From Terriglobales bacterium (GTDB lineage Bacteria; Acidobacteriota; Terriglobia; Terriglobales; Acidobacteriaceae): a DNA stretch of 64,000 bases. The stretch is taken from contig JAOAPE010000006.1 in NCBI GenBank assembly GCA_025462725.1, positions 1 through 64,000 of the forward strand, in the 5' to 3' direction. Below, one piece after another: positions 1-64,000 of this stretch. Under the pieces are notes generated by a model. It saw only the letters and a program-made list of their open reading frames with translations, searched no databases and was not told where the DNA came from. Position 1 is the first letter of the stretch, and each line of letters starts with the position of its first letter. The position numbers were made by a program, and so were the translations under genes.

Positions 1-140
1 AGATGGTGATGCCGGGCGACAACGTGACTTTGACAGTCGAGCTGATCACACCGGTGGCCATGGAAAAGGGCTTGCGCTTTGCAATCCGCGAAGGCGGACG
101 CACGGTGGGAGCAGGAACGATTTCAGAGATTGTGAAGTAG
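1..140 (+). CDS. tuf: Elongation factor Tu, C-terminal end (partial)
   Basis: The window opens inside this gene. Reading from base 3, 45 residues run to a TAG at 138-140 and end in [14 protein letters not shown], the standard C terminus of EF-Tu domain 3; [10 protein letters not shown] just before it is also diagnostic. EF-Tu delivers aminoacyl-tRNA to the ribosome as a GTPase in the cytoplasm. Its position directly before rpmG, tRNA-Trp, secE and nusG is the conserved tufB-type arrangement of many bacteria. The 5' part lies outside the window, so nothing can be said about the start. Confidence 0.95.
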
Positions 141-171
141 AAGAGCAGCAGTTGGCACTTAGCCTGCTGGT

Positions 172-192
172 AGTGGTTAGTGCTTAGTGGCT
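172..192. repeat. Heptamer tandem array, AGTGGYT type, 3 copies
   Basis: Three consecutive 7-base units AGTGGTT, AGTGCTT and AGTGGCT lie between the tuf stop and rpmG. The same unit recurs four times after rpmG (389-416). No gene overlaps them. Heptameric short tandem repeats are known from filamentous cyanobacteria; whether this array belongs to a comparable genome-wide family here is inference. Confidence 0.7.
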
Positions 193-237
193 AGAAGAAT
201 CAAAAGCAAGAGCAAAGCAAAGGTTTAGGAAAACATC

Positions 238-387
238 ATGCGAGAGATCATCACGTTACAGTGCGGGGATTGCAAAGAGCGCAACTACTCCACAACGAAG
301 AACAAGAAGACCACAACCGGCCGACTTGAGTTCAGCAAGTTTTGTCCGCGGTGCCGCAAGCACACGGACCACAAAGAGACCAAGTAA
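238..387 (+). CDS. rpmG: 50S ribosomal protein L33
   Basis: A 49-residue protein starts at ATG 238 and ends at TAA 385-387. It begins [20 protein letters not shown] and ends [14 protein letters not shown]33 sits in the large ribosomal subunit near the E site. Two Cys pairs (CGDC and CPRC) form the zinc ribbon of the C+ form of L33. The length matches the family. It lies 97 bases after tuf and before tRNA-Trp, as in many bacterial genomes. There is an AAGGTTTAGGAAA stretch upstream that can serve as a ribosome-binding site. Confidence 0.95.
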
Positions 388-388
388 A

Positions 389-416
389 AGTGGTCAGTGG
401 CTAGTGGTTAGTGGCT
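389..416. repeat. Heptamer tandem array, AGTGGYT type, 4 copies
   Basis: Four head-to-tail units AGTGGTC, AGTGGCT, AGTGGTT and AGTGGCT begin two bases after the rpmG stop codon. The unit matches the array at 172-192, so rpmG is bracketed by two arrays of the same heptamer. It is non-coding and of unknown function. Confidence 0.75.
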
Positions 417-470
417 AGCCGATTTGGAGTCCAAACGCAAAGCGAAACGGCAATGCTTTTGGAGAGATAC

Positions 471-546
471 AGGGGCGTAAGCTCAACGGCTAAACTGTCG
501 GTCTCCAAAACCGAACTTGGGGGTTCGAATCCCTCCGCCCCTGCCA
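471..546 (+). tRNA. tRNA-Trp (anticodon CCA)
   Basis: The acceptor stem AGGGGCG pairs with CGCCCCT and a genomically encoded CCA ends the gene. The anticodon arm TCGGT-CTCCAAA-ACCGA carries CCA, and the T arm contains the canonical GGTTCGAATCC. The D stem has one C-A mismatch. Length is 76 nt including CCA. The gene lies between rpmG and secE, a common location for tRNA-Trp, and is probably cotranscribed with them. Confidence 0.97.
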
Positions 547-622
547 TATTTTTCGCGGTCGGCGGCAAAGGTTTGGCGCAGACGGCAGAGTTAGACGGAA
601 CAGAACTTAGGAGTCATACAAA

Positions 623-889
623 GTGGCATCGAGAACAGCAACGGCAGTGAGTGTGGATGCAAAAGGTGTCGGCGGGAAAGTAGTCGGCTGGTGGGACCAG
701 AGCAGAAGCTTCCTGAATGACGTCCGCACGGAAATGCGCAAGGTGACTTCGCCTTCATTCAAAGAAGTGCAGGCAACGACCGGAGTCGTGATCGTGACGG
801 TGGCCTTGTTCGCGATCTACTTCTATGGCGTGGATCGGGTGATCGGATTCTTCATCGACAACCTGTTCCAGATGGCGAAGAAGGCATAA
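623..889 (+). CDS. secE: Preprotein translocase subunit SecE
   Basis: The 88-residue protein starts at a GTG with TAGGAG about ten bases upstream (608-613). SecE is the small clamp subunit of the SecYEG inner-membrane translocon. It has the expected layout of a soluble N-terminal part, an amphipathic helix (SRSFLNDVRTEMRKVTSPS, about residues 29-47) and one transmembrane helix (about 54-74, GVVIVTVALFAIYFYGVD). The single-helix form is the short SecE type. It is directly followed by nusG, the usual partner. Confidence 0.94.
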   Translation: MASRTATAVSVDAKGVGGKVVGWWDQSRSFLNDVRTEMRKVTSPSFKEVQATTGVVIVTVALFAIYFYGVDRVIGFFIDNLFQMAKKA

Positions 890-904
890 GGCGAAGCAGA
901 TAAA

Positions 905-1543
905 GTGTCGAAACTAATGACTGACGAAAACATAAACGGAAGCAGCAACGAGGGAGTTCCTCCCGAGGGCGAAGCACCAGCAGCTGGCGAGACGACGCTA
1001 TCGAACCCGAACATGAAGTGGTACATCATCCACACATATTCAGGTTTCGAGCGCAAAGTCAGGGAGTCACTTGAATCCCGCGTACAGGCTTTTGGATTGC
1101 AAGAGAAGATCGGGAAGGTGATCATCCCGACCGAGCCGGTGACTGAGATCCGCAACGGCAAGAAGTACACCATCGAACGCGCCTTCCTGCCTGGCTACGT
1201 GCTGGTCGAAATGGATTTGAACGATGACGTGTGGCACGTGGTGAAGTCCACGCCGCGCGTGACGGGGTTCCTGGGAACGGGACAGCATCCTTCGCCGCTT
1301 TCTGAAGAAGAAGTCAACCAGATCGTCTATCGCGTGAACATCGGCAAAGACAAGCCGAAGCTCAGGGTCAAATTCGACAAGAACGAATCCGTGCGCATCA
1401 CCGACGGGCCATTCGCAACCTTTACCGGAGTTGTGGATGACGTCAATGAAGACAAAGAAGAGGTCACTGTGATGGTGACCATCTTCGGACGGTCTACTCC
1501 AGTGAAATTGGAGTACGGACAGGTAGAAAAAGTAGTCGCGTAA
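905..1543 (+). CDS. nusG: Transcription termination/antitermination protein NusG
   Basis: NusG binds RNA polymerase and couples it to Rho or the ribosome. The NGN domain starts near residue 38 (MKWYIIHTYSGFERKVRESL) and a KOW domain ends the protein (VRITDGPFATFTGVVDDVNE). The 212 residues exceed the usual 180 because of an acidic, low-complexity N-terminal tail of about 35 residues. The start is GTG 905; an in-frame ATG at 917 is an alternative. It begins 15 bases after the secE stop, so the two genes form one transcription unit. Confidence 0.94.
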   Translation: MSKLMTDENINGSSNEGVPPEGEAPAAGETTLSNPNMKWYIIHTYSGFERKVRESLESRVQAFGLQEKIGKVIIPTEPVTEIRNGKKYTIERAFLPGYVLVEMDLNDDVWHVVKSTPRVTGFLGTGQHPSPLSEEEVNQIVYRVNIGKDKPKLRVKFDKNESVRITDGPFATFTGVVDDVNEDKEEVTVMVTIFGRSTPVKLEYGQVEKVVA

Positions 1544-1577
1544 ATATCCGAACACTCGGACACATTAAGGAAAACAC

Positions 1578-2012
1578 ATGGCACCGAAAAAGATTACTGG
1601 TTATGTGAAGTTGCAGATCGCCGCTGGCAAAGCTACGCCGGCGCCTCCGGTTGGTCCCGCGCTTGGACAAGCGCAGGTCAACATCATGGAATTCTGCAAG
1701 CAGTTCAATGCGCGCACCAGCGCGAAAGAGATGGACGGGCTGATCATCCCGGTGGTGATCTCGGTCTATAACGACCGCAGCTTCACGTTCATCACCAAGA
1801 CTCCTCCGGCATCGATCCTGCTGAAGCGCGCAGCGAACGTCGCGAAGGGTTCAGGCACGCCGAACAAGGCGAAGGTAGGAACCGTCACAGAAAAGCAGAT
1901 CTCGGATATCGCCAAGCAGAAACTGCCTGATCTGAACGCTGCGTCGCTGGATAGTGCCATCAAGTCGATCAAGGGCACGGCGCGTTCGATGGGCATCGAC
2001 GTAGTCGCTTAA
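1578..2012 (+). CDS. rplK: 50S ribosomal protein L11
   Basis: A 144-residue protein starting at ATG 1578 after AAGGAAAAC. L11 forms the GTPase-associated centre with the L10/L12 stalk and is needed for stringent-factor activation on the ribosome, which links it to the rel gene in this window. The N-terminal signature [20 protein letters not shown] and the glycine/proline-rich [19 protein letters not shown] are typical. The C-terminal RNA-binding domain is complete ([20 protein letters not shown]). Length matches the family. Confidence 0.97.
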
Positions 2013-2090
2013 GTTTTGTTGTAGACGAGTTCGTCACAATCACTACGGCTTGCCGGAACGGAGGCAAGCGGTGGGAGACAAGGAAGCAAA

Positions 2091-2804
2091 ATGAAAAAGG
2101 CTGGAAAAAATATCACCAAGGCGCGTGCTGGAATCGAGCAGCGTCCTTACACTCTGACGGACGCGGTCCCGCTCCTGCAGAAAGTCAAATTCGCAAAGTT
2201 CGACGAGACAGTGGAAGTCACACTGCGTCTCGGTGTGGATCCGAAACACGCAGACCAGATGGTGCGCGGCACTGTGGTTCTGCCCCACGGACTCGGCAAG
2301 AGCAAAAAAGTTTTGGTCATTGCCACGGGCGAAAAGCAGCGCGAAGCCGAAGCGGCGGGCGCTGACATCGTGGGCGGCGAAGAGATGGTCGATAAGATCC
2401 AGAAAGAAAACTGGACTGACTTCGATGCGCTTATCGCCACTCCGGACGTGATGAAGTCTGTCGGTAAATTGGGAAAAGTGCTCGGCCCGAAAGGCCTGAT
2501 GCCGAACCCGAAGACCGGCACCGTGACGTTCGATGTCGCCAACGCAGTGAAAGAGATCAAGGCTGGCAAGGTGGAATTCCGGACGGATAAGACCGCGCTA
2601 GTCCACGTTCCGGTTGGGAAGATCTCATTTACCGCTGACAAGCTTGTCGACAACGCGACTACCATCATCACCAGCGTGGTGAAGGCAAAGCCGTCGGCGG
2701 CGAAGGGCAAATACATCAAGAGCGCATTCTTGTCGTCCTCAATGGGACCGGGAATCGCATTGGACACTTCAGCAGTCGAGCTGGCAGCGAAAGTCCGCGA
2801 ATAG
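2091..2804 (+). CDS. rplA: 50S ribosomal protein L1
   Basis: A 237-residue protein of standard length. L1 forms the mobile L1 stalk that guides deacylated tRNA out of the E site, and in many bacteria it represses its own L11-L1 message. The family core [15 protein letters not shown] and the segment [17 protein letters not shown] are present. The start ATG follows AAGGAAGC. The 78-base spacer from rplK holds no clear gene. Confidence 0.97.
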
Positions 2805-2862
2805 TTTTTGTGCGCGCTCATGCGCGCCTATTTGGGCGATGCCCATAAAAAGGATTTGAACC

Positions 2863-3459
2863 ATGGCCGTAACGAAAGCAAAAAAGGCAGAACAGATCGA
2901 GAAGTTGAGCGCGGACCTGAAGGGCGTGAACAACATGGTGGTTGCCACCTTCGGCAAGCTCACCGTGAATCAGGACTTCGAGTTGCGCAAAGCCGTCCGC
3001 TCAGCGGGTGGAAAGTACAGTGTTGTGAAGAACAAGCTGGCTGGCCGCGCGTCGCAAGGCACTGCGCTTGAAGAAGCGTTGAAGGGCTTGAAGGGTGTTA
3101 CGTCCATCGCTTACACCACCGGTGATCCGGTCGCGCTGGCGAAGGCTATCGGCAAATACGTTATCGATAACGGCGAGCAGTTCAGCGTTAAAGGTGGAGT
3201 GGTTGAAGGCAAGATGGTTTCGGCGAAAGAAGTTGCCGCGCTGGCAACAATGCCGTCGAAAGAAGAGCTGTACTCGAAGTTGCTCTTCCTCATCAATGCT
3301 CCGGCACAACGTCTGGTCACAGTGATGAACGCAGTTGGACGCGACGTGGCTGTGGTGATCAACCAGGCCGTCGAACAGAAAAAGTTCAAGGGTGATGGCG
3401 CGGAAGCTCCTGTAGCTGCAGTAGCAGAGGCAAGCGCGCCTGAAGCAGCACAAGCCTAA
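2863..3459 (+). CDS. rplJ: 50S ribosomal protein L10
   Basis: L10 anchors the L12 dimers of the ribosomal stalk. The 198 residues start MAVTKAKKAEQIEKLSADLK and contain the L10 core (YSVVKNKLAGRA). An alanine-rich C-terminal tail (APVAAVAEASAPEAAQA) makes it about 30 residues longer than the E. coli protein. The ATG lies after AAAAAGGATTTG. Only 58 bases separate it from rplA, too short for the classical L10 leader; GCGCGC-TCAT-GCGCGC (2812-2827) and GGGC-GAT-GCCC are the only folds there. Confidence 0.95.
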   Translation: MAVTKAKKAEQIEKLSADLKGVNNMVVATFGKLTVNQDFELRKAVRSAGGKYSVVKNKLAGRASQGTALEEALKGLKGVTSIAYTTGDPVALAKAIGKYVIDNGEQFSVKGGVVEGKMVSAKEVAALATMPSKEELYSKLLFLINAPAQRLVTVMNAVGRDVAVVINQAVEQKKFKGDGAEAPVAAVAEASAPEAAQA

Positions 3460-3538
3460 GTTTTGTAATTGTAGGGACAGGGTGAAGCGGCTTGCCGCGG
3501 AGCCCTCGGAAAAAGGTTTTGTTGTTTTCGATCGTGGC

Positions 3539-3595
3539 GTTGTCCGGTATCAGTCATTCCGTTACGTCTGGATGGAATGAATAAGCGCCGGCAAC
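3539..3595 (+). promoter_or_regulatory. Composite hairpin in the rplJ-rplL spacer
   Basis: GTTGTCCGG (3539-3547) pairs with CCGGCAAC (3588-3595) with one bulged T. Inside it TCATTCC (3554-3560) pairs with GGAATGA (3574-3580). There is no U-tract, so it is more likely a processing or attenuation structure than a terminator. It lies 55 bases before the rplL start, in a spacer of 191 bases. Confidence 0.5.
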
Positions 3596-3650
3596 ACTGG
3601 AAGCCCGATGGAAGACAACGGTGAAATAAATAATTCTTTTGGAGAACAAA

Positions 3651-4034
3651 ATGGCGGATCTACAGCAGTTGGAAGAATCAATCGTTGGGTTGTCGTTGCT
3701 CGATGCGGCACAGCTCGTGAAGAAGCTCGAGGAGCGCCTTGGCGTTTCCGCAGCAGCAGCAGCGCCGGTGATGGTTGCCGGTGGTGGAGCGGCAGCAGCA
3801 GGCGCCGCACCGGCTGAAGCTCAGACCGAGTTCACAGTCATCCTGAAAGACGTGGGAGCCAAGAAGATCGAAGTGATCAAGGCTGTCCGTGAAGTCACCG
3901 CCCTGGGCTTGAAAGAAGCCAAGGACCTGGTTGACGGCGCGCCCAAGAACATCAAGGAAGGCGTGACCAAGGAAGAAGCCGAGACCATCAAAAAGAAGTT
4001 TGCGGATGCTGGTGCAACCGTAGAAGTGAAGTAA
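3651..4034 (+). CDS. rplL: 50S ribosomal protein L7/L12
   Basis: The multicopy stalk protein that recruits translation factors. The start is ATG 3651, preceded by GGAG at 3641-3644; an upstream in-frame TTG at 3639 overlaps this ribosome-binding site and is rejected. The 127 residues show the N-terminal dimerisation helix ([20 protein letters not shown]), an Ala/Gly hinge (about residues 35-55) and the C-terminal factor-binding domain ([40 protein letters not shown]). It is separated from rpoB by an unusually long 604-base spacer. Confidence 0.97.
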
Positions 4035-4062
4035 CTTCGCCTTTTTTGAATATGCGAGGGTG

Positions 4063-4095
4063 CCGGTGGAGGGCGTCAAAGACGTTTTCCACCGG
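4063..4095 (+). promoter_or_regulatory. 15-bp hairpin after rplL (attenuator or RNase III site)
   Basis: The left arm 4063-4077 pairs with the right arm 4081-4095 over 15 consecutive positions (12 Watson-Crick, 3 G-U) around an AAA loop. The arms begin CCGGTGGA and end TCCACCGG. No U-tract follows, so simple intrinsic termination is unlikely. The length and double-stranded character fit an RNase III type processing site. Confidence 0.6.
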
Positions 4096-4302
4096 ACATC
4101 CGGTACTGAAGACGGAGCGATCCGGACTCAGTTCTGAATGCTGGATAAGCTTGAAGTAGAAATAAGGCCTTTCAGACTGGCGCAGGAAAACACAATTCAG
4201 AAGCAGACGAGCGCTGAAAATCACAATCGGCGCCTGTGGGGACACTCGTCCCTGCGGGCGCGACTTCGTGTTTTCGCGCGTTCGAAGGCTTAACTGCTTT
4301 TT

Positions 4303-4331
4303 TTCGCATTCGCTTAGCTTGCAAATGCGAA
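4303..4331 (+). promoter_or_regulatory. Hairpin in the rplL-rpoB spacer
   Basis: TTCGCATT (4303-4310) pairs perfectly with AATGCGAA (4324-4331) across a 13-base loop, and a run of T lies just before the left arm. A second stem with GGGAC/GTCCC (4239-4252), closed by CGCC/GGCG (4231-4260), lies upstream. The function is unknown. Confidence 0.4.
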
Positions 4332-4638
4332 GTAGTACATCCGGCGAAATAAGTATCAGCCAGCCGGGCTAAGTTGAACGGATTGTAAACAGATAAGAAC
4401 GACGCGCGCAAGAAGGCAATTTCAGTTCCTTTCTCGAACGCGGAGCAGTTGAAAACAGCAGCGGAGAAAGCATTCCTGTAGCCCATCGGCGGGAATTGCA
4501 GAGGCTGCACCAGAAACTAATCGATGGGGAAAATCCGGAAGATCCAATGCAACCACCTCTTGCACTGGAGCTTGCACCGGAAGCGGGGCCTCAGTCATCA
4601 GTACTGTAAGCCCTCAGAAACTTAGGAGTTTTTCTTTC

Positions 4639-9114
<4,476 letters not shown>

Positions 9115-9273
9115 TGGGAACGCAGCCTGCGAAAGCAGGCTGCAATGCCCAACAGATTTTTGAAATGAAAAGCGCTGTTCCGAACCGCTTCCGAGCGGAA
9201 CAGTCGTTAGAAAGATTAAGAGTAATCGGAAGCCGACAGCCGGACGCGTTAGCGAAGCCGGCAGGAGGAAACC
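9115..9273 (+). promoter_or_regulatory. rpoB-rpoC spacer with stacked hairpins
   Basis: GCAGCCTGC-GAAA-GCAGGCTGC (9122-9143) is a perfect 9-bp stem with a GNRA tetraloop. CTGTTCCG (9175-9182) pairs with CGGAACAG (9196-9203). GCCGG (9239-9243) pairs with CCGGC (9258-9262), ending directly before the rpoC ribosome-binding site AGGAGG (9263-9268). None has a U-tract. They may protect, process or regulate the rpoC part of the message. Confidence 0.5.
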
Positions 9274-12200
9274 TTGTATCGTTCCAGTCCATTCGATCTA
9301 GGAAACGCAATCAACGATTTCGATTCCATCCGTATCAGCCTGGCATCGCCAGAAAAAATCCGTAGCTGGTCACACGGCGAAGTAACCAAGCCGGAGACCA
9401 TCAACTACCGTACGTTCAAGCCGGAGCGCGATGGCTTGTTCTGCGCGCGTATCTTTGGCCCGGTCACTGACTGGGAATGCTTGTGCGGCAAGTACAAACG
9501 CATGAAGCATCGCGGAGTGATCTGCGACAAGTGCGGCGTGGAAGTCACGCTCTCCAAGGTGCGTCGCGAACGGCTCGGACACATCGAGCTGGCGTCGCCG
9601 TGCTCGCACGTGTGGTTCTTCAAGGGCCTGCCTTCGCGCATTGGCCACTTGCTTGACATCTCACTGCGCGACCTTGAGTCCGTGCTCTACTTCGAGTCCT
9701 ACGTAGTGCTCGATCCGGGCGACGCTCCGGTGAAAGACCACGAGATCATCAAGGACGAAGCAAAATTCCGCGAACTCGATCAGCAGTTCCGTCCCACCGG
9801 CTTCAAGGCCATGATGGGCGCGGAAGCGATCAAAGAATTGTTGAAGCGCGTAGAAGTGGACAGCTTGTCCATTGAACTTCGCGACAAGATGAAGCATGAG
9901 ACGTCGCTGCAGAAGCGCTTGAAGTACACCAAGCGCCTCAAAGTGACAGAAGCATTCCGCAAGAGCGGCAACAAGCCGCAATGGATGATCCTGGATGTGA
10001 TCCCGGTCATTCCGCCGGAGCTTCGCCCGCTGGTTCCATTGGATGGCGGCCGCTTTGCTACGTCTGATCTCAACGATCTGTATCGCCGCGTGATCAACCG
10101 AAACAACCGTTTGAAGAAGTTGATGGACCTGCACGCTCCTGAAGTCATCGTGCGCAATGAAAAGCGCATGTTGCAGGAAGCGGTAGACGCGCTCTTCGAC
10201 AACGGACGCCGTGGCCGCGTGCTGCGTGGCGCGAACAACCGTCCGCTGAAGTCGCTCTCAGACACTCTGAAGGGCAAGCAGGGACGCTTCCGCCAGAACC
10301 TGTTGGGCAAGCGCGTTGACTACTCAGGACGTTCGGTCATTGTGGTTGGTCCGGAGCTGAAGCTGAACCAATGCGGTCTGCCGAAGAAGATGGCGCTTGA
10401 ACTTTTCAAGCCGTTCATCTATCACCGCCTCGAACAAACCGGACAATGCACAACCATCAAGCAAGCCAAAGAGATGGTGGAGCAGCAGGACCCGGTCGTG
10501 TGGGACATCCTTGAGGAAGTCATTCGCGACCATCCAGTCCTTCTGAACCGCGCACCAACGCTTCACCGTTTGGGAATCCAGGCGTTTGAGCCGGTGCTGG
10601 TCGAAGGCAAGGCCATCAAGATCCATCCGCTCGTCTGCACAGCGTTTAACGCTGATTTTGACGGCGATCAGATGGCAGTACACATTCCGCTCTCGCCTGA
10701 AGCTCAGGTGGAAGCAAGCGTGTTGATGCTCGCATCGCATAACATCCTGTCGCCAGCGTCAGGACAGCCGATCACTGTTCCTACACAGGACTTGGTGTTG
10801 GGCATGTATTACCTGACGAAGTCGAAGCCGGGTGCACGCGGCGAAGGCCGCACATTCGCGAACATCGAAGAAGTGCTGTTGGCGCTGGAAGCGAAGGCTG
10901 TCGAAACACTGACGCCCATCCGCCTGCGATACACGGGTGAAGTGATCGACCTGACCGCCGCGTATGACGATCAGGACATCCTGCACACTGAACCGACGAT
11001 GTTCGAGAAGCAGTACATCAACACCACCGTAGGACGCGTGATCCTGAACGATCGTCTTCCCAAGGGCATGCCCTACATCAATGGTCTTCTCAAGAAGAAG
11101 GGCCTGGGACAGATGGTGAACTATTGCTATCTGCGTTTCGGGCTCGAGACCACCGTCACAATGCTCGACGACGTGAAGACGCTGGGCTTTACCTATGCGA
11201 CTAAAGCGGGCTTGTCCATCGGCATTGATGACATGGTCATCCCTGAGCACAAGTATGCGCTGGTGAAAGAAGCAGAGAAGAAGGTCATCGAAGTCCAACA
11301 GCAATATTTGGACGGTGCCATCACCAACGGTGAACGCTACAACAAGGTGATCGAGGTCTGGTCGTCAGTGACGGAAAAAGTCGCCGACGAGATGTTCAGC
11401 GTGCTGGAGTCGGAAGACAAAGCCGGCAAGCTGAATCCGATCTACGTTATGGCTGACTCCGGCGCTCGCGGATCGAAACAGCAGATCCGTCAGCTCTCCG
11501 GTATGCGCGGATTGATGGCGAAGCCGTCAGGCGAGATCATCGAACAGCCCATCACGGCGAACTTCCGTGAAGGACTGACGGTGTTGCAGTACTTCATCTC
11601 GACCCACGGTGCACGTAAGGGATTGGCCGATACCGCATTGAAGACCGCGGACTCCGGCTACCTCACGCGTCGTCTGGTTGACGTGGCGCAAGACGTCATC
11701 GTCAGCGAGCAGGATTGCGGAACGGTGGACGGCATCTATGTCGGCTCCATCGTCGAATCCGGCGAGATCATCGAGCCGTTGCGCGACCGCATCGTAGGAC
11801 GCGTATCGCTCGAGAAGATCAAGGACTACGAAGGCAATGTCATCGTAGACGTGAACGGAGAGATCACCGAGGAACTCGCGGGATCCATCCAATCGGCAGG
11901 TATCGAACGCGTGAAGATTCGTTCGGTGCTCACTTGCGAATCGAAGCGCGGCATCTGTATCGCCTGCTACGGGCGCAACCTGGCATCGGGGCGCACGGTC
12001 GAAATGGGCGAAGCAACAGGCGTTATCGCTGCACAGTCCATCGGCGAACCGGGAACCCAGCTCACCATGCGTACCTTCCACATCGGTGGTACGGCATCGC
12101 GAGTCAACGAACAGTCCCGCTTGGATGCGAAGTCCAACGGGCATGTCCGCTTCATCAACTTGCAAACCGTTAAAGCGAAGTCTGGCGACTTGGTAGTCAT

Positions 12201-13464
12201 GAATCGTCAGGGTTCGATCGCAGTGGTTGACGAAAAGGGACGCGAAAAAGAACGCTACTCCGTTCTGTACGGCGCCAAGGTAAAGGTCACCGATGGTGCG
12301 GCAGTCACGCTAGGCCAGGTCATGGCTGAGTGGGATCCGTACACCTTCGCGATCCTCACTGAAATCGGCGGAACCGTGCAGTTCAAGGACTTGCAAGAAG
12401 GCGTAACGCTGAACGAAGAAGTGGACGAAGTCACTGGACTTTCGCGCCACGTCGTTGGCGAATCGCCGGACGAAAAGAAACAGCCTGCCATCGTGATCAA
12501 AGGTGGAAAGGGAAGCCGTCGCTACTTGATGCCCTCCCGTTCACACATGATGGTCTCTGATGGAGACGATGTGCATCCTGGCGACGTGCTGGCGAAGATC
12601 CCGCGCGAAACCACCAAGACCAAGGACATCACCGGTGGTTTGCCGCGCGTTGTGGAATTGTTCGAAGCCCGCAAGCCGCGTGAGACTGCTGTCATCAGCG
12701 AGATCGATGGCGTGGTCCGGTTCGGTGAAGTGAGCAAAGGACAGCGCAAGATCTACGTCACTGCCGATAACGGGACGGAAAAGGAATACCAGGTCCCCAA
12801 GGGCGTACACATCAACGTGCAGGAAAACGATCGCGTACGGGCCGGCGAACCTCTCATGGATGGTCCGCTCAACCCGCATGACATCCTGGCAGTACTGGGC
12901 GAGAAGGAACTCCAGTCTTACATGGTGAACGAGATCCAGGAAGTCTATCGCTTGCAGGGTGTGACGATCAGTGACAAGCACATTGAAGTCATCGTTCGTC
13001 AGATGATGCGATGGGTCAAAGTGGAAGACGTGGGAGACACCAGCTTCTTGCTTGAACAGCAGGTGGATAAGTTCCGCTTCCGCGAAGAGAACGAGAAGGT
13101 GATCGCCAATGGCGGCAAGCCGGCTACCGGCCGTCCGCTGCTGCTGGGAATCACGAAGGCCTCGCTCTCGACCGATTCATTCATCTCCGCGGCCAGCTTC
13201 CAGGAGACCACGCGTGTGCTTACCGAAGCCAGCATCAACGGCGCGGTGGACCACCTGCGCGGCCTGAAAGAAAACGTCATTGTGGGACGCCTCATCCCGG
13301 CAGGCACGGGCATGGAGTACTACCGCAATGTGAAACTGGCGCCGGAACTCGAAGAGGCAGCAGCGAAAGTGCAGGAAGAAGTATCGGCAGCGTACGAAGA
13401 GGCCGAGCGCGCACTGGAGTTGCTCCGCACCGAAGGAGAACAGGAAGAAATGGCAGCAGAGTAG
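9274..13464 (+). CDS. rpoC: DNA-directed RNA polymerase subunit beta'
   Basis: The catalytic beta' subunit has 1396 residues. The start is a TTG at 9274, five bases after a perfect AGGAGG; homology begins at once with YRSSPFDLG and continues [20 protein letters not shown]. The zinc ribbon has C69, C71, C84 and C87. The Mg-binding motif NADFDGDQ is at residues 459-466. The second zinc site uses C815, C888, C895 and C898. The C terminus is Glu-rich. A strong terminator follows 29 bases after the stop, so rpoC ends the tuf-to-rpoC block. Confidence 0.98.
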
Positions 13465-13492
13465 CGCTGTTATTACATTAACAATCGATTAG

Positions 13493-13524
13493 AATCGCGG
13501 GTCTCAATGGCCCGCGATTTTTTT
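13493..13524 (+). terminator. Intrinsic terminator of the rpoBC block
   Basis: TCGCGGG (13495-13501) pairs with CCCGCGA (13511-13517) around a 9-base loop and is followed by seven T (13518-13524); flanking A/T extends the stem. The T-run ends directly at the ATG of the next gene. Confidence 0.92.
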
Positions 13525-14010
13525 ATGTCTCAGAAGAAGAAACATAAGCGCGTACGACATACAAATCCTCCGAAGCCGCGGCGTGCGAAGGGATTGAAAA
13601 CCTCGAAGGCAGAGGTTGGCCTCACCTTCATACTGGTCGTACTGTGGATTTTAGCGATGATTTATGACTCAGGACTGCTGGATAGGTTCATTCCGGAGAG
13701 CTTAGAAGACTTCATAGTTGTTTGGGGGATCATCTTCTCTTGTGCACTGTATTCAATCATCTTGCTCGACCAGAACCGATTTGTGCGGCATTTGTTCCTT
13801 TGGGTTTACGGTAGTGTATTTGTTTTGCTGTCTGTCTTCAGGGGAAACATAGTCCATTCGGCCTTGTGGCAGTGGCAAGATTCGGTCTGGTTGCTGGTAA
13901 CGATTTTGAAAGTGGCATGCCTGTTGGGATTCCTGCACTTGGCATATCTTGCGCTGCGCGATTACCGGAAAATAATCTCGAGCTTACGAATTAGATACCA
14001 AGCAAGCTGA
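13525..14010 (+). CDS. Hypothetical membrane protein (4 TM helices)
   Basis: I do not recognise a family. From ATG 13525 the 161 residues begin with a strongly basic tail (MSQKKKHKRVRHTNPPKPRR) and then show about four hydrophobic helices (for example VGLTFILVVLWILAMIYDSG, FIVVWGIIFSCALYSIILL, HLFLWVYGSVFVLLSVF and VTILKVACLLGFLHLAYLAL). An upstream ATG at 13507 would lie in the loop of the rpoC terminator and is unlikely. Even ATG 13525 has no ribosome-binding site before it, only the T-run, so transcription and start are uncertain. Confidence 0.6.
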   Translation: MSQKKKHKRVRHTNPPKPRRAKGLKTSKAEVGLTFILVVLWILAMIYDSGLLDRFIPESLEDFIVVWGIIFSCALYSIILLDQNRFVRHLFLWVYGSVFVLLSVFRGNIVHSALWQWQDSVWLLVTILKVACLLGFLHLAYLALRDYRKIISSLRIRYQAS

Positions 14011-14044
14011 CGAGCTACCCCGAATCATTTACTCTATCCCTCAT

Positions 14045-14944
14045 ATGCTGCGCACACTAACCCTGCTTCGTCGCGCCTTCTGGCGCAGCTTTCAGCATGG
14101 CGTTTTTATGAACTCCAAGGGCGCGGCGTACTCCTCTATCCTTACTTTCTTCCCGGCACTCATTCTTGCCGCCTGGATACTCTCCCTCACCAACCGAACT
14201 GAAAGTTTTGTCCATCAGATTGAATTTGCGCTGCGCACGGTCCTGCCGCCCAGCGCCCGAGGCACCGTCCTCAGCTATTTCGAAGGACATAAGACCGTGC
14301 CGATACGAGAGATCATCTCCGCAACTACGGTCATGGTGCTCGCCGCTTCGGGGGTGATGATCTCGTGGATGAACGGCTTCCGTCAGGCGTACGGTATTGA
14401 AGCCAATGCCTGGGGATTTTGGCGGGAGCGCGCTGTCGCGATTTTTCTCGTGATTCTCGGGCTAGCGCCAATGGCATTCGCGCTGTTCCTCGTGGCATTC
14501 GGAAACATCATCGAATCATGGCTGCTGATGCAACTTAACGGAGAGATAGGTCTTGTCGTTTTCATGGGATGGAAGCTGGGACGATGGTTAATCGCAGCGG
14601 TTACCAGCGTGACTGTGGTGATGCTCATCTATCACTGGGGACTGCCGCGAGTGCAGCCTTGGCATCGCGTGCTTCCGGGCGCGATCATGGCGACAATATT
14701 GTGGTTTCCGTTCACGATCATCTTTGGCTGGTATGTGACCCACTATGCCAATTACAACCTGATCTACGGATCGCTTGGCGCCGGCATCGCGCTGCTGGTT
14801 TGGCTTTACGTGATCTCCATCATCATCCTGATCGGGGCGGAGTTTAACGCGGTGGCGTGTCCACGATGTACGCTGCCAAAGATCCCTGAAGAGCGCCATA
14901 TCGGCGACCGCCGACAGGGCCAGCGCCGCCGCGCTGTTCGCTGA
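14045..14944 (+). CDS. YihY/BrkB family inner-membrane protein
   Basis: The 299 residues match the YihY/BrkB (UPF0761) family of six-helix membrane proteins, once wrongly named RNase BN; the molecular function is unsettled. The signature NSKGAAYSSILTFFPALI near residues 22-40 corresponds to the family's AxAFYxLLSLFPLL segment, and FNAVACPRC closes the last helix (ISIIILIGAEFNA). The C terminus is a basic cytoplasmic tail (DRRQGQRRRAVR). It starts 34 bases after the preceding hypothetical and precedes pyk by 66 bases. Confidence 0.85.
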   Translation: MLRTLTLLRRAFWRSFQHGVFMNSKGAAYSSILTFFPALILAAWILSLTNRTESFVHQIEFALRTVLPPSARGTVLSYFEGHKTVPIREIISATTVMVLAASGVMISWMNGFRQAYGIEANAWGFWRERAVAIFLVILGLAPMAFALFLVAFGNIIESWLLMQLNGEIGLVVFMGWKLGRWLIAAVTSVTVVMLIYHWGLPRVQPWHRVLPGAIMATILWFPFTIIFGWYVTHYANYNLIYGSLGAGIALLVWLYVISIIILIGAEFNAVACPRCTLPKIPEERHIGDRRQGQRRRAVR

Positions 14945-15010
14945 AAAGCGATACACTAAACGGTTGCATTCCGCAGTCAGTTTTCCCCGAATGAGGCAGG
15001 CAAGCAAAGC

Positions 15011-16588
15011 ATGACGGATTTCTCACCGCTGGCACCCCAGCACATAGCATCCCGTAAGGCAAAAATCGTTTGTACTGTTGGCCCGGTCAGCAACACAGAG
15101 GTGGTCCTCAAGGACCTGATGCGCTTCGGCATGGACGTAGCGCGGCTCAACTTTTCCCATGGCTCGCATGAAGAACACGCGCGCCTCATCGAACGACTTC
15201 GCAAGGTGGCGCACAAAGAAGCGCGCACCATCTGCATCCTGCAGGACCTGCAAGGGCCGAAGATCCGCACAGGACGATTGAAGAACCGCATGCCCGTGGC
15301 GTTGAAGTCCGGCAGCAAGATCACCATCACGCCCACTGACCTGCCGGGAACCGCACAAGTCATCTCCACTACATTTCAAACACTCGCGCGCGAAGTTGAG
15401 CCGGGATCGCGGATCCTTCTTTCCGACGGGTTGATCGAGCTGAGAGTAAAAGGCATTCGTGGAAACGAAGTGGACGCGGAAGTAGTAAATGGCGGACTGC
15501 TGGGCGAGCACAAAGGCATCAATCTCCCCGGGACGGTCGTGACTGTTCCCTCGCTCACGGAAAAAGACGAGCGCGACCTGGAATTCGGCCTGAAGCACGG
15601 TGTGGACATGATCGCAGTCTCGTTCGTCCGCAGTGCAGATGACGTTCGTTACGTGAAGCGCCGGGTCGCGGAGTTGAATTCCGAGGCCTGGGTCATCGCC
15701 AAGCTGGAGAAGCCACAAGCAATCGAGCATCTTGAGGACATCCTCGACGTTTCTGATGGCGTTATGGTGGCGCGCGGAGACTTAGGCGTGGAGATGCCGC
15801 CAGAAAAAGTGCCGATCATTCAGAAACACATCATCCGCCGCGCAGCCGAATGGCGAAAGCCGGTGATCACGGCCACGCAGATGCTGGAGTCGATGATCGA
15901 GAATCCGCGTCCGACGCGCGCGGAAGCCAGCGACGTCGCCAATGCGGTCTTCGACGGGACCGACGCGCTGATGCTTTCGGCGGAGACGGCGAGCGGGAAG
16001 TATCCGCGCGAAGCGGTCGCTATGATGGCGAAGATCATAACGGAGACAGAGAGTCATATGGAGTTGCAGCAACCGCCGCATCGCAGACGCGACTCGCGCC
16101 GGCTGTCAGTCTCAGAGACGATTTGTGAGTCCATCGCACACGCCGCGCAGGATCTCGATATGCGCGCCATCGCCGTCTACACCGAGACCGGAACTACCGC
16201 GAGGCTGATCTCGAAGTATCGGCCCAATGCGGAGATCTATTCACTCACCTATGTGCCGGCTGTTTGCAACCGGGTAAACCTGTTGTGGGGAGTGAAGTCG
16301 ATATTCTGCAAACTCACCCCGCTGGTTGAGGACATGGTTGTGGGAGCCGAAAGCGAACTCACCAAGCGCGAACACGTCCAGAATGGAGACGTGATCGGCA
16401 TTGTCGCGGGAACTCGCAGCAAGACTGGTTCTACGAACTTCATGCGTCTGCATGTGATCGGCAGCAGGGATGACGGAGACGCTCAGAAACAGCAGAGTTC
16501 AAAAGGTAAGGCTGAGAAGCGCGTAACGACGATTAGAAAAAACCGCGAAACGAAGGCGCTGTTAAAACGGAAAAAGAGCAGCAGTTAG
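15011..16588 (+). CDS. pyk: Pyruvate kinase
   Basis: Catalyses phosphoenolpyruvate plus ADP to pyruvate plus ATP, the last step of glycolysis. The N-terminal KAKIVCTVGPVS and ARLNFSHGSHEEH, the active-site block VMVARGDLGVEMP, and TATQMLESMIENPRPTRAE are canonical. The C-terminal allosteric domain is present (YTETGTTARLISKYRPNAEI). The 525 residues are longer than the usual 470-480 because of a Lys/Arg-rich tail (RKNRETKALLKRKKSSS) of unknown role. It converges on the rhomboid gene with 13 bases between stops. Confidence 0.97.
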   Translation: MTDFSPLAPQHIASRKAKIVCTVGPVSNTEVVLKDLMRFGMDVARLNFSHGSHEEHARLIERLRKVAHKEARTICILQDLQGPKIRTGRLKNRMPVALKSGSKITITPTDLPGTAQVISTTFQTLAREVEPGSRILLSDGLIELRVKGIRGNEVDAEVVNGGLLGEHKGINLPGTVVTVPSLTEKDERDLEFGLKHGVDMIAVSFVRSADDVRYVKRRVAELNSEAWVIAKLEKPQAIEHLEDILDVSDGVMVARGDLGVEMPPEKVPIIQKHIIRRAAEWRKPVITATQMLESMIENPRPTRAEASDVANAVFDGTDALMLSAETASGKYPREAVAMMAKIITETESHMELQQPPHRRRDSRRLSVSETICESIAHAAQDLDMRAIAVYTETGTTARLISKYRPNAEIYSLTYVPAVCNRVNLLWGVKSIFCKLTPLVEDMVVGAESELTKREHVQNGDVIGIVAGTRSKTGSTNFMRLHVIGSRDDGDAQKQQSSKGKAEKRVTTIRKNRETKALLKRKKSSS

Positions 16589-16599
16589 CCAACTGCTGC
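16571..16599 (-). terminator. Terminator between pyk and rhomboid gene
   Basis: GCAGCAGTT (16578-16586) pairs with AACTGCTGC (16591-16599) around AGCC. On the minus strand the stem is followed by TCTTTTT, giving a good intrinsic terminator for the rhomboid gene. On the + strand the pyk stop codon sits in the stem and there is no T-run. Confidence 0.7.
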
Positions 16600-16601
16600 C
16601 C

Positions 16602-17423
16602 CTAATTCACCCATTTCCCCCGGTCGCCTTCTCCATCGCTTTTCTTGTCGGGATCGCGATAATTCCCGTGCTCGTCAAAGTATTCGTTGCGGTCATGCTG
16701 GCGCATATAGACTTCGAACTTCTTTGCCGCCTGACGACGTTTCCATTTGTGGTATCGGTTTCTCAATCCGAAGTAGCCCTCTGACATTGCAAACTGCATC
16801 CCGCGACGGGGAAGTGCTTTGAGGTAGATGTAACCGAAGAGCGCGCCGCCCAAGTGCGCGATGTTGGCCACCCCTTGTGACCCGCCAACCGTTCCTAGCA
16901 ATGCAATCCCTACCCAGATTATCGCGAACCACTTAGCTTTTATGGGGAAGATGCCGTAAACGAAAATCCGCATCTCCGCATAGAGGACGCCGAAAGCAAC
17001 GATCAGGCCATAGATTCCACCCGACGCGCCCACAGTGGGAACGTCAGTCCGCATTCCCAGGAGATGCGTGTACGACATCACAACAGTGACAATCGCAGCA
17101 CCTACGACGCAGAAGAAATAGAACTCGTAGAAGCGTCGCGATCCCCAGTCCTGTTCGAGCGTGGAACCGAACATCCACAACGAAAGCATGTTGAAAAGTA
17201 TGTGGAAGATGCCGGAATGGATGAACGAATAAGTGACAAGTTGCCAGACGTAGCCATGGGTCACTGCGATTGGCACTAACCCGAGATAGACGGCGATTTT
17301 ATCGACAGTTCCCGGTGATGTCGCCCCCAAGATCCACATCAACAAATACACCGCTACATTTATGTAAACGAGTTTCTTCACTGCGGGGGTGAAGGGAGGA
17401 AATCCGAAAGAGGACGTGCGCAT
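16602..17423 (-). CDS. Rhomboid-family intramembrane serine protease
   Basis: Rhomboids cleave transmembrane substrates inside the membrane with a Ser-His dyad. The nucleophile motif GASGGIYG, the catalytic His in NIAHLGGALFGY and the oxyanion Asn in HSGIFHILFNMLSLWMFG are all present, across six predicted helices. The 273 residues end in a charged cytoplasmic tail (about residues 205-273) rich in Lys, Asp and Arg. The start ATG is at 17423. The substrate cannot be told from the sequence. Confidence 0.93.
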   Translation of the reverse strand: MRTSSFGFPPFTPAVKKLVYINVAVYLLMWILGATSPGTVDKIAVYLGLVPIAVTHGYVWQLVTYSFIHSGIFHILFNMLSLWMFGSTLEQDWGSRRFYEFYFFCVVGAAIVTVVMSYTHLLGMRTDVPTVGASGGIYGLIVAFGVLYAEMRIFVYGIFPIKAKWFAIIWVGIALLGTVGGSQGVANIAHLGGALFGYIYLKALPRRGMQFAMSEGYFGLRNRYHKWKRRQAAKKFEVYMRQHDRNEYFDEHGNYRDPDKKSDGEGDRGKWVN

Positions 17424-17495
17424 AGAGCTCCGACTGACGCGTTATGAGGCCTAGCGGCGGACAGTTCCGCCGCCGCTGCAACTAAGATGCGAAAG

Positions 17496-18953
17496 CTATC
17501 TCTCCGGACTCGGAGTAACAGCCAAGCTGGCGTGTCCTTTATCGTCCACTGCACGCACAGCAAAGATCACATTGTCTTTTGACATCTCCATTGTCACTCG
17601 GGTTGCGTTACCAACAGCACGCGAGTGCTCCCAATCCGGTGCAGTGGTGGCGCGCCAGAGCACTTCATAGCTCGTGCCGGAAGGTGTTCCTGCTACGGGA
17701 GCATCCCATGTGAGTTGGGAGTTGTTTTCCAATTGCTTTGTAAGCAGCTTCACGTTCGCGGGCGGAGCAGGAGCTGAAGCCAGCGATGCCAGCGTGGCCG
17801 CATTCAACCGTGCGACATTCGCGACATAATCAAAGTCCACGAACTTGGCAAAGTCGCCGAACTCGACGCCGTTTTCAGTGCGCGGAGTCTGATGCTGCCG
17901 GTTGTAGTCCTCGCGAAATTCACTGAAGCGAACGGCCGCATATCCAGCTTCGTTGAAAGACGAATGATCGCCGCCTCGAAGATACCTGTCAGGGCGGAAG
18001 ATCATCATCGGCCCGAAGTTGCCGAGATTGCCGGCGTATTTCTTGCCCACCTCGTTGACGTACCGGGCCACCTGCCTTGAAGTGGAGTCGTTCTCAGCGC
18101 CGATGGAGCGAATGAGTTTGATCTCAGCTTCCGTCGCCGTGACAGGAATGCCTTCGGAGAAGACACGAACAACGCTCGTGTCCTGCTCAGGAGATTTATT
18201 TCCGCCCACAATGTCATTGTTGAGCATGGCATTGATGTTCCATCCCTGGGTCTTTGCCATCTGCGCGAAGTGTTTTGAGCCGTTCAGTCCTTGCTCTTCG
18301 CCGGGGACGGTAAGGAAGATGATGGTGGCGGGGAACTTGTGTTTGCTGAGCACACGCGCGCATTCAAGACTTACGGCGGTGCCGCTGCCATCGTCATTGG
18401 CGCCGGGCGCGGGGTCGGTGACATTGAAGTTGTCGCTATTGCGGGAATCGTAATGTCCGGAGACTACGTAGATGCGTTTCGCGCTTTCCGGATCAGTGCC
18501 CTTTAGGACCGCGTAAACATTGATCAGTTGCGTCGGTTTGGCAATCCGGCGATTCGGCTGCTCAATAAAATCGTCGACTCGGACGTCAAGGCATCCGCCA
18601 CACGCGTTCGAGTAGCGTTCGAACTCCGCCTTGATCCACTCGCGTGCAGCGCCGACTCCTTTACCCGCCGCCACCGCTTCCGCATCAGCTGCAGAAAGAG
18701 TGCTGCGATTCCCAAAGCTCACCAATTTTTCGATCGTCGCTTGGATCTGCGCTGCAGAAACATCTTTTAGTGCAGCGGCAATGGCAGCGTCGGGAAGATT
18801 TCTGGCCTGCATGGGATCAGCTTTGGCAGCGGCCGCATTAGGCTCCCGCGACGGCCGGGATTCGCGTCGGGTGGATTGTGACACCGCAGGCAGAGCGGCA
18901 AAAATGAGCAAGCTGGCAACGGCGGCGGACAACGAAGGCCTCTTGTGTAACAT
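17496..18953 (-). CDS. Secreted M28-family zinc aminopeptidase
   Basis: A 485-residue exported metallopeptidase. Residues 1-25 are a signal peptide ending ALPAVSQS. The di-zinc ligands of family M28 are visible: His and Asp around VVSGHYDSRNS and GANDDGSGT, Glu-Glu in VPGEEQGL, and the distal His in RGGDHSSFNE. The last ~90 residues (from APPANVKLLTKQ) look like a fibronectin type III domain. An AGAGG ribosome-binding site lies just before the ATG. It probably releases N-terminal amino acids from peptides in the periplasm or outside. Confidence 0.9.
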   Translation of the reverse strand: MLHKRPSLSAAVASLLIFAALPAVSQSTRRESRPSREPNAAAAKADPMQARNLPDAAIAAALKDVSAAQIQATIEKLVSFGNRSTLSAADAEAVAAGKGVGAAREWIKAEFERYSNACGGCLDVRVDDFIEQPNRRIAKPTQLINVYAVLKGTDPESAKRIYVVSGHYDSRNSDNFNVTDPAPGANDDGSGTAVSLECARVLSKHKFPATIIFLTVPGEEQGLNGSKHFAQMAKTQGWNINAMLNNDIVGGNKSPEQDTSVVRVFSEGIPVTATEAEIKLIRSIGAENDSTSRQVARYVNEVGKKYAGNLGNFGPMMIFRPDRYLRGGDHSSFNEAGYAAVRFSEFREDYNRQHQTPRTENGVEFGDFAKFVDFDYVANVARLNAATLASLASAPAPPANVKLLTKQLENNSQLTWDAPVAGTPSGTSYEVLWRATTAPDWEHSRAVGNATRVTMEMSKDNVIFAVRAVDDKGHASLAVTPSPER

Positions 18954-19101
18954 CTGTCCTCTTTCTGAGTTGGGAAATCCGGCAGCTTCAGTCGGGTTAC
19001 ACTTGACTGATACCCTGAGCCTACTTAAATATAGACAAGGGTACCATCCCGTTTGACATGCCGTATGGTTGACGGCGAATATTCATAGCTCTTATAAAAA
19101 C

Positions 19102-19329
19102 ATGGACGAGATCGAAAGCGAGGAAAGCGTAATGGTATTGTGTCCCGAGTGCGACACCGATTTGGATGTCGACAAAGACGAACTGGAAGAAGGAGACGCT
19201 GTCTCCTGTGCAGAGTGCGGCACGGATTTTGAAGTGATCACCACGGACCCTCTGGAACTTCGTCCCGTAAGCGATGACGATGACGAAGAAGAAGAGGCCA
19301 AGGAAGCGGATGAAGACGAAGACGAATAA
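19102..19329 (+). CDS. LysW-like small acidic zinc-ribbon protein
   Basis: From ATG 19102 the protein has 75 residues with two CxxC knuckles (LCPECDTDLDVDKDEL and VSCAECGTDFEVITTDPLEL). The spacing and the following DPLEL resemble LysW/ArgW, the carrier protein of amino-group-protected lysine or arginine biosynthesis. Unlike LysW, which ends EDWGE with the glutamate that is modified, this one ends in an Asp/Glu run closing EDEDE. No lysX or argX lies nearby. It may be a carrier-like relative or just a zinc ribbon. A longer in-frame start at 19069 exists but lacks support. Confidence 0.65.
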   Translation: MDEIESEESVMVLCPECDTDLDVDKDELEEGDAVSCAECGTDFEVITTDPLELRPVSDDDDEEEEAKEADEDEDE

Positions 19330-19705
19330 CAAAACTTTCAAATTCGTCATCGCCGCGCTCGCTCTGCTTGCGATTGGCATCTCTTCCGCAACTGCGCAGA
19401 AGAGGATGGATCCTAAAAAGCCCTACTGCCTTATTTTCGGAACAGTCTTCGGCCCAGACGAACTCCCTGCTGCGGGCGTGAAGGTGAAAATCCGCCGCGC
19501 GGATGAGAAGAAGCCGATTGAATTAGTTTCTGACAGACGTGGTGAATTTGCGCAAAGATTCCCCGCAGGCACCGCGGATTACCTGATTTGGGCCGACCTC
19601 AAGGATAAGCAAGCTGCTGAAAAGACACAGGTTAAGGTGCATGTCGAGAAGGATGAGCGGCAAGACGTCACCCTGCATCTAATCCAGCAGAGCTCAAAAA
19701 AGTAA
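19310..19705 (+). CDS. Small secreted carboxypeptidase-regulatory-like protein
   Basis: The start is taken at ATG 19310, inside the end of the upstream zinc-ribbon gene (20-base overlap), behind AGGAAGC. A clear signal peptide follows (MKTKTNNKTFKFVIAALALL, ending ATAQ). The mature ~100 residues (YCLIFGTVFGPDELPAAGVK and DRRGEFAQRFPAGTADYLIW) look like one beta-sandwich of the carboxypeptidase regulatory-like type, often seen in Acidobacteria exported proteins. The overlap suggests translational coupling. Function is unknown. Confidence 0.7.
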   Translation: MKTKTNNKTFKFVIAALALLAIGISSATAQKRMDPKKPYCLIFGTVFGPDELPAAGVKVKIRRADEKKPIELVSDRRGEFAQRFPAGTADYLIWADLKDKQAAEKTQVKVHVEKDERQDVTLHLIQQSSKK

Positions 19706-19731
19706 TCAGTAACACCAAAAGTGAGGCTTCT

Positions 19732-20133
19732 TTGAAGCGCCTTTCTAAAATCGCGGTAGCTGTACTTTCGCTCGCAGGTACTCTGCTGTTTGTGCGCAGC
19801 GCAACGGCGCAGGATCCCGTGAGCGAGCGGGAACAGGTCTCTGCTTCCGGAAAAGAGAAGGACCAACAGCGCATCCTCAACGGCAATGCCCGGGACAAGA
19901 GTGGAAACCCTCTTCCCGGCGCGGTCGTGTACCTGAAGAACACGAAGACCCTCGCGGTGAAGACCTACATCGCTGAGAACGATGGCGGATTCCATTTCCA
20001 CTCGCTTTCGCCGAATGTGGATTACGAGGTTTACGCCGAGTTCAACGGACAGCGCAGCAGCACCAAGATGCTGAGTTCATTCGATAGCCGAAACGTTGTC
20101 ACAATGGAACTGAAGATAGACGCGAACAAATAG
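19732..20133 (+). CDS. Small secreted carboxypeptidase-regulatory-like protein
   Basis: A 133-residue protein starting at TTG 19732 behind GTGAGG. Residues 1-26 are a signal peptide (AVAVLSLAGTLLFVRSATAQ). The mature part contains a typical peptidase-regulatory-like strand pattern (LNGNARDKSGNPLPGAVVYL; DGGFHFHSLSPNVDYEVYAE), so it is a cousin of the upstream gene. The two probably form an operon with the zinc-ribbon gene, ended by the terminator at 20152-20181. Confidence 0.72.
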   Translation: MKRLSKIAVAVLSLAGTLLFVRSATAQDPVSEREQVSASGKEKDQQRILNGNARDKSGNPLPGAVVYLKNTKTLAVKTYIAENDGGFHFHSLSPNVDYEVYAEFNGQRSSTKMLSSFDSRNVVTMELKIDANK

Positions 20134-20151
20134 AATTCTCGGGCAAATAAC

Positions 20152-20181
20152 AAAAGGCCGCCCATTAGGACGGCCTTTTTT
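20152..20181. terminator. Bidirectional intrinsic terminator
   Basis: AGGCCG (20155-20160) pairs with CGGCCT (20171-20176), with A-run before and T-run after (CGGCCTTTTTT on +, CGGCCTTTTG on -). It ends the small secreted-protein genes on the + strand and rpsA on the - strand. Confidence 0.9.
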
Positions 20182-20196
20182 CATACCTTCATTTTT

Positions 20197-22077
20197 CTAG
20201 TTTTCGTCGTTGCTGGCGCGCTTCCAGTTGATCAGCTCGCCCAATGTGCTGGTGCGTGAGCTGGTGGAGGTGCTGACCGGCTGCTTGTAGGATTCCACTT
20301 CTGCGCGGCTCGCTTCTTCGCCCACTGCGCGGATGCTGAGTCCTACCTTCTTCTCTTCCGGATTCATCTTCACGATCTTGAAGTCATGTTCGAAGCCCGG
20401 CTCCAGTTTCATCTGTGCGCCGTGTTCGTCAGTGGCTTCAGAATTGTGGCAGAGACCCTCAACGCCTTCAGCAATCTCGACGAAGGCTCCGAACGCAGCC
20501 GAGCGGAGAACTTTCCCGTGCACCACGTCTCCCAAACGATGCGTCGCGAAAAACGTCTCCCAGATGTCTGGCTGAAGTTGCTTCATGCCTAGTGATAGGC
20601 GTCGATTCTCCGGCTCAATGGCAAGCACGATGGCCGAAATCTTATCGCCTTTCTTCAGAACTTCCGAAGGATGCTTAATGCGCTTGGTCCAGCTCATATT
20701 GCTGACGTGAACAAGCCCATCGATCCCGTCTTCGATCTCGACAAATGCGCCGAAGTCGGTGAGATTGCGGACGCGGCCTTCAACCGTAGCGCCAACGGGA
20801 TACTTATTGTGCAGCGTCTCCCAAGGATTCGTTTCGAGCTGCTTGAGGCCGAGCGAAATGCGGCGTTCCGTAGGATTTACGCTGAGAACCACGGCTTCCA
20901 CTTCCGCGCCGGTCTGAACCAGCTTTGAAGGATGCTTCGTGCGCTTCGACCAAGTCATTTCGCTGACGTGGACGAGGCCTTCGATACCTTGTTCCAACTC
21001 GATGAACGCGCCGTAATCGGTAACGCTGAGTACGCGCCCCTTAACGTGTGCGCCAACCGGATACCGCTCCGTCGCGTCGAGCCACGGATCAGGCGTCAGC
21101 TGCTTGAAGCCCAGCGATACGCGCTGTTTTTCTTTGTCGAACTTCAGGACTTTCACGTGGATCTCATCGCCAACGTGCACCAGATCGCGCGGATGTGTCA
21201 GGCGTCCCCAGGACATATCAGTGATGTGCAGCAGGCCATCGAGTCCACCCAGGTCAACGAATGCCCCGTATTCGGTGAGGTTCTTCACCGTCCCGGTAAG
21301 GACGGCGCCCTCTTCGAGGTGTTCCAGCGTCTCGGTGCGTTTGACGGAATTTTCTTCGTCGAGGATTTGCTTGCGCGAGACCACAATGTTGCCACGCTTC
21401 TTGTTCAGCTTGACGATGCGGACTTCAATCTCTTGTCCCTTGTAGGCGTCGAGGTTGCGGACAGGTTTCGAGTCCACCTGCGAGCCGGGAAGGAAACCGC
21501 GCACTCCGCCAATCTCAATGTTGAGCCCGCCTTTTACGCGCTCAGCAACGTAACCCTTGATGTTGGCCTTGTCGTTGTAGGCCTTCTCGATGTCATCCCA
21601 GACCTTCAGGCGCGCGGCCTTTTCGTGCGAGAGCAGGATGTAGCCTTCTTCACGCTCTCCGCGGTCAATGATCACATCAATGCTGTCGCCGGGCTGGAAC
21701 TTGACCTTGCCTTCACGGTCAGTGGCCTGGGCGATAGGCACCATGCCGTCTGACTTGTTTCCAATGTCTACGACGACGTGGGTAGGGGTTATGTTGATGA
21801 CAGTGCCTTTGATGACGTGGTCGTCACTTGGGGGCGCTTCGGCGATCTGTTCAGCTTCGAACGTCTCGAGTACGGAGGCGAAATCTTCCATGTTGTTTTC
21901 GTTTTCTTTCCGAGTAGGACCCTCGTTGGGCCGCTCGTTTTCTTTAGGATTTGCGTTCATAGTTGGGGTCTCAGGCGTAGTGGACGGCACAGTCTGGCCT
22001 TCACTGGTACGCTCTGATTCGTGCCTGGAGATATTGGACGCGGAATGTTCGTTGCGGGCTGTGCTCTTGTCAGACAA
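20197..22077 (-). CDS. rpsA: 30S ribosomal protein S1
   Basis: S1 binds mRNA and unfolds it for initiation on the 30S subunit. Six S1 repeats are visible, with motifs such as TEYGAFVDLGGLDGLLHITD, TDYGAFIELEQGIEGLVHVS and TDFGAFVEIEDGIDGLVHVS. The 626 residues exceed E. coli S1 (557) through an N-terminal low-complexity tail of about 60 residues rich in Glu, Asn and Pro. The start is taken at TTG 22077 with AAGGAA nine bases upstream; ATGs at residues 40 and 62 are alternatives. A near-consensus promoter lies about 230 bases upstream. Confidence 0.95.
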   Translation of the reverse strand: MSDKSTARNEHSASNISRHESERTSEGQTVPSTTPETPTMNANPKENERPNEGPTRKENENNMEDFASVLETFEAEQIAEAPPSDDHVIKGTVINITPTHVVVDIGNKSDGMVPIAQATDREGKVKFQPGDSIDVIIDRGEREEGYILLSHEKAARLKVWDDIEKAYNDKANIKGYVAERVKGGLNIEIGGVRGFLPGSQVDSKPVRNLDAYKGQEIEVRIVKLNKKRGNIVVSRKQILDEENSVKRTETLEHLEEGAVLTGTVKNLTEYGAFVDLGGLDGLLHITDMSWGRLTHPRDLVHVGDEIHVKVLKFDKEKQRVSLGFKQLTPDPWLDATERYPVGAHVKGRVLSVTDYGAFIELEQGIEGLVHVSEMTWSKRTKHPSKLVQTGAEVEAVVLSVNPTERRISLGLKQLETNPWETLHNKYPVGATVEGRVRNLTDFGAFVEIEDGIDGLVHVSNMSWTKRIKHPSEVLKKGDKISAIVLAIEPENRRLSLGMKQLQPDIWETFFATHRLGDVVHGKVLRSAAFGAFVEIAEGVEGLCHNSEATDEHGAQMKLEPGFEHDFKIVKMNPEEKKVGLSIRAVGEEASRAEVESYKQPVSTSTSSRTSTLGELINWKRASNDEN

Positions 22078-22380
22078 CGTTGTTGATTCCTTATCGTTTC
22101 CCGTCGGATTTCAAGGTTGGGCGTGGGACCCGAACTCGACCGCACAGCACATTTTCATGCGTGCCCGGAGAGAAAACCCTGATAAACAACGGAGTGGTGG
22201 CGATGAGTTTGGGGTGTTACCTGGGAGCCACATTACTCTGAAGCAAGGCAGGAAACGAAAAACTCAGCGGCCGGATCCGGCTCGGCATTGCGCTCCACCA
22301 GACTCCTTTGACTATAGCAATCATGCGCGAGAGAGTCAACGCGGGGAGGGCGCGTATGCGGGACAATCGGCGCAAAGCTT
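22078..22380 (-). other. rpsA leader and promoter region
   Basis: About 300 bases without a credible gene. It holds the minus-strand promoter at 22311-22339 and a leader of roughly 225 bases before rpsA. S1 in E. coli represses its own message through its leader, so the long leader may be regulatory; that is inference. No strong hairpin stood out. Confidence 0.5.
22311..22339 (-). promoter_or_regulatory. Sigma70-type promoter for rpsA
   Basis: Read on the minus strand, TTGACT (22339-22334), a 17-base spacer and TATAGT (22316-22311). Both hexamers match consensus at five of six positions with ideal spacing. Confidence 0.7.
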
Positions 22381-22966
22381 TCATTTTCTACCATCCACAG
22401 CTGAGAATACTCTCACCGAAGGACTCTCTTCACTGAGGCCGTGACTCAAAAGTGGTTGAATATTCGGCAGTGGGTGGACGAACCATCTCCCATCCCTATC
22501 CTTGATGACCATGGTTCTATTCACGTAATTGCTGCCATTTCTGAGAACCACTTCTACGTCGACGAACATGACTTCTTGGAAATCGAAGGAAGCATATCTG
22601 TAGGAGGCAGGGCCATTTCTGCTGAAATGACGTGCGGCAAAGACTTTTACAATCTTACTGGGATCGGTTTGGCGATGGTTTATTGTCCTTCTTCGCAAGC
22701 CTTAACGCCTGTGACGTGCCGTCAAAAAACTTCAGGTATTCAGACCGTACTTTTGCTGCCCCGAGTGAAGGAATACACAGCCTTCGATACAGGGCATCAT
22801 CTTGCTGGATAAATGCTCGCGCGAAATCGCTGGCAACGCCTTCCGGCGTCTCTTGACCGGTGGGAAATCCATCGCCCATAACGGGCTTAGCCATCGAGTC
22901 GGGTGCCGTGATCGAGGCCAGCAAAATAATCAGGAGAACACCCTTGAAGATATGCACCCTGATCAC
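22381..22966 (-). pseudogene. Kinase-coupled secreted protein, frameshifted
   Basis: The gene begins at GTG 22966, whose bases overlap the TGA of the upstream kinase gene (GTGA), a coupling signal. The first frame (22966-22655) encodes a signal peptide (HIFKGVLLIILLASITAPDS) and EGVASDFARAFIQQDDALYR, then stops. A second frame (from about 22698 to 22381) continues with SKIVKVFAARHF and MVIKDRDGRWFVHPLP, the end typical of NTF2-like/DUF4878-like folds. The halves overlap at 22655-22698, so one indel there would restore a single protein of about 190 residues. It could also be a sequencing error. Confidence 0.6.
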
Positions 22967-25542
22967 TTCAACCCCTTCACCACGAACAGTGAAGAAAAAG
23001 CGTGACTCTCTACCAATAGGTAATGAGCGCCATCAGGCGTGACTTGCACGTTGTAGATACCCAGCAGACCAACTTTATCTTTTGGCGTGAACGTCTTCCA
23101 GGGCTTCTTTGCGCCTGTGTCCAAGTCGAGCAGGTAAGTATCCACTGTTGTCGTCTCGCTTTTTTTGCGGATGATCAAGATACGTCCGCCTTTCAACCAC
23201 TGAATGGGAGTCTCGCCCTCCTGGATGGCAGTGATCGCTCGAGGAGATGCGCCTCCCAGCGCATACAGAAAAAAATTACCTTGAAGGTCGTGCGCCAATA
23301 GCTCTTTACCCTCCGGCGACACCACGTCGCCAACAGTGTCTTCCGGGGTTACTGCCTTGGGTTCGCCGCCGTCGATGGAAACCATGTAGTACCGGGACCC
23401 CTTGTCGGTTTCGTGTCCCGCGATCAGAAAGTTTTTGTTGTCAGGCATCCAGGGCGTTGCCGAATTATCAAAGTGGATCTTGTCCGAATGTAAAGTGCGT
23501 GTCTCCCCCGCTCCCAATGGCAACAATAGTAAGTTCTGGTCCGATCCCGCAAGCGACGAGACAACCCATTGATTGTTGGGCGATATTCCGCCGCTGCCGC
23601 CTTCGCCGAGTTTGACCGCTGGTGAACCGTCAGTCTTGCGCAGGAACAGGGAGTAATTGGTAGTGGCTCCCGGTTCTTGGGTGCTGAAAGCCAGCCACTT
23701 CGCATCGTCCGATAGCGCCTCTCCCCAGGTAGAGTCAACCCAGGTCAAGTCGCGGGTATTGCCCGTGGCGACATCCCCGAGCGTGGTGTCGATCCGGGAA
23801 TTTTCTGCTATGAAAAGAACGCGCCCGTCCTTTGCGATGTCTTGCACGCGGAGAGTCACCGCTGAGCGCAAAACCACGCGATCCTTCTTTGACATTGTGA
23901 CCGCATGGACAGCGTAGAGAATGCCACTGTCTTCGTCGTTAGCGGAAAACCATATCTCGCTGTCATCCGGAGACCACGCGAGCCCGTCTTCACTGGGATA
24001 ATCACGCGTCAACACGGTCCGCTTACCAGACAGATCAACAACCGAGACAAACCCACGGTCGTCTCCGTAAAGAGGATGGTCCATGAAAGCAATCTTGTCT
24101 CCACCGTGGGAGAAGCGGATATGGCTGATGTACCCGGATGACTCGTACAAAACTTTCCCGATGGGATACTCCAGACGAAAGCGGTTTCCCACCTTGCGTG
24201 AAACTGCGAGAGCAGCACCATCCGCAGACCAATCGGCATCCTGGACATTGTCCAGAACTTCCCTTGGCGCGCCTCCTGTGAACGAGGTTCGCGCCAAAGT
24301 GCCGACCGCAGTGTGCTGTCGAAAACGACGGTTCAAAGCGATCGCGAGTTCACCCGTTGAAGAGACCGCCAACAAGTCGGCATCCGGAACGGCAAGCGGA
24401 TTGAAAACGCTGGCGTCCGTACGCTGTTGCCATAGCCGCATCGGTTCGCCGTTCCACATTCCCCCGAACACCACAGTCTGAGCGTCTGGTGAGAACCTGG
24501 CCATGCGCATATAACCGCGGCTGGCGGTTAGCTGTCGGAAGATGGGCGGCTCGCTCTTCGCGCCACGTACCAGCGCAAAAGCTCCGGCAGCGAGGAGCAG
24601 CAGTGCCAATGCGCCAGCGACCGCAACTGGAAGCGAAACAGAAAATCTGCGCCCTTTGGCGGCAATGCCCATCTGCGATGCCGACGTGCTCGCCCCGCTC
24701 ATCGCTTCCAGCGCAAATGCCAGGTCGCGGGCTGATTGAAAACGCTGCTCCGGATCTTTTTCCAGACACCGTCGCATAATCCGCTCAATGCCCGGCGGAA
24801 TAAATCGCGTCCCGCTACTTTCCAATTCCGGTGGGTCCTCTTTCAGGATTGCCGTCATGATCTCGGCGGAAGTGTCTCGCCGGAACGGCCGCTCGCCGCT
24901 CAACATCTCATGCAGCACCGCGCCGAAGCTGAAAATGTCAGACCGGTGGTCCGCTGCAATGCCGCGCACTTGCTCCGGAGACATATATCCGATAGTTCCC
25001 AGCATCACTCCCGGCGTGGTCTGCGGAACAGCCGTCATCGTCGCCCCTGCAACCGCCATCATGGGACTTTGCTTGGCCAGCCCAAAGTCGAGGATCTTTG
25101 CCCGGCCGTCTTTACTGATGATGATGTTTTCCGGCTTCAGGTCACGGTGAACAATGCCTTTGTCATGCGCAGCCGCAAGTCCCTGCGCGATCTGAAGCGC
25201 AAACTCCTGCGCCCTGCGGATAGGCAACGCTCCATCGGCGAGCTTCGCTCGCAGCGTCTCGCCTTCGATCAATTCGGTGACGATGTACCGCGTTCCCCCA
25301 TGCTCGCCAATGTCATAAACAGCCACAATGTTCGGATGGTTCAGCGTGGCGATCGCCCGCGCCTCTTGCTCGAATCGGGCAAGCCGCTCAGGGTCAGAGC
25401 TGAAATTATCGGGAAGGACTTTCAGCGCGACGTCGCGCCCTAGCCGTGAATCATGCGCGCGATACACTTCGCCCATGCCGCCCGCGCCGATACCAGACAC
25501 TACTTCATAAGGACCGAGTTTACTGCCGGATGGAAGGCTCAC
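22963..25542 (-). CDS. Membrane Ser/Thr protein kinase with C-terminal propeller
   Basis: A Hanks-type kinase of about 859 residues. The start chosen is GTG 25542, giving VSLPSGSKLGPYEVVSGIG, the usual N terminus of this family; a TTG 12 bases upstream is possible. The glycine loop (GIGAGGMGEVYRA), invariant Lys (VALKVL), HRDLKPENII and DFGLA are intact. One transmembrane helix near residue 310 (SLPVAVAGALALLLLAAGAF) separates the cytoplasmic kinase from a periplasmic TolB/PD40-like beta-propeller, probably a sensor. It is coupled by a four-base overlap to the next gene. Confidence 0.93.
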   Translation of the reverse strand: MSLPSGSKLGPYEVVSGIGAGGMGEVYRAHDSRLGRDVALKVLPDNFSSDPERLARFEQEARAIATLNHPNIVAVYDIGEHGGTRYIVTELIEGETLRAKLADGALPIRRAQEFALQIAQGLAAAHDKGIVHRDLKPENIIISKDGRAKILDFGLAKQSPMMAVAGATMTAVPQTTPGVMLGTIGYMSPEQVRGIAADHRSDIFSFGAVLHEMLSGERPFRRDTSAEIMTAILKEDPPELESSGTRFIPPGIERIMRRCLEKDPEQRFQSARDLAFALEAMSGASTSASQMGIAAKGRRFSVSLPVAVAGALALLLLAAGAFALVRGAKSEPPIFRQLTASRGYMRMARFSPDAQTVVFGGMWNGEPMRLWQQRTDASVFNPLAVPDADLLAVSSTGELAIALNRRFRQHTAVGTLARTSFTGGAPREVLDNVQDADWSADGAALAVSRKVGNRFRLEYPIGKVLYESSGYISHIRFSHGGDKIAFMDHPLYGDDRGFVSVVDLSGKRTVLTRDYPSEDGLAWSPDDSEIWFSANDEDSGILYAVHAVTMSKKDRVVLRSAVTLRVQDIAKDGRVLFIAENSRIDTTLGDVATGNTRDLTWVDSTWGEALSDDAKWLAFSTQEPGATTNYSLFLRKTDGSPAVKLGEGGSGGISPNNQWVVSSLAGSDQNLLLLPLGAGETRTLHSDKIHFDNSATPWMPDNKNFLIAGHETDKGSRYYMVSIDGGEPKAVTPEDTVGDVVSPEGKELLAHDLQGNFFLYALGGASPRAITAIQEGETPIQWLKGGRILIIRKKSETTTVDTYLLDLDTGAKKPWKTFTPKDKVGLLGIYNVQVTPDGAHYLLVESHAFSSLFVVKGLK

Positions 25543-25608
25543 AAGTGCGCGCAATTATATATGCGCGTCGGATGGAAGCGGGAACTGTCATCGCACAGGT
25601 CTCACTGA

Positions 25609-25634
25609 CACCTGAAACCTGATACCTGACACCT
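25609..25634. repeat. Heptamer tandem array, NACCTGA type
   Basis: Units CACCTGA, AACCTGA, TACCTGA and a partial CACCT lie in the spacer between the divergent kinase and HIT genes, 23 bases before the HIT start. The 7-base period resembles, but is not the same as, the AGTGGYT arrays near rpmG. Confidence 0.7.
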
Positions 25635-25656
25635 CCTTAACGATACAATCCCACGC

Positions 25657-26142
25657 ATGGACCACATCTGGAGCCCCTGGCGATATGCCTACATCACCGG
25701 TTCTGCCGGACAGCCCGAGACCGGCTGCATCTTTTGCGACAAGCCGAAGGAGACCGACGACCGCAAGTCACTGATCGTCCATCGCGGCGAACATTGTTAT
25801 GTGATCCTCAATGCCTTTCCCTACACCTCAGGACACGTGATGATCGTTCCTTACGCGCACACAGACGAGCTCCAGAAACTGGACTCCGCATCGGCCACCG
25901 AGATGATGGTCACCACGCAAAAAGTGGAGCGTGCGCTGCGCGAACTCTATCGGCCAGATGGGATCAACATCGGGATGAATATCGGCAAGGCTGCCGGAGC
26001 GGGAATCGCCGGACACATCCATATGCACGCCCTGCCGCGCTGGATCGCCGACGCAAATTTCATGAGCGTCATCGGCGAGACGCGCGTATTGCCGGAAGCG
26101 CTCGACGTCACTTGGGAGCGGATGCAAAAGGCGTTGAAGTAA
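25657..26142 (+). CDS. HIT-family nucleotide hydrolase/phosphorylase
   Basis: A 161-residue histidine-triad protein. The triad is H120-x-H122-x-H124 in GHIHMHALPRW. The N-terminal IWSPWRYAYI and CIFC (C24, C27) place it with HIT proteins like mycobacterial Ap4A phosphorylase, which cleave dinucleoside polyphosphates; the exact substrate is inferred. The start is ATG 25657, with no strong ribosome-binding site. A 5'-truncated second copy lies at 26982-27362 beyond one intervening gene. Confidence 0.92.
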   Translation: MDHIWSPWRYAYITGSAGQPETGCIFCDKPKETDDRKSLIVHRGEHCYVILNAFPYTSGHVMIVPYAHTDELQKLDSASATEMMVTTQKVERALRELYRPDGINIGMNIGKAAGAGIAGHIHMHALPRWIADANFMSVIGETRVLPEALDVTWERMQKALK

Positions 26143-26187
26143 ACAATTCAGTGTTTACAAATATGCGACAGGGTGGGATTCATACGC

Positions 26188-26856
26188 TCAGTCTGATTTC
26201 ATATATGTGAAAGAGGCATAGGGTCGCTGATAATAACAGTCGTACGTGAGACTGAAGGCTTTGATGGCTTCGATAGCGGATAGCGCTGCTTCTTTATCTA
26301 TAAAGCTATGCATTAAAGCTCCGTGCTTTACCCCACCCCACTCGATGTGATAACCACGCATGTCTTTGCCGTAACTGTACCAGCGAATCGGACCCGGACC
26401 GTAGTAAACGAGGCGAAGACTAGAAAGATGGTAGTGAAAGCATAATTCGCCTGTCATCTTACCGGTTGGAGCGTGTCCGTCGACCAGCATAAAATGGAAA
26501 GGATTGAAAGAATCATTGATTGTGCAGGATGCATTCATCCCGTAATGCTTAATGATCTTCAAGACATAGCCGTCGTCCTGAGACTTCATGTTTGTGTATA
26601 GCCAATGAAGCGTGCCGAATGGTTTTGGACCATCCTTCATCTCTTTTTTCGTTAGCGTATTCGGATCGAACAGCACACATTGCATGCCGGGAATCGGACG
26701 AATCTCTTTGGAACCAACTTCTTCTTTCGTTCGGGCCTTCAGCTCCGGAGCAGCCTTCTGCCACACAGCCACTGATTTGCCGTCTTGCGCTTGCGCCCAA
26801 AAAGCTAACAATAGAAAAGAAAAAATCCGCCCCAATCGGGTCGCATGTCTCAGCAT
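26188..26856 (-). CDS. Hypothetical secreted protein
   Basis: No family recognised. The start is put at ATG 26856, which has GGAGA six bases upstream and gives a signal peptide (MLRHATRLGRIFSFLLLAFW ending AQAQ). A longer reading to 26949 lacks a reason. The 222-residue product is rich in aromatic and His residues (FNPFHFMLVDGHAPTGKMTG; LCFHYHLSSLRLVYYGPGPI) and includes two or three Cys that could form a disulfide after export. It is convergent with the HIT gene and sits between the two HIT copies. Confidence 0.65.
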   Translation of the reverse strand: MLRHATRLGRIFSFLLLAFWAQAQDGKSVAVWQKAAPELKARTKEEVGSKEIRPIPGMQCVLFDPNTLTKKEMKDGPKPFGTLHWLYTNMKSQDDGYVLKIIKHYGMNASCTINDSFNPFHFMLVDGHAPTGKMTGELCFHYHLSSLRLVYYGPGPIRWYSYGKDMRGYHIEWGGVKHGALMHSFIDKEAALSAIEAIKAFSLTYDCYYQRPYASFTYMKSD

Positions 26857-26981
26857 CTTAAATCTCCGTCGCGCAGGAAATTCTAGATTCAGAATTCCAT
26901 CGGCGCAAGCAAAGTACCTGTGGGGATATAACTCCCCACAGGCTTGCAATCACTCACATCCTCCGGCACTGCCGCAACTTT

Positions 26982-27362
26982 GACAAGTCGCTGATCGTCC
27001 AACGTAGCGAATATTGCTATGTGATCCTGAACGCTTTTCCTTACACCTCAGGACACGTGATGGTCGTTCCTTACGCGCACACAGACGAGCTCCAGAAACT
27101 GGACTCCGCATCCGCAACCGAGATGATGGCCACCACGCAAAAGGTTGAGCGCGCCTTGCGCGAACTCTATCGGCAGGATGGAATAAACGTTGGCATGAAT
27201 ATCGGCAAAGCAGCCGGGGCGGGAATCGCCGGACACATCCACATGCACGCTCTCCCGCGCTGGATCGCCGACGCAAACTTCATGAGCGTCATCGGCGAGA
27301 CGCGAGTTCTGCCAGAAGCGCTCGACGTCACATGGGAGCGGATGTCGAAGGCGCTGAAGTAG
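26982..27362 (+). pseudogene. 5'-truncated second copy of the HIT gene
   Basis: From KSLIV to the stop, the translation differs from the HIT protein at 25657-26142 at only 8 of 125 positions and keeps the histidine triad. The first ~36 residues, including IWSPWRYAYI and CIFC, are missing and no ATG, GTG or TTG precedes the homology in frame; the first usable start is GTG 27021 inside the domain. Homology ends exactly at the stop codon. Many base differences between copies are synonymous. It is most likely a decaying partial duplicate, though a short product is not excluded. Confidence 0.8.
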
Positions 27363-27563
27363 AGCTCTTCCGCAAAAAAGCCACACTGAGCCTCGCTACT
27401 TCGGAGTCATGCCATGCGGTGGGTGTGGTACACCGCTGCGCTTTCACCCTATTGCCACAAATCTGCATATCGCATCATCGGCGCGAGTGGTGACAGGTTT
27501 ATACCTCTTTTGTTATCGTTTTATCATCGTCAAAAATCAATTTTACTGGTCAGGAAATTCTGG

Positions 27564-28997
27564 ATGTTCGCTTTCGAGACTCGCTTGGGTTGTGTTTTGC
27601 TCTTGATAATTTCGGTCGGGTGTGGAGGCGGAGCGGGAACGCCGCCCCCGGCACTGCAGCCATCCCCAATCTCGGTCAGCATTTCACCTGTATCCGCAAC
27701 TCCGCTATTGGGAACCAGTGTGAGCTTCACGGCACAAGTGACCGGCACGTCAAATACCGGTGTGAGCTATTCCGTGGTAGAGGGGAACGCCGGTGGAAGC
27801 ATCGCCGCGAACGGCATCTATCTTGCGCCGAGCCAACCAGGTACTTTTCACGTTCGCGCAACCAGCATCGCCGATCCGGCACGATCAATGGAAGCGATCG
27901 TAACCGTTCGCGGATATACCAATTCGATTGCGCGACTGCCGAATCCGCGTGAGGCTTATGACCACCATACGGCAACGTTGATGTCTGATGGCTCCGTTCT
28001 CTTGGTTGGAGGCGCTGGTTTCTCAACCGTCCACAAGCAAACCGAGCGTTACCAGCCATCGCAGAATGTGTTCGAGATCGGGCCGTCGCTGGCCACTGCC
28101 CGTTTGGATCATTCCGCGATACTGTTAGCAAACGGGGATCTGCTGGTTTCCGGCGGATACAACCCCGTCGACGGCAGCACTTCGTTCGACCCTGCTTTCC
28201 GAAGCTCGGAGTTGCTGGTTGCGAATACTTCGTTTTTCGCAGCGGGGCCGGATATGAACTTTCCACGCCGAAACCATGTCTTTACTATGCTGAAGGATGG
28301 TCGCGTGCTAGTTACGGGCGGGATTCAGCTCCGCGGCACTGGTTTTAGTGCTACTCCCAATACTGAGCTCTACGATCCGGCAGCAAACCAGTTTGTTGCT
28401 GGCGATCGCATGAATTCGCCGCGCTGGATGCATTCGGCAACACTGCTTGCGGATGGACGTGTCCTGCTCGTTGGTGGACGCGATAACAACTGCACAGGCG
28501 TCGGATGCCCAGTCTACTCGTTGAACACCGCGGAACTCTTCGATCCCGCCACGGGCAAATACACGACTACAGGCTCATTGAACATCAGCCGCTACGCACA
28601 CAGCGCCGCACTGCTAGACGATGGGCGGGTATTGATCCTGGGTGGAGAGACGACGGAAAACATTGGGCCCACGGACCAGGTGACCGCTGCTGAAGTCTAC
28701 AATCCCGCGACAGGAACGTTCGCCCCCTTCGGCAATATTATTTTCGGCCGTGGCTTCCACGCGCTTGCAAGGCTTAACAGCGGCAAATACCTGTTGGCGG
28801 GTGGTTACAACGAAAACGGCAGTCCGAGTCCGACAACTGAGATCTTCGACCCTGAGACCGGCACGTCTACCGCAGGGCCGGATATGAGCGACTGGCGAAT
28901 TCGCGCCGCTGCCGTGAAACTGAAGACTGGTGAAGTCCTAATCGTTGGGGGAAACAACTCAGGCGGCCCCGTCCTACCAGTCGATTTGTACAAGTAA
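27564..28997 (+). CDS. Kelch-repeat lipoprotein with bacterial Ig-like domain
   Basis: The start is taken at ATG 27564, behind AGGAA, because it gives a lipoprotein signal (MFAFETRLGCVLLLIISVGC) with the cysteine as lipid site. An Ig-like domain follows (SPVSATPLLGTSVSFTAQVT). Then come at least five kelch-type repeats such as HSATLLADGRVLLVGGRDN and HSAALLDDGRVLILGGE, forming a galactose-oxidase-like propeller. It is about 477 residues. Such proteins are common in Acidobacteria; no catalytic residues can be assigned. A terminator follows at 29031. Confidence 0.82.
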   Translation: MFAFETRLGCVLLLIISVGCGGGAGTPPPALQPSPISVSISPVSATPLLGTSVSFTAQVTGTSNTGVSYSVVEGNAGGSIAANGIYLAPSQPGTFHVRATSIADPARSMEAIVTVRGYTNSIARLPNPREAYDHHTATLMSDGSVLLVGGAGFSTVHKQTERYQPSQNVFEIGPSLATARLDHSAILLANGDLLVSGGYNPVDGSTSFDPAFRSSELLVANTSFFAAGPDMNFPRRNHVFTMLKDGRVLVTGGIQLRGTGFSATPNTELYDPAANQFVAGDRMNSPRWMHSATLLADGRVLLVGGRDNNCTGVGCPVYSLNTAELFDPATGKYTTTGSLNISRYAHSAALLDDGRVLILGGETTENIGPTDQVTAAEVYNPATGTFAPFGNIIFGRGFHALARLNSGKYLLAGGYNENGSPSPTTEIFDPETGTSTAGPDMSDWRIRAAAVKLKTGEVLIVGGNNSGGPVLPVDLYK

Positions 28998-29030
28998 TCA
29001 CCGCGGCTGCAACAATTTCCTAAACTAAGG

Positions 29031-29058
29031 GCCTCCGACCTCCGGGGGCTTTTCTTTT
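29031..29058 (+). terminator. Intrinsic terminator after the kelch gene
   Basis: GCCTCCG (29031-29037) pairs with CGGGGGC (29043-29049), one G-U pair included, around a 5-base loop, and is followed by TTTTCTTTT. Confidence 0.75.
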
Positions 29059-29079
29059 GGTCTTCGCCTGAATCGATAG

Positions 29080-30711
29080 ATGCGGTATGCTGCGCGAAAG
29101 CCTTTGTCATTGAAGAAAACCAGCACGCAAGCAGCAGTCCGTCTTGAACTTCAAGACGAGCGCAAGAAATTTCGCGAATCTCTAGGCGCCGATTTCGAAA
29201 CACAATGGGCGCGACACGAGGAACGCATCGGCGTCGTGCTTTCGGGCGGTGGCGCGCGCGGAGCCTACGAAGCAGGAGTTCTGCTCGCATTTCAGGACGC
29301 AAAGCTTCCTACGCCGATCATCGCGGCCACATCGATCGGCAGCATCAATGCGGCTTTCTACGCAGCGCATTCGGAAACTACCGTCGGTAACGCAGAAGCG
29401 ATGGTCGAATCATGGTTTGAGATATCGCAAGCAGCGGTTGGCATTGACTGGTTCCGCTACATCCTGATTTTGGGTGGATTGGTAGCGACCACGGCGGGGT
29501 TTGGAAACCTCGTCCGCGAATGGTTTCACGAGAACGGCGTGTACTTCCATCTGCTGCATCCCAAGTGGACTTGGCTTGCACTTGGACTGACCGGCGCTGC
29601 AGTGATGTTCTATTACGACGAATTGCCCTACTTGCTTTATGTGTTGCGGAATTCCATGTCGAAGCGCAAGTGGAAACCGGACAAGCAGAAGACAGCGCAA
29701 TCGCTCATTGCAAATGTTGTAGTTTGGGGCTGCGCAGTAGTGCTGGTCAGCGTTGCGCATCTGCACACCACTGCGAGTGAGATTTGGAATTCAGGTTCTG
29801 AGATTTCGCTGCTAGCGTCAGCGGCGATTGTCCTCACCGTTGTTCTCGGATTCTTTTTTCGGAAACAGGTCAGCGCATTCAGCCACGTCTTCCTGCGCTT
29901 GCCGCTTAGAACGGGACTCTTCCCGAATTTCGAGCGCACTCGCTTTCTGCGCGAGCGAATTCCAATGTCTGGATTCCGCAAGTCTCCGATTCGCGTGGCC
30001 ATGACCGCAGCCAACGTGAATAGCGGAACGGAGAAATGTTTCACCAATGCCACGCAAGCGGAACTACTGCGCGATCCGCGAATCGCTCGGGATTTCATCA
30101 CCGCAGAAACCACGCACACTGACGACCTGATGCTGGCGGTGATCGCTTCCTCGGCATTCCCCATCGTCTATGAAGCTGTCTCAATGAATGGTAAGCAATA
30201 CACAGATGGAGGAATCGTCAGCAATCAGCCGATCCGTCCGGCGATCCGCATGGGCGCGGATGTTCTCTTCCTCGTGATGCTTCAGCCGCGGCGACAAAAG
30301 CGCGGCGAGATCAAGACATTTCTCGACCTCGGCGTGCGAGCGATAGATATTCTCACTTCGCAAAACCTGAAGACAGATTTGAAGATGCTGAACAGTGTGA
30401 ACAATATGTGCGCGCAATATGCCGCGGAGCTGGGAGTCCGCGCCGAACAGGTACGTTTGCATGTAGGCGACAAGACCTACCGTTATCTCAAGGCTTTCAA
30501 AATTGCGCCCAGCGCTGATATGGGTACAACGGTTTTAGACTTCGATGGCGAGCTCACTGGCCCGGCGATCGTTCAGGGATATCGCGACGGAGCGCATGCA
30601 GTCCACGCCTTCGCGTCCTACATGGCTGCGCTTCCCAAGCAGATGCCCAAGCACGAAGTCAGGCTAGTGTTGGAGAAAGAGCCAGCCGCAAAAGCAGCAA
30701 CCCAGCAATAG
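29080..30711 (+). CDS. Patatin-like phospholipase with membrane insert
   Basis: A 543-residue patatin-family lipid acyl hydrolase. The oxyanion motif GGGARG (residues 56-61), the nucleophile S85 in AATSIGSINAAF and the catalytic Asp of DGG (D376) are present. The first Gly of the usual GxSxG is Ala. Between S85 and D376 there are about four hydrophobic helices (near 127-147, 163-188, 208-228 and 243-261), so the catalytic domain is split by a membrane segment, which is unusual. ATG 29080 is the start; the next gene follows within 15 bases. Confidence 0.87.
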   Translation: MRYAARKPLSLKKTSTQAAVRLELQDERKKFRESLGADFETQWARHEERIGVVLSGGGARGAYEAGVLLAFQDAKLPTPIIAATSIGSINAAFYAAHSETTVGNAEAMVESWFEISQAAVGIDWFRYILILGGLVATTAGFGNLVREWFHENGVYFHLLHPKWTWLALGLTGAAVMFYYDELPYLLYVLRNSMSKRKWKPDKQKTAQSLIANVVVWGCAVVLVSVAHLHTTASEIWNSGSEISLLASAAIVLTVVLGFFFRKQVSAFSHVFLRLPLRTGLFPNFERTRFLRERIPMSGFRKSPIRVAMTAANVNSGTEKCFTNATQAELLRDPRIARDFITAETTHTDDLMLAVIASSAFPIVYEAVSMNGKQYTDGGIVSNQPIRPAIRMGADVLFLVMLQPRRQKRGEIKTFLDLGVRAIDILTSQNLKTDLKMLNSVNNMCAQYAAELGVRAEQVRLHVGDKTYRYLKAFKIAPSADMGTTVLDFDGELTGPAIVQGYRDGAHAVHAFASYMAALPKQMPKHEVRLVLEKEPAAKAATQQ

Positions 30712-30725
30712 GAGTGACGAAGAAG

Positions 30726-31208
30726 ATGGAAGCAATCACGCTCGTGCCGGTCGGAGTTGTTCGCAACTCGATCACTCAGCCCGTGGATGATGTTTGGGGC
30801 GGATTGATATCAACGATCGAATTGGATTCCAACCGCTTCACTCCGCGCGCAATCGCCGGATTGGACACCTTCTCTCACGTCGAAATCATCTATCACTTTC
30901 ATTCAGTGCCGGAGAATGACATATGTCTCGACGCCCGCCATCCACGCGGCCGCAGTGACTGGCCGGAAGTGGGTGTCTTTGCCCAGCGAGTAAAGAATCG
31001 GCCGAACCGCTTGGGCGTGACTGTTTGCCGGTTGTTGAAAGTCTCTGGGCTGTCGATTGAAGTCGAAGGACTGGACGCAATCGATGGCACTCCCGTCCTC
31101 GACATCAAGCCATATATGAAAGAGTTTGCGCCCAGCGGAGTCACACAACAGCCGCAATGGGCAACAGAGTTGATGTCACATTATTGGAATTCGGCAGGTC
31201 GCAAGTAG
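30726..31208 (+). CDS. TrmO/TsaA-family tRNA (m6t6A37) methyltransferase-like protein
   Basis: The 160-residue protein matches the TsaA/YaeB (UPF0066) family: PVGVVRNSI at the N terminus, DTFSHVEIIYHFH, RHPRGRSDWPEVGVFAQR, NRLGVTVCRLL and VLDIKPYMKEF. In E. coli TrmO uses SAM to methylate t6A37 of tRNA-Thr. The start is put at ATG 30726, with AGGAG at 30710-30714; a GTG at 30714 overlaps that site. It is probably cotranscribed with the patatin gene. Confidence 0.85.
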   Translation: MEAITLVPVGVVRNSITQPVDDVWGGLISTIELDSNRFTPRAIAGLDTFSHVEIIYHFHSVPENDICLDARHPRGRSDWPEVGVFAQRVKNRPNRLGVTVCRLLKVSGLSIEVEGLDAIDGTPVLDIKPYMKEFAPSGVTQQPQWATELMSHYWNSAGRK

Positions 31209-31332
31209 TCTGCGCAATAACCGCTTGCCGCGCACCAGCAACCCTCGATTGTCTACTCCGCACTGCCTCTCTCCCGCATCCCAATAAGGAGTTCCTCCAA
31301 AAAATAATTAATCCCTCACGGAGACAAACAGC

Positions 31333-34220
<2,888 letters not shown>

Positions 34221-34270
34221 TTACTGAGGTAACTTAAAGAAATCGGAGTTCTTGGTTAAAATTGTTCTTT

Positions 34271-34969
34271 ATGTCTCTCGAAGCTCTCATTGTCAGCACC
34301 GATAAAGAAGTTGTGTCCGGATTCAGGCGCGTCTTGGTTGCGAACAGCATCAACCTGAGCGCTGTGACCAGCGTTAAACAGGCCAGCGGCGTGTTGGAAG
34401 CGAACAAGTTCGACGCCATCATCGTTGATTGCGACGATTTGCCCGGCGGCTCCGCGCTCCTCGAAACCCTACGCAAGGCCGAGTCCAGCAAGAGCGCTGT
34501 GATTTTTGCTGTCCTGAATAACGTCACATCGTCGAAGAAGGCCTACGAGATGGGCTCGAATTTTGTCCTTGAGAAACCGCTCACCGCTGACCGCATTTCG
34601 CGCAGTGTGCGCGCCGGCCGCGGTCTCATCCTCAAAGAGCGCCGGAAATTTTTCCGCTACGCCGTTGGTGCCGATGCATACGTGACAGTGGGTCACTCAG
34701 AACAGTTGAAGGGAAGAGTCGTCAACCTGAGTGAAGGCGGCGTGGCTCTCGAATTGAATCTTAAAGATGCCCCGAAAGGCCCGCTGAGCACGAAGTTCCA
34801 GTTACCGGGCAGCGCGGTACCGATCGAAGGCAAGTGCGAAGTGCAGTGGGCGAACGCAGGTCAACTTGGATTGCTGTTCACTCAGATGACACCGGAATCA
34901 CGGCAGGAACTTACGCGATGGTTGACTCGCAAGATCGAGAGCAAAGCGCCCACAAGCCGTCCGGTCTAG
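34271..34969 (+). CDS. Receiver-like plus PilZ domain protein
   Basis: The 232-residue protein starts at ATG 34271. The N-terminal ~115 residues resemble a response-regulator receiver (SLEALIVSTDKEVVSGFRRV; DAIIVDCDDLPGG with a candidate phospho-Asp). The C-terminal part is PilZ-like: RRKFFRYAVGADAYV holds the RxxxR-like start and LSEGGVALEL replaces the usual D/NxSxxG. PilZ domains bind c-di-GMP; the missing D/N in the second motif makes binding less certain. The stop overlaps that of lpxC (CTAG, 34966-34969). Confidence 0.82.
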   Translation: MSLEALIVSTDKEVVSGFRRVLVANSINLSAVTSVKQASGVLEANKFDAIIVDCDDLPGGSALLETLRKAESSKSAVIFAVLNNVTSSKKAYEMGSNFVLEKPLTADRISRSVRAGRGLILKERRKFFRYAVGADAYVTVGHSEQLKGRVVNLSEGGVALELNLKDAPKGPLSTKFQLPGSAVPIEGKCEVQWANAGQLGLLFTQMTPESRQELTRWLTRKIESKAPTSRPV

Positions 34970-35907
34970 GGATTTGCAACAAACTGTTCAAGCGCTTCCG
35001 CTGGCGCGTCACCGCTGATGCTGTCCATTGTGGTCGTCTCCCACAGCGAGTGGTCTTTCAACAACAGTGAGACAAGGGCGGTGTGCATCGCGTGTCCAGC
35101 GCGGTCAGCAACCACGCGGCCCAGTATGCGATGACCCAGCAGCGCCAAATCGCCAAGCAGATCCAAAACTTTGTGTCGCACGAACTCATCGGGATAACGC
35201 AGCGGCCCATTCGCAACGCCCTCCGGAGTGAGCACGATGGCGTTTTGCTCAGAAGCGCCGCGGATCAATCCCATTTTGCGCATCGCTTCCGCTTCATGCA
35301 GGAAACCGAAAGTCCGCGCGGCCGCGATGTCGCGGCAATAGAAGTCGCCGTCAATCTCAGGGTAGCCCTCGGCGTCGTTATGCGCCATCAACTCAACTTC
35401 GAAGCGTTCTTTTCCGATCAGCGGATGCTTAAAATCAATCGCATATGACACGGCATATCCACGCGCCGGAGAGACGGAGATAAATTTTTCGCCATCACGG
35501 ATTTCCACTTCTTTTAGGATCCGCAAATACACGCGCTTCTTGCGTTGCTTCTTCAAACCCACTTGGCGGATCATCTCGACGAAGGGTTGCGCGCTGCCGT
35601 CGAGGATTGGAAGTTCGAGGTTATCGAGTTCGACCGTGGCGTTGTCCACGCCCATGCCTATGAATGCTGAGAGCAAGTGCTCCGTTGTCGAAATGAGCAC
35701 GCCCTTTTTCATCAGACTGGTGGCGTAGCTGACTTTGGCTACGTTGCGCCCGATGGCTTCCACTTCGAAGCTGTCGAGATCAACCCGTCGAAATTTGACG
35801 CCGCTGCCGGCGGGCGCGGGAACAATCCGCAGATTTACCGGAGCGCCGCTGTGCAGGCCAACACCGCTGCATTCCACTGCTGATCTGATTGTCTGTTCGT
35901 AAGCCAA
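34966..35907 (-). CDS. lpxC: UDP-3-O-acyl-N-acetylglucosamine deacetylase
   Basis: The committed step of lipid A synthesis, in the cytoplasm, with zinc. The 313 residues have the first zinc His in TTEHLLSAF (H77), the second zinc site in HKVLDLLGDLALLG and the catalytic His in GHAMHTALV. The start is TTG 35907 (LAYEQTIRSAVECSGVGLHS), where family homology begins. Its presence shows the organism makes lipopolysaccharide. It is divergent from the Hpt-like gene and convergent with the PilZ gene. Confidence 0.96.
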   Translation of the reverse strand: MAYEQTIRSAVECSGVGLHSGAPVNLRIVPAPAGSGVKFRRVDLDSFEVEAIGRNVAKVSYATSLMKKGVLISTTEHLLSAFIGMGVDNATVELDNLELPILDGSAQPFVEMIRQVGLKKQRKKRVYLRILKEVEIRDGEKFISVSPARGYAVSYAIDFKHPLIGKERFEVELMAHNDAEGYPEIDGDFYCRDIAAARTFGFLHEAEAMRKMGLIRGASEQNAIVLTPEGVANGPLRYPDEFVRHKVLDLLGDLALLGHRILGRVVADRAGHAMHTALVSLLLKDHSLWETTTMDSISGDAPAEALEQFVANP

Positions 35908-36132
35908 ATTGAATCTCTCGCTTCTAACTAGATGCGAGTGAGTAGCTTACAGGCGCAGAGAAAATTTTGCGTGTGGCAAATAGTGCACATAAAGTGGATG
36001 GACTAGTCCAGAACTCATTGCAAATTTTCGGGTTGCAGAGACAAACGGCGCATCTAAAGAAAGCAGAGACTCGGGCCGATAAGCATTTCACAACCTGGAA
36101 CGGATAAAGCATCCGTAGAAAAGGCGGGGAAG

Positions 36133-36507
36133 ATGCGAACGGATACAACGAAGAATTCAGCGCAGCGTATTCAGCGGAAGTTAGCACTGATCTGGAAGAC
36201 ATTTGGCGGCTCTGTTTACAAGCGAGTGCCGGTGCTGGAACTCGCGGCAGACGCGATGACCAAAGGCGCCATCAATCCTGAACTCGAGCGTCAAGCGCGC
36301 GCGGAAGCGCACACCATCCACGGCGAGCTGAGCACGTTCGGTTTTCGCGACGCAGCGCGCATCTCGGCAGAGATTGAAGCGCTGTTCTCAAATCCGACGC
36401 GACGCAGCAAGAGTGAAGGCTCGTTGCTGGTCGGACTGATCCTGATGCTACGGCAAGAGCTTGAAGAGATCAGGACCAGCGAACCTGTCACAGCATTCGT
36501 ACAATAG
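36133..36507 (+). CDS. Hpt-like phosphotransfer domain protein
   Basis: A 124-residue helical protein starting at ATG 36133 behind GGGGAAG. The segment ERQARAEAHTIHGELSTFGF, followed by RDAARISAEIEALF, resembles the histidine-phosphotransfer helix (usual AHxLKGxxxxxG), with His as the possible phosphorylation site. The match is by pattern only. It lies close to a receiver-PilZ gene and before another PilZ gene, so a role in a phosphorelay is plausible but unproven. Confidence 0.55.
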   Translation: MRTDTTKNSAQRIQRKLALIWKTFGGSVYKRVPVLELAADAMTKGAINPELERQARAEAHTIHGELSTFGFRDAARISAEIEALFSNPTRRSKSEGSLLVGLILMLRQELEEIRTSEPVTAFVQ

Positions 36508-36510
36508 CGG

Positions 36511-37347
36511 CTACTTCTTTAGCTTGTTGTAGTCGATCGGCGGCGGAGCGAAAAGGGCGTCCGGAAAGGCGTTGTTGTACGTGACCGTGCGCACGAACCG
36601 CTGGCTGACTATCTCGCCGTTCTTTTCGCGGGTTATCACATGAGGAGAGTTGATGCCTTGCTCTGCGCGGTATTCATCGTAGAGTTCGGATTCATTCTCG
36701 ATCTCCCGCGTCTCAGGATCGCGCCATGTGTAAGCCTTCTTTATCGGCAGAAAAGTTTTCGTATCGATGAATAGCGAGACGCTCTGGTTCTGTGCATTGA
36801 TGAGCGTGACTTTGTGCGTATCCCGCGCGCCAACGAGCGTTACTCCGTCATAGAAGAAGGCCGTGCCCGGGGCTTTGATCCAATCGCGCAGAATGGTGTC
36901 GATCGAATACTGCCGCCGACGAAGATAATTCGCCAGGTCCTTGGGGTCTTCTTCGCGCGTTCCGCGAAAGGTGGTTTCGTATCCCTTGTCGCCGTTGTGG
37001 ATGAGGATCCAATCGTGCTTTTTCAGGAACTCGTAACGTTCCTTGTCCGGATAGCGATACTTGCGTTCGTATGGAACGCCGACGCCCTGCGGAGTGTTCT
37101 GGTAGAAGCCGTATCCGCGCCCTTGCTGGTCCATGTCAACGGAGTTTAGGTATGCATTCCCGCCAAGAGCCTGCAAGGTTTTTTCGAGCGTTTGTTTCGC
37201 CTGCTGCGAATTTGCTTCGGCAGGATTTTGGACCGGCCCGTTCTGCGCGGTCGGATTCTGCGGTGCAGGCGGCGTGCTGGTAGCCTGTTGCCCCCATGCT
37301 GCTGATATCGCTAGCGACAGAACAAGAAAATATTTCATTGATTGCAT
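36511..37347 (-). CDS. Outer-membrane lipoprotein-sorting-like secreted protein
   Basis: The 278 residues begin with a signal peptide (MKYFLVLSLAISAAWGQQ) and a Pro/Gln/Asn-rich linker. The mature domain (QTLEKTLQALGGNAYLNSVD; SLFIDTKTFLPIKKAYTWRD; SELYDEYRAEQGINSPHVIT) has the LolA/LppX-like half-barrel pattern used by Acidobacteria exported proteins. It may carry lipid in the periplasm, but that is inference. The start could be ATG 37347 or 37338. It converges on the Hpt-like gene with three bases between stops. Confidence 0.65.
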   Translation of the reverse strand: MQSMKYFLVLSLAISAAWGQQATSTPPAPQNPTAQNGPVQNPAEANSQQAKQTLEKTLQALGGNAYLNSVDMDQQGRGYGFYQNTPQGVGVPYERKYRYPDKERYEFLKKHDWILIHNGDKGYETTFRGTREEDPKDLANYLRRRQYSIDTILRDWIKAPGTAFFYDGVTLVGARDTHKVTLINAQNQSVSLFIDTKTFLPIKKAYTWRDPETREIENESELYDEYRAEQGINSPHVITREKNGEIVSQRFVRTVTYNNAFPDALFAPPPIDYNKLKK

Positions 37348-37390
37348 AAGTTAGACGCAGAAATCTGGATTCCAGCTGCTTGCGATGACT

Positions 37391-38182
37391 TCACCCTACC
37401 AGCACGGCGCCGCCGTTGACATTCAGTATCTCGCCGTTGATGAAGCCGGCATGGTCTGTGCAGAGAAAAAGTATAGACGCCGCAATCTCCTCTGGCTTAC
37501 CAACCCTACCCATAGGAATTGTTTTGAAAACGCGTTCGCGGGTAGCGGGATCGTTCAGCGCCGGGGCGGCCATGTCCGTTGCCACCCATCCCGGAGCAAC
37601 GCAGTTGACGTGGATCCCGAACGGCGCAAGTTCCGTTGAGAGCCCCTTCACCATGCTGATAACCGCGCCTTTGCTGGCCGCGTAATCGCAATGGTAGGCC
37701 TCGCCACGCTGCCCGGCGGTCGAGCTGATGATCACGATGTGTCCGCTGGGCTCGGAACTGCTGGCATTCTGTTTCTTCATCTGTGCGACACTGTGCTTCA
37801 CCAGGCCGAAAACACTGTCCAGATTGATCTGCATCGTCCGGCGCCATTGCTCTTCAGACATTAAGTCGATCGGGGCATCATTCGCCGGCCATATGCCGTG
37901 GTTTGCGACCAGGGAATCCAGCCTGCCGAAGCGCTTCACCGCGGCTGCAACCAAAGCCTCGGCTGATTTCGCGGTGGAAAGTTCGGCCTGAATGGCTAAG
38001 CAGCTCTCATCTCCCATTTCGACAACGAGCTTGTCCGCATCAGCCTTTGATTTTTCGTAACTAAACGCCACCTTCGCGCCCGCGCGGACAAACATCCGCA
38101 CCGCCGCTGCGCCGATACCGCGCGATCCACCGGTTATAAGCGCGACTTTGCCGGAAAGGTCGAGTGAGACTCCATTTGCCAT
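37391..38182 (-). CDS. Short-chain dehydrogenase/reductase (FabG-like)
   Basis: From ATG 38182 the 263 residues give a complete SDR: cofactor motif TGGSRGIG, NHG (usually NAG) after the fourth strand, the catalytic Ser in IVIISSTAGQ and Tyr-x-x-x-Lys in YAASKGAV. The C terminus INGEILNVNGGAVLVG is FabG-like. Substrate is unknown; 3-oxoacyl reduction or sugar/alcohol oxidation are both possible. A longer reading to 38230 has no family support. It is divergent from the PilZ gene. Confidence 0.9.
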   Translation of the reverse strand: MANGVSLDLSGKVALITGGSRGIGAAAVRMFVRAGAKVAFSYEKSKADADKLVVEMGDESCLAIQAELSTAKSAEALVAAAVKRFGRLDSLVANHGIWPANDAPIDLMSEEQWRRTMQINLDSVFGLVKHSVAQMKKQNASSSEPSGHIVIISSTAGQRGEAYHCDYAASKGAVISMVKGLSTELAPFGIHVNCVAPGWVATDMAAPALNDPATRERVFKTIPMGRVGKPEEIAASILFLCTDHAGFINGEILNVNGGAVLVG

Positions 38183-38328
38183 GACAAAGAAGGTAAGCGA
38201 GCCAGAGGAGAGAAGCAAGCTGGCGGACAAAAGGCTAAAGTTTCCACCTCACTCTGCCGATGTCGCTAGGGTAAGCCCAATCAAGGCGAACAGGCATAGC
38301 TGCCCAGCAGCGCCTGATGGAGAATCAA

Positions 38329-39447
38329 ATGGCAACCGCAGTGATGAACAGCACACCGGCAGACGGATATGAAGTACGCGTCTGGGGCATGGACATCAAC
38401 GACAAACCTTTCATTCAGTCAGCGCTGGCCCGGCAGGGCTCGATGTCCGGAGTCGTGCTCGAGGGCGTTTTGCCGGTGAAAACCGGCGACACCATAGGCG
38501 TGCAGTATCAGAAGAACAAGGCCCGTTTCAAAGTGCTATCTGTCGAGCAAGAAGAATCATCTGCGCAGCGCAAGCTCGATATCGAATGTGTTGAATCGGC
38601 AAACATCTGGCGCTTTCCATTCGCTATCCCTATCGCGAAGGTCGGCGTCGCTGCCCAGTACGGCGAGAGCAAGTCGATCCACAAGAATGAAGCTCCTGCT
38701 CCAGCGTCGCTGCCGAACCGGCGCGGTGCTCCACGGTTCGCATGCAAGATTCCCGTCGAAGTACGCGCGCAGGAATCCATTGGACAGGTCTACGCGGCCG
38801 TTACCGACATCAGCGCCACGGGATGCTACTTGGAAACACTGAATCCGTTCCCGGCGGGCGCAGGATTGGTCATTAGTCTTGACGCAGTAGAATTCGGCGC
38901 TTCGGCGCGGGTGCAAATCTCGGGCATCGTGCGCACTTGCCATGCAATGGTAGGCATGGGAGTGGAGTTTGTAGACCTGACAGCGGCGGACCAGCGACTC
39001 CTTTGGGCAATCACCGAGAAACTCGGCGGCCCGGTTCAGATCGCGCCTCCGCCAGCCCCGCTTGCCCTGGCCAAGCCGCCGGGCGATTCAAAAGCGGAAC
39101 AGGCGCGCCGCGCCGCAATGGACCTGCAACAACTGGAGATGTCATTGACTTCGTCCGATGTTGACGCACGATTGCTCCAGGAATTCCGCGAGGCGGCAAC
39201 GCATGCCCGCCACGTTCTCACGTTCGTGCAGCAATGGATAGACTTAAAAGAAAAAAACCGCGACCCGTTTATCGTGCTGCCGTCGATGAGCGCTGAACGG
39301 CTACGCACGGCTGCAACGGTGAATCGGCACATCGCGATCGACTTGGATACGCACGATCTCAACCACGAGACCACCGGATTTAACGAAATGTGCTCGCAAG
39401 TCCGCTCGTTGAGCGAAAGACTCTCTTCCGCGAACGTGAAGCACTAG
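38329..39447 (+). CDS. PilZ domain protein
   Basis: The start is ATG 38329 with GGAG seven bases before; ATG 38317 overlaps that site. The 372 residues have an N-terminal beta-rich region (~110 residues; DYEVRVWGMDI-like), a PilZ domain (RRGAPRFACKIPVEVRAQ; VTDISATGCYLETLNPF, with D-x-S-x-x-G), and a C-terminal helical region of about 110 residues with DLQQLEMSLTSSDVDARLLQ. Both PilZ c-di-GMP motifs look intact. The target is unknown; such proteins often act on motility or exopolysaccharide. Confidence 0.85.
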   Translation: MATAVMNSTPADGYEVRVWGMDINDKPFIQSALARQGSMSGVVLEGVLPVKTGDTIGVQYQKNKARFKVLSVEQEESSAQRKLDIECVESANIWRFPFAIPIAKVGVAAQYGESKSIHKNEAPAPASLPNRRGAPRFACKIPVEVRAQESIGQVYAAVTDISATGCYLETLNPFPAGAGLVISLDAVEFGASARVQISGIVRTCHAMVGMGVEFVDLTAADQRLLWAITEKLGGPVQIAPPPAPLALAKPPGDSKAEQARRAAMDLQQLEMSLTSSDVDARLLQEFREAATHARHVLTFVQQWIDLKEKNRDPFIVLPSMSAERLRTAATVNRHIAIDLDTHDLNHETTGFNEMCSQVRSLSERLSSANVKH

Positions 39448-39460
39448 TCCCCTTGAAAGA

Positions 39461-39489
39461 TTGGCATAGCGACAGCTTTTGTATATCCT
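39461..39489 (+). promoter_or_regulatory. Possible sigma70 promoter for the CADD-like gene
   Basis: TTGGCA (39461-39466), a 17-base spacer and TATCCT (39484-39489) lie 36 bases before the ATG. The -35 matches at five of six positions, the -10 at four. Confidence 0.35.
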
Positions 39490-39525
39490 TGACCAGCTAA
39501 GTCAATTTTTGCGAGGAAGACCTTC

Positions 39526-40227
39526 ATGAGCGCGACCGCCACTTCTGCATCCACATTCTGGAATGAGCTTGAAAGCCGCATCACGAAATACGATCTGCTC
39601 TGCCACCCGTTTTACAAGGCGTGGAGCGCCGGAGAACTTACTCGCGATGATCTGCGCGAGTACTCAGCCGACTACTATCACCATGTCGCTGCGTTTCCTA
39701 CGTACTTGAGCGCACTCCACAGCCGCTTGCAAGATGGCGAACTGCGACGCGAAGTGTTGCGCAACCTTTGCGACGAAGAGATTGAAGGTACAGCGCACAG
39801 CGATCTGTGGCTGAACTTTTCGGCGGGGATGGGCGCGACCTCTGAAGAAGTCCGCGCTGGCAAACCGTTGAAGGAAGTGGAAGAACTCATCGCAACATTC
39901 CGCAAGCTGGCCTCCTCGGGAAGTACTGTTGCTGCGCTGGCTGCTTTCTATGCTTACGAATCGCAGGTTCCGCGCGTCGCCAAGGAAAAGGCGATTGGGT
40001 TGAAGAACCTGTACGGGGCCGACGCGAAAACTTGTGGCTATTTCACACTGCACCAGACCGCCGACGTGCACCACTCCAACGTATGGCGCCAGCAGCTTGA
40101 TGCCGAGTTGAGCGCCAATCCGGAAGCGGCCGAAGAAGCTCTTAACGCCGCAGAGGAAGCCGCAAAGGCTCTTTGGAGCGCACTAGACGGAATTGAGAGC
40201 AAGCGCATCGCCCGTTCAATTCAGTAG
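39526..40227 (+). CDS. CADD-family di-iron protein (PqqC/TenA-like fold)
   Basis: The 233 residues start at ATG 39526 behind GAGGAAG. They match the CADD family, known from Chlamydia, where the protein makes para-aminobenzoate for folate from one of its own tyrosines using two metals. The expected ligands are visible: E84 and H91 (CDEEIEGTAH), E145 (FYAYESQVPR), H176, D180 and H183 (LHQTADVHH). Y30 (HPFYKAW) falls where the sacrificed Tyr is reported, and K154 near the reported Lys. No folate gene is next to it. It has its own terminator (40250-40289). Confidence 0.85.
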   Translation: MSATATSASTFWNELESRITKYDLLCHPFYKAWSAGELTRDDLREYSADYYHHVAAFPTYLSALHSRLQDGELRREVLRNLCDEEIEGTAHSDLWLNFSAGMGATSEEVRAGKPLKEVEELIATFRKLASSGSTVAALAAFYAYESQVPRVAKEKAIGLKNLYGADAKTCGYFTLHQTADVHHSNVWRQQLDAELSANPEAAEEALNAAEEAAKALWSALDGIESKRIARSIQ

Positions 40228-40249
40228 AAATTCCCGTTTTGGAACTGTC

Positions 40250-40289
40250 CCCCGAATGCATTGACTAACTAAGTGCATCGGGGATTTTT
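40250..40289 (+). terminator. Intrinsic terminator after the CADD-like gene
   Basis: CCCCGAATGCA (40250-40260) pairs with TGCATCGGGG (40274-40283) with one bulged A, and ATTTTT follows. Confidence 0.85.
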
Positions 40290-40335
40290 CTGCCCGCAGC
40301 AATGGTAGAGTGGCATGTTGGAAGCGGGAATCCTG

Positions 40336-41127
40336 ATGAAAATCGCAATCGCATTTCTGCTCGCCACGCTCATTGCGTCGTCATCCTTCGCGCAGAGTGC
40401 TCCCGAACATTCCCTCGCTATCACGCATGTCACGATCATTGACGTGAATGGCGGGCCTGCGCGGCGGGACATGACGGTAGTAGTGCTCGATGGTCGCATC
40501 ATGAGCATCGGGCCGAGCAAAGCGATGCGAATGTCAGCAAACATTCGCACTGTCGATGCAAGCGGCAAGTTCCTCATCCCCGGCCTCTGGGACATGAACG
40601 TCTATCTCGATACGGACGAGGCTGAAAAGTCTCGCTTGGCAGACTTTGTTGCGAATGGCATAACCGAAGTTCGCATTATCAGCGGCGGCGCACAGCTTCA
40701 GCAGTGGAACAAAGATATTGAAACTGGAAAGCTGCTTGGCCCCAGGATGATGATCGAAGGTGCCGAGTTCGACGAATCGGAGAAACATCCCGTTAATGCG
40801 GTCCCTGCTGCATTGCAATCCAGGCACAACTGGCACGAAGAGCTAAGAATGCTGGTGCAATCAGGATCAACGCCACTGGAGGCTTTGCAGTCAGCGACGG
40901 TGAATGCCGCGAAGTTTTTCAACAAATCGGATTCCATGGGCAGCATCGCCAAATGGAAGTTTGCTGACATGATCGTGCTGGATGCCAATCCGCTGGATGA
41001 CATCCGGAACACCACCAGGATCAGCGCCGTAGTGATCAGGGGCAAACTGCTGGATCGCAAGCAGCTCGATGCCATGTTGGACGAAGTTAAGACCGCCGAA
41101 CAGGCAAAGTCAGAAATGCACCGATAG
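40336..41127 (+). CDS. Truncated, probably inactive amidohydrolase-like secreted protein
   Basis: From ATG 40336 a signal peptide (MKIAIAFLLATLIASSSFAQ) leads into the N-terminal beta-sandwich of amidohydrolases (ITHVTIIDVNGGPARRDMTV) and FLIPGLWDMNVYL, where active enzymes have GLWDMHVHL. Both metal His are replaced. The chain then jumps to the C-terminal part (TPLEALQSATVNAAKFF; GSIAKWKFADMIVLDANPLDDI). With 263 residues it lacks most of the TIM barrel of the ~430-residue family. No stop or frameshift disturbs it, so it may be a stable non-catalytic derivative. The next gene starts 58 bases later. Confidence 0.75.
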   Translation: MKIAIAFLLATLIASSSFAQSAPEHSLAITHVTIIDVNGGPARRDMTVVVLDGRIMSIGPSKAMRMSANIRTVDASGKFLIPGLWDMNVYLDTDEAEKSRLADFVANGITEVRIISGGAQLQQWNKDIETGKLLGPRMMIEGAEFDESEKHPVNAVPAALQSRHNWHEELRMLVQSGSTPLEALQSATVNAAKFFNKSDSMGSIAKWKFADMIVLDANPLDDIRNTTRISAVVIRGKLLDRKQLDAMLDEVKTAEQAKSEMHR

Positions 41128-41185
41128 GTGGAAGCTTCCGCAGTTGCAGTTGCGTCTGTGCGAAAACCAGCTAGAATCCTCACCC

Positions 41186-42742
41186 ATGAGGCTGACCAGA
41201 TTCCTGCTTGTGCTTGCTCTTGCCGCCCCCACATTCGCCCAAAACACATCTTCAAAAACAAAATCAGTTTCCAAGCTCACCCCCGAGCAGCGGACCGCCA
41301 AGTACATGGAATCCATCCGCACTCAGCCGCCTCTCTTACGCGGATTTCTCTACGCCATGCCCAAGGGTGGCGATCTGCACAACCACCTCAGCGGATCGAT
41401 TTACGCCGAAAACCATATCGCTAGAGCGGCGAATGCTGGATTGTGCGTCAACCTTGCCACTCTGACTTTTGTTCCTCCAAAGCAAGTTGCCGGTGAACCG
41501 AATTGCGAGGACAAAACACAGCGCCCGGCTACAGATGCGTTGCGTGATCCCGGACTGTACAGCCAACTCATTGACGCATTCTCATTGCGGAACCACAGCC
41601 CTGCGCGCAAGCCGGGTGAATACCAGTTCTTTGACACCTTCCTCAAATTCGACGCTGTCACCAAGCCGCCCTTTGGCGCGATGCTCGCCGAGGTCGCGCA
41701 TCGCGCCGCATTGCAGAACGAGCATTACTTGGAATTGATCTATTCGCTCGACGGTGGCGTAGCGTGGGCGCTCGCCGACAAGACTCCCTGGCACTCCGAT
41801 GCCGATCTCGCTGGATACCGCCAGCGCTTGCTCGATGCCGGACTCACCGAATCCACAAAGAAAGCCAAAGCGATGATCGACGAAGCCGAAGCGGCGATGC
41901 ATCGCGAGCTAAAATGCGGAACTCCTAATGCCGACGTAGGCTGCGATGTGCAACTCCGCTACATCGCTCAAATCCTCCGCGCATTCAGCAAAGAACGCGT
42001 CTTTGCGCAGACCGCCGCCGGATTCGAGATCGCCAACTCTGACAAGCGAGTCGTGGGAATCAACATGGTCCAACCCGAAGACTGGCTTGTACCCATGCGC
42101 GATTACGACCTGCACATGCGCATGGTCGGATACCTGCACAATGAATATCCCAAAGTGAATATCACCCTGCATGCGGGCGAACTCACCTTCGGCCAGGTGC
42201 CTCCCGAAGAACTCGGACGCCACGTCCCGCGCGCCATAGACACCGCCCATGCGCAGCGCATCGGCCACGGAACCGACGTCATGTATTACCTCGATGCCGA
42301 AAATCTCCTGAAAGAGATGGCGCAGAAGCGCATTGCCGTCGAGGTCTCGCTAAGCAGCAGTGACATGATCCTTGGAATTCGCGGCCCTCAGCATCCCTTC
42401 CGCCACTATCTGCAGGCCGGAGTGCCCGTAGTTATCGCCACGGATGATGAAGGCGTCTCTCGTTCCGATATCACACAGGAGTATCAGCGCACAGCAGAAG
42501 AACAGAGCGCAACCTACGCCGAACTGAAACGGATATCCCGCAACAGCGCGGAATACAGCTTCCTTCCCGGCCAAAGCCTCTGGGCAGATGCGACCTCGTT
42601 CAAAGTGAACGAACAATGCGCGAAAGAGTCTCCAGCAAAAAAAACGTCTCAAGGATGCGCGGATTTCTTGCAAGCAAACGAGAAAGCGCGCGAGCAGTGG
42701 AAGCTGGAACAACGTTTCGCGGTGTTTGAGGGCAAGTGGTAG
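41186..42742 (+). CDS. Secreted adenosine deaminase-family protein
   Basis: The start is ATG 41186, giving a signal peptide (MRLTRFLLVLALAAPTFAQ); the reading frame runs further upstream but without reason. The 518 residues carry the deaminase metal site HNHLSGS, HAGE, GHG and the Asp pair in VVIATDDEGVSRS. It therefore probably deaminates adenosine or a related base in the periplasm, for nucleoside scavenging or signalling; eukaryotic ADGF/CECR1 enzymes are secreted relatives. It follows the amidohydrolase-like gene and ends just before the GIY-YIG element. Confidence 0.88.
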   Translation: MRLTRFLLVLALAAPTFAQNTSSKTKSVSKLTPEQRTAKYMESIRTQPPLLRGFLYAMPKGGDLHNHLSGSIYAENHIARAANAGLCVNLATLTFVPPKQVAGEPNCEDKTQRPATDALRDPGLYSQLIDAFSLRNHSPARKPGEYQFFDTFLKFDAVTKPPFGAMLAEVAHRAALQNEHYLELIYSLDGGVAWALADKTPWHSDADLAGYRQRLLDAGLTESTKKAKAMIDEAEAAMHRELKCGTPNADVGCDVQLRYIAQILRAFSKERVFAQTAAGFEIANSDKRVVGINMVQPEDWLVPMRDYDLHMRMVGYLHNEYPKVNITLHAGELTFGQVPPEELGRHVPRAIDTAHAQRIGHGTDVMYYLDAENLLKEMAQKRIAVEVSLSSSDMILGIRGPQHPFRHYLQAGVPVVIATDDEGVSRSDITQEYQRTAEEQSATYAELKRISRNSAEYSFLPGQSLWADATSFKVNEQCAKESPAKKTSQGCADFLQANEKAREQWKLEQRFAVFEGKW

Positions 42743-42762
42743 GCAAACTAATAAAGTTGCGT

Positions 42763-42815
42763 TGTCATCCTGAGCGGAGCCGCGAAGCGGCGAAGTCGAA
42801 GGATCTATGTATTTT
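42763..42815 (+). repeat. Left inverted repeat of the GIY-YIG element
   Basis: It reads TGTCATCCTGAGCGGAG, then a central part with GCCGC-GAA-GCGGC (42779-42791), then GCGAAGTCGAAGGATC and TATGTATTTT. The outer 17 and the inner 26 bases match the reverse complement of the right repeat exactly; only the centre differs (10 bases against 4). Confidence 0.9.
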
Positions 42816-42823
42816 GGGAATAT

Positions 42824-43153
42824 ATGCAAAATGACCATAGGTACCACGTCTACATCATGACCAACCGCTCGCGTAATTTGTATGTAGGCGTGACTAGCAA
42901 GCTGATGATCCGAGCGATTCAACACAAGGAAGGAACATACGGCGGTTTCACATCCAAGTACAAGCTAGATCGCCTTGTCTACTACGAAGTGTTTACCCAA
43001 GTCCAGAATGCAATAGCACGTGAAAAACAACTAAAGGGTTGGAGCAGAATAAAGAAGATTGGTTTGATCGTATCCATCAACCCCGCGTGGAAAGATTTGA
43101 GCGAAGAGTGGGGAAAGTCTTTCTTGCCTCTGGTCCGCCGCGAAAATACATAG
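42824..43153 (+). CDS. GIY-YIG family endonuclease
   Basis: A 109-residue single-domain protein. The motif pair is V9-Y10 (HVYIMTN) and Y20-V-G22 (LYVGVTS), a GIY-YIG variant. R30 and H34 (MIRAIQHKEG), E55 (VYYEVF) and REKQLKGW (66-73) complete the active-site pattern of the short UvrC-N-like group. The C terminus INPAWKDLSEEW is usual for this group. The last codons come from the right inverted repeat. Homologues in many genomes are annotated only as GIY-YIG nuclease; what they cut is not established. Confidence 0.88.
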   Translation: MQNDHRYHVYIMTNRSRNLYVGVTSKLMIRAIQHKEGTYGGFTSKYKLDRLVYYEVFTQVQNAIAREKQLKGWSRIKKIGLIVSINPAWKDLSEEWGKSFLPLVRRENT

Positions 43154-43189
43154 ATCCTTCGACTTCGCTGCGCTCCGCTCAGGATGACA
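43143..43189 (-). repeat. Right inverted repeat of the GIY-YIG element
   Basis: It begins AAAATACATAGATCC and ends CTCCGCTCAGGATGACA. It contains the nuclease stop codon at 43151-43153. Compared with the left copy it lacks a 6-base piece of the central palindrome, as expected of arms evolving through hairpin slippage. Confidence 0.9.
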
Positions 43190-43282
43190 CTGATGCATTT
43201 GCTTTTCAAAGCCTAGATTCTCAGTCTCTTTCCCAATTGCTTCCCATCGTGTAGCGTTGTAATCTGCATCTGCACAATCCTC

Positions 43283-43948
43283 ATGGCGAATTTTTTCGAA
43301 CTGCCCCGCTACATAGCTGTCGAAGGTCCCATCCGAGTGGGCAAGAGCACGCTGGCACAGATCATTGCCACGCAGATGAATGCGCAGCGCGTGATCGAGC
43401 CAGAAGGAAACAGCTTTCTGAAATCTTTCTACGAAGGCGACGCAGGCGCGGCCTTCCAGACACAGTTCTCATTTCTAATCGCGCGATTCGAGCAACTCAA
43501 GGCACTTGAGGCCGGACCAACGTCGCAGAAGCGCATCGTCGCGGATTACATCTTCGAAAAGGACAAACTTTTCGCCTGCATCAACCTCACTGACGCGGAA
43601 CTTGAGATTTACAATCGGTACTACAACCACTTTCGTGAGCACCTACCTACACCGGACCTAGTCATTTATCTTCAGGCATCGCCAGAGGTGCTTAAAAAGC
43701 GATTGCAGAAGAAGAATGCTCCGGGCGAAGCTGGCGTCAGCGAGGATTACATTGAAGAAGTCGCGAAAGCCTACGAGCACTTCTTCTTTCATTACACCGC
43801 TTCAGACCTTCTGGTCGTAAATACCAATGACATTGATTTCGTTGACCGCGATCAGGACCTCAAAGAGCTTCTCCGCCGCCTGAATGAGCCGATAAAGGGT
43901 ACTCAGTATTACCTGCCGCTCTCGGGCGAGGCTGCGGCCAGCGCTTAG
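43283..43948 (+). CDS. Deoxynucleoside kinase
   Basis: A 221-residue kinase of the dGK/dAK type that phosphorylates deoxynucleosides for salvage. The P-loop is GPIRVGKST (residues 15-23). ADYIFEKDKLFA holds the acidic residue and Arg/Lys region of the family, and PDLVIYLQASPEVLKKRLQK starts the lid. The start is ATG 43283. In related genomes such a gene often follows folK; here the GIY-YIG element lies upstream instead. The next gene is panB. Confidence 0.88.
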   Translation: MANFFELPRYIAVEGPIRVGKSTLAQIIATQMNAQRVIEPEGNSFLKSFYEGDAGAAFQTQFSFLIARFEQLKALEAGPTSQKRIVADYIFEKDKLFACINLTDAELEIYNRYYNHFREHLPTPDLVIYLQASPEVLKKRLQKKNAPGEAGVSEDYIEEVAKAYEHFFFHYTASDLLVVNTNDIDFVDRDQDLKELLRRLNEPIKGTQYYLPLSGEAAASA

Positions 43949-44050
43949 CTTTTGACTATTAATTTCGATTTCCTGCGACTACAATTACCAACGCTGCATC
44001 TGTAATTGCAGGCGCTATCCGGAGTTGCCGGAGGCGCACTGGAGCAAGCA

Positions 44051-44947
44051 ATGAGCATCACCGCTTTTAAGAACACACCTGGCGATTCCCGCCGCAAAGT
44101 CACCGTCTCCTCTATTCAGCAAAAGAAGCAGAATCAGCAGCGGATCACCTGTCTGACTGCCTACGACTACGCCACCGCGCGGCTCGTGGACGAAGCTGGG
44201 ATTGACATGATCCTGGTTGGCGATTCGCTGGGCATGGTCGTTCTCGGATACGACGACACCATGGCCGTCACCATGGACGAAATGCTGCACCATACGCGGG
44301 CGGTGCGCCGCGCCGTGAAAAGCGCGATGGTCATCGCCGACATGCCCTACGGTTCTTATCACGAGGACGAAACGCAGGCGATAAAGAACGCTGTGCGGTT
44401 TATGAAGGAGTCCGGCGCCGAGGCAGTAAAGATTGAAGCCGCGCGGACGGAATTAGTAAAGCGACTTCTCGATGCCGAAGTTCCCGTCATGGGACACATC
44501 GGGCTCACGCCGCAATCGCTGCATAAGATGGGCGGCTTCAAGGTGCAAGGCAAGACTCTGACCGCTGTAGAAAGATTGATGAAAGACGCCGTTGCTCTTG
44601 ATCGAGCCGGCGTTTTTTCTTTGGTGCTCGAAGGCATTCCCCGCGAAGTCGCAGCCATGATTACTGCGGAAGTCGCTACCCCGACCATCGGCATCGGCGC
44701 AGGCCCTGATTGCGACGGCCAAGTACTGGTGCTGCATGACATTCTGAATCTGACGTTCGGCGATACTCCGAAATTTGTTCGCCGCTACGCTGACGTCGCC
44801 GGGCTGATCTCAAATGCTGTGTACTCGTTCAAGAATGAGGTCGAGACCGGAGCGTTTCCGTCAGAGAACGAGTCGTACCACTTGCCCAAGGAAACACAGG
44901 CGGCGCTGGAAACGATCTCAGAACGCAAACGCGCAATGCGGAGATAA
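44051..44947 (+). CDS. panB: 3-methyl-2-oxobutanoate hydroxymethyltransferase
   Basis: First step of pantothenate (vitamin B5, CoA precursor) synthesis: ketopantoate from alpha-ketoisovalerate with methylene-tetrahydrofolate. The start is ATG 44051 with GGAG six bases before; an earlier in-frame ATG at 44006 is less likely. The 298 residues contain ITCLTAYDYATARLVDEAGI, the Mg-binding GDSLGMVVLGYDDTMAVTMD, HIGLTPQSLHKMGGFKVQGK and TIGIGAGPDCDGQVLVLHD. panC follows after a hairpin-bearing spacer of 101 bases. Confidence 0.96.
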   Translation: MSITAFKNTPGDSRRKVTVSSIQQKKQNQQRITCLTAYDYATARLVDEAGIDMILVGDSLGMVVLGYDDTMAVTMDEMLHHTRAVRRAVKSAMVIADMPYGSYHEDETQAIKNAVRFMKESGAEAVKIEAARTELVKRLLDAEVPVMGHIGLTPQSLHKMGGFKVQGKTLTAVERLMKDAVALDRAGVFSLVLEGIPREVAAMITAEVATPTIGIGAGPDCDGQVLVLHDILNLTFGDTPKFVRRYADVAGLISNAVYSFKNEVETGAFPSENESYHLPKETQAALETISERKRAMRR

Positions 44948-44980
44948 GAATTTCAACTGAATCGCAGATAACACAAGGAG

Positions 44981-45010
44981 AAGACGGATTGAAAAGGTTT
45001 ATCCGTCTTT
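44981..45010 (+). terminator. Hairpin between panB and panC
   Basis: AAGACGGAT (44981-44989) pairs with ATCCGTCTT (45001-45009) across an 11-base loop and is followed by TAATCCTTCTTT. The T-run is interrupted, so it may be a weak terminator or attenuator that lowers panC. Confidence 0.5.
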
Positions 45011-45048
45011 AATCCTTCTTTGATCCGCGGTTAGCTTTTGGTTCTTCC

Positions 45049-45900
45049 ATGAAAGTACTCACCACAATCTCTGAAGTGCGGTCCGCGTGTGCCGCCGCAC
45101 GTGCTTCCGGCAAGCGCGTCGGATTTGTCCCCACCATGGGCGCGCTGCATGAAGGCCATCTCTCACTGGTGCGCACGGCACGGTCGGAGTCTGACTTCAT
45201 CGTTGCTTCGATATTCGTGAATCCAACACAATTTGGGCCAAACGAGGATCTTGCAAAGTATCCACGCCCATTTGAGCGCGACAGGGAACTGCTCGAGATC
45301 GAAAAAGTTGATTTGCTCTTCGCGCCGACTGTCGAAGAGATGTACCCCCCCGGAGCGACCACATTCGTTCATGTCGAAGGCATGAGCGAAAAACTCTGCG
45401 GCAAGTCGCGTCCCGGACACTTCCGCGGTGTGACCACCATCGTCTCTAAACTTTTTAACATCGTCGATCCTGACCGAGCATATTTCGGACAAAAAGATGC
45501 CGCACAAGCGGGCATCATCAAGAAGATGGTCCGCGATCTGGCCTATCGCACGCAGGTGGTTGTCTGTCCCATCGTGCGCGAGCCGGATGGCCTGGCTATG
45601 AGCTCGCGCAACGTTTACCTCAATGCAGAGGAGTGGAAGCAAGCGCTAGCGCTGTCTCGCGCTCTACAGGGAGTTCGGTCGGCTTTCGACAATGGCGAAC
45701 GGGGTCCTTCAATACTACGCAGCGCGGCAGAAACTGTCTTTGCGGGCATTCCGCAGGTGAAACTCGAATACGTTGAGATCGTTAATCCGGATACTCTTGA
45801 TCCAGTCTGCGATCTCTCTGAAGGGGCGCTGGTTGCGGTGGCTGCCAAGATTGGCGGCACCCGATTAATTGATAACATTGTCTTGCCCGCAACAAAATAG
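45049..45900 (+). CDS. panC: Pantothenate synthetase
   Basis: Joins pantoate and beta-alanine using ATP. The 283 residues have the nucleotidyl-transferase HxGH motif in PTMGALHEGHLSLV, the second signature FGQKDAAQAGIIKKMVRDL, and the KMSKS-like MSSRNVYLN. ATG 45049 is the only sensible start, but lacks a clear ribosome-binding site. It follows panB, and panD is not in the window. The next gene starts 19 bases later. Confidence 0.96.
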   Translation: MKVLTTISEVRSACAAARASGKRVGFVPTMGALHEGHLSLVRTARSESDFIVASIFVNPTQFGPNEDLAKYPRPFERDRELLEIEKVDLLFAPTVEEMYPPGATTFVHVEGMSEKLCGKSRPGHFRGVTTIVSKLFNIVDPDRAYFGQKDAAQAGIIKKMVRDLAYRTQVVVCPIVREPDGLAMSSRNVYLNAEEWKQALALSRALQGVRSAFDNGERGPSILRSAAETVFAGIPQVKLEYVEIVNPDTLDPVCDLSEGALVAVAAKIGGTRLIDNIVLPATK

Positions 45901-45918
45901 AAGTCGAAGGTCGCAACG

Positions 45919-47283
45919 TTGGGAAATCAGATTCGCAGGTACTGCATCGCACTCGCACTTCTCGCTTGTATCGCGAGCGCCAGCGCGCAGAAGTATCCCA
46001 TCGTAAAGCTCACGGCCTCTGGTTCCGAACGTTATCTCGCGGAAGACATCCTCCATTACACCGGGCTCGCTGAAAACAAATCCGTGGATGTCCCGCTCGC
46101 CGCCGTTCAGGCTGCCGCTGAAAAACTAAATGCCAGCGGCGCATTCGCTGAAGTGAAATACCAGCACACGATCGCGCCGGGCGGAATGAAAGTGGAATTC
46201 ACGCTCGTGGACAAAGATGACGACCAGTTTGTCCCCTGTGAGTTCGACAACGTCGTCTGGCTCCCCGAAGCCGAACTCGCAACGGAGTTGCATAATCGCG
46301 TGCCGCTTTACAACGGCACAGTCCCACGCGAAGGTGGAATGACGGATGACGTGGTCGCGGCATTGCAAGGGCTCTTAAAGCAACGAGGCGTCGAAACGAA
46401 TATCGTCTCCAGCCTGCAGGAGCCCACGAATACAGGGTCGAGCGAAACGGTTCAGTTCCGGGCTGTTGATTTGGAAGTGAAGGTGGCGCGCTTCGCTGTG
46501 AGCGGCGCATCTTCAGGATTAGCGCGCGAATTGGATGCAGAAGGTAAGCGCATGATCGGGCTTACCTACAATCGTGGAACTCTCAACAAATTCATCGAAA
46601 AGAATCTGCGCTCTGTTTATCTGAAGCGTGGCTATCTTCGCGCATCGTTCGCGTCTCCAGTCATTGATGTACTTCCAGCTGCACCTGCCGGAAACAGTGC
46701 CCTCGTTGAAGTCGCGATATCAGTTCCTGTCATGGAAGGTCTCGCGTACAGACTTGGTGCGATGCAATGGACTGGAAACAAGGCAGTGTCGGCGGCAGAT
46801 CTGCAAAGCTCGTTGCGTGCCGCACCCGGGCAGACGGTTGACGGCTCTGCCCTGAGCAGAGGAGAAAACGCCATTCGTGCTCAATACGCACGCCTCGGCT
46901 ACTTGCACATGCTGCTCACATCGGAGCCGACATTTGACGATGCAGCCCACACCGTCAATTACAAGTACACGGTGAATGAAGGCGATCTGTTTCGCATGGG
47001 CAAACTCGAGGTTGAAGGACGTCAGCCTTCTGCTGCGGCCAAGATTCACCTCGCTTGGAAATTGCGCGAGGGCGATCCTTTCGATGCCAGCTACGTGCGA
47101 ACTTTCGTCGCAGACTTGAAAGCCACCGCCAATGCCCCATTCATTGTCGAGGAGAGCGAAGGCGAGCACGCCAAGACTGTGGACTTAACTCTCATCTTTT
47201 GCACGTCGAACCAACCCTGCCGTCCCACAGCGGAGAATCATTTGTTTTCCGCGCAAGACGCTGAACAAGAGATCAAACCCTGA
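45919..47283 (+). CDS. Periplasmic POTRA-repeat protein without a barrel
   Basis: A 454-residue exported protein starting at TTG 45919 behind CGAAGG, with a signal peptide (YCIALALLACIASASAQ). Several POTRA-like repeats follow: YPIVKLTASGSERYLAEDIL, GLAYRLGAMQWTGNKAVSAA with YARLGYLHMLLTSEPTFDD, and FRMGKLEVEGRQPSAAAKIH. It resembles the N-terminal part of BamA/TamA but ends before any beta-barrel. It may work with the BAM complex or be a free chaperone. It lies between panC and the SerA-like gene with tiny spacers. Confidence 0.75.
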   Translation: MGNQIRRYCIALALLACIASASAQKYPIVKLTASGSERYLAEDILHYTGLAENKSVDVPLAAVQAAAEKLNASGAFAEVKYQHTIAPGGMKVEFTLVDKDDDQFVPCEFDNVVWLPEAELATELHNRVPLYNGTVPREGGMTDDVVAALQGLLKQRGVETNIVSSLQEPTNTGSSETVQFRAVDLEVKVARFAVSGASSGLARELDAEGKRMIGLTYNRGTLNKFIEKNLRSVYLKRGYLRASFASPVIDVLPAAPAGNSALVEVAISVPVMEGLAYRLGAMQWTGNKAVSAADLQSSLRAAPGQTVDGSALSRGENAIRAQYARLGYLHMLLTSEPTFDDAAHTVNYKYTVNEGDLFRMGKLEVEGRQPSAAAKIHLAWKLREGDPFDASYVRTFVADLKATANAPFIVEESEGEHAKTVDLTLIFCTSNQPCRPTAENHLFSAQDAEQEIKP

Positions 47284-47290
47284 AAAAACT

Positions 47291-48226
47291 ATGAAGATCA
47301 TCATCGCTGAAAAGACCTCGCCCGCAGCTATCAAGATGTTCCGTGACGAAGCCGGATGGAACGTGATCACGGCAGAACAACTCAACGGCGACCTTGCCGC
47401 GCAACTCGCAGACGCAGACGCGCTGGTCGTCCGCTCCGCGGTGGACGTCAACTCCAAGCTGCTTGAATCCGCCAATCAGCTACGGGTGATTGGACGGGCC
47501 GGAGTCGGCGTGGACAATATCGACGTGGCAGCAGCCACCAAGAAGGGCGTCGTAGTGATGAACACTCCTGGAGCCAATGCCGTGGCCGTTGCCGAGCATA
47601 CTTTCGGGCTGATGCTCTCGCTAGCGCGGCATCTAACACGCGCAGATTCCACCACTCGCGCTGGCAAATGGGAGAAGAAATCGCTGCAGGGCACGGAGCT
47701 TCGCGGCAAGACACTGGGCATCATCGGCTTCGGCCGCGTGGGGATCGAAGTCGCCAAACGCGCTCGCGCCTTTGACATGCGAGTCATGGCAAACGACCCG
47801 TTTGTCTCTCAGGAAGTGGCGCATGATTTTGGGGTCACGCTCGCCAATCTGGAAGAGGTCTATGCCAGCGCCGATTATCTCTCCCTGCATTTGGGTTTGA
47901 CGCCGCAGACCGAGGGCATGATCAACCAATCCGCGATTGGAAAAATGAAGAAGGGTGTGCGCATCATCAACTGCGCCCGTGGCGAGTTGATCAATGATGC
48001 CGCGCTGGTGGAAGCGTTGAAGTCAGGTCAAGTCGGCGGAGCCGCCATTGACGTCTTCACAACCGAACCGCCAAAAGACTCAGCGCTGTTCGCGTGTGAA
48101 AACGTTGTCGCCACACCTCATATTGCGGGTTCCACGAACGAAGCTCAGGAAGCTGTGGGAACACAGATTGCCCAACAGGTGATCGACTTCCTTAAGAGTG
48201 GCGTCGCACGAAACGCAGTGAAGTAG
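47291..48226 (+). CDS. D-3-phosphoglycerate dehydrogenase-like protein (short form)
   Basis: A 311-residue D-2-hydroxyacid dehydrogenase. The NAD motif GIIGFGRVGIEVAKRA, the Arg in NCARGELINDAALVEAL, and the Glu and His of the catalytic triad (TTEPP; ATPHIAGSTNEAQ) are present. It is closest in feel to SerA, the first step of serine synthesis, but has no ASB or ACT domain, so it would not be feedback-inhibited by serine through ACT. Other hydroxyacids are possible substrates. It begins 7 bases after the POTRA gene. Confidence 0.87.
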   Translation: MKIIIAEKTSPAAIKMFRDEAGWNVITAEQLNGDLAAQLADADALVVRSAVDVNSKLLESANQLRVIGRAGVGVDNIDVAAATKKGVVVMNTPGANAVAVAEHTFGLMLSLARHLTRADSTTRAGKWEKKSLQGTELRGKTLGIIGFGRVGIEVAKRARAFDMRVMANDPFVSQEVAHDFGVTLANLEEVYASADYLSLHLGLTPQTEGMINQSAIGKMKKGVRIINCARGELINDAALVEALKSGQVGGAAIDVFTTEPPKDSALFACENVVATPHIAGSTNEAQEAVGTQIAQQVIDFLKSGVARNAVK

Positions 48227-48313
48227 ATCTGGTTCTGAAAAGACATGCCCCACGAGGATTCTGAACTTGGGCTCAATGATTCGATGAACGAATGAGTCAA
48301 TCTGCAATCGTTT

Positions 48314-49447
48314 TTACTCTTCTTCGCGCTGCAGCTTGCGGCTCTCCGCCAGTAGCCCCATGCTGTGCATTAGGTTCTGCAGCGTGACGATTCCCACCAG
48401 CCGATTCTCGTCTACCACCGGAATGATCGTCGTTCCTTTAGTAATCTTGCGGAACGCCGCTGCGAGCGATTCGTGCTTCGTCGCCGTCTCAAAGGCCTTC
48501 TTCATCGCGGACTGAACATATCCATTGCCTTCCTCGCGCAGCGCTCGCAGAATGTTCTGCTTGCTGATCACGCCCACCATATCGCCGCCGCGAATGACCG
48601 GAAAGTCATCTTGCAGGCTGTGGACAGCTTTGTTCAGCGCGTCTTCCAGTGTGTCCGCAGGGGAAAGCGTCGAGAAGTCTGTCAGCATGATCTCTTCCAG
48701 TCGCACACTCTCAATAACGGATTGAAACAGCAAGCTGCGGTCTTCAATCTGCACTGCGACGAACAGGAAGAAGCCGATCAACATCAGCCAAGGGTTTCGG
48801 ATACCCAAGAAGATCAGGACCATTGCGAAGGCCTGCCCGATCAATACCGCGCGTCGTGTCGCCGCGCTATAAGTCATTCCCAAAGCTTCAGGATGGGTGC
48901 CGGGATCGGCAAGAAACGCCCGCAGGATGCGTCCGCCATCAAGTGGATACGCAGGCAAAAGATTCAACGCCGCTAACCCCACATTGACCCAGATGAGGCT
49001 CTTCAATGGATCATCCACGCTGAGAAAAGGCTGTGACAACAGATGCGCGGGGAAATTCGGTCGTATCGCCAGCGCGAAGAGTGTGGCCGCTCCAGCAAAG
49101 ATGAGATTAATGACGGGGCCGGCAAGCGCCGTGAATACTTCATCCCGCACCGCCGGAGACTTGTTAAGATCACCACTGCCGTCGCGCAGAGGCACGCCGC
49201 CGATCGGCAGCACCATGATCGCTCGCGGCGAGGCGTTGCGGACATTGCCTACCATGATGTGTCCAATCTCATGCAGCAGCACCGCAAGCGTGATGATGCC
49301 CACCAGCACCATTCCTTTTCCTGCTCCAACTCCCGCTGACGTATCAAGCAGAGGAAAGAGAATGAACATCACCAGGAAGAGGAAGCTCAGGTGTAGGCGC
49401 AGTTCTACGCCAAGGTATCTGCCGAGCGGAATGGACCACGTTTTCAT
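48314..49447 (-). CDS. Site-2 protease family zinc metalloprotease with CBS domains
   Basis: An M50 intramembrane protease of about 377 residues. HEIGH in LAVLLHEIGHIMVG and LLPAYPLDGGRILRAFL supply the zinc ligands (two His, one Asp). Helices fill residues ~15-220, and a CBS pair follows (LTDFSTLSPADTLEDALNKA; TKGTTIIPVVDENRLVGIVT), which in this group may sense ATP/AMP. The start is ATG 49447; an ATG at 49456 is equivalent. The substrate is unknown. It is divergent from rsmD. Confidence 0.9.
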   Translation of the reverse strand: MKTWSIPLGRYLGVELRLHLSFLFLVMFILFPLLDTSAGVGAGKGMVLVGIITLAVLLHEIGHIMVGNVRNASPRAIMVLPIGGVPLRDGSGDLNKSPAVRDEVFTALAGPVINLIFAGAATLFALAIRPNFPAHLLSQPFLSVDDPLKSLIWVNVGLAALNLLPAYPLDGGRILRAFLADPGTHPEALGMTYSAATRRAVLIGQAFAMVLIFLGIRNPWLMLIGFFLFVAVQIEDRSLLFQSVIESVRLEEIMLTDFSTLSPADTLEDALNKAVHSLQDDFPVIRGGDMVGVISKQNILRALREEGNGYVQSAMKKAFETATKHESLAAAFRKITKGTTIIPVVDENRLVGIVTLQNLMHSMGLLAESRKLQREEE

Positions 49448-49555
49448 GATCGTCATTGATTGGATGAGAAGACACGCTGAGTTGATGCGCGTTCTTTATC
49501 TATTGTATACAGCGGAGAATGCCGGGGGAGCGTTTTACAATGCCAACATCAGCAA

Positions 49556-50128
49556 ATGAGAGTGATCGCCGGAAAATTCCGCAGCCGCAAACTGAACGCC
49601 CCGCCGGGCACGGAGACGCGTCCAACCAGCGATCGACTGCGCGAAACATTATTCAATGTCGTTGGGCCGCGTGTTCCTGATTCCGTGTGGCTCGATCTTT
49701 ACGCCGGCACTGGCGCAGTTGGGATTGAGGCCATCAGCCGCGGCGCGCGGCAAGTCTATTTTGTGGAGTCCGAGAAGAAGCCCGCGCGCATCATTCGCGA
49801 AAACCTGAAAACGTTGAATATCGACGAAGGTTCCGAGGTGATCGAGCGTGACGTGGTGCAGGCCGTCCGCTTGCTCGATTCGCAAGTAGTCTTGTGCGAT
49901 TTTTGTTTCCTCGATCCTCCATATGGGTCGCACGGGGCGTACGAACAGGTGCTGGGATTCATCTCGCAGTCACGGTTGCTCAATGTGCAAAGTATTGTCA
50001 TTGCGGAACACGACAAGCATTTTGATCCAGGTGCGAAGTTCGGAGCGCTGGAGCGCTACCGCGAGTTGAAGCAGGGGGATGCGGTCCTGAGTTTCTATCG
50101 ACTCGCCATCGCGCAGCCGCTTACATGA
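49556..50128 (+). CDS. rsmD: 16S rRNA (guanine966-N2)-methyltransferase
   Basis: The 190 residues start at ATG 49556 with MRVIAGKFRSRKLNAPPGTE, the family N terminus. The SAM motif is VWLDLYAGTGAVGIEAISRG, and the catalytic DPPY is in CFLDPPYGSHG. It methylates G966 of 16S rRNA on the 30S subunit. The stop lies within the end of the convergent next gene (8-base overlap). coaD, a frequent neighbour, is not here. Confidence 0.94.
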   Translation: MRVIAGKFRSRKLNAPPGTETRPTSDRLRETLFNVVGPRVPDSVWLDLYAGTGAVGIEAISRGARQVYFVESEKKPARIIRENLKTLNIDEGSEVIERDVVQAVRLLDSQVVLCDFCFLDPPYGSHGAYEQVLGFISQSRLLNVQSIVIAEHDKHFDPGAKFGALERYRELKQGDAVLSFYRLAIAQPLT

Positions 50129-50672
50129 TTACTTGTTTGACCTGCCGCGCGATCGGATGCTGCATCACTTCCAATTCGTTCTTGACGATATTCAATCCGT
50201 AAACGCAGCGCTCGAATTCCCGCGACAACTTCGCGAACAGCGGCGCCACCTTTGCGTACTCAAAGAAATCAAACTTCGAGACGATGTAATAACTCTCTTT
50301 GCCTGCCTTGATGAAGTCCACCATGTTTTCCAGCCGCTGCTTTCGCAGCCGATGATGGTTGATGCTCTCCGGGAACATGCCCGTGCAGAACAGCGTGTAA
50401 TCGCCTACATGTTTGCGCACTTGGCGCTCGCGGTCGAATGACGGAGCAGGCCCGTAGATGGGATCTGCTTCCAGCAGCATCTCGCCCACATCCTGCAGAG
50501 GCCGCCCATCATCGTTGCGCAACTTAAAGAGTTCGTCCAACTCGCAAAATTCCGCAAGCAGGTTGGCCACGTAGCTGGTGATCTCGGAATCGCGCAGCCC
50601 GGCGCTCTCGTAATAGTGTTTCTCCACCAACCCGCTGAAGAACTCGCGTAACGGATGCGTATCCGGAACCAT
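50121..50672 (-). CDS. Conserved hypothetical protein
   Basis: I do not recognise a named family. The start is taken at ATG 50672, with GGAG nine bases upstream; a TTG codon precedes it. The 183 residues are soluble and charged, with no signal peptide: HYYESAGLRDSEITSYVANL, DVGEMLLEADPIYGPAPSFD, VRKHVGDYTLFCTGMFPESI and LSREFERCVYGLNIVKNELE. The even composition and codon use like its neighbours support a real gene. Its last 8 bases overlap rsmD. Confidence 0.72.
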   Translation of the reverse strand: MVPDTHPLREFFSGLVEKHYYESAGLRDSEITSYVANLLAEFCELDELFKLRNDDGRPLQDVGEMLLEADPIYGPAPSFDRERQVRKHVGDYTLFCTGMFPESINHHRLRKQRLENMVDFIKAGKESYYIVSKFDFFEYAKVAPLFAKLSREFERCVYGLNIVKNELEVMQHPIARQVKQVIM

Positions 50673-50891
50673 CAATCATTACTCCTTCACAAATGTATGC
50701 AGTACTCCCATTGAGGGGACGTTCTGAAAAAATTGTTCGAAAGATCTGATTAATTTGAGGGCATTGTGTCTGCATTTGGTTTGCTGGCGCAATACAAAAG
50801 TGAGTACCCGTCGCAAATAGTTGGCAATCAATCATCGCGAGTGCGAACAACCTTCGGCGATGCTGTATCTTTCGTAATCAGGAGAATGATG

Positions 50892-51281
50892 ATGAAGCGC
50901 GAAACTTTTTCTACAGCTTCGAAGTGGGAACCCATCGTGGGATACTCCCGCGCAGTCCGCGTGGGCAATCAGATATTCGTCACCGGAACCACCGCGACCG
51001 ACGAATCGGGGAATATCGTCGGCGGCTCTGACATGTATTTGCAATCAAAGCAGGTACTGAGCAATATCGAACGGGTGCTCAAGCGCGCCGGCGCAACCAT
51101 GAAGGATGTTGTCCGCACCCGCATTTTTGTTACCGACATCACCCAATGGGAGCAGGTGGGCAAAGCGCACCATGAATTCTTCAAGAACGTTCTCCCCGCA
51201 ACCACGATGGTGGAGATCTCAAAACTCATCGCGCCGGAGATGCTGGTGGAGATCGAAGCCGACGCGATTATTTCGGATTAG
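50892..51281 (+). CDS. RidA-family protein
   Basis: From ATG 50892 (the third of three consecutive ATGs, seven bases after AGGAG) the 129 residues match RidA/YjgF enamine-imine deaminases: FSTASKWEPIVGYSRAVRVG, IFVTGTTATDESGNIVGG, NIERVLKRAGATMKDVVRTR, IFVTDI and TTMVEISKLIAPEMLVEIEA. The catalytic Arg (VRTRIF) is in the family position. It protects PLP enzymes from reactive enamines. The stop overlaps that of the epimerase gene (TTAG, 51278-51281). Confidence 0.9.
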   Translation: MKRETFSTASKWEPIVGYSRAVRVGNQIFVTGTTATDESGNIVGGSDMYLQSKQVLSNIERVLKRAGATMKDVVRTRIFVTDITQWEQVGKAHHEFFKNVLPATTMVEISKLIAPEMLVEIEADAIISD

Positions 51282-52222
51282 GTTACCAGCGCGTGCTGCA
51301 GTGCATGCTCCAGCGTCGGGTACTCGAAGCCGAATTTCAATCGCGATAATACTTCCGGCACCGCCCGCGCGCTTGAAAGCAAAGCCCCGCGCCCCATTCC
51401 TCCGGGCAGCAGTTTCAATGCAAAGCTCGGTACCGGAATTGCCGCAGGACGATTCAGCGCACCCGCGAGCGTGCGAGTGAAATCGGCGTTCGTAACCGGA
51501 TTAGGAGCGACCGCGTTCACCGCGCCCGAGATGCTCGCATTACTCAACACATACTGAATGACCGCGACCAGGTCTTCCAGCGCGATCCAACTCATCCATT
51601 GATTGCCCCTTCCGAGTCGTCCGCCTAGGCCGAAGCGAAATGCCGGGAGCATCGCCGTGAGCGCACCGCCGGCGCTGCTCAGAACGATTCCGATCCGCAG
51701 ATGCACGACACGGATTCCGGCATCTCGCGCGGGCTGCGCCGCAGCTTCCCAGGCCACGCACGTCTCCGGAAGAAATCCCGTACCGGCACCGCTAGATTCC
51801 GTGAGCACTTCATCACCGCGGTTTCCGTAGTAACCAACCGCAGACGCGCAAACCAAAACTTCCGGACGCAGCTCGCCCGGAAGTCCCGCGAGGTATCCCG
51901 CCAAGTTCCGCGTTCCATCCACACGGCTCGAATAGATGTGCCGTTTCTTAGCGGCAGTCCACACGCCCATGATCGGCTCTCCCGCCAAATGGACGACCGC
52001 CGAGAATCTGCCACTAAACGCCCGAGCGTCCGGCGGCTCAGCAGTGGTGAGGTCCCAATGAATTTGATTCTTGCCCGACGCGCCGCGCCTAACCAAACTG
52101 ACCACGGATCGTCCTTTTGTCGACAAAGCCGCTCTCAACGCCGATCCAACCAATCCCGACGCGCCCGTGATCAACACCGGATTGTTCGCTGCACTTGCCA
52201 CACTCTCCCCCGTGAAGGACAA
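51278..52222 (-). CDS. TIGR01777-family NAD-dependent epimerase/reductase
   Basis: A 314-residue SDR-type protein like E. coli YfcH. The nucleotide motif VLITGASGLVGSALRAAL, VVHLAGEPIMGVWTAAKKRH, SAVGYYGNRGDEVLTESSG and NQWMSWIALEDLVAVI are the family blocks. Its role is not established. The start is uncertain: TTG 52222 is used here, but GTG at 52201 (seven residues later) has GGGGGAG just upstream. It is divergent from the next gene with 27 bases between starts. Confidence 0.87.
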   Translation of the reverse strand: MSFTGESVASAANNPVLITGASGLVGSALRAALSTKGRSVVSLVRRGASGKNQIHWDLTTAEPPDARAFSGRFSAVVHLAGEPIMGVWTAAKKRHIYSSRVDGTRNLAGYLAGLPGELRPEVLVCASAVGYYGNRGDEVLTESSGAGTGFLPETCVAWEAAAQPARDAGIRVVHLRIGIVLSSAGGALTAMLPAFRFGLGGRLGRGNQWMSWIALEDLVAVIQYVLSNASISGAVNAVAPNPVTNADFTRTLAGALNRPAAIPVPSFALKLLPGGMGRGALLSSARAVPEVLSRLKFGFEYPTLEHALQHALVT

Positions 52223-52249
52223 AGTTTACAATGTCCGCATCGTCCATCC

Positions 52250-52741
52250 ATGAATTCACGATCCAATGCGAACTCTGCCGTCGAGAGGCACCACGCCGAG
52301 TTGGCCCGCGCCGCTGCCGCCGCCATGCAAAAGCATTATCAGGAAACAGTGGAGATCTGCTCTGACCTGCTCACCAGCGGTGTTTACGATGACATCGCCG
52401 AAGCCGATCCCGAATCCGCGCGCCAGTATCGCGCCGAAGCCCGGCTCACGATGGCCACGGCCATGCATTACAACGACGCGCATTACGATGACATCCTGCG
52501 CGTTTTGAACGCCGCGCTCGAATCGCCGCTACACATCCAGAAGGACGTCTACTTCACGCTAGCAGTCCTCCATGTCTCATTCGACCATCTGCCGGAAGCG
52601 CAAGCCGCAATGGAAAAAACGCTGGCCATCATCGCCGAGTTGCGGCAATCTGGAGCGCCCGATTCCGAACCAGCACTCTCGGCACAAGAAAAAGAGGCGC
52701 GACAGTTCTTAAAGGAAGTCGCAGAAGCGCGGACGAATTGA
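52250..52741 (+). CDS. Hypothetical TPR-like helical protein
   Basis: The 163 residues start at ATG 52250 (MNSRSNANSAVERHHAELAR); the frame is open further upstream but overlaps the divergent epimerase gene. The sequence is helical with a TPR-like pattern: YQETVEICSDLLTSGVYDDI, ARQYRAEARLTMATAMHYND, VYFTLAVLHVSFDHLPEAQA. There is no signal peptide. It probably forms a protein-interaction surface. It lies 68 bases before rel and may be cotranscribed. Confidence 0.7.
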   Translation: MNSRSNANSAVERHHAELARAAAAAMQKHYQETVEICSDLLTSGVYDDIAEADPESARQYRAEARLTMATAMHYNDAHYDDILRVLNAALESPLHIQKDVYFTLAVLHVSFDHLPEAQAAMEKTLAIIAELRQSGAPDSEPALSAQEKEARQFLKEVAEARTN

Positions 52742-52809
52742 GCAACACTCAACGCGCTCTCGTTTTTGAGCGTGGCACAACAGACTTCCCCCTCACGCTA
52801 TAATCGAAC

Positions 52810-55050
52810 ATGGCGACTCTCCGCCAACAGATCGCGACTAACGTCCTCACAGTCACTAAATTCCGTGACTTGATGAAGACCGTTGCGGCCAATCGTCCCT
52901 CTGACGATCTTGAGATCATCAACAAAGCCTACAACTATTCGCTTCAGCACCACAAAGGGCAGACCCGCGCCTCCGGAGAGCCATATCTTGTCCACCCGCT
53001 CGGCGTGGCTCAAGTGCTCGCAGAAATGAAGTTGGACAGCGGCGCGATCGCCGCTGGACTGCTGCATGACGCGATTGAAGACACCGAGGCCACTCGCGAA
53101 GACATCAAGAAGGAATTCGGCGAGCAAGTCGCGAACATAGTCGAGGGCGTCACCAAGATCGACATGATCGATGTGGCCATCAGCAAAGAGGAGCGTCAAG
53201 CGGAGAACGTCCGCAAGATGATTCTCGCTATGGTGGACGACATCCGCGTCGTGCTCATCAAGCTTGCTGACCGCCTGCACAACATGCGCACGCTCGAGCA
53301 TCTTCCGCCGGAGCGGCAAGTGCAGATCGCACATGAGACCCTCGACATTTACGCTCCCATCGCGCATCGCCTCGGCATGGGTAAAGTTCGCGGTGAGCTT
53401 GAAGACCTCGCGTTCAAGTATGTTGACCCCATCGCCTACGAGCAGATCCGCAAAGCCGTTGAAGCGCGACGCAAATCCGGTGAAGACTTCCTCAAGAAGA
53501 CCGTTGACCTCATTCAATCTAAGCTCAAAGAAAATTCCGTGGAAGCGCGCATCGAGCACCGCATCAAGCGGCTCTATAGCATCCACCAGAAACTTTTGAA
53601 GCAACGCATTACCGTGGACCAGGTCTATGACCTGCTCGCCATCCGCATCATCACCCATTCAGTGAAAGATTGTTACACCGCGCTCGGCTCCATTCACGGC
53701 CTCTGGCGGCCTGTCCCCGGACGTATCAAAGATTTCATCGCCATGCCCCGCCCGAATCTTTATCAATCGCTGCATACCACCGTCATCGTGGAAGGCGGCA
53801 TGCAGTTCGAAGTGCAGATCCGTACGGAAGAGATGCACAAGATGGCGGAAGAAGGAATCGCCGCGCACTGGAAGTACAAGAACGGTGCGCCTGTTTCCGC
53901 CCGCGATGAGCAGCGTCTCTCGTGGTTAAGGCAAGTTGTCGAGTGGCAGCAGGACGTATCCGACCCCAGTGAGTTTCTCTCCACGCTGAAAGTCGATCTC
54001 TATCCCGAAGAGGTTTACACCTTCACTCCCAAAGGGAAGGTTGTGATCCTCTCCCGCGACGCCACACCCGTTGACTTCGCTTACACCATCCACACCGAAG
54101 TCGGACATCAATGCGTCGGCGCGCGCGTCAATGGACGCATCGTACCCCTCCGGCACAAGTTGCAGAACGGCGACGTCGTCGAGATCATGACGCAGACCGG
54201 ACACACGCCCAGCCGTGATTGGCTCGGCTTCGTGAAGTCCTCGCGTTCGCGCAACAAGATCAAGCACTGGCTCAACGTTCATCAACGTGAGCGCGCCATT
54301 GAGATCGGCCGCAAGCTGATCGAGAAAGAAGCCCGAAAGTATCGCGTCACGTTGAAGGGCATTGAGGATAAGGAATTCGAGCGCGTGGCTTCGGAATACG
54401 GCCTCGGCGGAATTCCTGATCTTTACGCCGGCATCGGCTACGGGAAATTCCCGGCCCGGCAGGTGCTCGCCCGCGTCGCTCCGGATAGCGCCGGAGCAGA
54501 CGCCAAGCCACATGGCGAAGGCGAACCCGCAGGCGGCATCACCGGCGTCATCCGCCGCGTCTTCGGCGGCGGCACCAGCGGTGACAGCTCCGCCATCGTC
54601 GTCAAAGGACACGACGAGCTTCTCGTCTATCGCGCCCGCTGCTGCAATCCCATCCGCGGCGAGCAGATCGTCGGATACATCACCCGCGGCAAAGGCGTCG
54701 CCGTGCACGCAACCGCATGTACCAACGTCACCAATCTCCTCTACGAACCGGAACGCAAGATCGCCGTCGAGTGGTCAAAGAAGGTGGAGACCAAGGTTGG
54801 CAAGCCCGGCACCTATCCGGTGAAGATCACCGTGATGTGTGATGACCGCTCCGGCATGCTCAAACAACTCACCGCCGTCATCAGCGACGACAACACCAAC
54901 ATCCGCAACATCGAAGCCCGCACCGGCGACGGCGCCGCAACCATCGACGTCGTCGTCGACATCGAAGACATGAAACACCTCGACCGCATCACCACTGGCG
55001 TCCGCAAGATCACCGGCGTGAGGGAAGTGCAAAGGGTGAAGAAGCTTTAA
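52810..55050 (+). CDS. rel: Bifunctional (p)ppGpp synthetase/hydrolase Rel
   Basis: Controls the stringent response by making and breaking (p)ppGpp. The 746 residues have the hydrolase HD domain (LLHDAIEDTEATREDIKKEF with HDxxED intact), the synthetase domain (YDLLAIRIITHSVKDCYTAL; GRIKDFIAMPRPNLYQSLHT), a TGS domain (EVYTFTPKGKVVILSRDATP), a helical zinc-type region (RARCCNPIRGEQIVGYITRG) and a C-terminal ACT domain (VMCDDRSGMLKQLTAVISDD). Both activities should work. L11, which Rel senses with, is also in this window. Confidence 0.96.
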   Translation: MATLRQQIATNVLTVTKFRDLMKTVAANRPSDDLEIINKAYNYSLQHHKGQTRASGEPYLVHPLGVAQVLAEMKLDSGAIAAGLLHDAIEDTEATREDIKKEFGEQVANIVEGVTKIDMIDVAISKEERQAENVRKMILAMVDDIRVVLIKLADRLHNMRTLEHLPPERQVQIAHETLDIYAPIAHRLGMGKVRGELEDLAFKYVDPIAYEQIRKAVEARRKSGEDFLKKTVDLIQSKLKENSVEARIEHRIKRLYSIHQKLLKQRITVDQVYDLLAIRIITHSVKDCYTALGSIHGLWRPVPGRIKDFIAMPRPNLYQSLHTTVIVEGGMQFEVQIRTEEMHKMAEEGIAAHWKYKNGAPVSARDEQRLSWLRQVVEWQQDVSDPSEFLSTLKVDLYPEEVYTFTPKGKVVILSRDATPVDFAYTIHTEVGHQCVGARVNGRIVPLRHKLQNGDVVEIMTQTGHTPSRDWLGFVKSSRSRNKIKHWLNVHQRERAIEIGRKLIEKEARKYRVTLKGIEDKEFERVASEYGLGGIPDLYAGIGYGKFPARQVLARVAPDSAGADAKPHGEGEPAGGITGVIRRVFGGGTSGDSSAIVVKGHDELLVYRARCCNPIRGEQIVGYITRGKGVAVHATACTNVTNLLYEPERKIAVEWSKKVETKVGKPGTYPVKITVMCDDRSGMLKQLTAVISDDNTNIRNIEARTGDGAATIDVVVDIEDMKHLDRITTGVRKITGVREVQRVKKL

Positions 55051-55100
55051 CATTACATCTCGAAACGAAGTGAGGGAACTCTTTTCCTCTGCAAGAAAAT

Positions 55101-55561
55101 ATGACTACAAAGAACAATCATCAGATGCTTTGCTTTTTTGTGCTTCTCTTCGTGTGCCAGTGGAGCCTTGCCCAGACACAAGAACGGCAACCCCGGAACC
55201 GTGTAAACCGTCCTTCGTCGAGAGCCATGGCATGGTGCTTTACCGTTTTTACCGCTTCGGTTGTGGTGTGACTCCAGTTCAAGTTGAAAGTGCACCTGTT
55301 GCGAATTTTCCTGAGGAGTTGAAAAAGAAGTACAAATCTGAGGTGGTTGTCTATTCAATCAAGGTCGGTGAACACGGCATTGAGGGTTGGCACATAATAT
55401 CTTTTCCTGATCCAAAACTTGTCGGTCCTGCAGGAGGCGCCATTATGAAGTACAAGTTTTCGCCAGCAACACTCAATGGGAAGCCTGTGTTGGCAGGTGT
55501 AATTGCAGAGATTCAAGTCTCAGATGGAAAGCTGCGAACTCCTTTGAAGCAGCCCTACTAG
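55101..55561 (+). pseudogene. TonB-like secreted protein, frameshifted
   Basis: From ATG 55101 a signal peptide is encoded (MTTKNNHQMLCFFVLLFVCQ, ending WSLAQTQER), but that frame stops after about 55 residues. In another frame the text continues with TPVQVESAPVANFPEELKKK, SEVVVYSIKVGEHGIEGWHI and KFSPATLNGKPVLAGVIAEI, the pattern of a TonB C-terminal domain. One indel between about 55150 and 55260 would join them. It may be a dead gene or a sequencing error. It lies between rel and the DinB gene. Confidence 0.55.
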
Positions 55562-55583
55562 AAATGACTGAGATGTCCTGGAT

Positions 55584-56063
55584 TTACTCCCACCCTCCCA
55601 ACATCTTCCTCAGCTGCACAAACTGTCCTAAGTGGTACGCATTGTGATCCGCCACCAGAAGTACTTCTCGTAATATTGTTTGCCCGTCCCCATGCGGAAT
55701 GTTCGCAAATAAGTCAGCGGACTCGACCAACTCAGTCATTTCTTTCAGGTCTTCCCGAAACTCTTTCACGCTCTCCTCCCAAGCCTTCTCGCTCGGCGGC
55801 GTTTGCTCCTTAGGCCAATATCCATCCGGAAACTTCGGTGATTTATGTTTCGGGTTCCGCGTGAACTCCACGATGTCCCACTGCGCGATCCGCATATGCT
55901 CCAGCAGTTCCCATAGCGAATGGTCAGTGCCTTGCGGCTTCTTGCCGCGGATAGCGGGAGGCACATCTTTCAAGGCAGTATCAAAGTCGGCGTGGGCTCC
56001 GCCTTCTTCGAGTAAATACAAGATGTGTTTTCGTAACGATTGATCGGCAGACACTCGAGTCAT
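55584..56063 (-). CDS. DinB-fold family protein
   Basis: From ATG 56063 the 159 residues form a DinB-type four-helix protein. The putative metal ligands are a His in [19 protein letters not shown] and the two His of [16 protein letters not shown]. DinB-fold proteins include thiol-dependent transferases and many of unknown role; they are not the DinB polymerase. A GTG one codon upstream is an alternative start. The reaction cannot be assigned. Confidence 0.85.
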
Positions 56064-56182
56064 CACCCTCGTTCTTAGATGCTACTCCTGCATTCTGTCG
56101 GGTGCCCACTCTTAGCGAAGCAAGAATCGCGAATCTCCCGCTTTTGAAACTTGAAACTGGGGTCCAGCGCGACACAAAAACC

Positions 56183-56211
56183 TTGACACACAACTTCAAC
56201 ATAGATATAGT
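56183..56211 (+). promoter_or_regulatory. Near-consensus sigma70 promoter for the small Cys/His gene
   Basis: TTGACA (56183-56188) is a perfect -35, the spacer is 17 bases, and TATAGT (56206-56211) matches the -10 at five of six positions. It lies about 150 bases before the small gene at 56363. Confidence 0.75.
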
Positions 56212-56230
56212 TAAATCATGTTACTTAACT
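56209..56230. promoter_or_regulatory. Operator-like palindrome over the -10/start region
   Basis: AGTTAA (56209-56214) and TTAACT (56225-56230) form an inverted repeat with a 10-base gap that overlaps the -10 hexamer and the expected start point. The position fits a repressor site. The regulator is unknown. Confidence 0.45.
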
Positions 56231-56362
56231 AATAGCTAATACGCCAGATTTCAAGACTTTACGCTTATCTCCTTTGTATTCAAAGACCAGGCCAGACTTC
56301 GCGACCCAAATTGCTGATTCCAAAAGACCGACCACCTGGGGGAGGGTGGTGGGGGAGGTTAA

Positions 56363-56641
56363 ATGACAGTTGAAATTCGAACATGCATTCACATCAAGCC
56401 TAATGGTGTCCAATGCGGGTCGCCCGCCCTGCGCGGCAAAACGCTTTGTTATTACCACATCAAGCCGCGCCAGGCCCGGCGCTCTATTTCGCTTGAAATC
56501 CCTGACCTGCACGAGCCTAGCGCCGTCACCTACGTCGTGAACCAGATCATGGTGGGGCTCGTGCGCGGCACCATGGCCACCAAGCAAGCCAGCGCCATGC
56601 TCTACGCTCTTCAAATCGCGCAAAAGGAAAAGTCTGGCTAG
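56363..56641 (+). CDS. Small Cys/His-rich protein, unknown function
   Basis: A 92-residue protein starting at ATG 56363 behind GGAGG. The N-terminal third has C8, H10, C18, C29 and H32 ([24 protein letters not shown]), a pattern that could hold a zinc ion; it is faintly like the C...G..C..pA..G...C..H pattern of some phage small proteins. The rest is helical ([20 protein letters not shown]). It has its own strong promoter and an operator-like site, a 6-bp stem (ACCACC/GGTGGT, 56331-56350) before the ribosome-binding site, and lies 10 bases before hemL. Confidence 0.7.
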
Positions 56642-56651
56642 AATAGCCCGC

Positions 56652-57950
56652 ATGCCTCGCAAGCTGGAAATCTCCCGCAAGTTGCAAGCGCGCGCCGAGC
56701 GCGTCATCCCCGGAGGGGTCGATTCCCCCGTGCGCGCCTTCCGCGCCGTCGGCGGAGATCCGCCGATCATCGTCCGCGGTGTCGGCGCAAATCTCTGGGA
56801 CGCTGACGCAAACGAGTACATTGACTACGTCGGCTCTTGGGGACCGCTCATCCTCGGCCACGCATTTCCGGCGGTAGTGAAGGCCATCACCGTGGCCGCG
56901 AGGAATGGTGCCAGTTTCGGTGCATCCACTCCGCTCGAAGCCGAACTCGCTGAACTCATTATTCAGGCGATGCCCTCGAACGAGAAGCTGCGGTTTGTCA
57001 GCTCCGGCACGGAAGCTACAATGTCGGCGATTCGCCTCGCCCGCGCGTACACGAATCGCAAGTACATCGTGAAGTTCGAAGGCTGTTATCACGGACACGC
57101 CGACTTCCTGCTCGTCAAAGCCGGCTCCGGCGTGGCGACATTGGGAATTCCCGGTTCCGCAGGAGTGCCCGAAGAGTTCACGCAACTCACGCTCGCGCTT
57201 CCGTACAACGATCCCGAAGCCGTGAAGAAAGCATTCAAGAAATTCAAAGGTCAGATCGCCGCAGTCATCGTTGAGCCTGTCGTTGGCAACATGGGCTGCG
57301 TACCGCCCGCGCCGGGATATCTGGAATCGCTCCGCGAACTCACCTCCAAAGACGGCGCTCTGCTGATCTTCGACGAAGTGATGACCGGCTTCCGTGTCGC
57401 ATTCGGCGGAGCGCAAGAGATCTACAAGATCAAGCCGGACATCACCTGCCTAGGCAAGATCATAGGCGGAGGACTTCCGGTGGGCGCCTACGGCGCCTCC
57501 GCAAAGATCATGGACATGATCGCCCCGCTCGGTCCTGTCTATCAGGCGGGAACGCTGAGCGGAAATCCCCTCGCAATGGCCGCCGGGCTCGCCACCTTGA
57601 GACATCTCCGCGACAAAGATGACATCTACGAGAAACTGGAATTCAACGCCAACATGCTGGTCGAAGGCGTCGCCGAAGCCGCGAAAGATGCGGGTGTAAA
57701 GCTCACCTACAACCGTGTCGGTTCGATGTTCACATGGTTCTTCCGCAAGAAGGACGGCAATGTGTGGGACTGGACGAGCGCAGAGCAGTCCGATACCGCT
57801 GGCTTTGGAAAGTTCCACCGTGCCATGCTCGACAGCGGAATCTACTTGCCGCCATCGCAGTACGAGGCGGCGTTCTTGAGCACCGCGCATTCAGTGGACG
57901 ACATCGACGAGACGATTGAAGCAGCGCAGAAAGCCTTCAAAGCAATGTAG
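56652..57950 (+). CDS. hemL: Glutamate-1-semialdehyde 2,1-aminomutase
   Basis: Makes 5-aminolevulinate from glutamate semialdehyde (C5 haem pathway) with PLP. The 432 residues have [20 protein letters not shown], the Asp of [14 protein letters not shown] and the PLP-binding Lys in [36 protein letters not shown] near the N terminus is typical. The start is ATG 56652, ten bases after the small Cys/His gene, so it may be read from that gene's promoter. It converges on the dGTPase gene with three bases between. Confidence 0.95.
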
Positions 57951-57953
57951 CCA

Positions 57954-59078
57954 TTAAGCTCCCGCGCAGTTTGCCCGATGTTGTTCATTGATGAAGTTGT
58001 CAGTCATGCCGGCGATGTAATCGCAGACGATGCGCGCCAGCGAAGATTTTCCGGAATCGGCCTGCTCGCGATAGCTCGCCGGAAGCTTCTCCGGATGCGC
58101 AAGCCAGAACTGAAACATCTGCTCAATCACCTGTTCCGATTGTTCTTTGTCGCGCTTGAGTTCGGGGCTGTAGTACAGGTTGGAGTAGAGAAATTGTTTT
58201 GCTTCTTTGCGCTCGGCTTCGACTGATTCGCTGAATGAAGCCAAACGTTGCGGTGCTTCGCGAACATCGTCGAGTGTTTTTATGTTCGCATCGGCGATGC
58301 GAGATTTTGTCGTCGTGATCAGGTCGCCCGCAAGACAGTCAAGCATGCGCTTAAGTGCTTCGTTGAATTGCAATTTCTCAATCGCGTTCGGGTACCGCTT
58401 TTCCACTTCGCGAAAGAACCGTTCGAAGATGCTCACGTTTTTCCGGATTGAAGCAAGATCGATAATTCCGGATTCAAGACCATCATCGAGATCAGCAGTG
58501 TTGTACGCGATCTCATCCGTCAGGTCTATAAGTTGTGCTTCCAGCGGAGCACGCTTATCCAGCAAATACTCCCCTAATTGCGGATACTCTGCCGCATCGT
58601 AATCCCGCGAATGTTTGATGATTCCTTCGCGGACTTCAAACGTGAGATTCAGTCCGCGGAAATCCGCATAGCGCTGTTCGAAATGTTCCACGATGCGCAG
58701 CGCATGCAGGTTGTGGTCAAACGATTCGCCCTGTTGCTGCATGACCTCGTTCAGTGCCTTTTCGCCAGCGTGTCCGAATGGTGGATGTCCAATGTCATGC
58801 ACCAGCGCAAGCGTCTCGACGAGATCAACGTTGAGTCCTAGTTCGGCAGCAATCGTGCGAGATATCTGGGCGACTTCTATCGTGTGTGTCAGGCGATTGC
58901 GGAAATGGTCTGAGAGACGATGGGTGAATACTTGCGTCTTGTTTTCCAACCGACGAAACGCCCGTGAGTGGATGACGCGATCGCGGTCTCGCTGGAAAAC
59001 ATCGCGATAAGCATGCTCAGGTTCCGGATGTTTGCGGCCCTTCGACACTTCCGGTCGCGCAGCATAAGAAGCGAGCAT
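57954..59078 (-). CDS. dGTPase-like HD-domain triphosphohydrolase
   Basis: A 374-residue protein of the deoxyguanosinetriphosphate triphosphohydrolase-like family. The N-terminal DRVIHSRAFRRLENKTQVF, the HD motif in LALVHDIGHPPFGHAGEKAL and AQLIDLTDEIAYNTADLDDG are diagnostic. It removes triphosphate from dNTPs and so tunes nucleotide pools; the preferred dNTP is not known. It is shorter than E. coli Dgt (about 500). The start is ATG 59078. Confidence 0.92.
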   Translation of the reverse strand: MLASYAARPEVSKGRKHPEPEHAYRDVFQRDRDRVIHSRAFRRLENKTQVFTHRLSDHFRNRLTHTIEVAQISRTIAAELGLNVDLVETLALVHDIGHPPFGHAGEKALNEVMQQQGESFDHNLHALRIVEHFEQRYADFRGLNLTFEVREGIIKHSRDYDAAEYPQLGEYLLDKRAPLEAQLIDLTDEIAYNTADLDDGLESGIIDLASIRKNVSIFERFFREVEKRYPNAIEKLQFNEALKRMLDCLAGDLITTTKSRIADANIKTLDDVREAPQRLASFSESVEAERKEAKQFLYSNLYYSPELKRDKEQSEQVIEQMFQFWLAHPEKLPASYREQADSGKSSLARIVCDYIAGMTDNFINEQHRANCAGA

Positions 59079-59110
59079 GGCAAGAGTTTATAACTCGCAG
59101 CGCGCAATGC

Positions 59111-59142
59111 AAAAACAAAAGGCACAGTCCGCAGACTGTGCC
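59111..59142 (-). terminator. Intrinsic terminator of the TPR gene
   Basis: GGCACAGTC (59121-59129) pairs perfectly with GACTGTGCC (59134-59142) around CGCA. On the minus strand it is followed by TTTTGTTTTT, so it should stop transcription from the TPR gene before the dGTPase gene. Confidence 0.88.
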
Positions 59143-59162
59143 TCGCTTGGAGATAGAACTAA

Positions 59163-61283
59163 CTACTTCGGCTGTTGTTGCGCCAACTTCACTCGCGCGC
59201 CTTCTAGCTTCTTCTGCACTTTCGCAACGTCTGTGTTGTCCACTTCCGTGGGAACGGATTTGTTCCACTCATCCAGCGCGCGCGCCCAATGTTCCGCCGC
59301 TTGCTTCAAGCGTCCAGTCTTCTGATACAGATCGCCGATGTGCTCATGCAGCGTCGCGTCATTGCTGCTCTTGCTGATGGCTTTGAGCAGGTTTGCCTCG
59401 GCCAAGTCGTAGTTGCCCTGCTTGTAGTAAGCCCATCCGATCGAATCCAGATACGCAGAGTTTTGCGGATCAATTTCCAGTGCCTTCTTCAAATATCCAA
59501 CAGCCTCTTCCAGGCGCAATCCGCGATCAGCCAACATGTAACCGAGATAGTTCAATGCCTGCGCGTTCTGTGGATCGTTCGCCAACACGCGCTTGAATCG
59601 CTCTTCGGCCATGTCGAACTTCTTCTGCCGCTCGTAGATGGAACCTTGTACGAAAGCTACATATTCCTTTTCGTCAGGAGTTTTCGAAAGTTTGTCGGCC
59701 TCCGCAACTGCCTCTTCTGCTTCTTTCCAGCGTCGCAGGCGACTGTAGATGTTTGAGATGGCGACGTAGATCTCGCGGTCATCTTTGTTGTCTCCGCCTT
59801 TTAACAACGATTTCGCCTGAGCGAGTCCCGCATCCGCTTGGCCGTTGTCTACTAGTTGTCCTGCAAGAGCGATCTTGAGCGAGCGGTCATTCGGATACTT
59901 CGCCACCGCTTCCTGCGCCACTGCCGTGGCTTGCGACCACTGCTTCGCTTCGCGATAGGTATCGATGATGTTCGTATATCCCCGAATGGCATTGTCATCG
60001 TTCAGCGGCAGCATCTTGCGATACGTGTCGAGAGCCAGCTGCGTCTTGCCGATCTCGCGATACAAATTCCCGAGGTGCTCGACAAACAATGCCCGATTAT
60101 TGCCTTCGCTGGTGTCGTATTTGCCGTCGGCTTTCGCCGTCCGGTCAATCAGCTTCTGGAAGGCCTGGATCGCCTCGTCATAGCGCCCCATCGCGGAGTA
60201 CGTCAGCGCGAAATCATAAGGAACTTCGAGTGAATCCTGCACCAGCGACTCGGCCTTCTTCAAGGTCTCAAGTGCAGCGTCAAGTTTGCCTGTTCTGCGT
60301 TGGATCTCAGAAATACGAACCAGCGCTTGCGCGTCGGTCGGATCAGCTTCCGCGATCAGCTTGTATTGCTCAATGGCTGCATCAAGCTGGCCGTCGCTCA
60401 ACAGGTTCTGTGCAAGGCCCCGCATCGCGTCCAGGTTCTCTTTGTCCTGCTCAACTGCTTTGCGATATGCGTCAATCGCCTTCTTGTAATCTTTTTGTTG
60501 TTCGTAGGTGTATCCCAGCGCGGAGTAGAGCTTCGCCGAGCGGCCCGGTTCGGGGACGGAGGTCAGCGTCTGCGCTGCTTTGTGCCCGTCTCCCTCTTCG
60601 TTGTAGAGATAGGCAAGGTTCGTGACTGCTTCTTCTGAATCCGGCTGTAGTTTCACCGCCGTCTTGAATTCGTTCTCTGCTTTGAGAAGATCCTTGTTTA
60701 GGATGTACAGCCGACCAAGCAGCAGATGGTTATCAATGGCCTTAGGTTCAATCTGGACGATCTGCTCAAATTGCTCGATTGCGAGCTTCAATACTTCTGA
60801 CGATTGTGTCCCGGACTGCATATCGCCCAGTGAGCGAAGGTAAATGCGGCCTAGTAGTTTCCTCGCTTCAACGTTCTTCGGGTCGCGCTGAATGATCGCT
60901 TGCGCCTCAAGCACCGCATCGCGGATGCGGCTAGTCTTTGCATAAAGTTCGGCCAAGCCGGAGTTCAGGAACTCTGAATCGGGATCGTTCTCAATTGCCT
61001 GTTTGTATTCGTCGATCGCTTTGTTGGCATACTCTGACCGCCCGTAGAGGGCCACTAGTTCTTCATACGAATGTGCCAACGCATAGTGGTAGTAAGCGGC
61101 AGCGCGGTCGCGGGGCTTCTTCGGATTCGCCGCCAGCGCTGACTTTGCCTGACTGTTCGCATTGCCGTCGCGCATTGCCGATGGTGGCGAGGCTTGCTGC
61201 GTGCCGGGATTTTGGGTTTGGGCGAGTAGAGGAATGCTTAGAGCGCTTGCTAACGCAAGCAAAACAGGACGGGAAATGTTCAT
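59163..61283 (-). CDS. Large secreted TPR-repeat protein
   Basis: A 706-residue exported protein with a signal peptide (RPVLLALASALSIPLLAQ). More than ten TPR repeats follow, for example AYYHYALAHSYEELVALYGR, HLLLGRLYILNKDLLKAENE, YLGYMLADRGLRLEEAVGYL and AYLDSIGWAYYKQGNYDLAE. TPR superhelices bind peptides and help assemble envelope complexes; the partner is unknown. The start is ATG 61283. purH lies upstream on the same strand, 233 bases away. Confidence 0.88.
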   Translation of the reverse strand: MNISRPVLLALASALSIPLLAQTQNPGTQQASPPSAMRDGNANSQAKSALAANPKKPRDRAAAYYHYALAHSYEELVALYGRSEYANKAIDEYKQAIENDPDSEFLNSGLAELYAKTSRIRDAVLEAQAIIQRDPKNVEARKLLGRIYLRSLGDMQSGTQSSEVLKLAIEQFEQIVQIEPKAIDNHLLLGRLYILNKDLLKAENEFKTAVKLQPDSEEAVTNLAYLYNEEGDGHKAAQTLTSVPEPGRSAKLYSALGYTYEQQKDYKKAIDAYRKAVEQDKENLDAMRGLAQNLLSDGQLDAAIEQYKLIAEADPTDAQALVRISEIQRRTGKLDAALETLKKAESLVQDSLEVPYDFALTYSAMGRYDEAIQAFQKLIDRTAKADGKYDTSEGNNRALFVEHLGNLYREIGKTQLALDTYRKMLPLNDDNAIRGYTNIIDTYREAKQWSQATAVAQEAVAKYPNDRSLKIALAGQLVDNGQADAGLAQAKSLLKGGDNKDDREIYVAISNIYSRLRRWKEAEEAVAEADKLSKTPDEKEYVAFVQGSIYERQKKFDMAEERFKRVLANDPQNAQALNYLGYMLADRGLRLEEAVGYLKKALEIDPQNSAYLDSIGWAYYKQGNYDLAEANLLKAISKSSNDATLHEHIGDLYQKTGRLKQAAEHWARALDEWNKSVPTEVDNTDVAKVQKKLEGARVKLAQQQPK

Positions 61284-61516
61284 GGGAATAGTTATGACGC
61301 TCGTCTCAGCTGCAAAAAACTGGGCAATACTGGTTCTGCCTAGGATTGGATGCCTCAGCAGACTCCTAAGATACGTCTCAGCCCAGATTCTCTAATTGTA
61401 CGCCCGAAAATCAGCCAAAGCGGCGCTATAAAGCCATAATTCAGTGGCCTGAATGCGTAACTAGGGAGTCTAAACCCTCATCGCAGGGCGATGTCTCGGT
61501 ATGAAAATACTACGGT

Positions 61517-63097
61517 TTAGTGGCGGAAATGCCGCACGCCAGTGAAGACCATGGCTAATCCTAGGCGATTGGCCGCGTCAATCACTTCCTGATCTCGCAC
61601 CGAACCCCCGGGCTGGATAACGGCCACAGCTCCCGCCTTTGCCACTTCCTCAACACCGTCAGGAAATGGAAAAAACGCGTCTGACGCAACGACCGTTCCG
61701 GCCAGCGGCAGAACGGCTTTCATCGCGCCAATGCGGCAGGAATCCACCCTGCTCATCTGCCCCGCTCCCACGCCCACTGTTTGTCCATCACGCGCATAAA
61801 CGATTGCGTTCGATTTCACATGCTTGCACACCCTCCAAGCAAATAGCATGGCGCGCATCTCTTCCGCAGTAGGCTGACGGTTGGTAACAACTTTGAGATC
61901 GGCTTGCGTAAGCGGGCGGACGTCCGCATCCTGTACCAGCATCCCGCCGGATACATGCTTCAGCGCGAATCCCGCCGGTGCGGGCGCAATCTCCACCAAA
62001 CGCAGATTCTTCTTCGTTGCAAACTTTGCCAACGCTGCCTCGGAGAATGACGGTGCGGCAATCGCCTCGACGAAAAGCTTCGCAATCTCTTCGGCAGCTT
62101 CGGCATCCACAGGACGGTTCACCCCAATAACTCCGCCGAACGCAGATACAGGATCCGCTTCGAGCGCCTTTTTGTACGCTTCGGAAAGCGTATTGCCGGT
62201 TGCTGTACCGCTCGGATTGGTGTGCTTGATGATTACGCAAGTAGTCTCATCGAATTCCTGCGCCAGGTCCCACGCCGCTTGCAGGTCAACAATGTTGTTG
62301 TAGGAAAGTTCCTTGCCCTGAAGTTGTTTCCCGTTCGCGACACCGGTAATAACCCCGTTTTCAGCGTAAAGCGCTGCAGTTTGGTGCGGATTCTCTCCGT
62401 ACCGCAGATCCATCTTTTTGGTGTAATTCAGGCGAAGGTTCGTGGGCAGCGGGTCAGCTTCGTCGGCGGAAGTAGTTGTGCCGGCATTTGGAAGTTTTTC
62501 CAAGGTGGAGGCAATCGCGGAGTCATAAGCTGCCGTAGTTGCAAACGCCTTCTTCGCCAATCCCCATTTGGTTTCTTGCGAAAGAGTTCCGGATGACTGC
62601 AGCTCTTGAGCAATCGCTTCGTAATCATCGGGCGAAGTCACAATCGCAACATCGCGAAAATTCTTGGCCGCGGAGCGGATCATAGACGGCCCGCCGATAT
62701 CGATGTTCTCGATCAATTCCTGAAACTTCACGGCCGGCTTAGCAGCAGTCTTCTCGAAAGCATAGAGATTCACCACCACCATATCGATTGGCTTGATCTC
62801 GTGTTCCGCTACCGAAGCCCGATGCTCGGCGTTATCGCGGATGTGCAGGATCCCGCCGTGCACTTTCGGATGCAGCGTTTTTACCCGGCCATCCAGCATC
62901 TCAGGAAAACCGGTGAGCTCTGAAATGTCCTTCACGGTCACCCCGGAATCGCGCAGCAGCTTGGCTGTGCCTCCGGTGGACACCAACTCAACCCCGAGTT
63001 GCGCCAGCTTCTTTGCGAAATCAACAATGCCGGTTTTATCGGTCACGCTGAGAAGTGCGCGCTCAATGGTTGTGGTTTTCTTGGGTGAATCTGACAC
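61517..63097 (-). CDS. purH: Bifunctional AICAR transformylase/IMP cyclohydrolase
   Basis: The last two steps of IMP synthesis. The 526 residues start at GTG 63097 with AGGA eight bases upstream. The N-terminal cyclohydrolase has [20 protein letters not shown] and [20 protein letters not shown]. The C-terminal transformylase has [50 protein letters not shown] and the catalytic Lys-His of CVIIKHTNP. The C terminus [10 protein letters not shown] is standard. It follows the MXAN_5187-like gene by 77 bases. Confidence 0.97.
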
Positions 63098-63174
63098 GGA
63101 GGACGTCCTGATGTTGGGATGAGACTGATTAGGATAACAGGATTGGGGGAGAGCGGAAGGGAAGTAGGGGTGCG

Positions 63175-63783
63175 TTAAATCTTAGCTTTTGCCTTCAGGC
63201 GAACCTGGCCGTTTTCCATCTCCACAGAATATTCCACCGCGTGGCAGCCATAGTCCTTGCGGATCTGGTCGGTCTTCTTCTGCACAAATGCCTTAAACGA
63301 ATCGAAACTGGCGTTCGCGCCCGGTTCACCGGCCTTCGTTTTCGCCGCCATCATCGCGTTGAACAAACGCTGCACGTTTTCGTGGTCCGCGTTGACGTCA
63401 GAGCAAGAGGTCCGGAAGGCCTTCTCTTCGGTGCTCTCACCTTTGCCCGCGAGGGCAGCGGCGGCAGCCTGCTCTTCATCAATGCGCAAGCCCGCAATGC
63501 CCAGTCTTGCGTCCTGCGGTCGGCGATACCCTTCTTCTTTGATCTTGAGTTTTTGCTGCCACAGGCCGTTGTACAGCGAGTACTTCTGCACAATGCTGTT
63601 GTATTTGAATCGCTGCGCAAAGCTGAGGCGGTGTCCGTCACTGAACTTCTTTACCAGTGACTGCACCCGCCACTCGGTGTCAGCGGGCGGTTTCTTTGCG
63701 CCGCCTCCGAAGTACACGTCGTACTCGATCTTCAGCCGGCGTACCGACTCTTCGAGCAGCGAGAGTTCCTCGTCAACTGTCAC
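63175..63783 (-). CDS. MXAN_5187-C-terminal-domain-like protein
   Basis: The 202 residues, from GTG 63783, resemble the C-terminal domain of Myxococcus MXAN_5187: LSLLEESVRRLKIEYDVYFG, WRVQSLVKKFSDGHRLSFAQ, RFKYNSIVQKYSLYNGLWQQ and KLKIKEEGYRRPQDARLGIA. The domain is shared by Acidobacteria and Myxococcota; its role is not known. The C-terminal ~85 residues are helical with one possible Cys pair. It is upstream of purH and may be cotranscribed. Confidence 0.78.
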   Translation of the reverse strand: MTVDEELSLLEESVRRLKIEYDVYFGGGAKKPPADTEWRVQSLVKKFSDGHRLSFAQRFKYNSIVQKYSLYNGLWQQKLKIKEEGYRRPQDARLGIAGLRIDEEQAAAAALAGKGESTEEKAFRTSCSDVNADHENVQRLFNAMMAAKTKAGEPGANASFDSFKAFVQKKTDQIRKDYGCHAVEYSVEMENGQVRLKAKAKI

Positions 63784-63914
63784 CTAAGGCTCCTAAAAGC
63801 GGGTAAGTACCTGCTTGAAAGCTGGACTATATCACAGACCTTCATGCGCCAAAGTACGACAGAGTAGCTGGAATCAGGTGAACAAAGCCAGCAACAAGGG
63901 TGTTTGCACTACGC

Positions 63915-63931
63915 CATAGGAGCGTCCTATG
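63915..63931. promoter_or_regulatory. Perfect palindrome near the right edge
   Basis: CATAGGA (63915-63921) and TCCTATG (63925-63931) are perfect inverted repeats around GCG, 27 bases before a likely start codon. It could be an operator or a small hairpin. The spacer 63784-63958 holds nothing else that I can identify. Confidence 0.4.
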
Positions 63932-63958
63932 CTCAAAAGTCGCATCTAACTTCATACC

Positions 63959-64000
63959 ATGGTCGCTAAAAAGAGCAGCCCTACAAAAGCAACAGCCAGC
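63959..64000 (+). CDS. N-terminal start of a gene cut by the window edge
   Basis: ATG 63959 opens a frame (MVAKKSSPTKATAS) that is still open at the end of the window. The basic, Ser/Thr/Ala-rich start is common for bacterial proteins, but only 14 residues are seen. No function can be given and no ribosome-binding site is clear. Confidence 0.35.
   Translation, partial: MVAKKSSPTKATAS

Follow-up and report, generated by a model that had tools for sequence, protein, structure and literature searches.

A repeat-nuclease-repeat unit in a Terriglobales bacterium: a putative GIY-YIG counterpart of RAYT elements

INTRODUCTION

Ssn enzymes, which are site-specific single-stranded-DNA nucleases of the GIY-YIG superfamily, were reportedly described by Chenal et al. 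in 2025. In that study, they are said to cut single-stranded DNA at a repeat of which Neisseria carries hundreds of copies, and to modulate transformation.

REP repeats are widespread in bacteria. Their GTAG superfamily has a known partner enzyme, whereas the CGTC superfamily was said in 2013 to have none: in the portion of that paper drawn on here, CGTC REPs "apparently lack a dedicated transposase," and CGTC units flank no RAYT or other IS200 transposase gene (Di Nocera et al. 2013, PMC3733652). The same portion describes CGTC tag variants that include TGTC and CCTC, a complementary AT at the first and second stem positions, and four named families with a stem of 8 to 9 bp, a loop of 4 to 5 nucleotides, and a CCA tail; the Neisseria family CGTC-1 is dRS3 (PMC3733652). 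We searched the open-licence literature, preprints excluded, and found nothing linking GIY-YIG with REP, RAYT, or repetitive extragenic palindromic repeats; the portion of PMC12306157 consulted mentions neither GIY nor nuclease.

Here, we describe a 427-bp stretch in which two inverted repeats enclose the gene for a small GIY-YIG nuclease. It lies in a stretch of 64,000 nucleotides, which we call the window (contig JAOAPE010000006.1 of the Terriglobales assembly GCA_025462725.1, positions 1 to 64,000, forward strand). Sequence comparisons lead us to think that this is probably a repeat-nuclease-repeat unit that resembles RAYT elements but is based on a GIY-YIG enzyme acting on its own repeat.

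RESULTS

Two inverted repeats enclose a single small nuclease gene

The features of the locus, in window coordinates, are as follows.

41069 to 42742, plus strand: adenosine deaminase family gene (PF00962, E 5.8e-26), the left neighbour, context only
42763 to 42815, plus strand: left repeat, consisting of a TGTC tag, the 5' arm ATCCT, a variable centre, the 3' arm AGGAT, and the tail CTATGTATTTT toward the gene
42824 to 43153, plus strand: gene for the 109-amino-acid GIY-YIG nuclease, called as an open reading frame and by Pfam, with its stop within the right repeat
43143 to 43189, minus strand: right repeat of the ATCCT/AGGAT type, inverted relative to the left one and with a shorter centre
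43193 to 43206, plus strand: ATGCATTTGCTTTT, just beyond the right repeat, tail-like and resembling the tails of other copies by eye
43283 to 43948, plus strand: deoxynucleoside kinase gene (PF01712, E 9.5e-32), the right neighbour, context only

The unit spans 427 bp in the spacer between the adenosine deaminase and deoxynucleoside kinase genes. Through a repeat search and direct reading, we found that the outer arms (42763 to 42780 and 43172 to 43189) are complementary over 18 nucleotides at 100%. The inner arms (42787 to 42815 and 43143 to 43171) are complementary over 29 nucleotides at 97%, with 26 consecutive identical bases. The original prediction, made from the letters alone, had given 17 and 26 identical bases around a differing centre, which holds to within one base. 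It had also placed exactly one gene for a 109-residue GIY-YIG nuclease between the repeats, with the stop codon in the right repeat and a total of 427 bp, and all of this was confirmed: 42824 to 43153 is the sole open reading frame of at least 60 amino acids lying wholly inside the outer ends of the repeats, and its TAG stop (43151 to 43153) falls inside the right repeat. Three further mechanically called open reading frames overlap the unit and extend beyond the repeats.

The conserved part of the window repeat is the short basal stem ATCCT/AGGAT. As single-stranded DNA, the two window repeats are not unusually stable hairpins (z of -0.41 and +0.60); folded as RNA, the left repeat has a z of -1.17 and the right a z of +1.02. 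The stretch ATGCATTTGCTTTT at 43193 to 43206 is possibly a remnant of an older repeat copy at the insertion site.

The repeat is dispersed through its own genome

The genome that contains the window (G000; 4.33 Mb in 91 contigs) holds the full unit once and the repeat many times. A 14-base head pattern, TGTCAYYCYGAGCG, has 74 matches there, and the reversed pattern used as a control has 0. At the unit itself, the longest perfect inverted match between the upstream and downstream sides is 26 bases, compared with a maximum of 10 across 20 shuffles. Therefore, pairing of the flanking repeats by chance is excluded. The repeat is dispersed and is not peculiar to the window, and solo copies, which had been expected elsewhere, far outnumber units: about 70 other heads compare with one repeat-gene-repeat unit. 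In its own direction, the repeat reads TGTC, ATCCT, GAGCG, a variable centre, CGA, AGGAT, CT, and a tail such as ATGYATTTG. Of 150 genomes of its family, Acidobacteriaceae, 141 contain TGTCAYYCYGAGCG, whereas the reversed pattern never exceeds one match per strand in a genome.

Pfam detects three GIY-YIG matches in this genome, namely, the window gene, a frame of UvrC length, and a weak partial match. A protein search of the genome returned, besides the window gene, the C-terminal part of a second gene (C51:433192-433341; 40% identity over 50 residues, E 1.3e-6). This second gene (L325, contig C51, about 433100 to 433400) is decayed, with a broken frame, and by the head rule there is no repeat head of the window type in the 3.1 kb around it. 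Upstream of it, two stretches with CATCCCGAACG resemble, by eye, worn repeats minus the tag.

The same genome also carries a second repeat sub-family that shares the TGTCATCC head and has a GAAGGATCT-like end, a centre like CCTTGTTTCTGGCG, and the tail TGCGCTTAGC. Its copies lie on contig C4 at 51872, 60520, 191109, 262654, 264190, and 331467. We found no intact GIY-YIG gene for this sub-family in the genome.

The nuclease is a conserved single-domain protein

The 109-amino-acid protein matches the Pfam GIY-YIG domain (PF01541) over residues 7 to 76 with an E value of 8.5e-13; it has no other Pfam domain and matches none of the NCBIfam models. Fold and conserved residues both place this single-domain protein in the GIY-YIG superfamily. 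The residues invariant across 40 relatives include Y10, G22, R30, H34, R66, E67, and N86. An AlphaFold2 model made from 40 relatives has a mean pLDDT of 87.4 and a pTM of 0.78. Its best fold match among solved structures is the UPF0213 protein 1zg2 (E 1.6e-4), followed by Slx1 (E 0.007), and the GIY-YIG domains of UvrC are weak fold matches. By sequence, 1zg2 is again the best match among solved structures (E 3.6e-10). We found no phage homologue at an E value of 1e-6 among 50,697 records.

We calculated dN/dS for 11 gene pairs. The ratio was 0.046 to 0.075 in seven of them, with a dS of at least 1.9 in four of these seven, and in the other four pairs dS was not computable. Judged by these ratios, the protein is under purifying selection.

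Inward-facing repeats flank most homologous genes

We scored gene loci for a repeat head facing the gene within 300 bases upstream and 320 bases downstream. The first set comprised 98 loci, with the window's own (L012) counted, taken from among the matches listed; 95 came from Acidobacteriaceae or from records titled Acidobacteriota, and three came from MAGs labelled Chloroflexi, Verrucomicrobia, or Chthoniobacterales. Loci L043, L045, and L050 (on the same contigs as L023, L024, and L143), L092 (equal to L040), L117 (two tandem genes), and duplicates of the window's own locus had been dropped before this count. An inward repeat was present upstream at 77 of the 98 loci, downstream at 78, on both sides at 68, and on neither side at 11, and an outward arrangement was also contained in 13. 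In the second set, 54 loci that were fetched later and scored by the same rule, inward repeats lay on both sides at 41 and on neither side at 5.

Combined, the two-sided inward layout is found at 109 of 152 gene loci, window included. It is missing at 43, and at 16 of these both sides are missing. Flanks were cut by contig ends at only 3 of the 152 loci, no two of which are identical. Thus, both of the patterns that the original prediction had named as refuting it are absent: the repeat is dispersed, and the homologues are not repeat-less genes at one conserved locus; repeats flank the genes, and the loci differ. At L020, L025, L029, L053, L110, and L116, a repeat pair lies on each side, which gives four repeats per gene and a larger version of the unit.

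These counts bear on an alternative in which a Y1/RAYT enzyme mobilises the repeats in trans as REPs and the GIY-YIG gene is cargo captured between two of them. Y1-type genes are indeed at hand, having been found in six of the six genomes searched (six matches in the window's own genome), and repeat-rich genomes without a GIY-YIG relative exist. However, flanking repeats are found at only 1 of 30 Y1/RAYT loci (of 37 matches), even under a wider rule of 400 bases, versus 109 of 152 GIY-YIG loci, and repeat type tracks the GIY-YIG clade. We therefore regard a Y1/RAYT mover as improbable.

Repeat types match across the gene and follow the protein

Four stem types dominate the repeats: ATCCT, ATCCC, ATTCC, and ATTCT. 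The rarer ACCCT and ACCCC occur once each in the first set, as matched pairs, and ATCCA occurs once in the second. The left and right stem types are the same at 61 of the 68 two-sided loci of the first set (shuffle mean 21, maximum 35 in 10,000) and at 36 of the 41 of the second (shuffle mean 15.5, maximum 27), which makes 97 of 109 for both sets together. This matching is also seen within single genomes: in the 11 genomes that have at least two two-sided genes, left equals right in 29 of 32 cases versus 16 expected, and none of 10,000 within-genome permutations reached 29 of 32.

With the matched types, the notion that gene and repeats are accidental neighbours, the gene merely lying within a repeat-rich spacer, can be weighed. 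In its favour, repeats are common and mostly intergenic. However, of 717 pseudo-gene positions scored by the same rule along C4, a contig rich in repeats, none showed the layout; the types match at 97 of 109 loci, and the arrangement recurs in other phyla. We give accidental proximity almost no credence.

The two stem arms covary at their three inner positions. Pairing is perfect in 151 of 164 repeats, with a shuffle maximum of 78, in a set of 175 repeats for 11 of which the 3' arm was not found. A narrower stem rule gives 72 of 76 paired and leaves out 103 repeats; the wider rule is the one used. The first stem pair is A-C in many copies across relatives, ending GGAC.

We mapped repeat type on a protein tree of 60 typed rows, which is built on few columns and, in its 98-row version, has many unsupported forks. 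Type changes 17 times on this tree, compared with a mean of 27.9 and a minimum of 21 in 1,000 shuffles. On this measure, repeat type agrees with protein clade. Two loci with broken frames, L052 and L053, were excluded from the 60-row tree and from the residue 68 comparison below and were included in the 98-row version. The dispersal of the repeat, its inverted and type-matched flanks, the covariation of its stem, and the agreement of type with clade can all be read directly from the DNA.

Residue 68, beside the invariant E67, was considered as a code for repeat specificity and was rejected as a general one. In the first set, it is K at 44 of 45 ATC-type loci and not K at 9 of 13 ATT-type loci. 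In the second set, in which L184 is without the motif, it is K at 31 of 31 ATC-type loci, T at the single ATTCC locus, and K at 3 of 3 ATTCT loci. The rejection is due to these three ATTCT loci, to there being only two independent tree pairs on supported branches, and to N. gonorrhoeae, where residue 68 is K though the repeats are ATTCCC.

Homology ends at the repeats, and sites are filled or empty in relatives

In the genus of genome G143, all 14 other units match the G143 query only within bases 733 to 1158 of its 1885 (matches of more than 100 bp counted; the unit occupies about 733 to 1147 of the query, and the fetched stretches include flanks). The units of this genus are 68 to 75% identical at different loci, with the homology ending at the repeats. 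Long shared flanks are found only inside four groups: G165 and G151; G171 and G082; the second unit of G143 and G175; and G174, G172, G173, G186, and, in part, G161. Thus, the 15 units occupy about eight loci and otherwise pass to descendants without moving. Some out-of-group pairs share up to about 160 bp more upstream, where another repeat lies, and at most about 12 bp downstream. These comparisons suggest that the unit moves as a block, and rarely. In genus g7, with the L107 flanks as the query, we saw no clean empty site among the matches listed; the search gave unit-limited homology instead.

At the window locus, two genomes of the genus are filled (G000, the window's own, and G090) and two are empty (G023 and G125); the locus was not found in G145. 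The G000 and G090 proteins are 71% identical, and G090 has ACCCT repeats on both sides with an extra copy on the right. By eye, the right flank is common to G090 and G125, and in kinase DNA G023 is nearest to G000 (85% versus 79 and 77%). Therefore, in each near pair one member is filled and the other empty. Beyond the unit itself, filled sites carry about 20 to 55 bp more per side than empty ones, and by eye we saw no target-site duplication at the unit ends and empty sites. The comparison of empty sites that the original prediction had suggested thus shows filled and empty forms within the genus, but the two differ by more than the unit. Unit-limited homology, filled and empty sites, and purifying selection are likewise properties of the compared sequences themselves.

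A different account of the same data is that the protein is a domesticated host nuclease of the Ssn type that acts on single-stranded DNA. The dispersed repeats would then be its addresses, for example, in limiting or shaping DNA uptake or recombination, and the flanking repeats would mark or regulate its own locus and would not be a vehicle for movement. Purifying selection and persistence at one locus in species groups are as this account expects, and so are the N. gonorrhoeae homologue, which lies among dRS3-type repeats in both orientations, and what is reportedly known of Ssn. It does not fit well with units that are 68 to 75% identical at different loci and whose homology ends at the repeats, with filled and empty sites in one genus, or with several genes per genome that have different repeat types. 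We consider a purely domesticated nuclease unlikely, though a serious contender.

Distant homologues lie among CGTC REPs

We searched a plasmid collection with the protein (tblastn). This matched 34 records, 18 of which were examined for flanking repeats. The inverted repeat around the gene exceeds all 20 shuffles in 15 of the 18, in two of them barely. Inward [CT]GTC-tagged repeats lie on both sides within about 300 bases in 13 of the 18, a count in which two Shinella represent one locus in related strains, as do two Sphingobium. The two-sided cases in Proteobacteria are Neorhizobium, Rhizobium CIAT894, three Shinella, Novosphingobium, two Sphingobium, Azospirillum, Aeromonas, and N. gonorrhoeae; those outside are Spirosoma (Bacteroidota) and Planktothrix (Cyanobacteria).

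The left and right repeat types differ in Planktothrix, Aeromonas, and Spirosoma. Repeats in both orientations, with outward-facing copies nearest the gene, occur in N. gonorrhoeae, Spirosoma, and Planktothrix. In S. meliloti, one flank carries a tagged repeat and the opposite flank an inverted copy of the stem; Methylobacterium has an inverted repeat of another kind at the gene. We found no tagged pair at the gene in Photobacterium, Sinorhizobium K101, or R. tumorigenes. The N. gonorrhoeae relative, with 47% identity and surrounded by dRS3-type repeats in both orientations, is presumably an Ssn homologue.

In Planktothrix agardhii plasmid p1 (L267), the GIY-YIG gene and TGTC-type repeats lie between an MmeI-type restriction gene and DISARM drmA. 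The records NZ_CP119140.1, NZ_CP119142.1, and NZ_AP026896.1 (2.2 and 4.9 Mb) are filed as plasmids and are chromosome-like in size.

The repeats at the distant homologues are CGTC REPs, for example, CGTCATCCTCGGGCTTGACCCGAGGATCCA and, in N. gonorrhoeae, CGTCATTCCCGCGCAGGCGGGAATC. The window repeats resemble CGTC REPs, as these are described in the portion of PMC3733652 drawn on here, in three respects. Both window repeats and other copies carry TGTC, which is an allowed form of the tag. The first two stem pairs are A-T and T-A (ATCCT/AGGAT). Homologues of the gene lie between canonical CGTC repeats, including in two species that are named in that paper, A. lipoferum, where both sides carry them, and S. 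meliloti, with its one tagged side. Unlike the CGTC REPs described there, the window repeats combine a basal stem of about 5 bp with a long, variable centre and a tail reading CTATG. Because stem, loop, and tail differ, we file the window repeat as related to the CGTC REPs and outside their four named families, on that description.

Repeat number, orphan repeats, and strand bias

We compared repeat numbers between genomes with and without the gene. The median was 39.5 repeats in the 94 genomes with it versus 6.5 in the 56 without it (p 8e-10), and the number of gene matches correlates with the number of repeats (rho 0.56). Nine genomes without a gene match nevertheless carry at least 30 repeats, three of them (G037, G079, and G099) being less than 90% complete; G032, a single contig, has 153. 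All nine keep a GIY-YIG frame of UvrC length, and only G109 has another small GIY-YIG frame, which is dissimilar. Thus, repeats can outlive the nuclease gene or spread without it. We infer that the repeats in the nine genomes are orphans after gene loss. Four of these genomes (G032, G115, G079, and G109) hold 66 to 153 copies and have no nuclease match; their repeats may be orphans or may have another mover.

In 76 of 79 cases, the TGTC strand of the repeat coincides with the C-rich strand, based on GC skew within 5 kb with the repeat excluded and on stretches some of which were picked for containing repeats. These stretches were C4 and parts of C42, C56, and C75 from the window's own genome and parts of G023, G145, and G032. 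On C4 alone, skew agrees with the repeat strand in 30 of 31 cases. GC skew usually mirrors replication direction, and strand bias at forks is known for elements using single-stranded DNA. The bias is therefore consistent with repeats that enter one strand at forks or are selected on it. It serves only as a clue, because the GC skew of these genomes is itself odd.

Transcription as the cause of repeat orientation was rejected: the nearest long open reading frame is co-stranded in 20 of 31 cases on C4. A simple two-replichore picture was rejected since the sign of the skew changes many times. Gene strand explains little of the skew flips on C4. There, the skew, at 0.1 to 0.2, is negative to 60 kb, positive to about 150 kb, negative to 280 kb, and then positive. 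Skew also flips often in 20 stretches (L152 to L171) from the single-contig family member G032.

DISCUSSION

On the reading that we prefer, a RAYT-like unit with a GIY-YIG enzyme, the tag and the short stem would let the protein recognise the type of repeat found on either side of its gene. The protein would cut one strand at the repeat, most likely when this is single-stranded during replication. GIY-YIG enzymes hydrolyse DNA and are not known to rejoin it. Since a GIY-YIG hydrolase should not complete the step alone, copying and joining would be left to host repair. Host repair or copying of the cut product would yield mainly solo repeats, in trans, and by the same route the whole unit would rarely reach new loci. 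Recognition, cleavage, the single-stranded substrate, and the copying step are what we infer from the patterns described above.

Several observations count against this reading: the nine repeat-rich genomes without the gene, the 43 of 152 loci without the two-sided layout, the outward repeats, the difference between filled and empty sites beyond the unit, the orthologous units in place, the weak hairpins, and the failed residue 68 code. It is slightly weakened as well by the decayed second gene without repeats and by the outward inner repeats in three distant homologues. The mobile unit of the original prediction is thus partly supported: it gains from the dispersal, the flanked homologues, and the filled and empty sites, and it loses from the units inherited in place and the gene-less genomes rich in repeats.

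A bolder proposal is that the whole CGTC/TGTC REP superfamily has its missing dedicated enzymes in the small GIY-YIG nucleases and that the units form a transposon-like class. Such a class would spread by the cutting of single strands at replication forks and would use no DDE, HUH, tyrosine, or serine recombinase. We hold this proposal to be tentative, its chances falling a little short of even. It spans Acidobacteriota, Proteobacteria, Bacteroidota, Cyanobacteria, and MAGs labelled Chloroflexi and Verrucomicrobia. The pattern gives the CGTC superfamily a concrete candidate partner, with gene and repeat types matched within single genomes. Therefore, how CGTC repeats spread can be put to the test with a single protein of about 100 residues. 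The homologues also supply a natural series of enzymes with apparently different repeat specificities. From these comparisons, the nuclease is a good candidate for the spreader of a large class of bacterial repeats.

How does the unit compare with known systems? Like RAYT (TnpA-REP) genes with their REP/REPIN repeats, it is represented by one or a few genes per genome with inverted tagged repeats at the flanks, by many solo repeats elsewhere, and by persistence by descent. Unlike RAYT, it has a GIY-YIG catalytic domain and not an HUH/Y1 domain: only PF01541 was found in the protein, and PF01797 was not. The tag is TGTC/CGTC as opposed to GTAG, and no covalent joining step is expected for a GIY-YIG enzyme. 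The unit shares with GIY-YIG homing endonucleases of the I-TevI type the nuclease domain and sites that are filled or empty in relatives. It differs from them in that it has no intron or intein and no separate DNA-binding domain, is bounded by repeats, and lies in a spacer. The UPF0213 single-domain GIY-YIG proteins (PDB 1zg2 and 1ywl) are similar in size and were deposited as hypothetical proteins.

As with Ssn, a small GIY-YIG protein is tied to a many-copy repeat that also lies beside its gene, and the repeat would be its cognate one. The Ssn work reportedly stresses the cutting of single-stranded DNA and the modulation of transformation. By analogy, the biochemical core of the window nuclease would resemble the Ssn nucleases.
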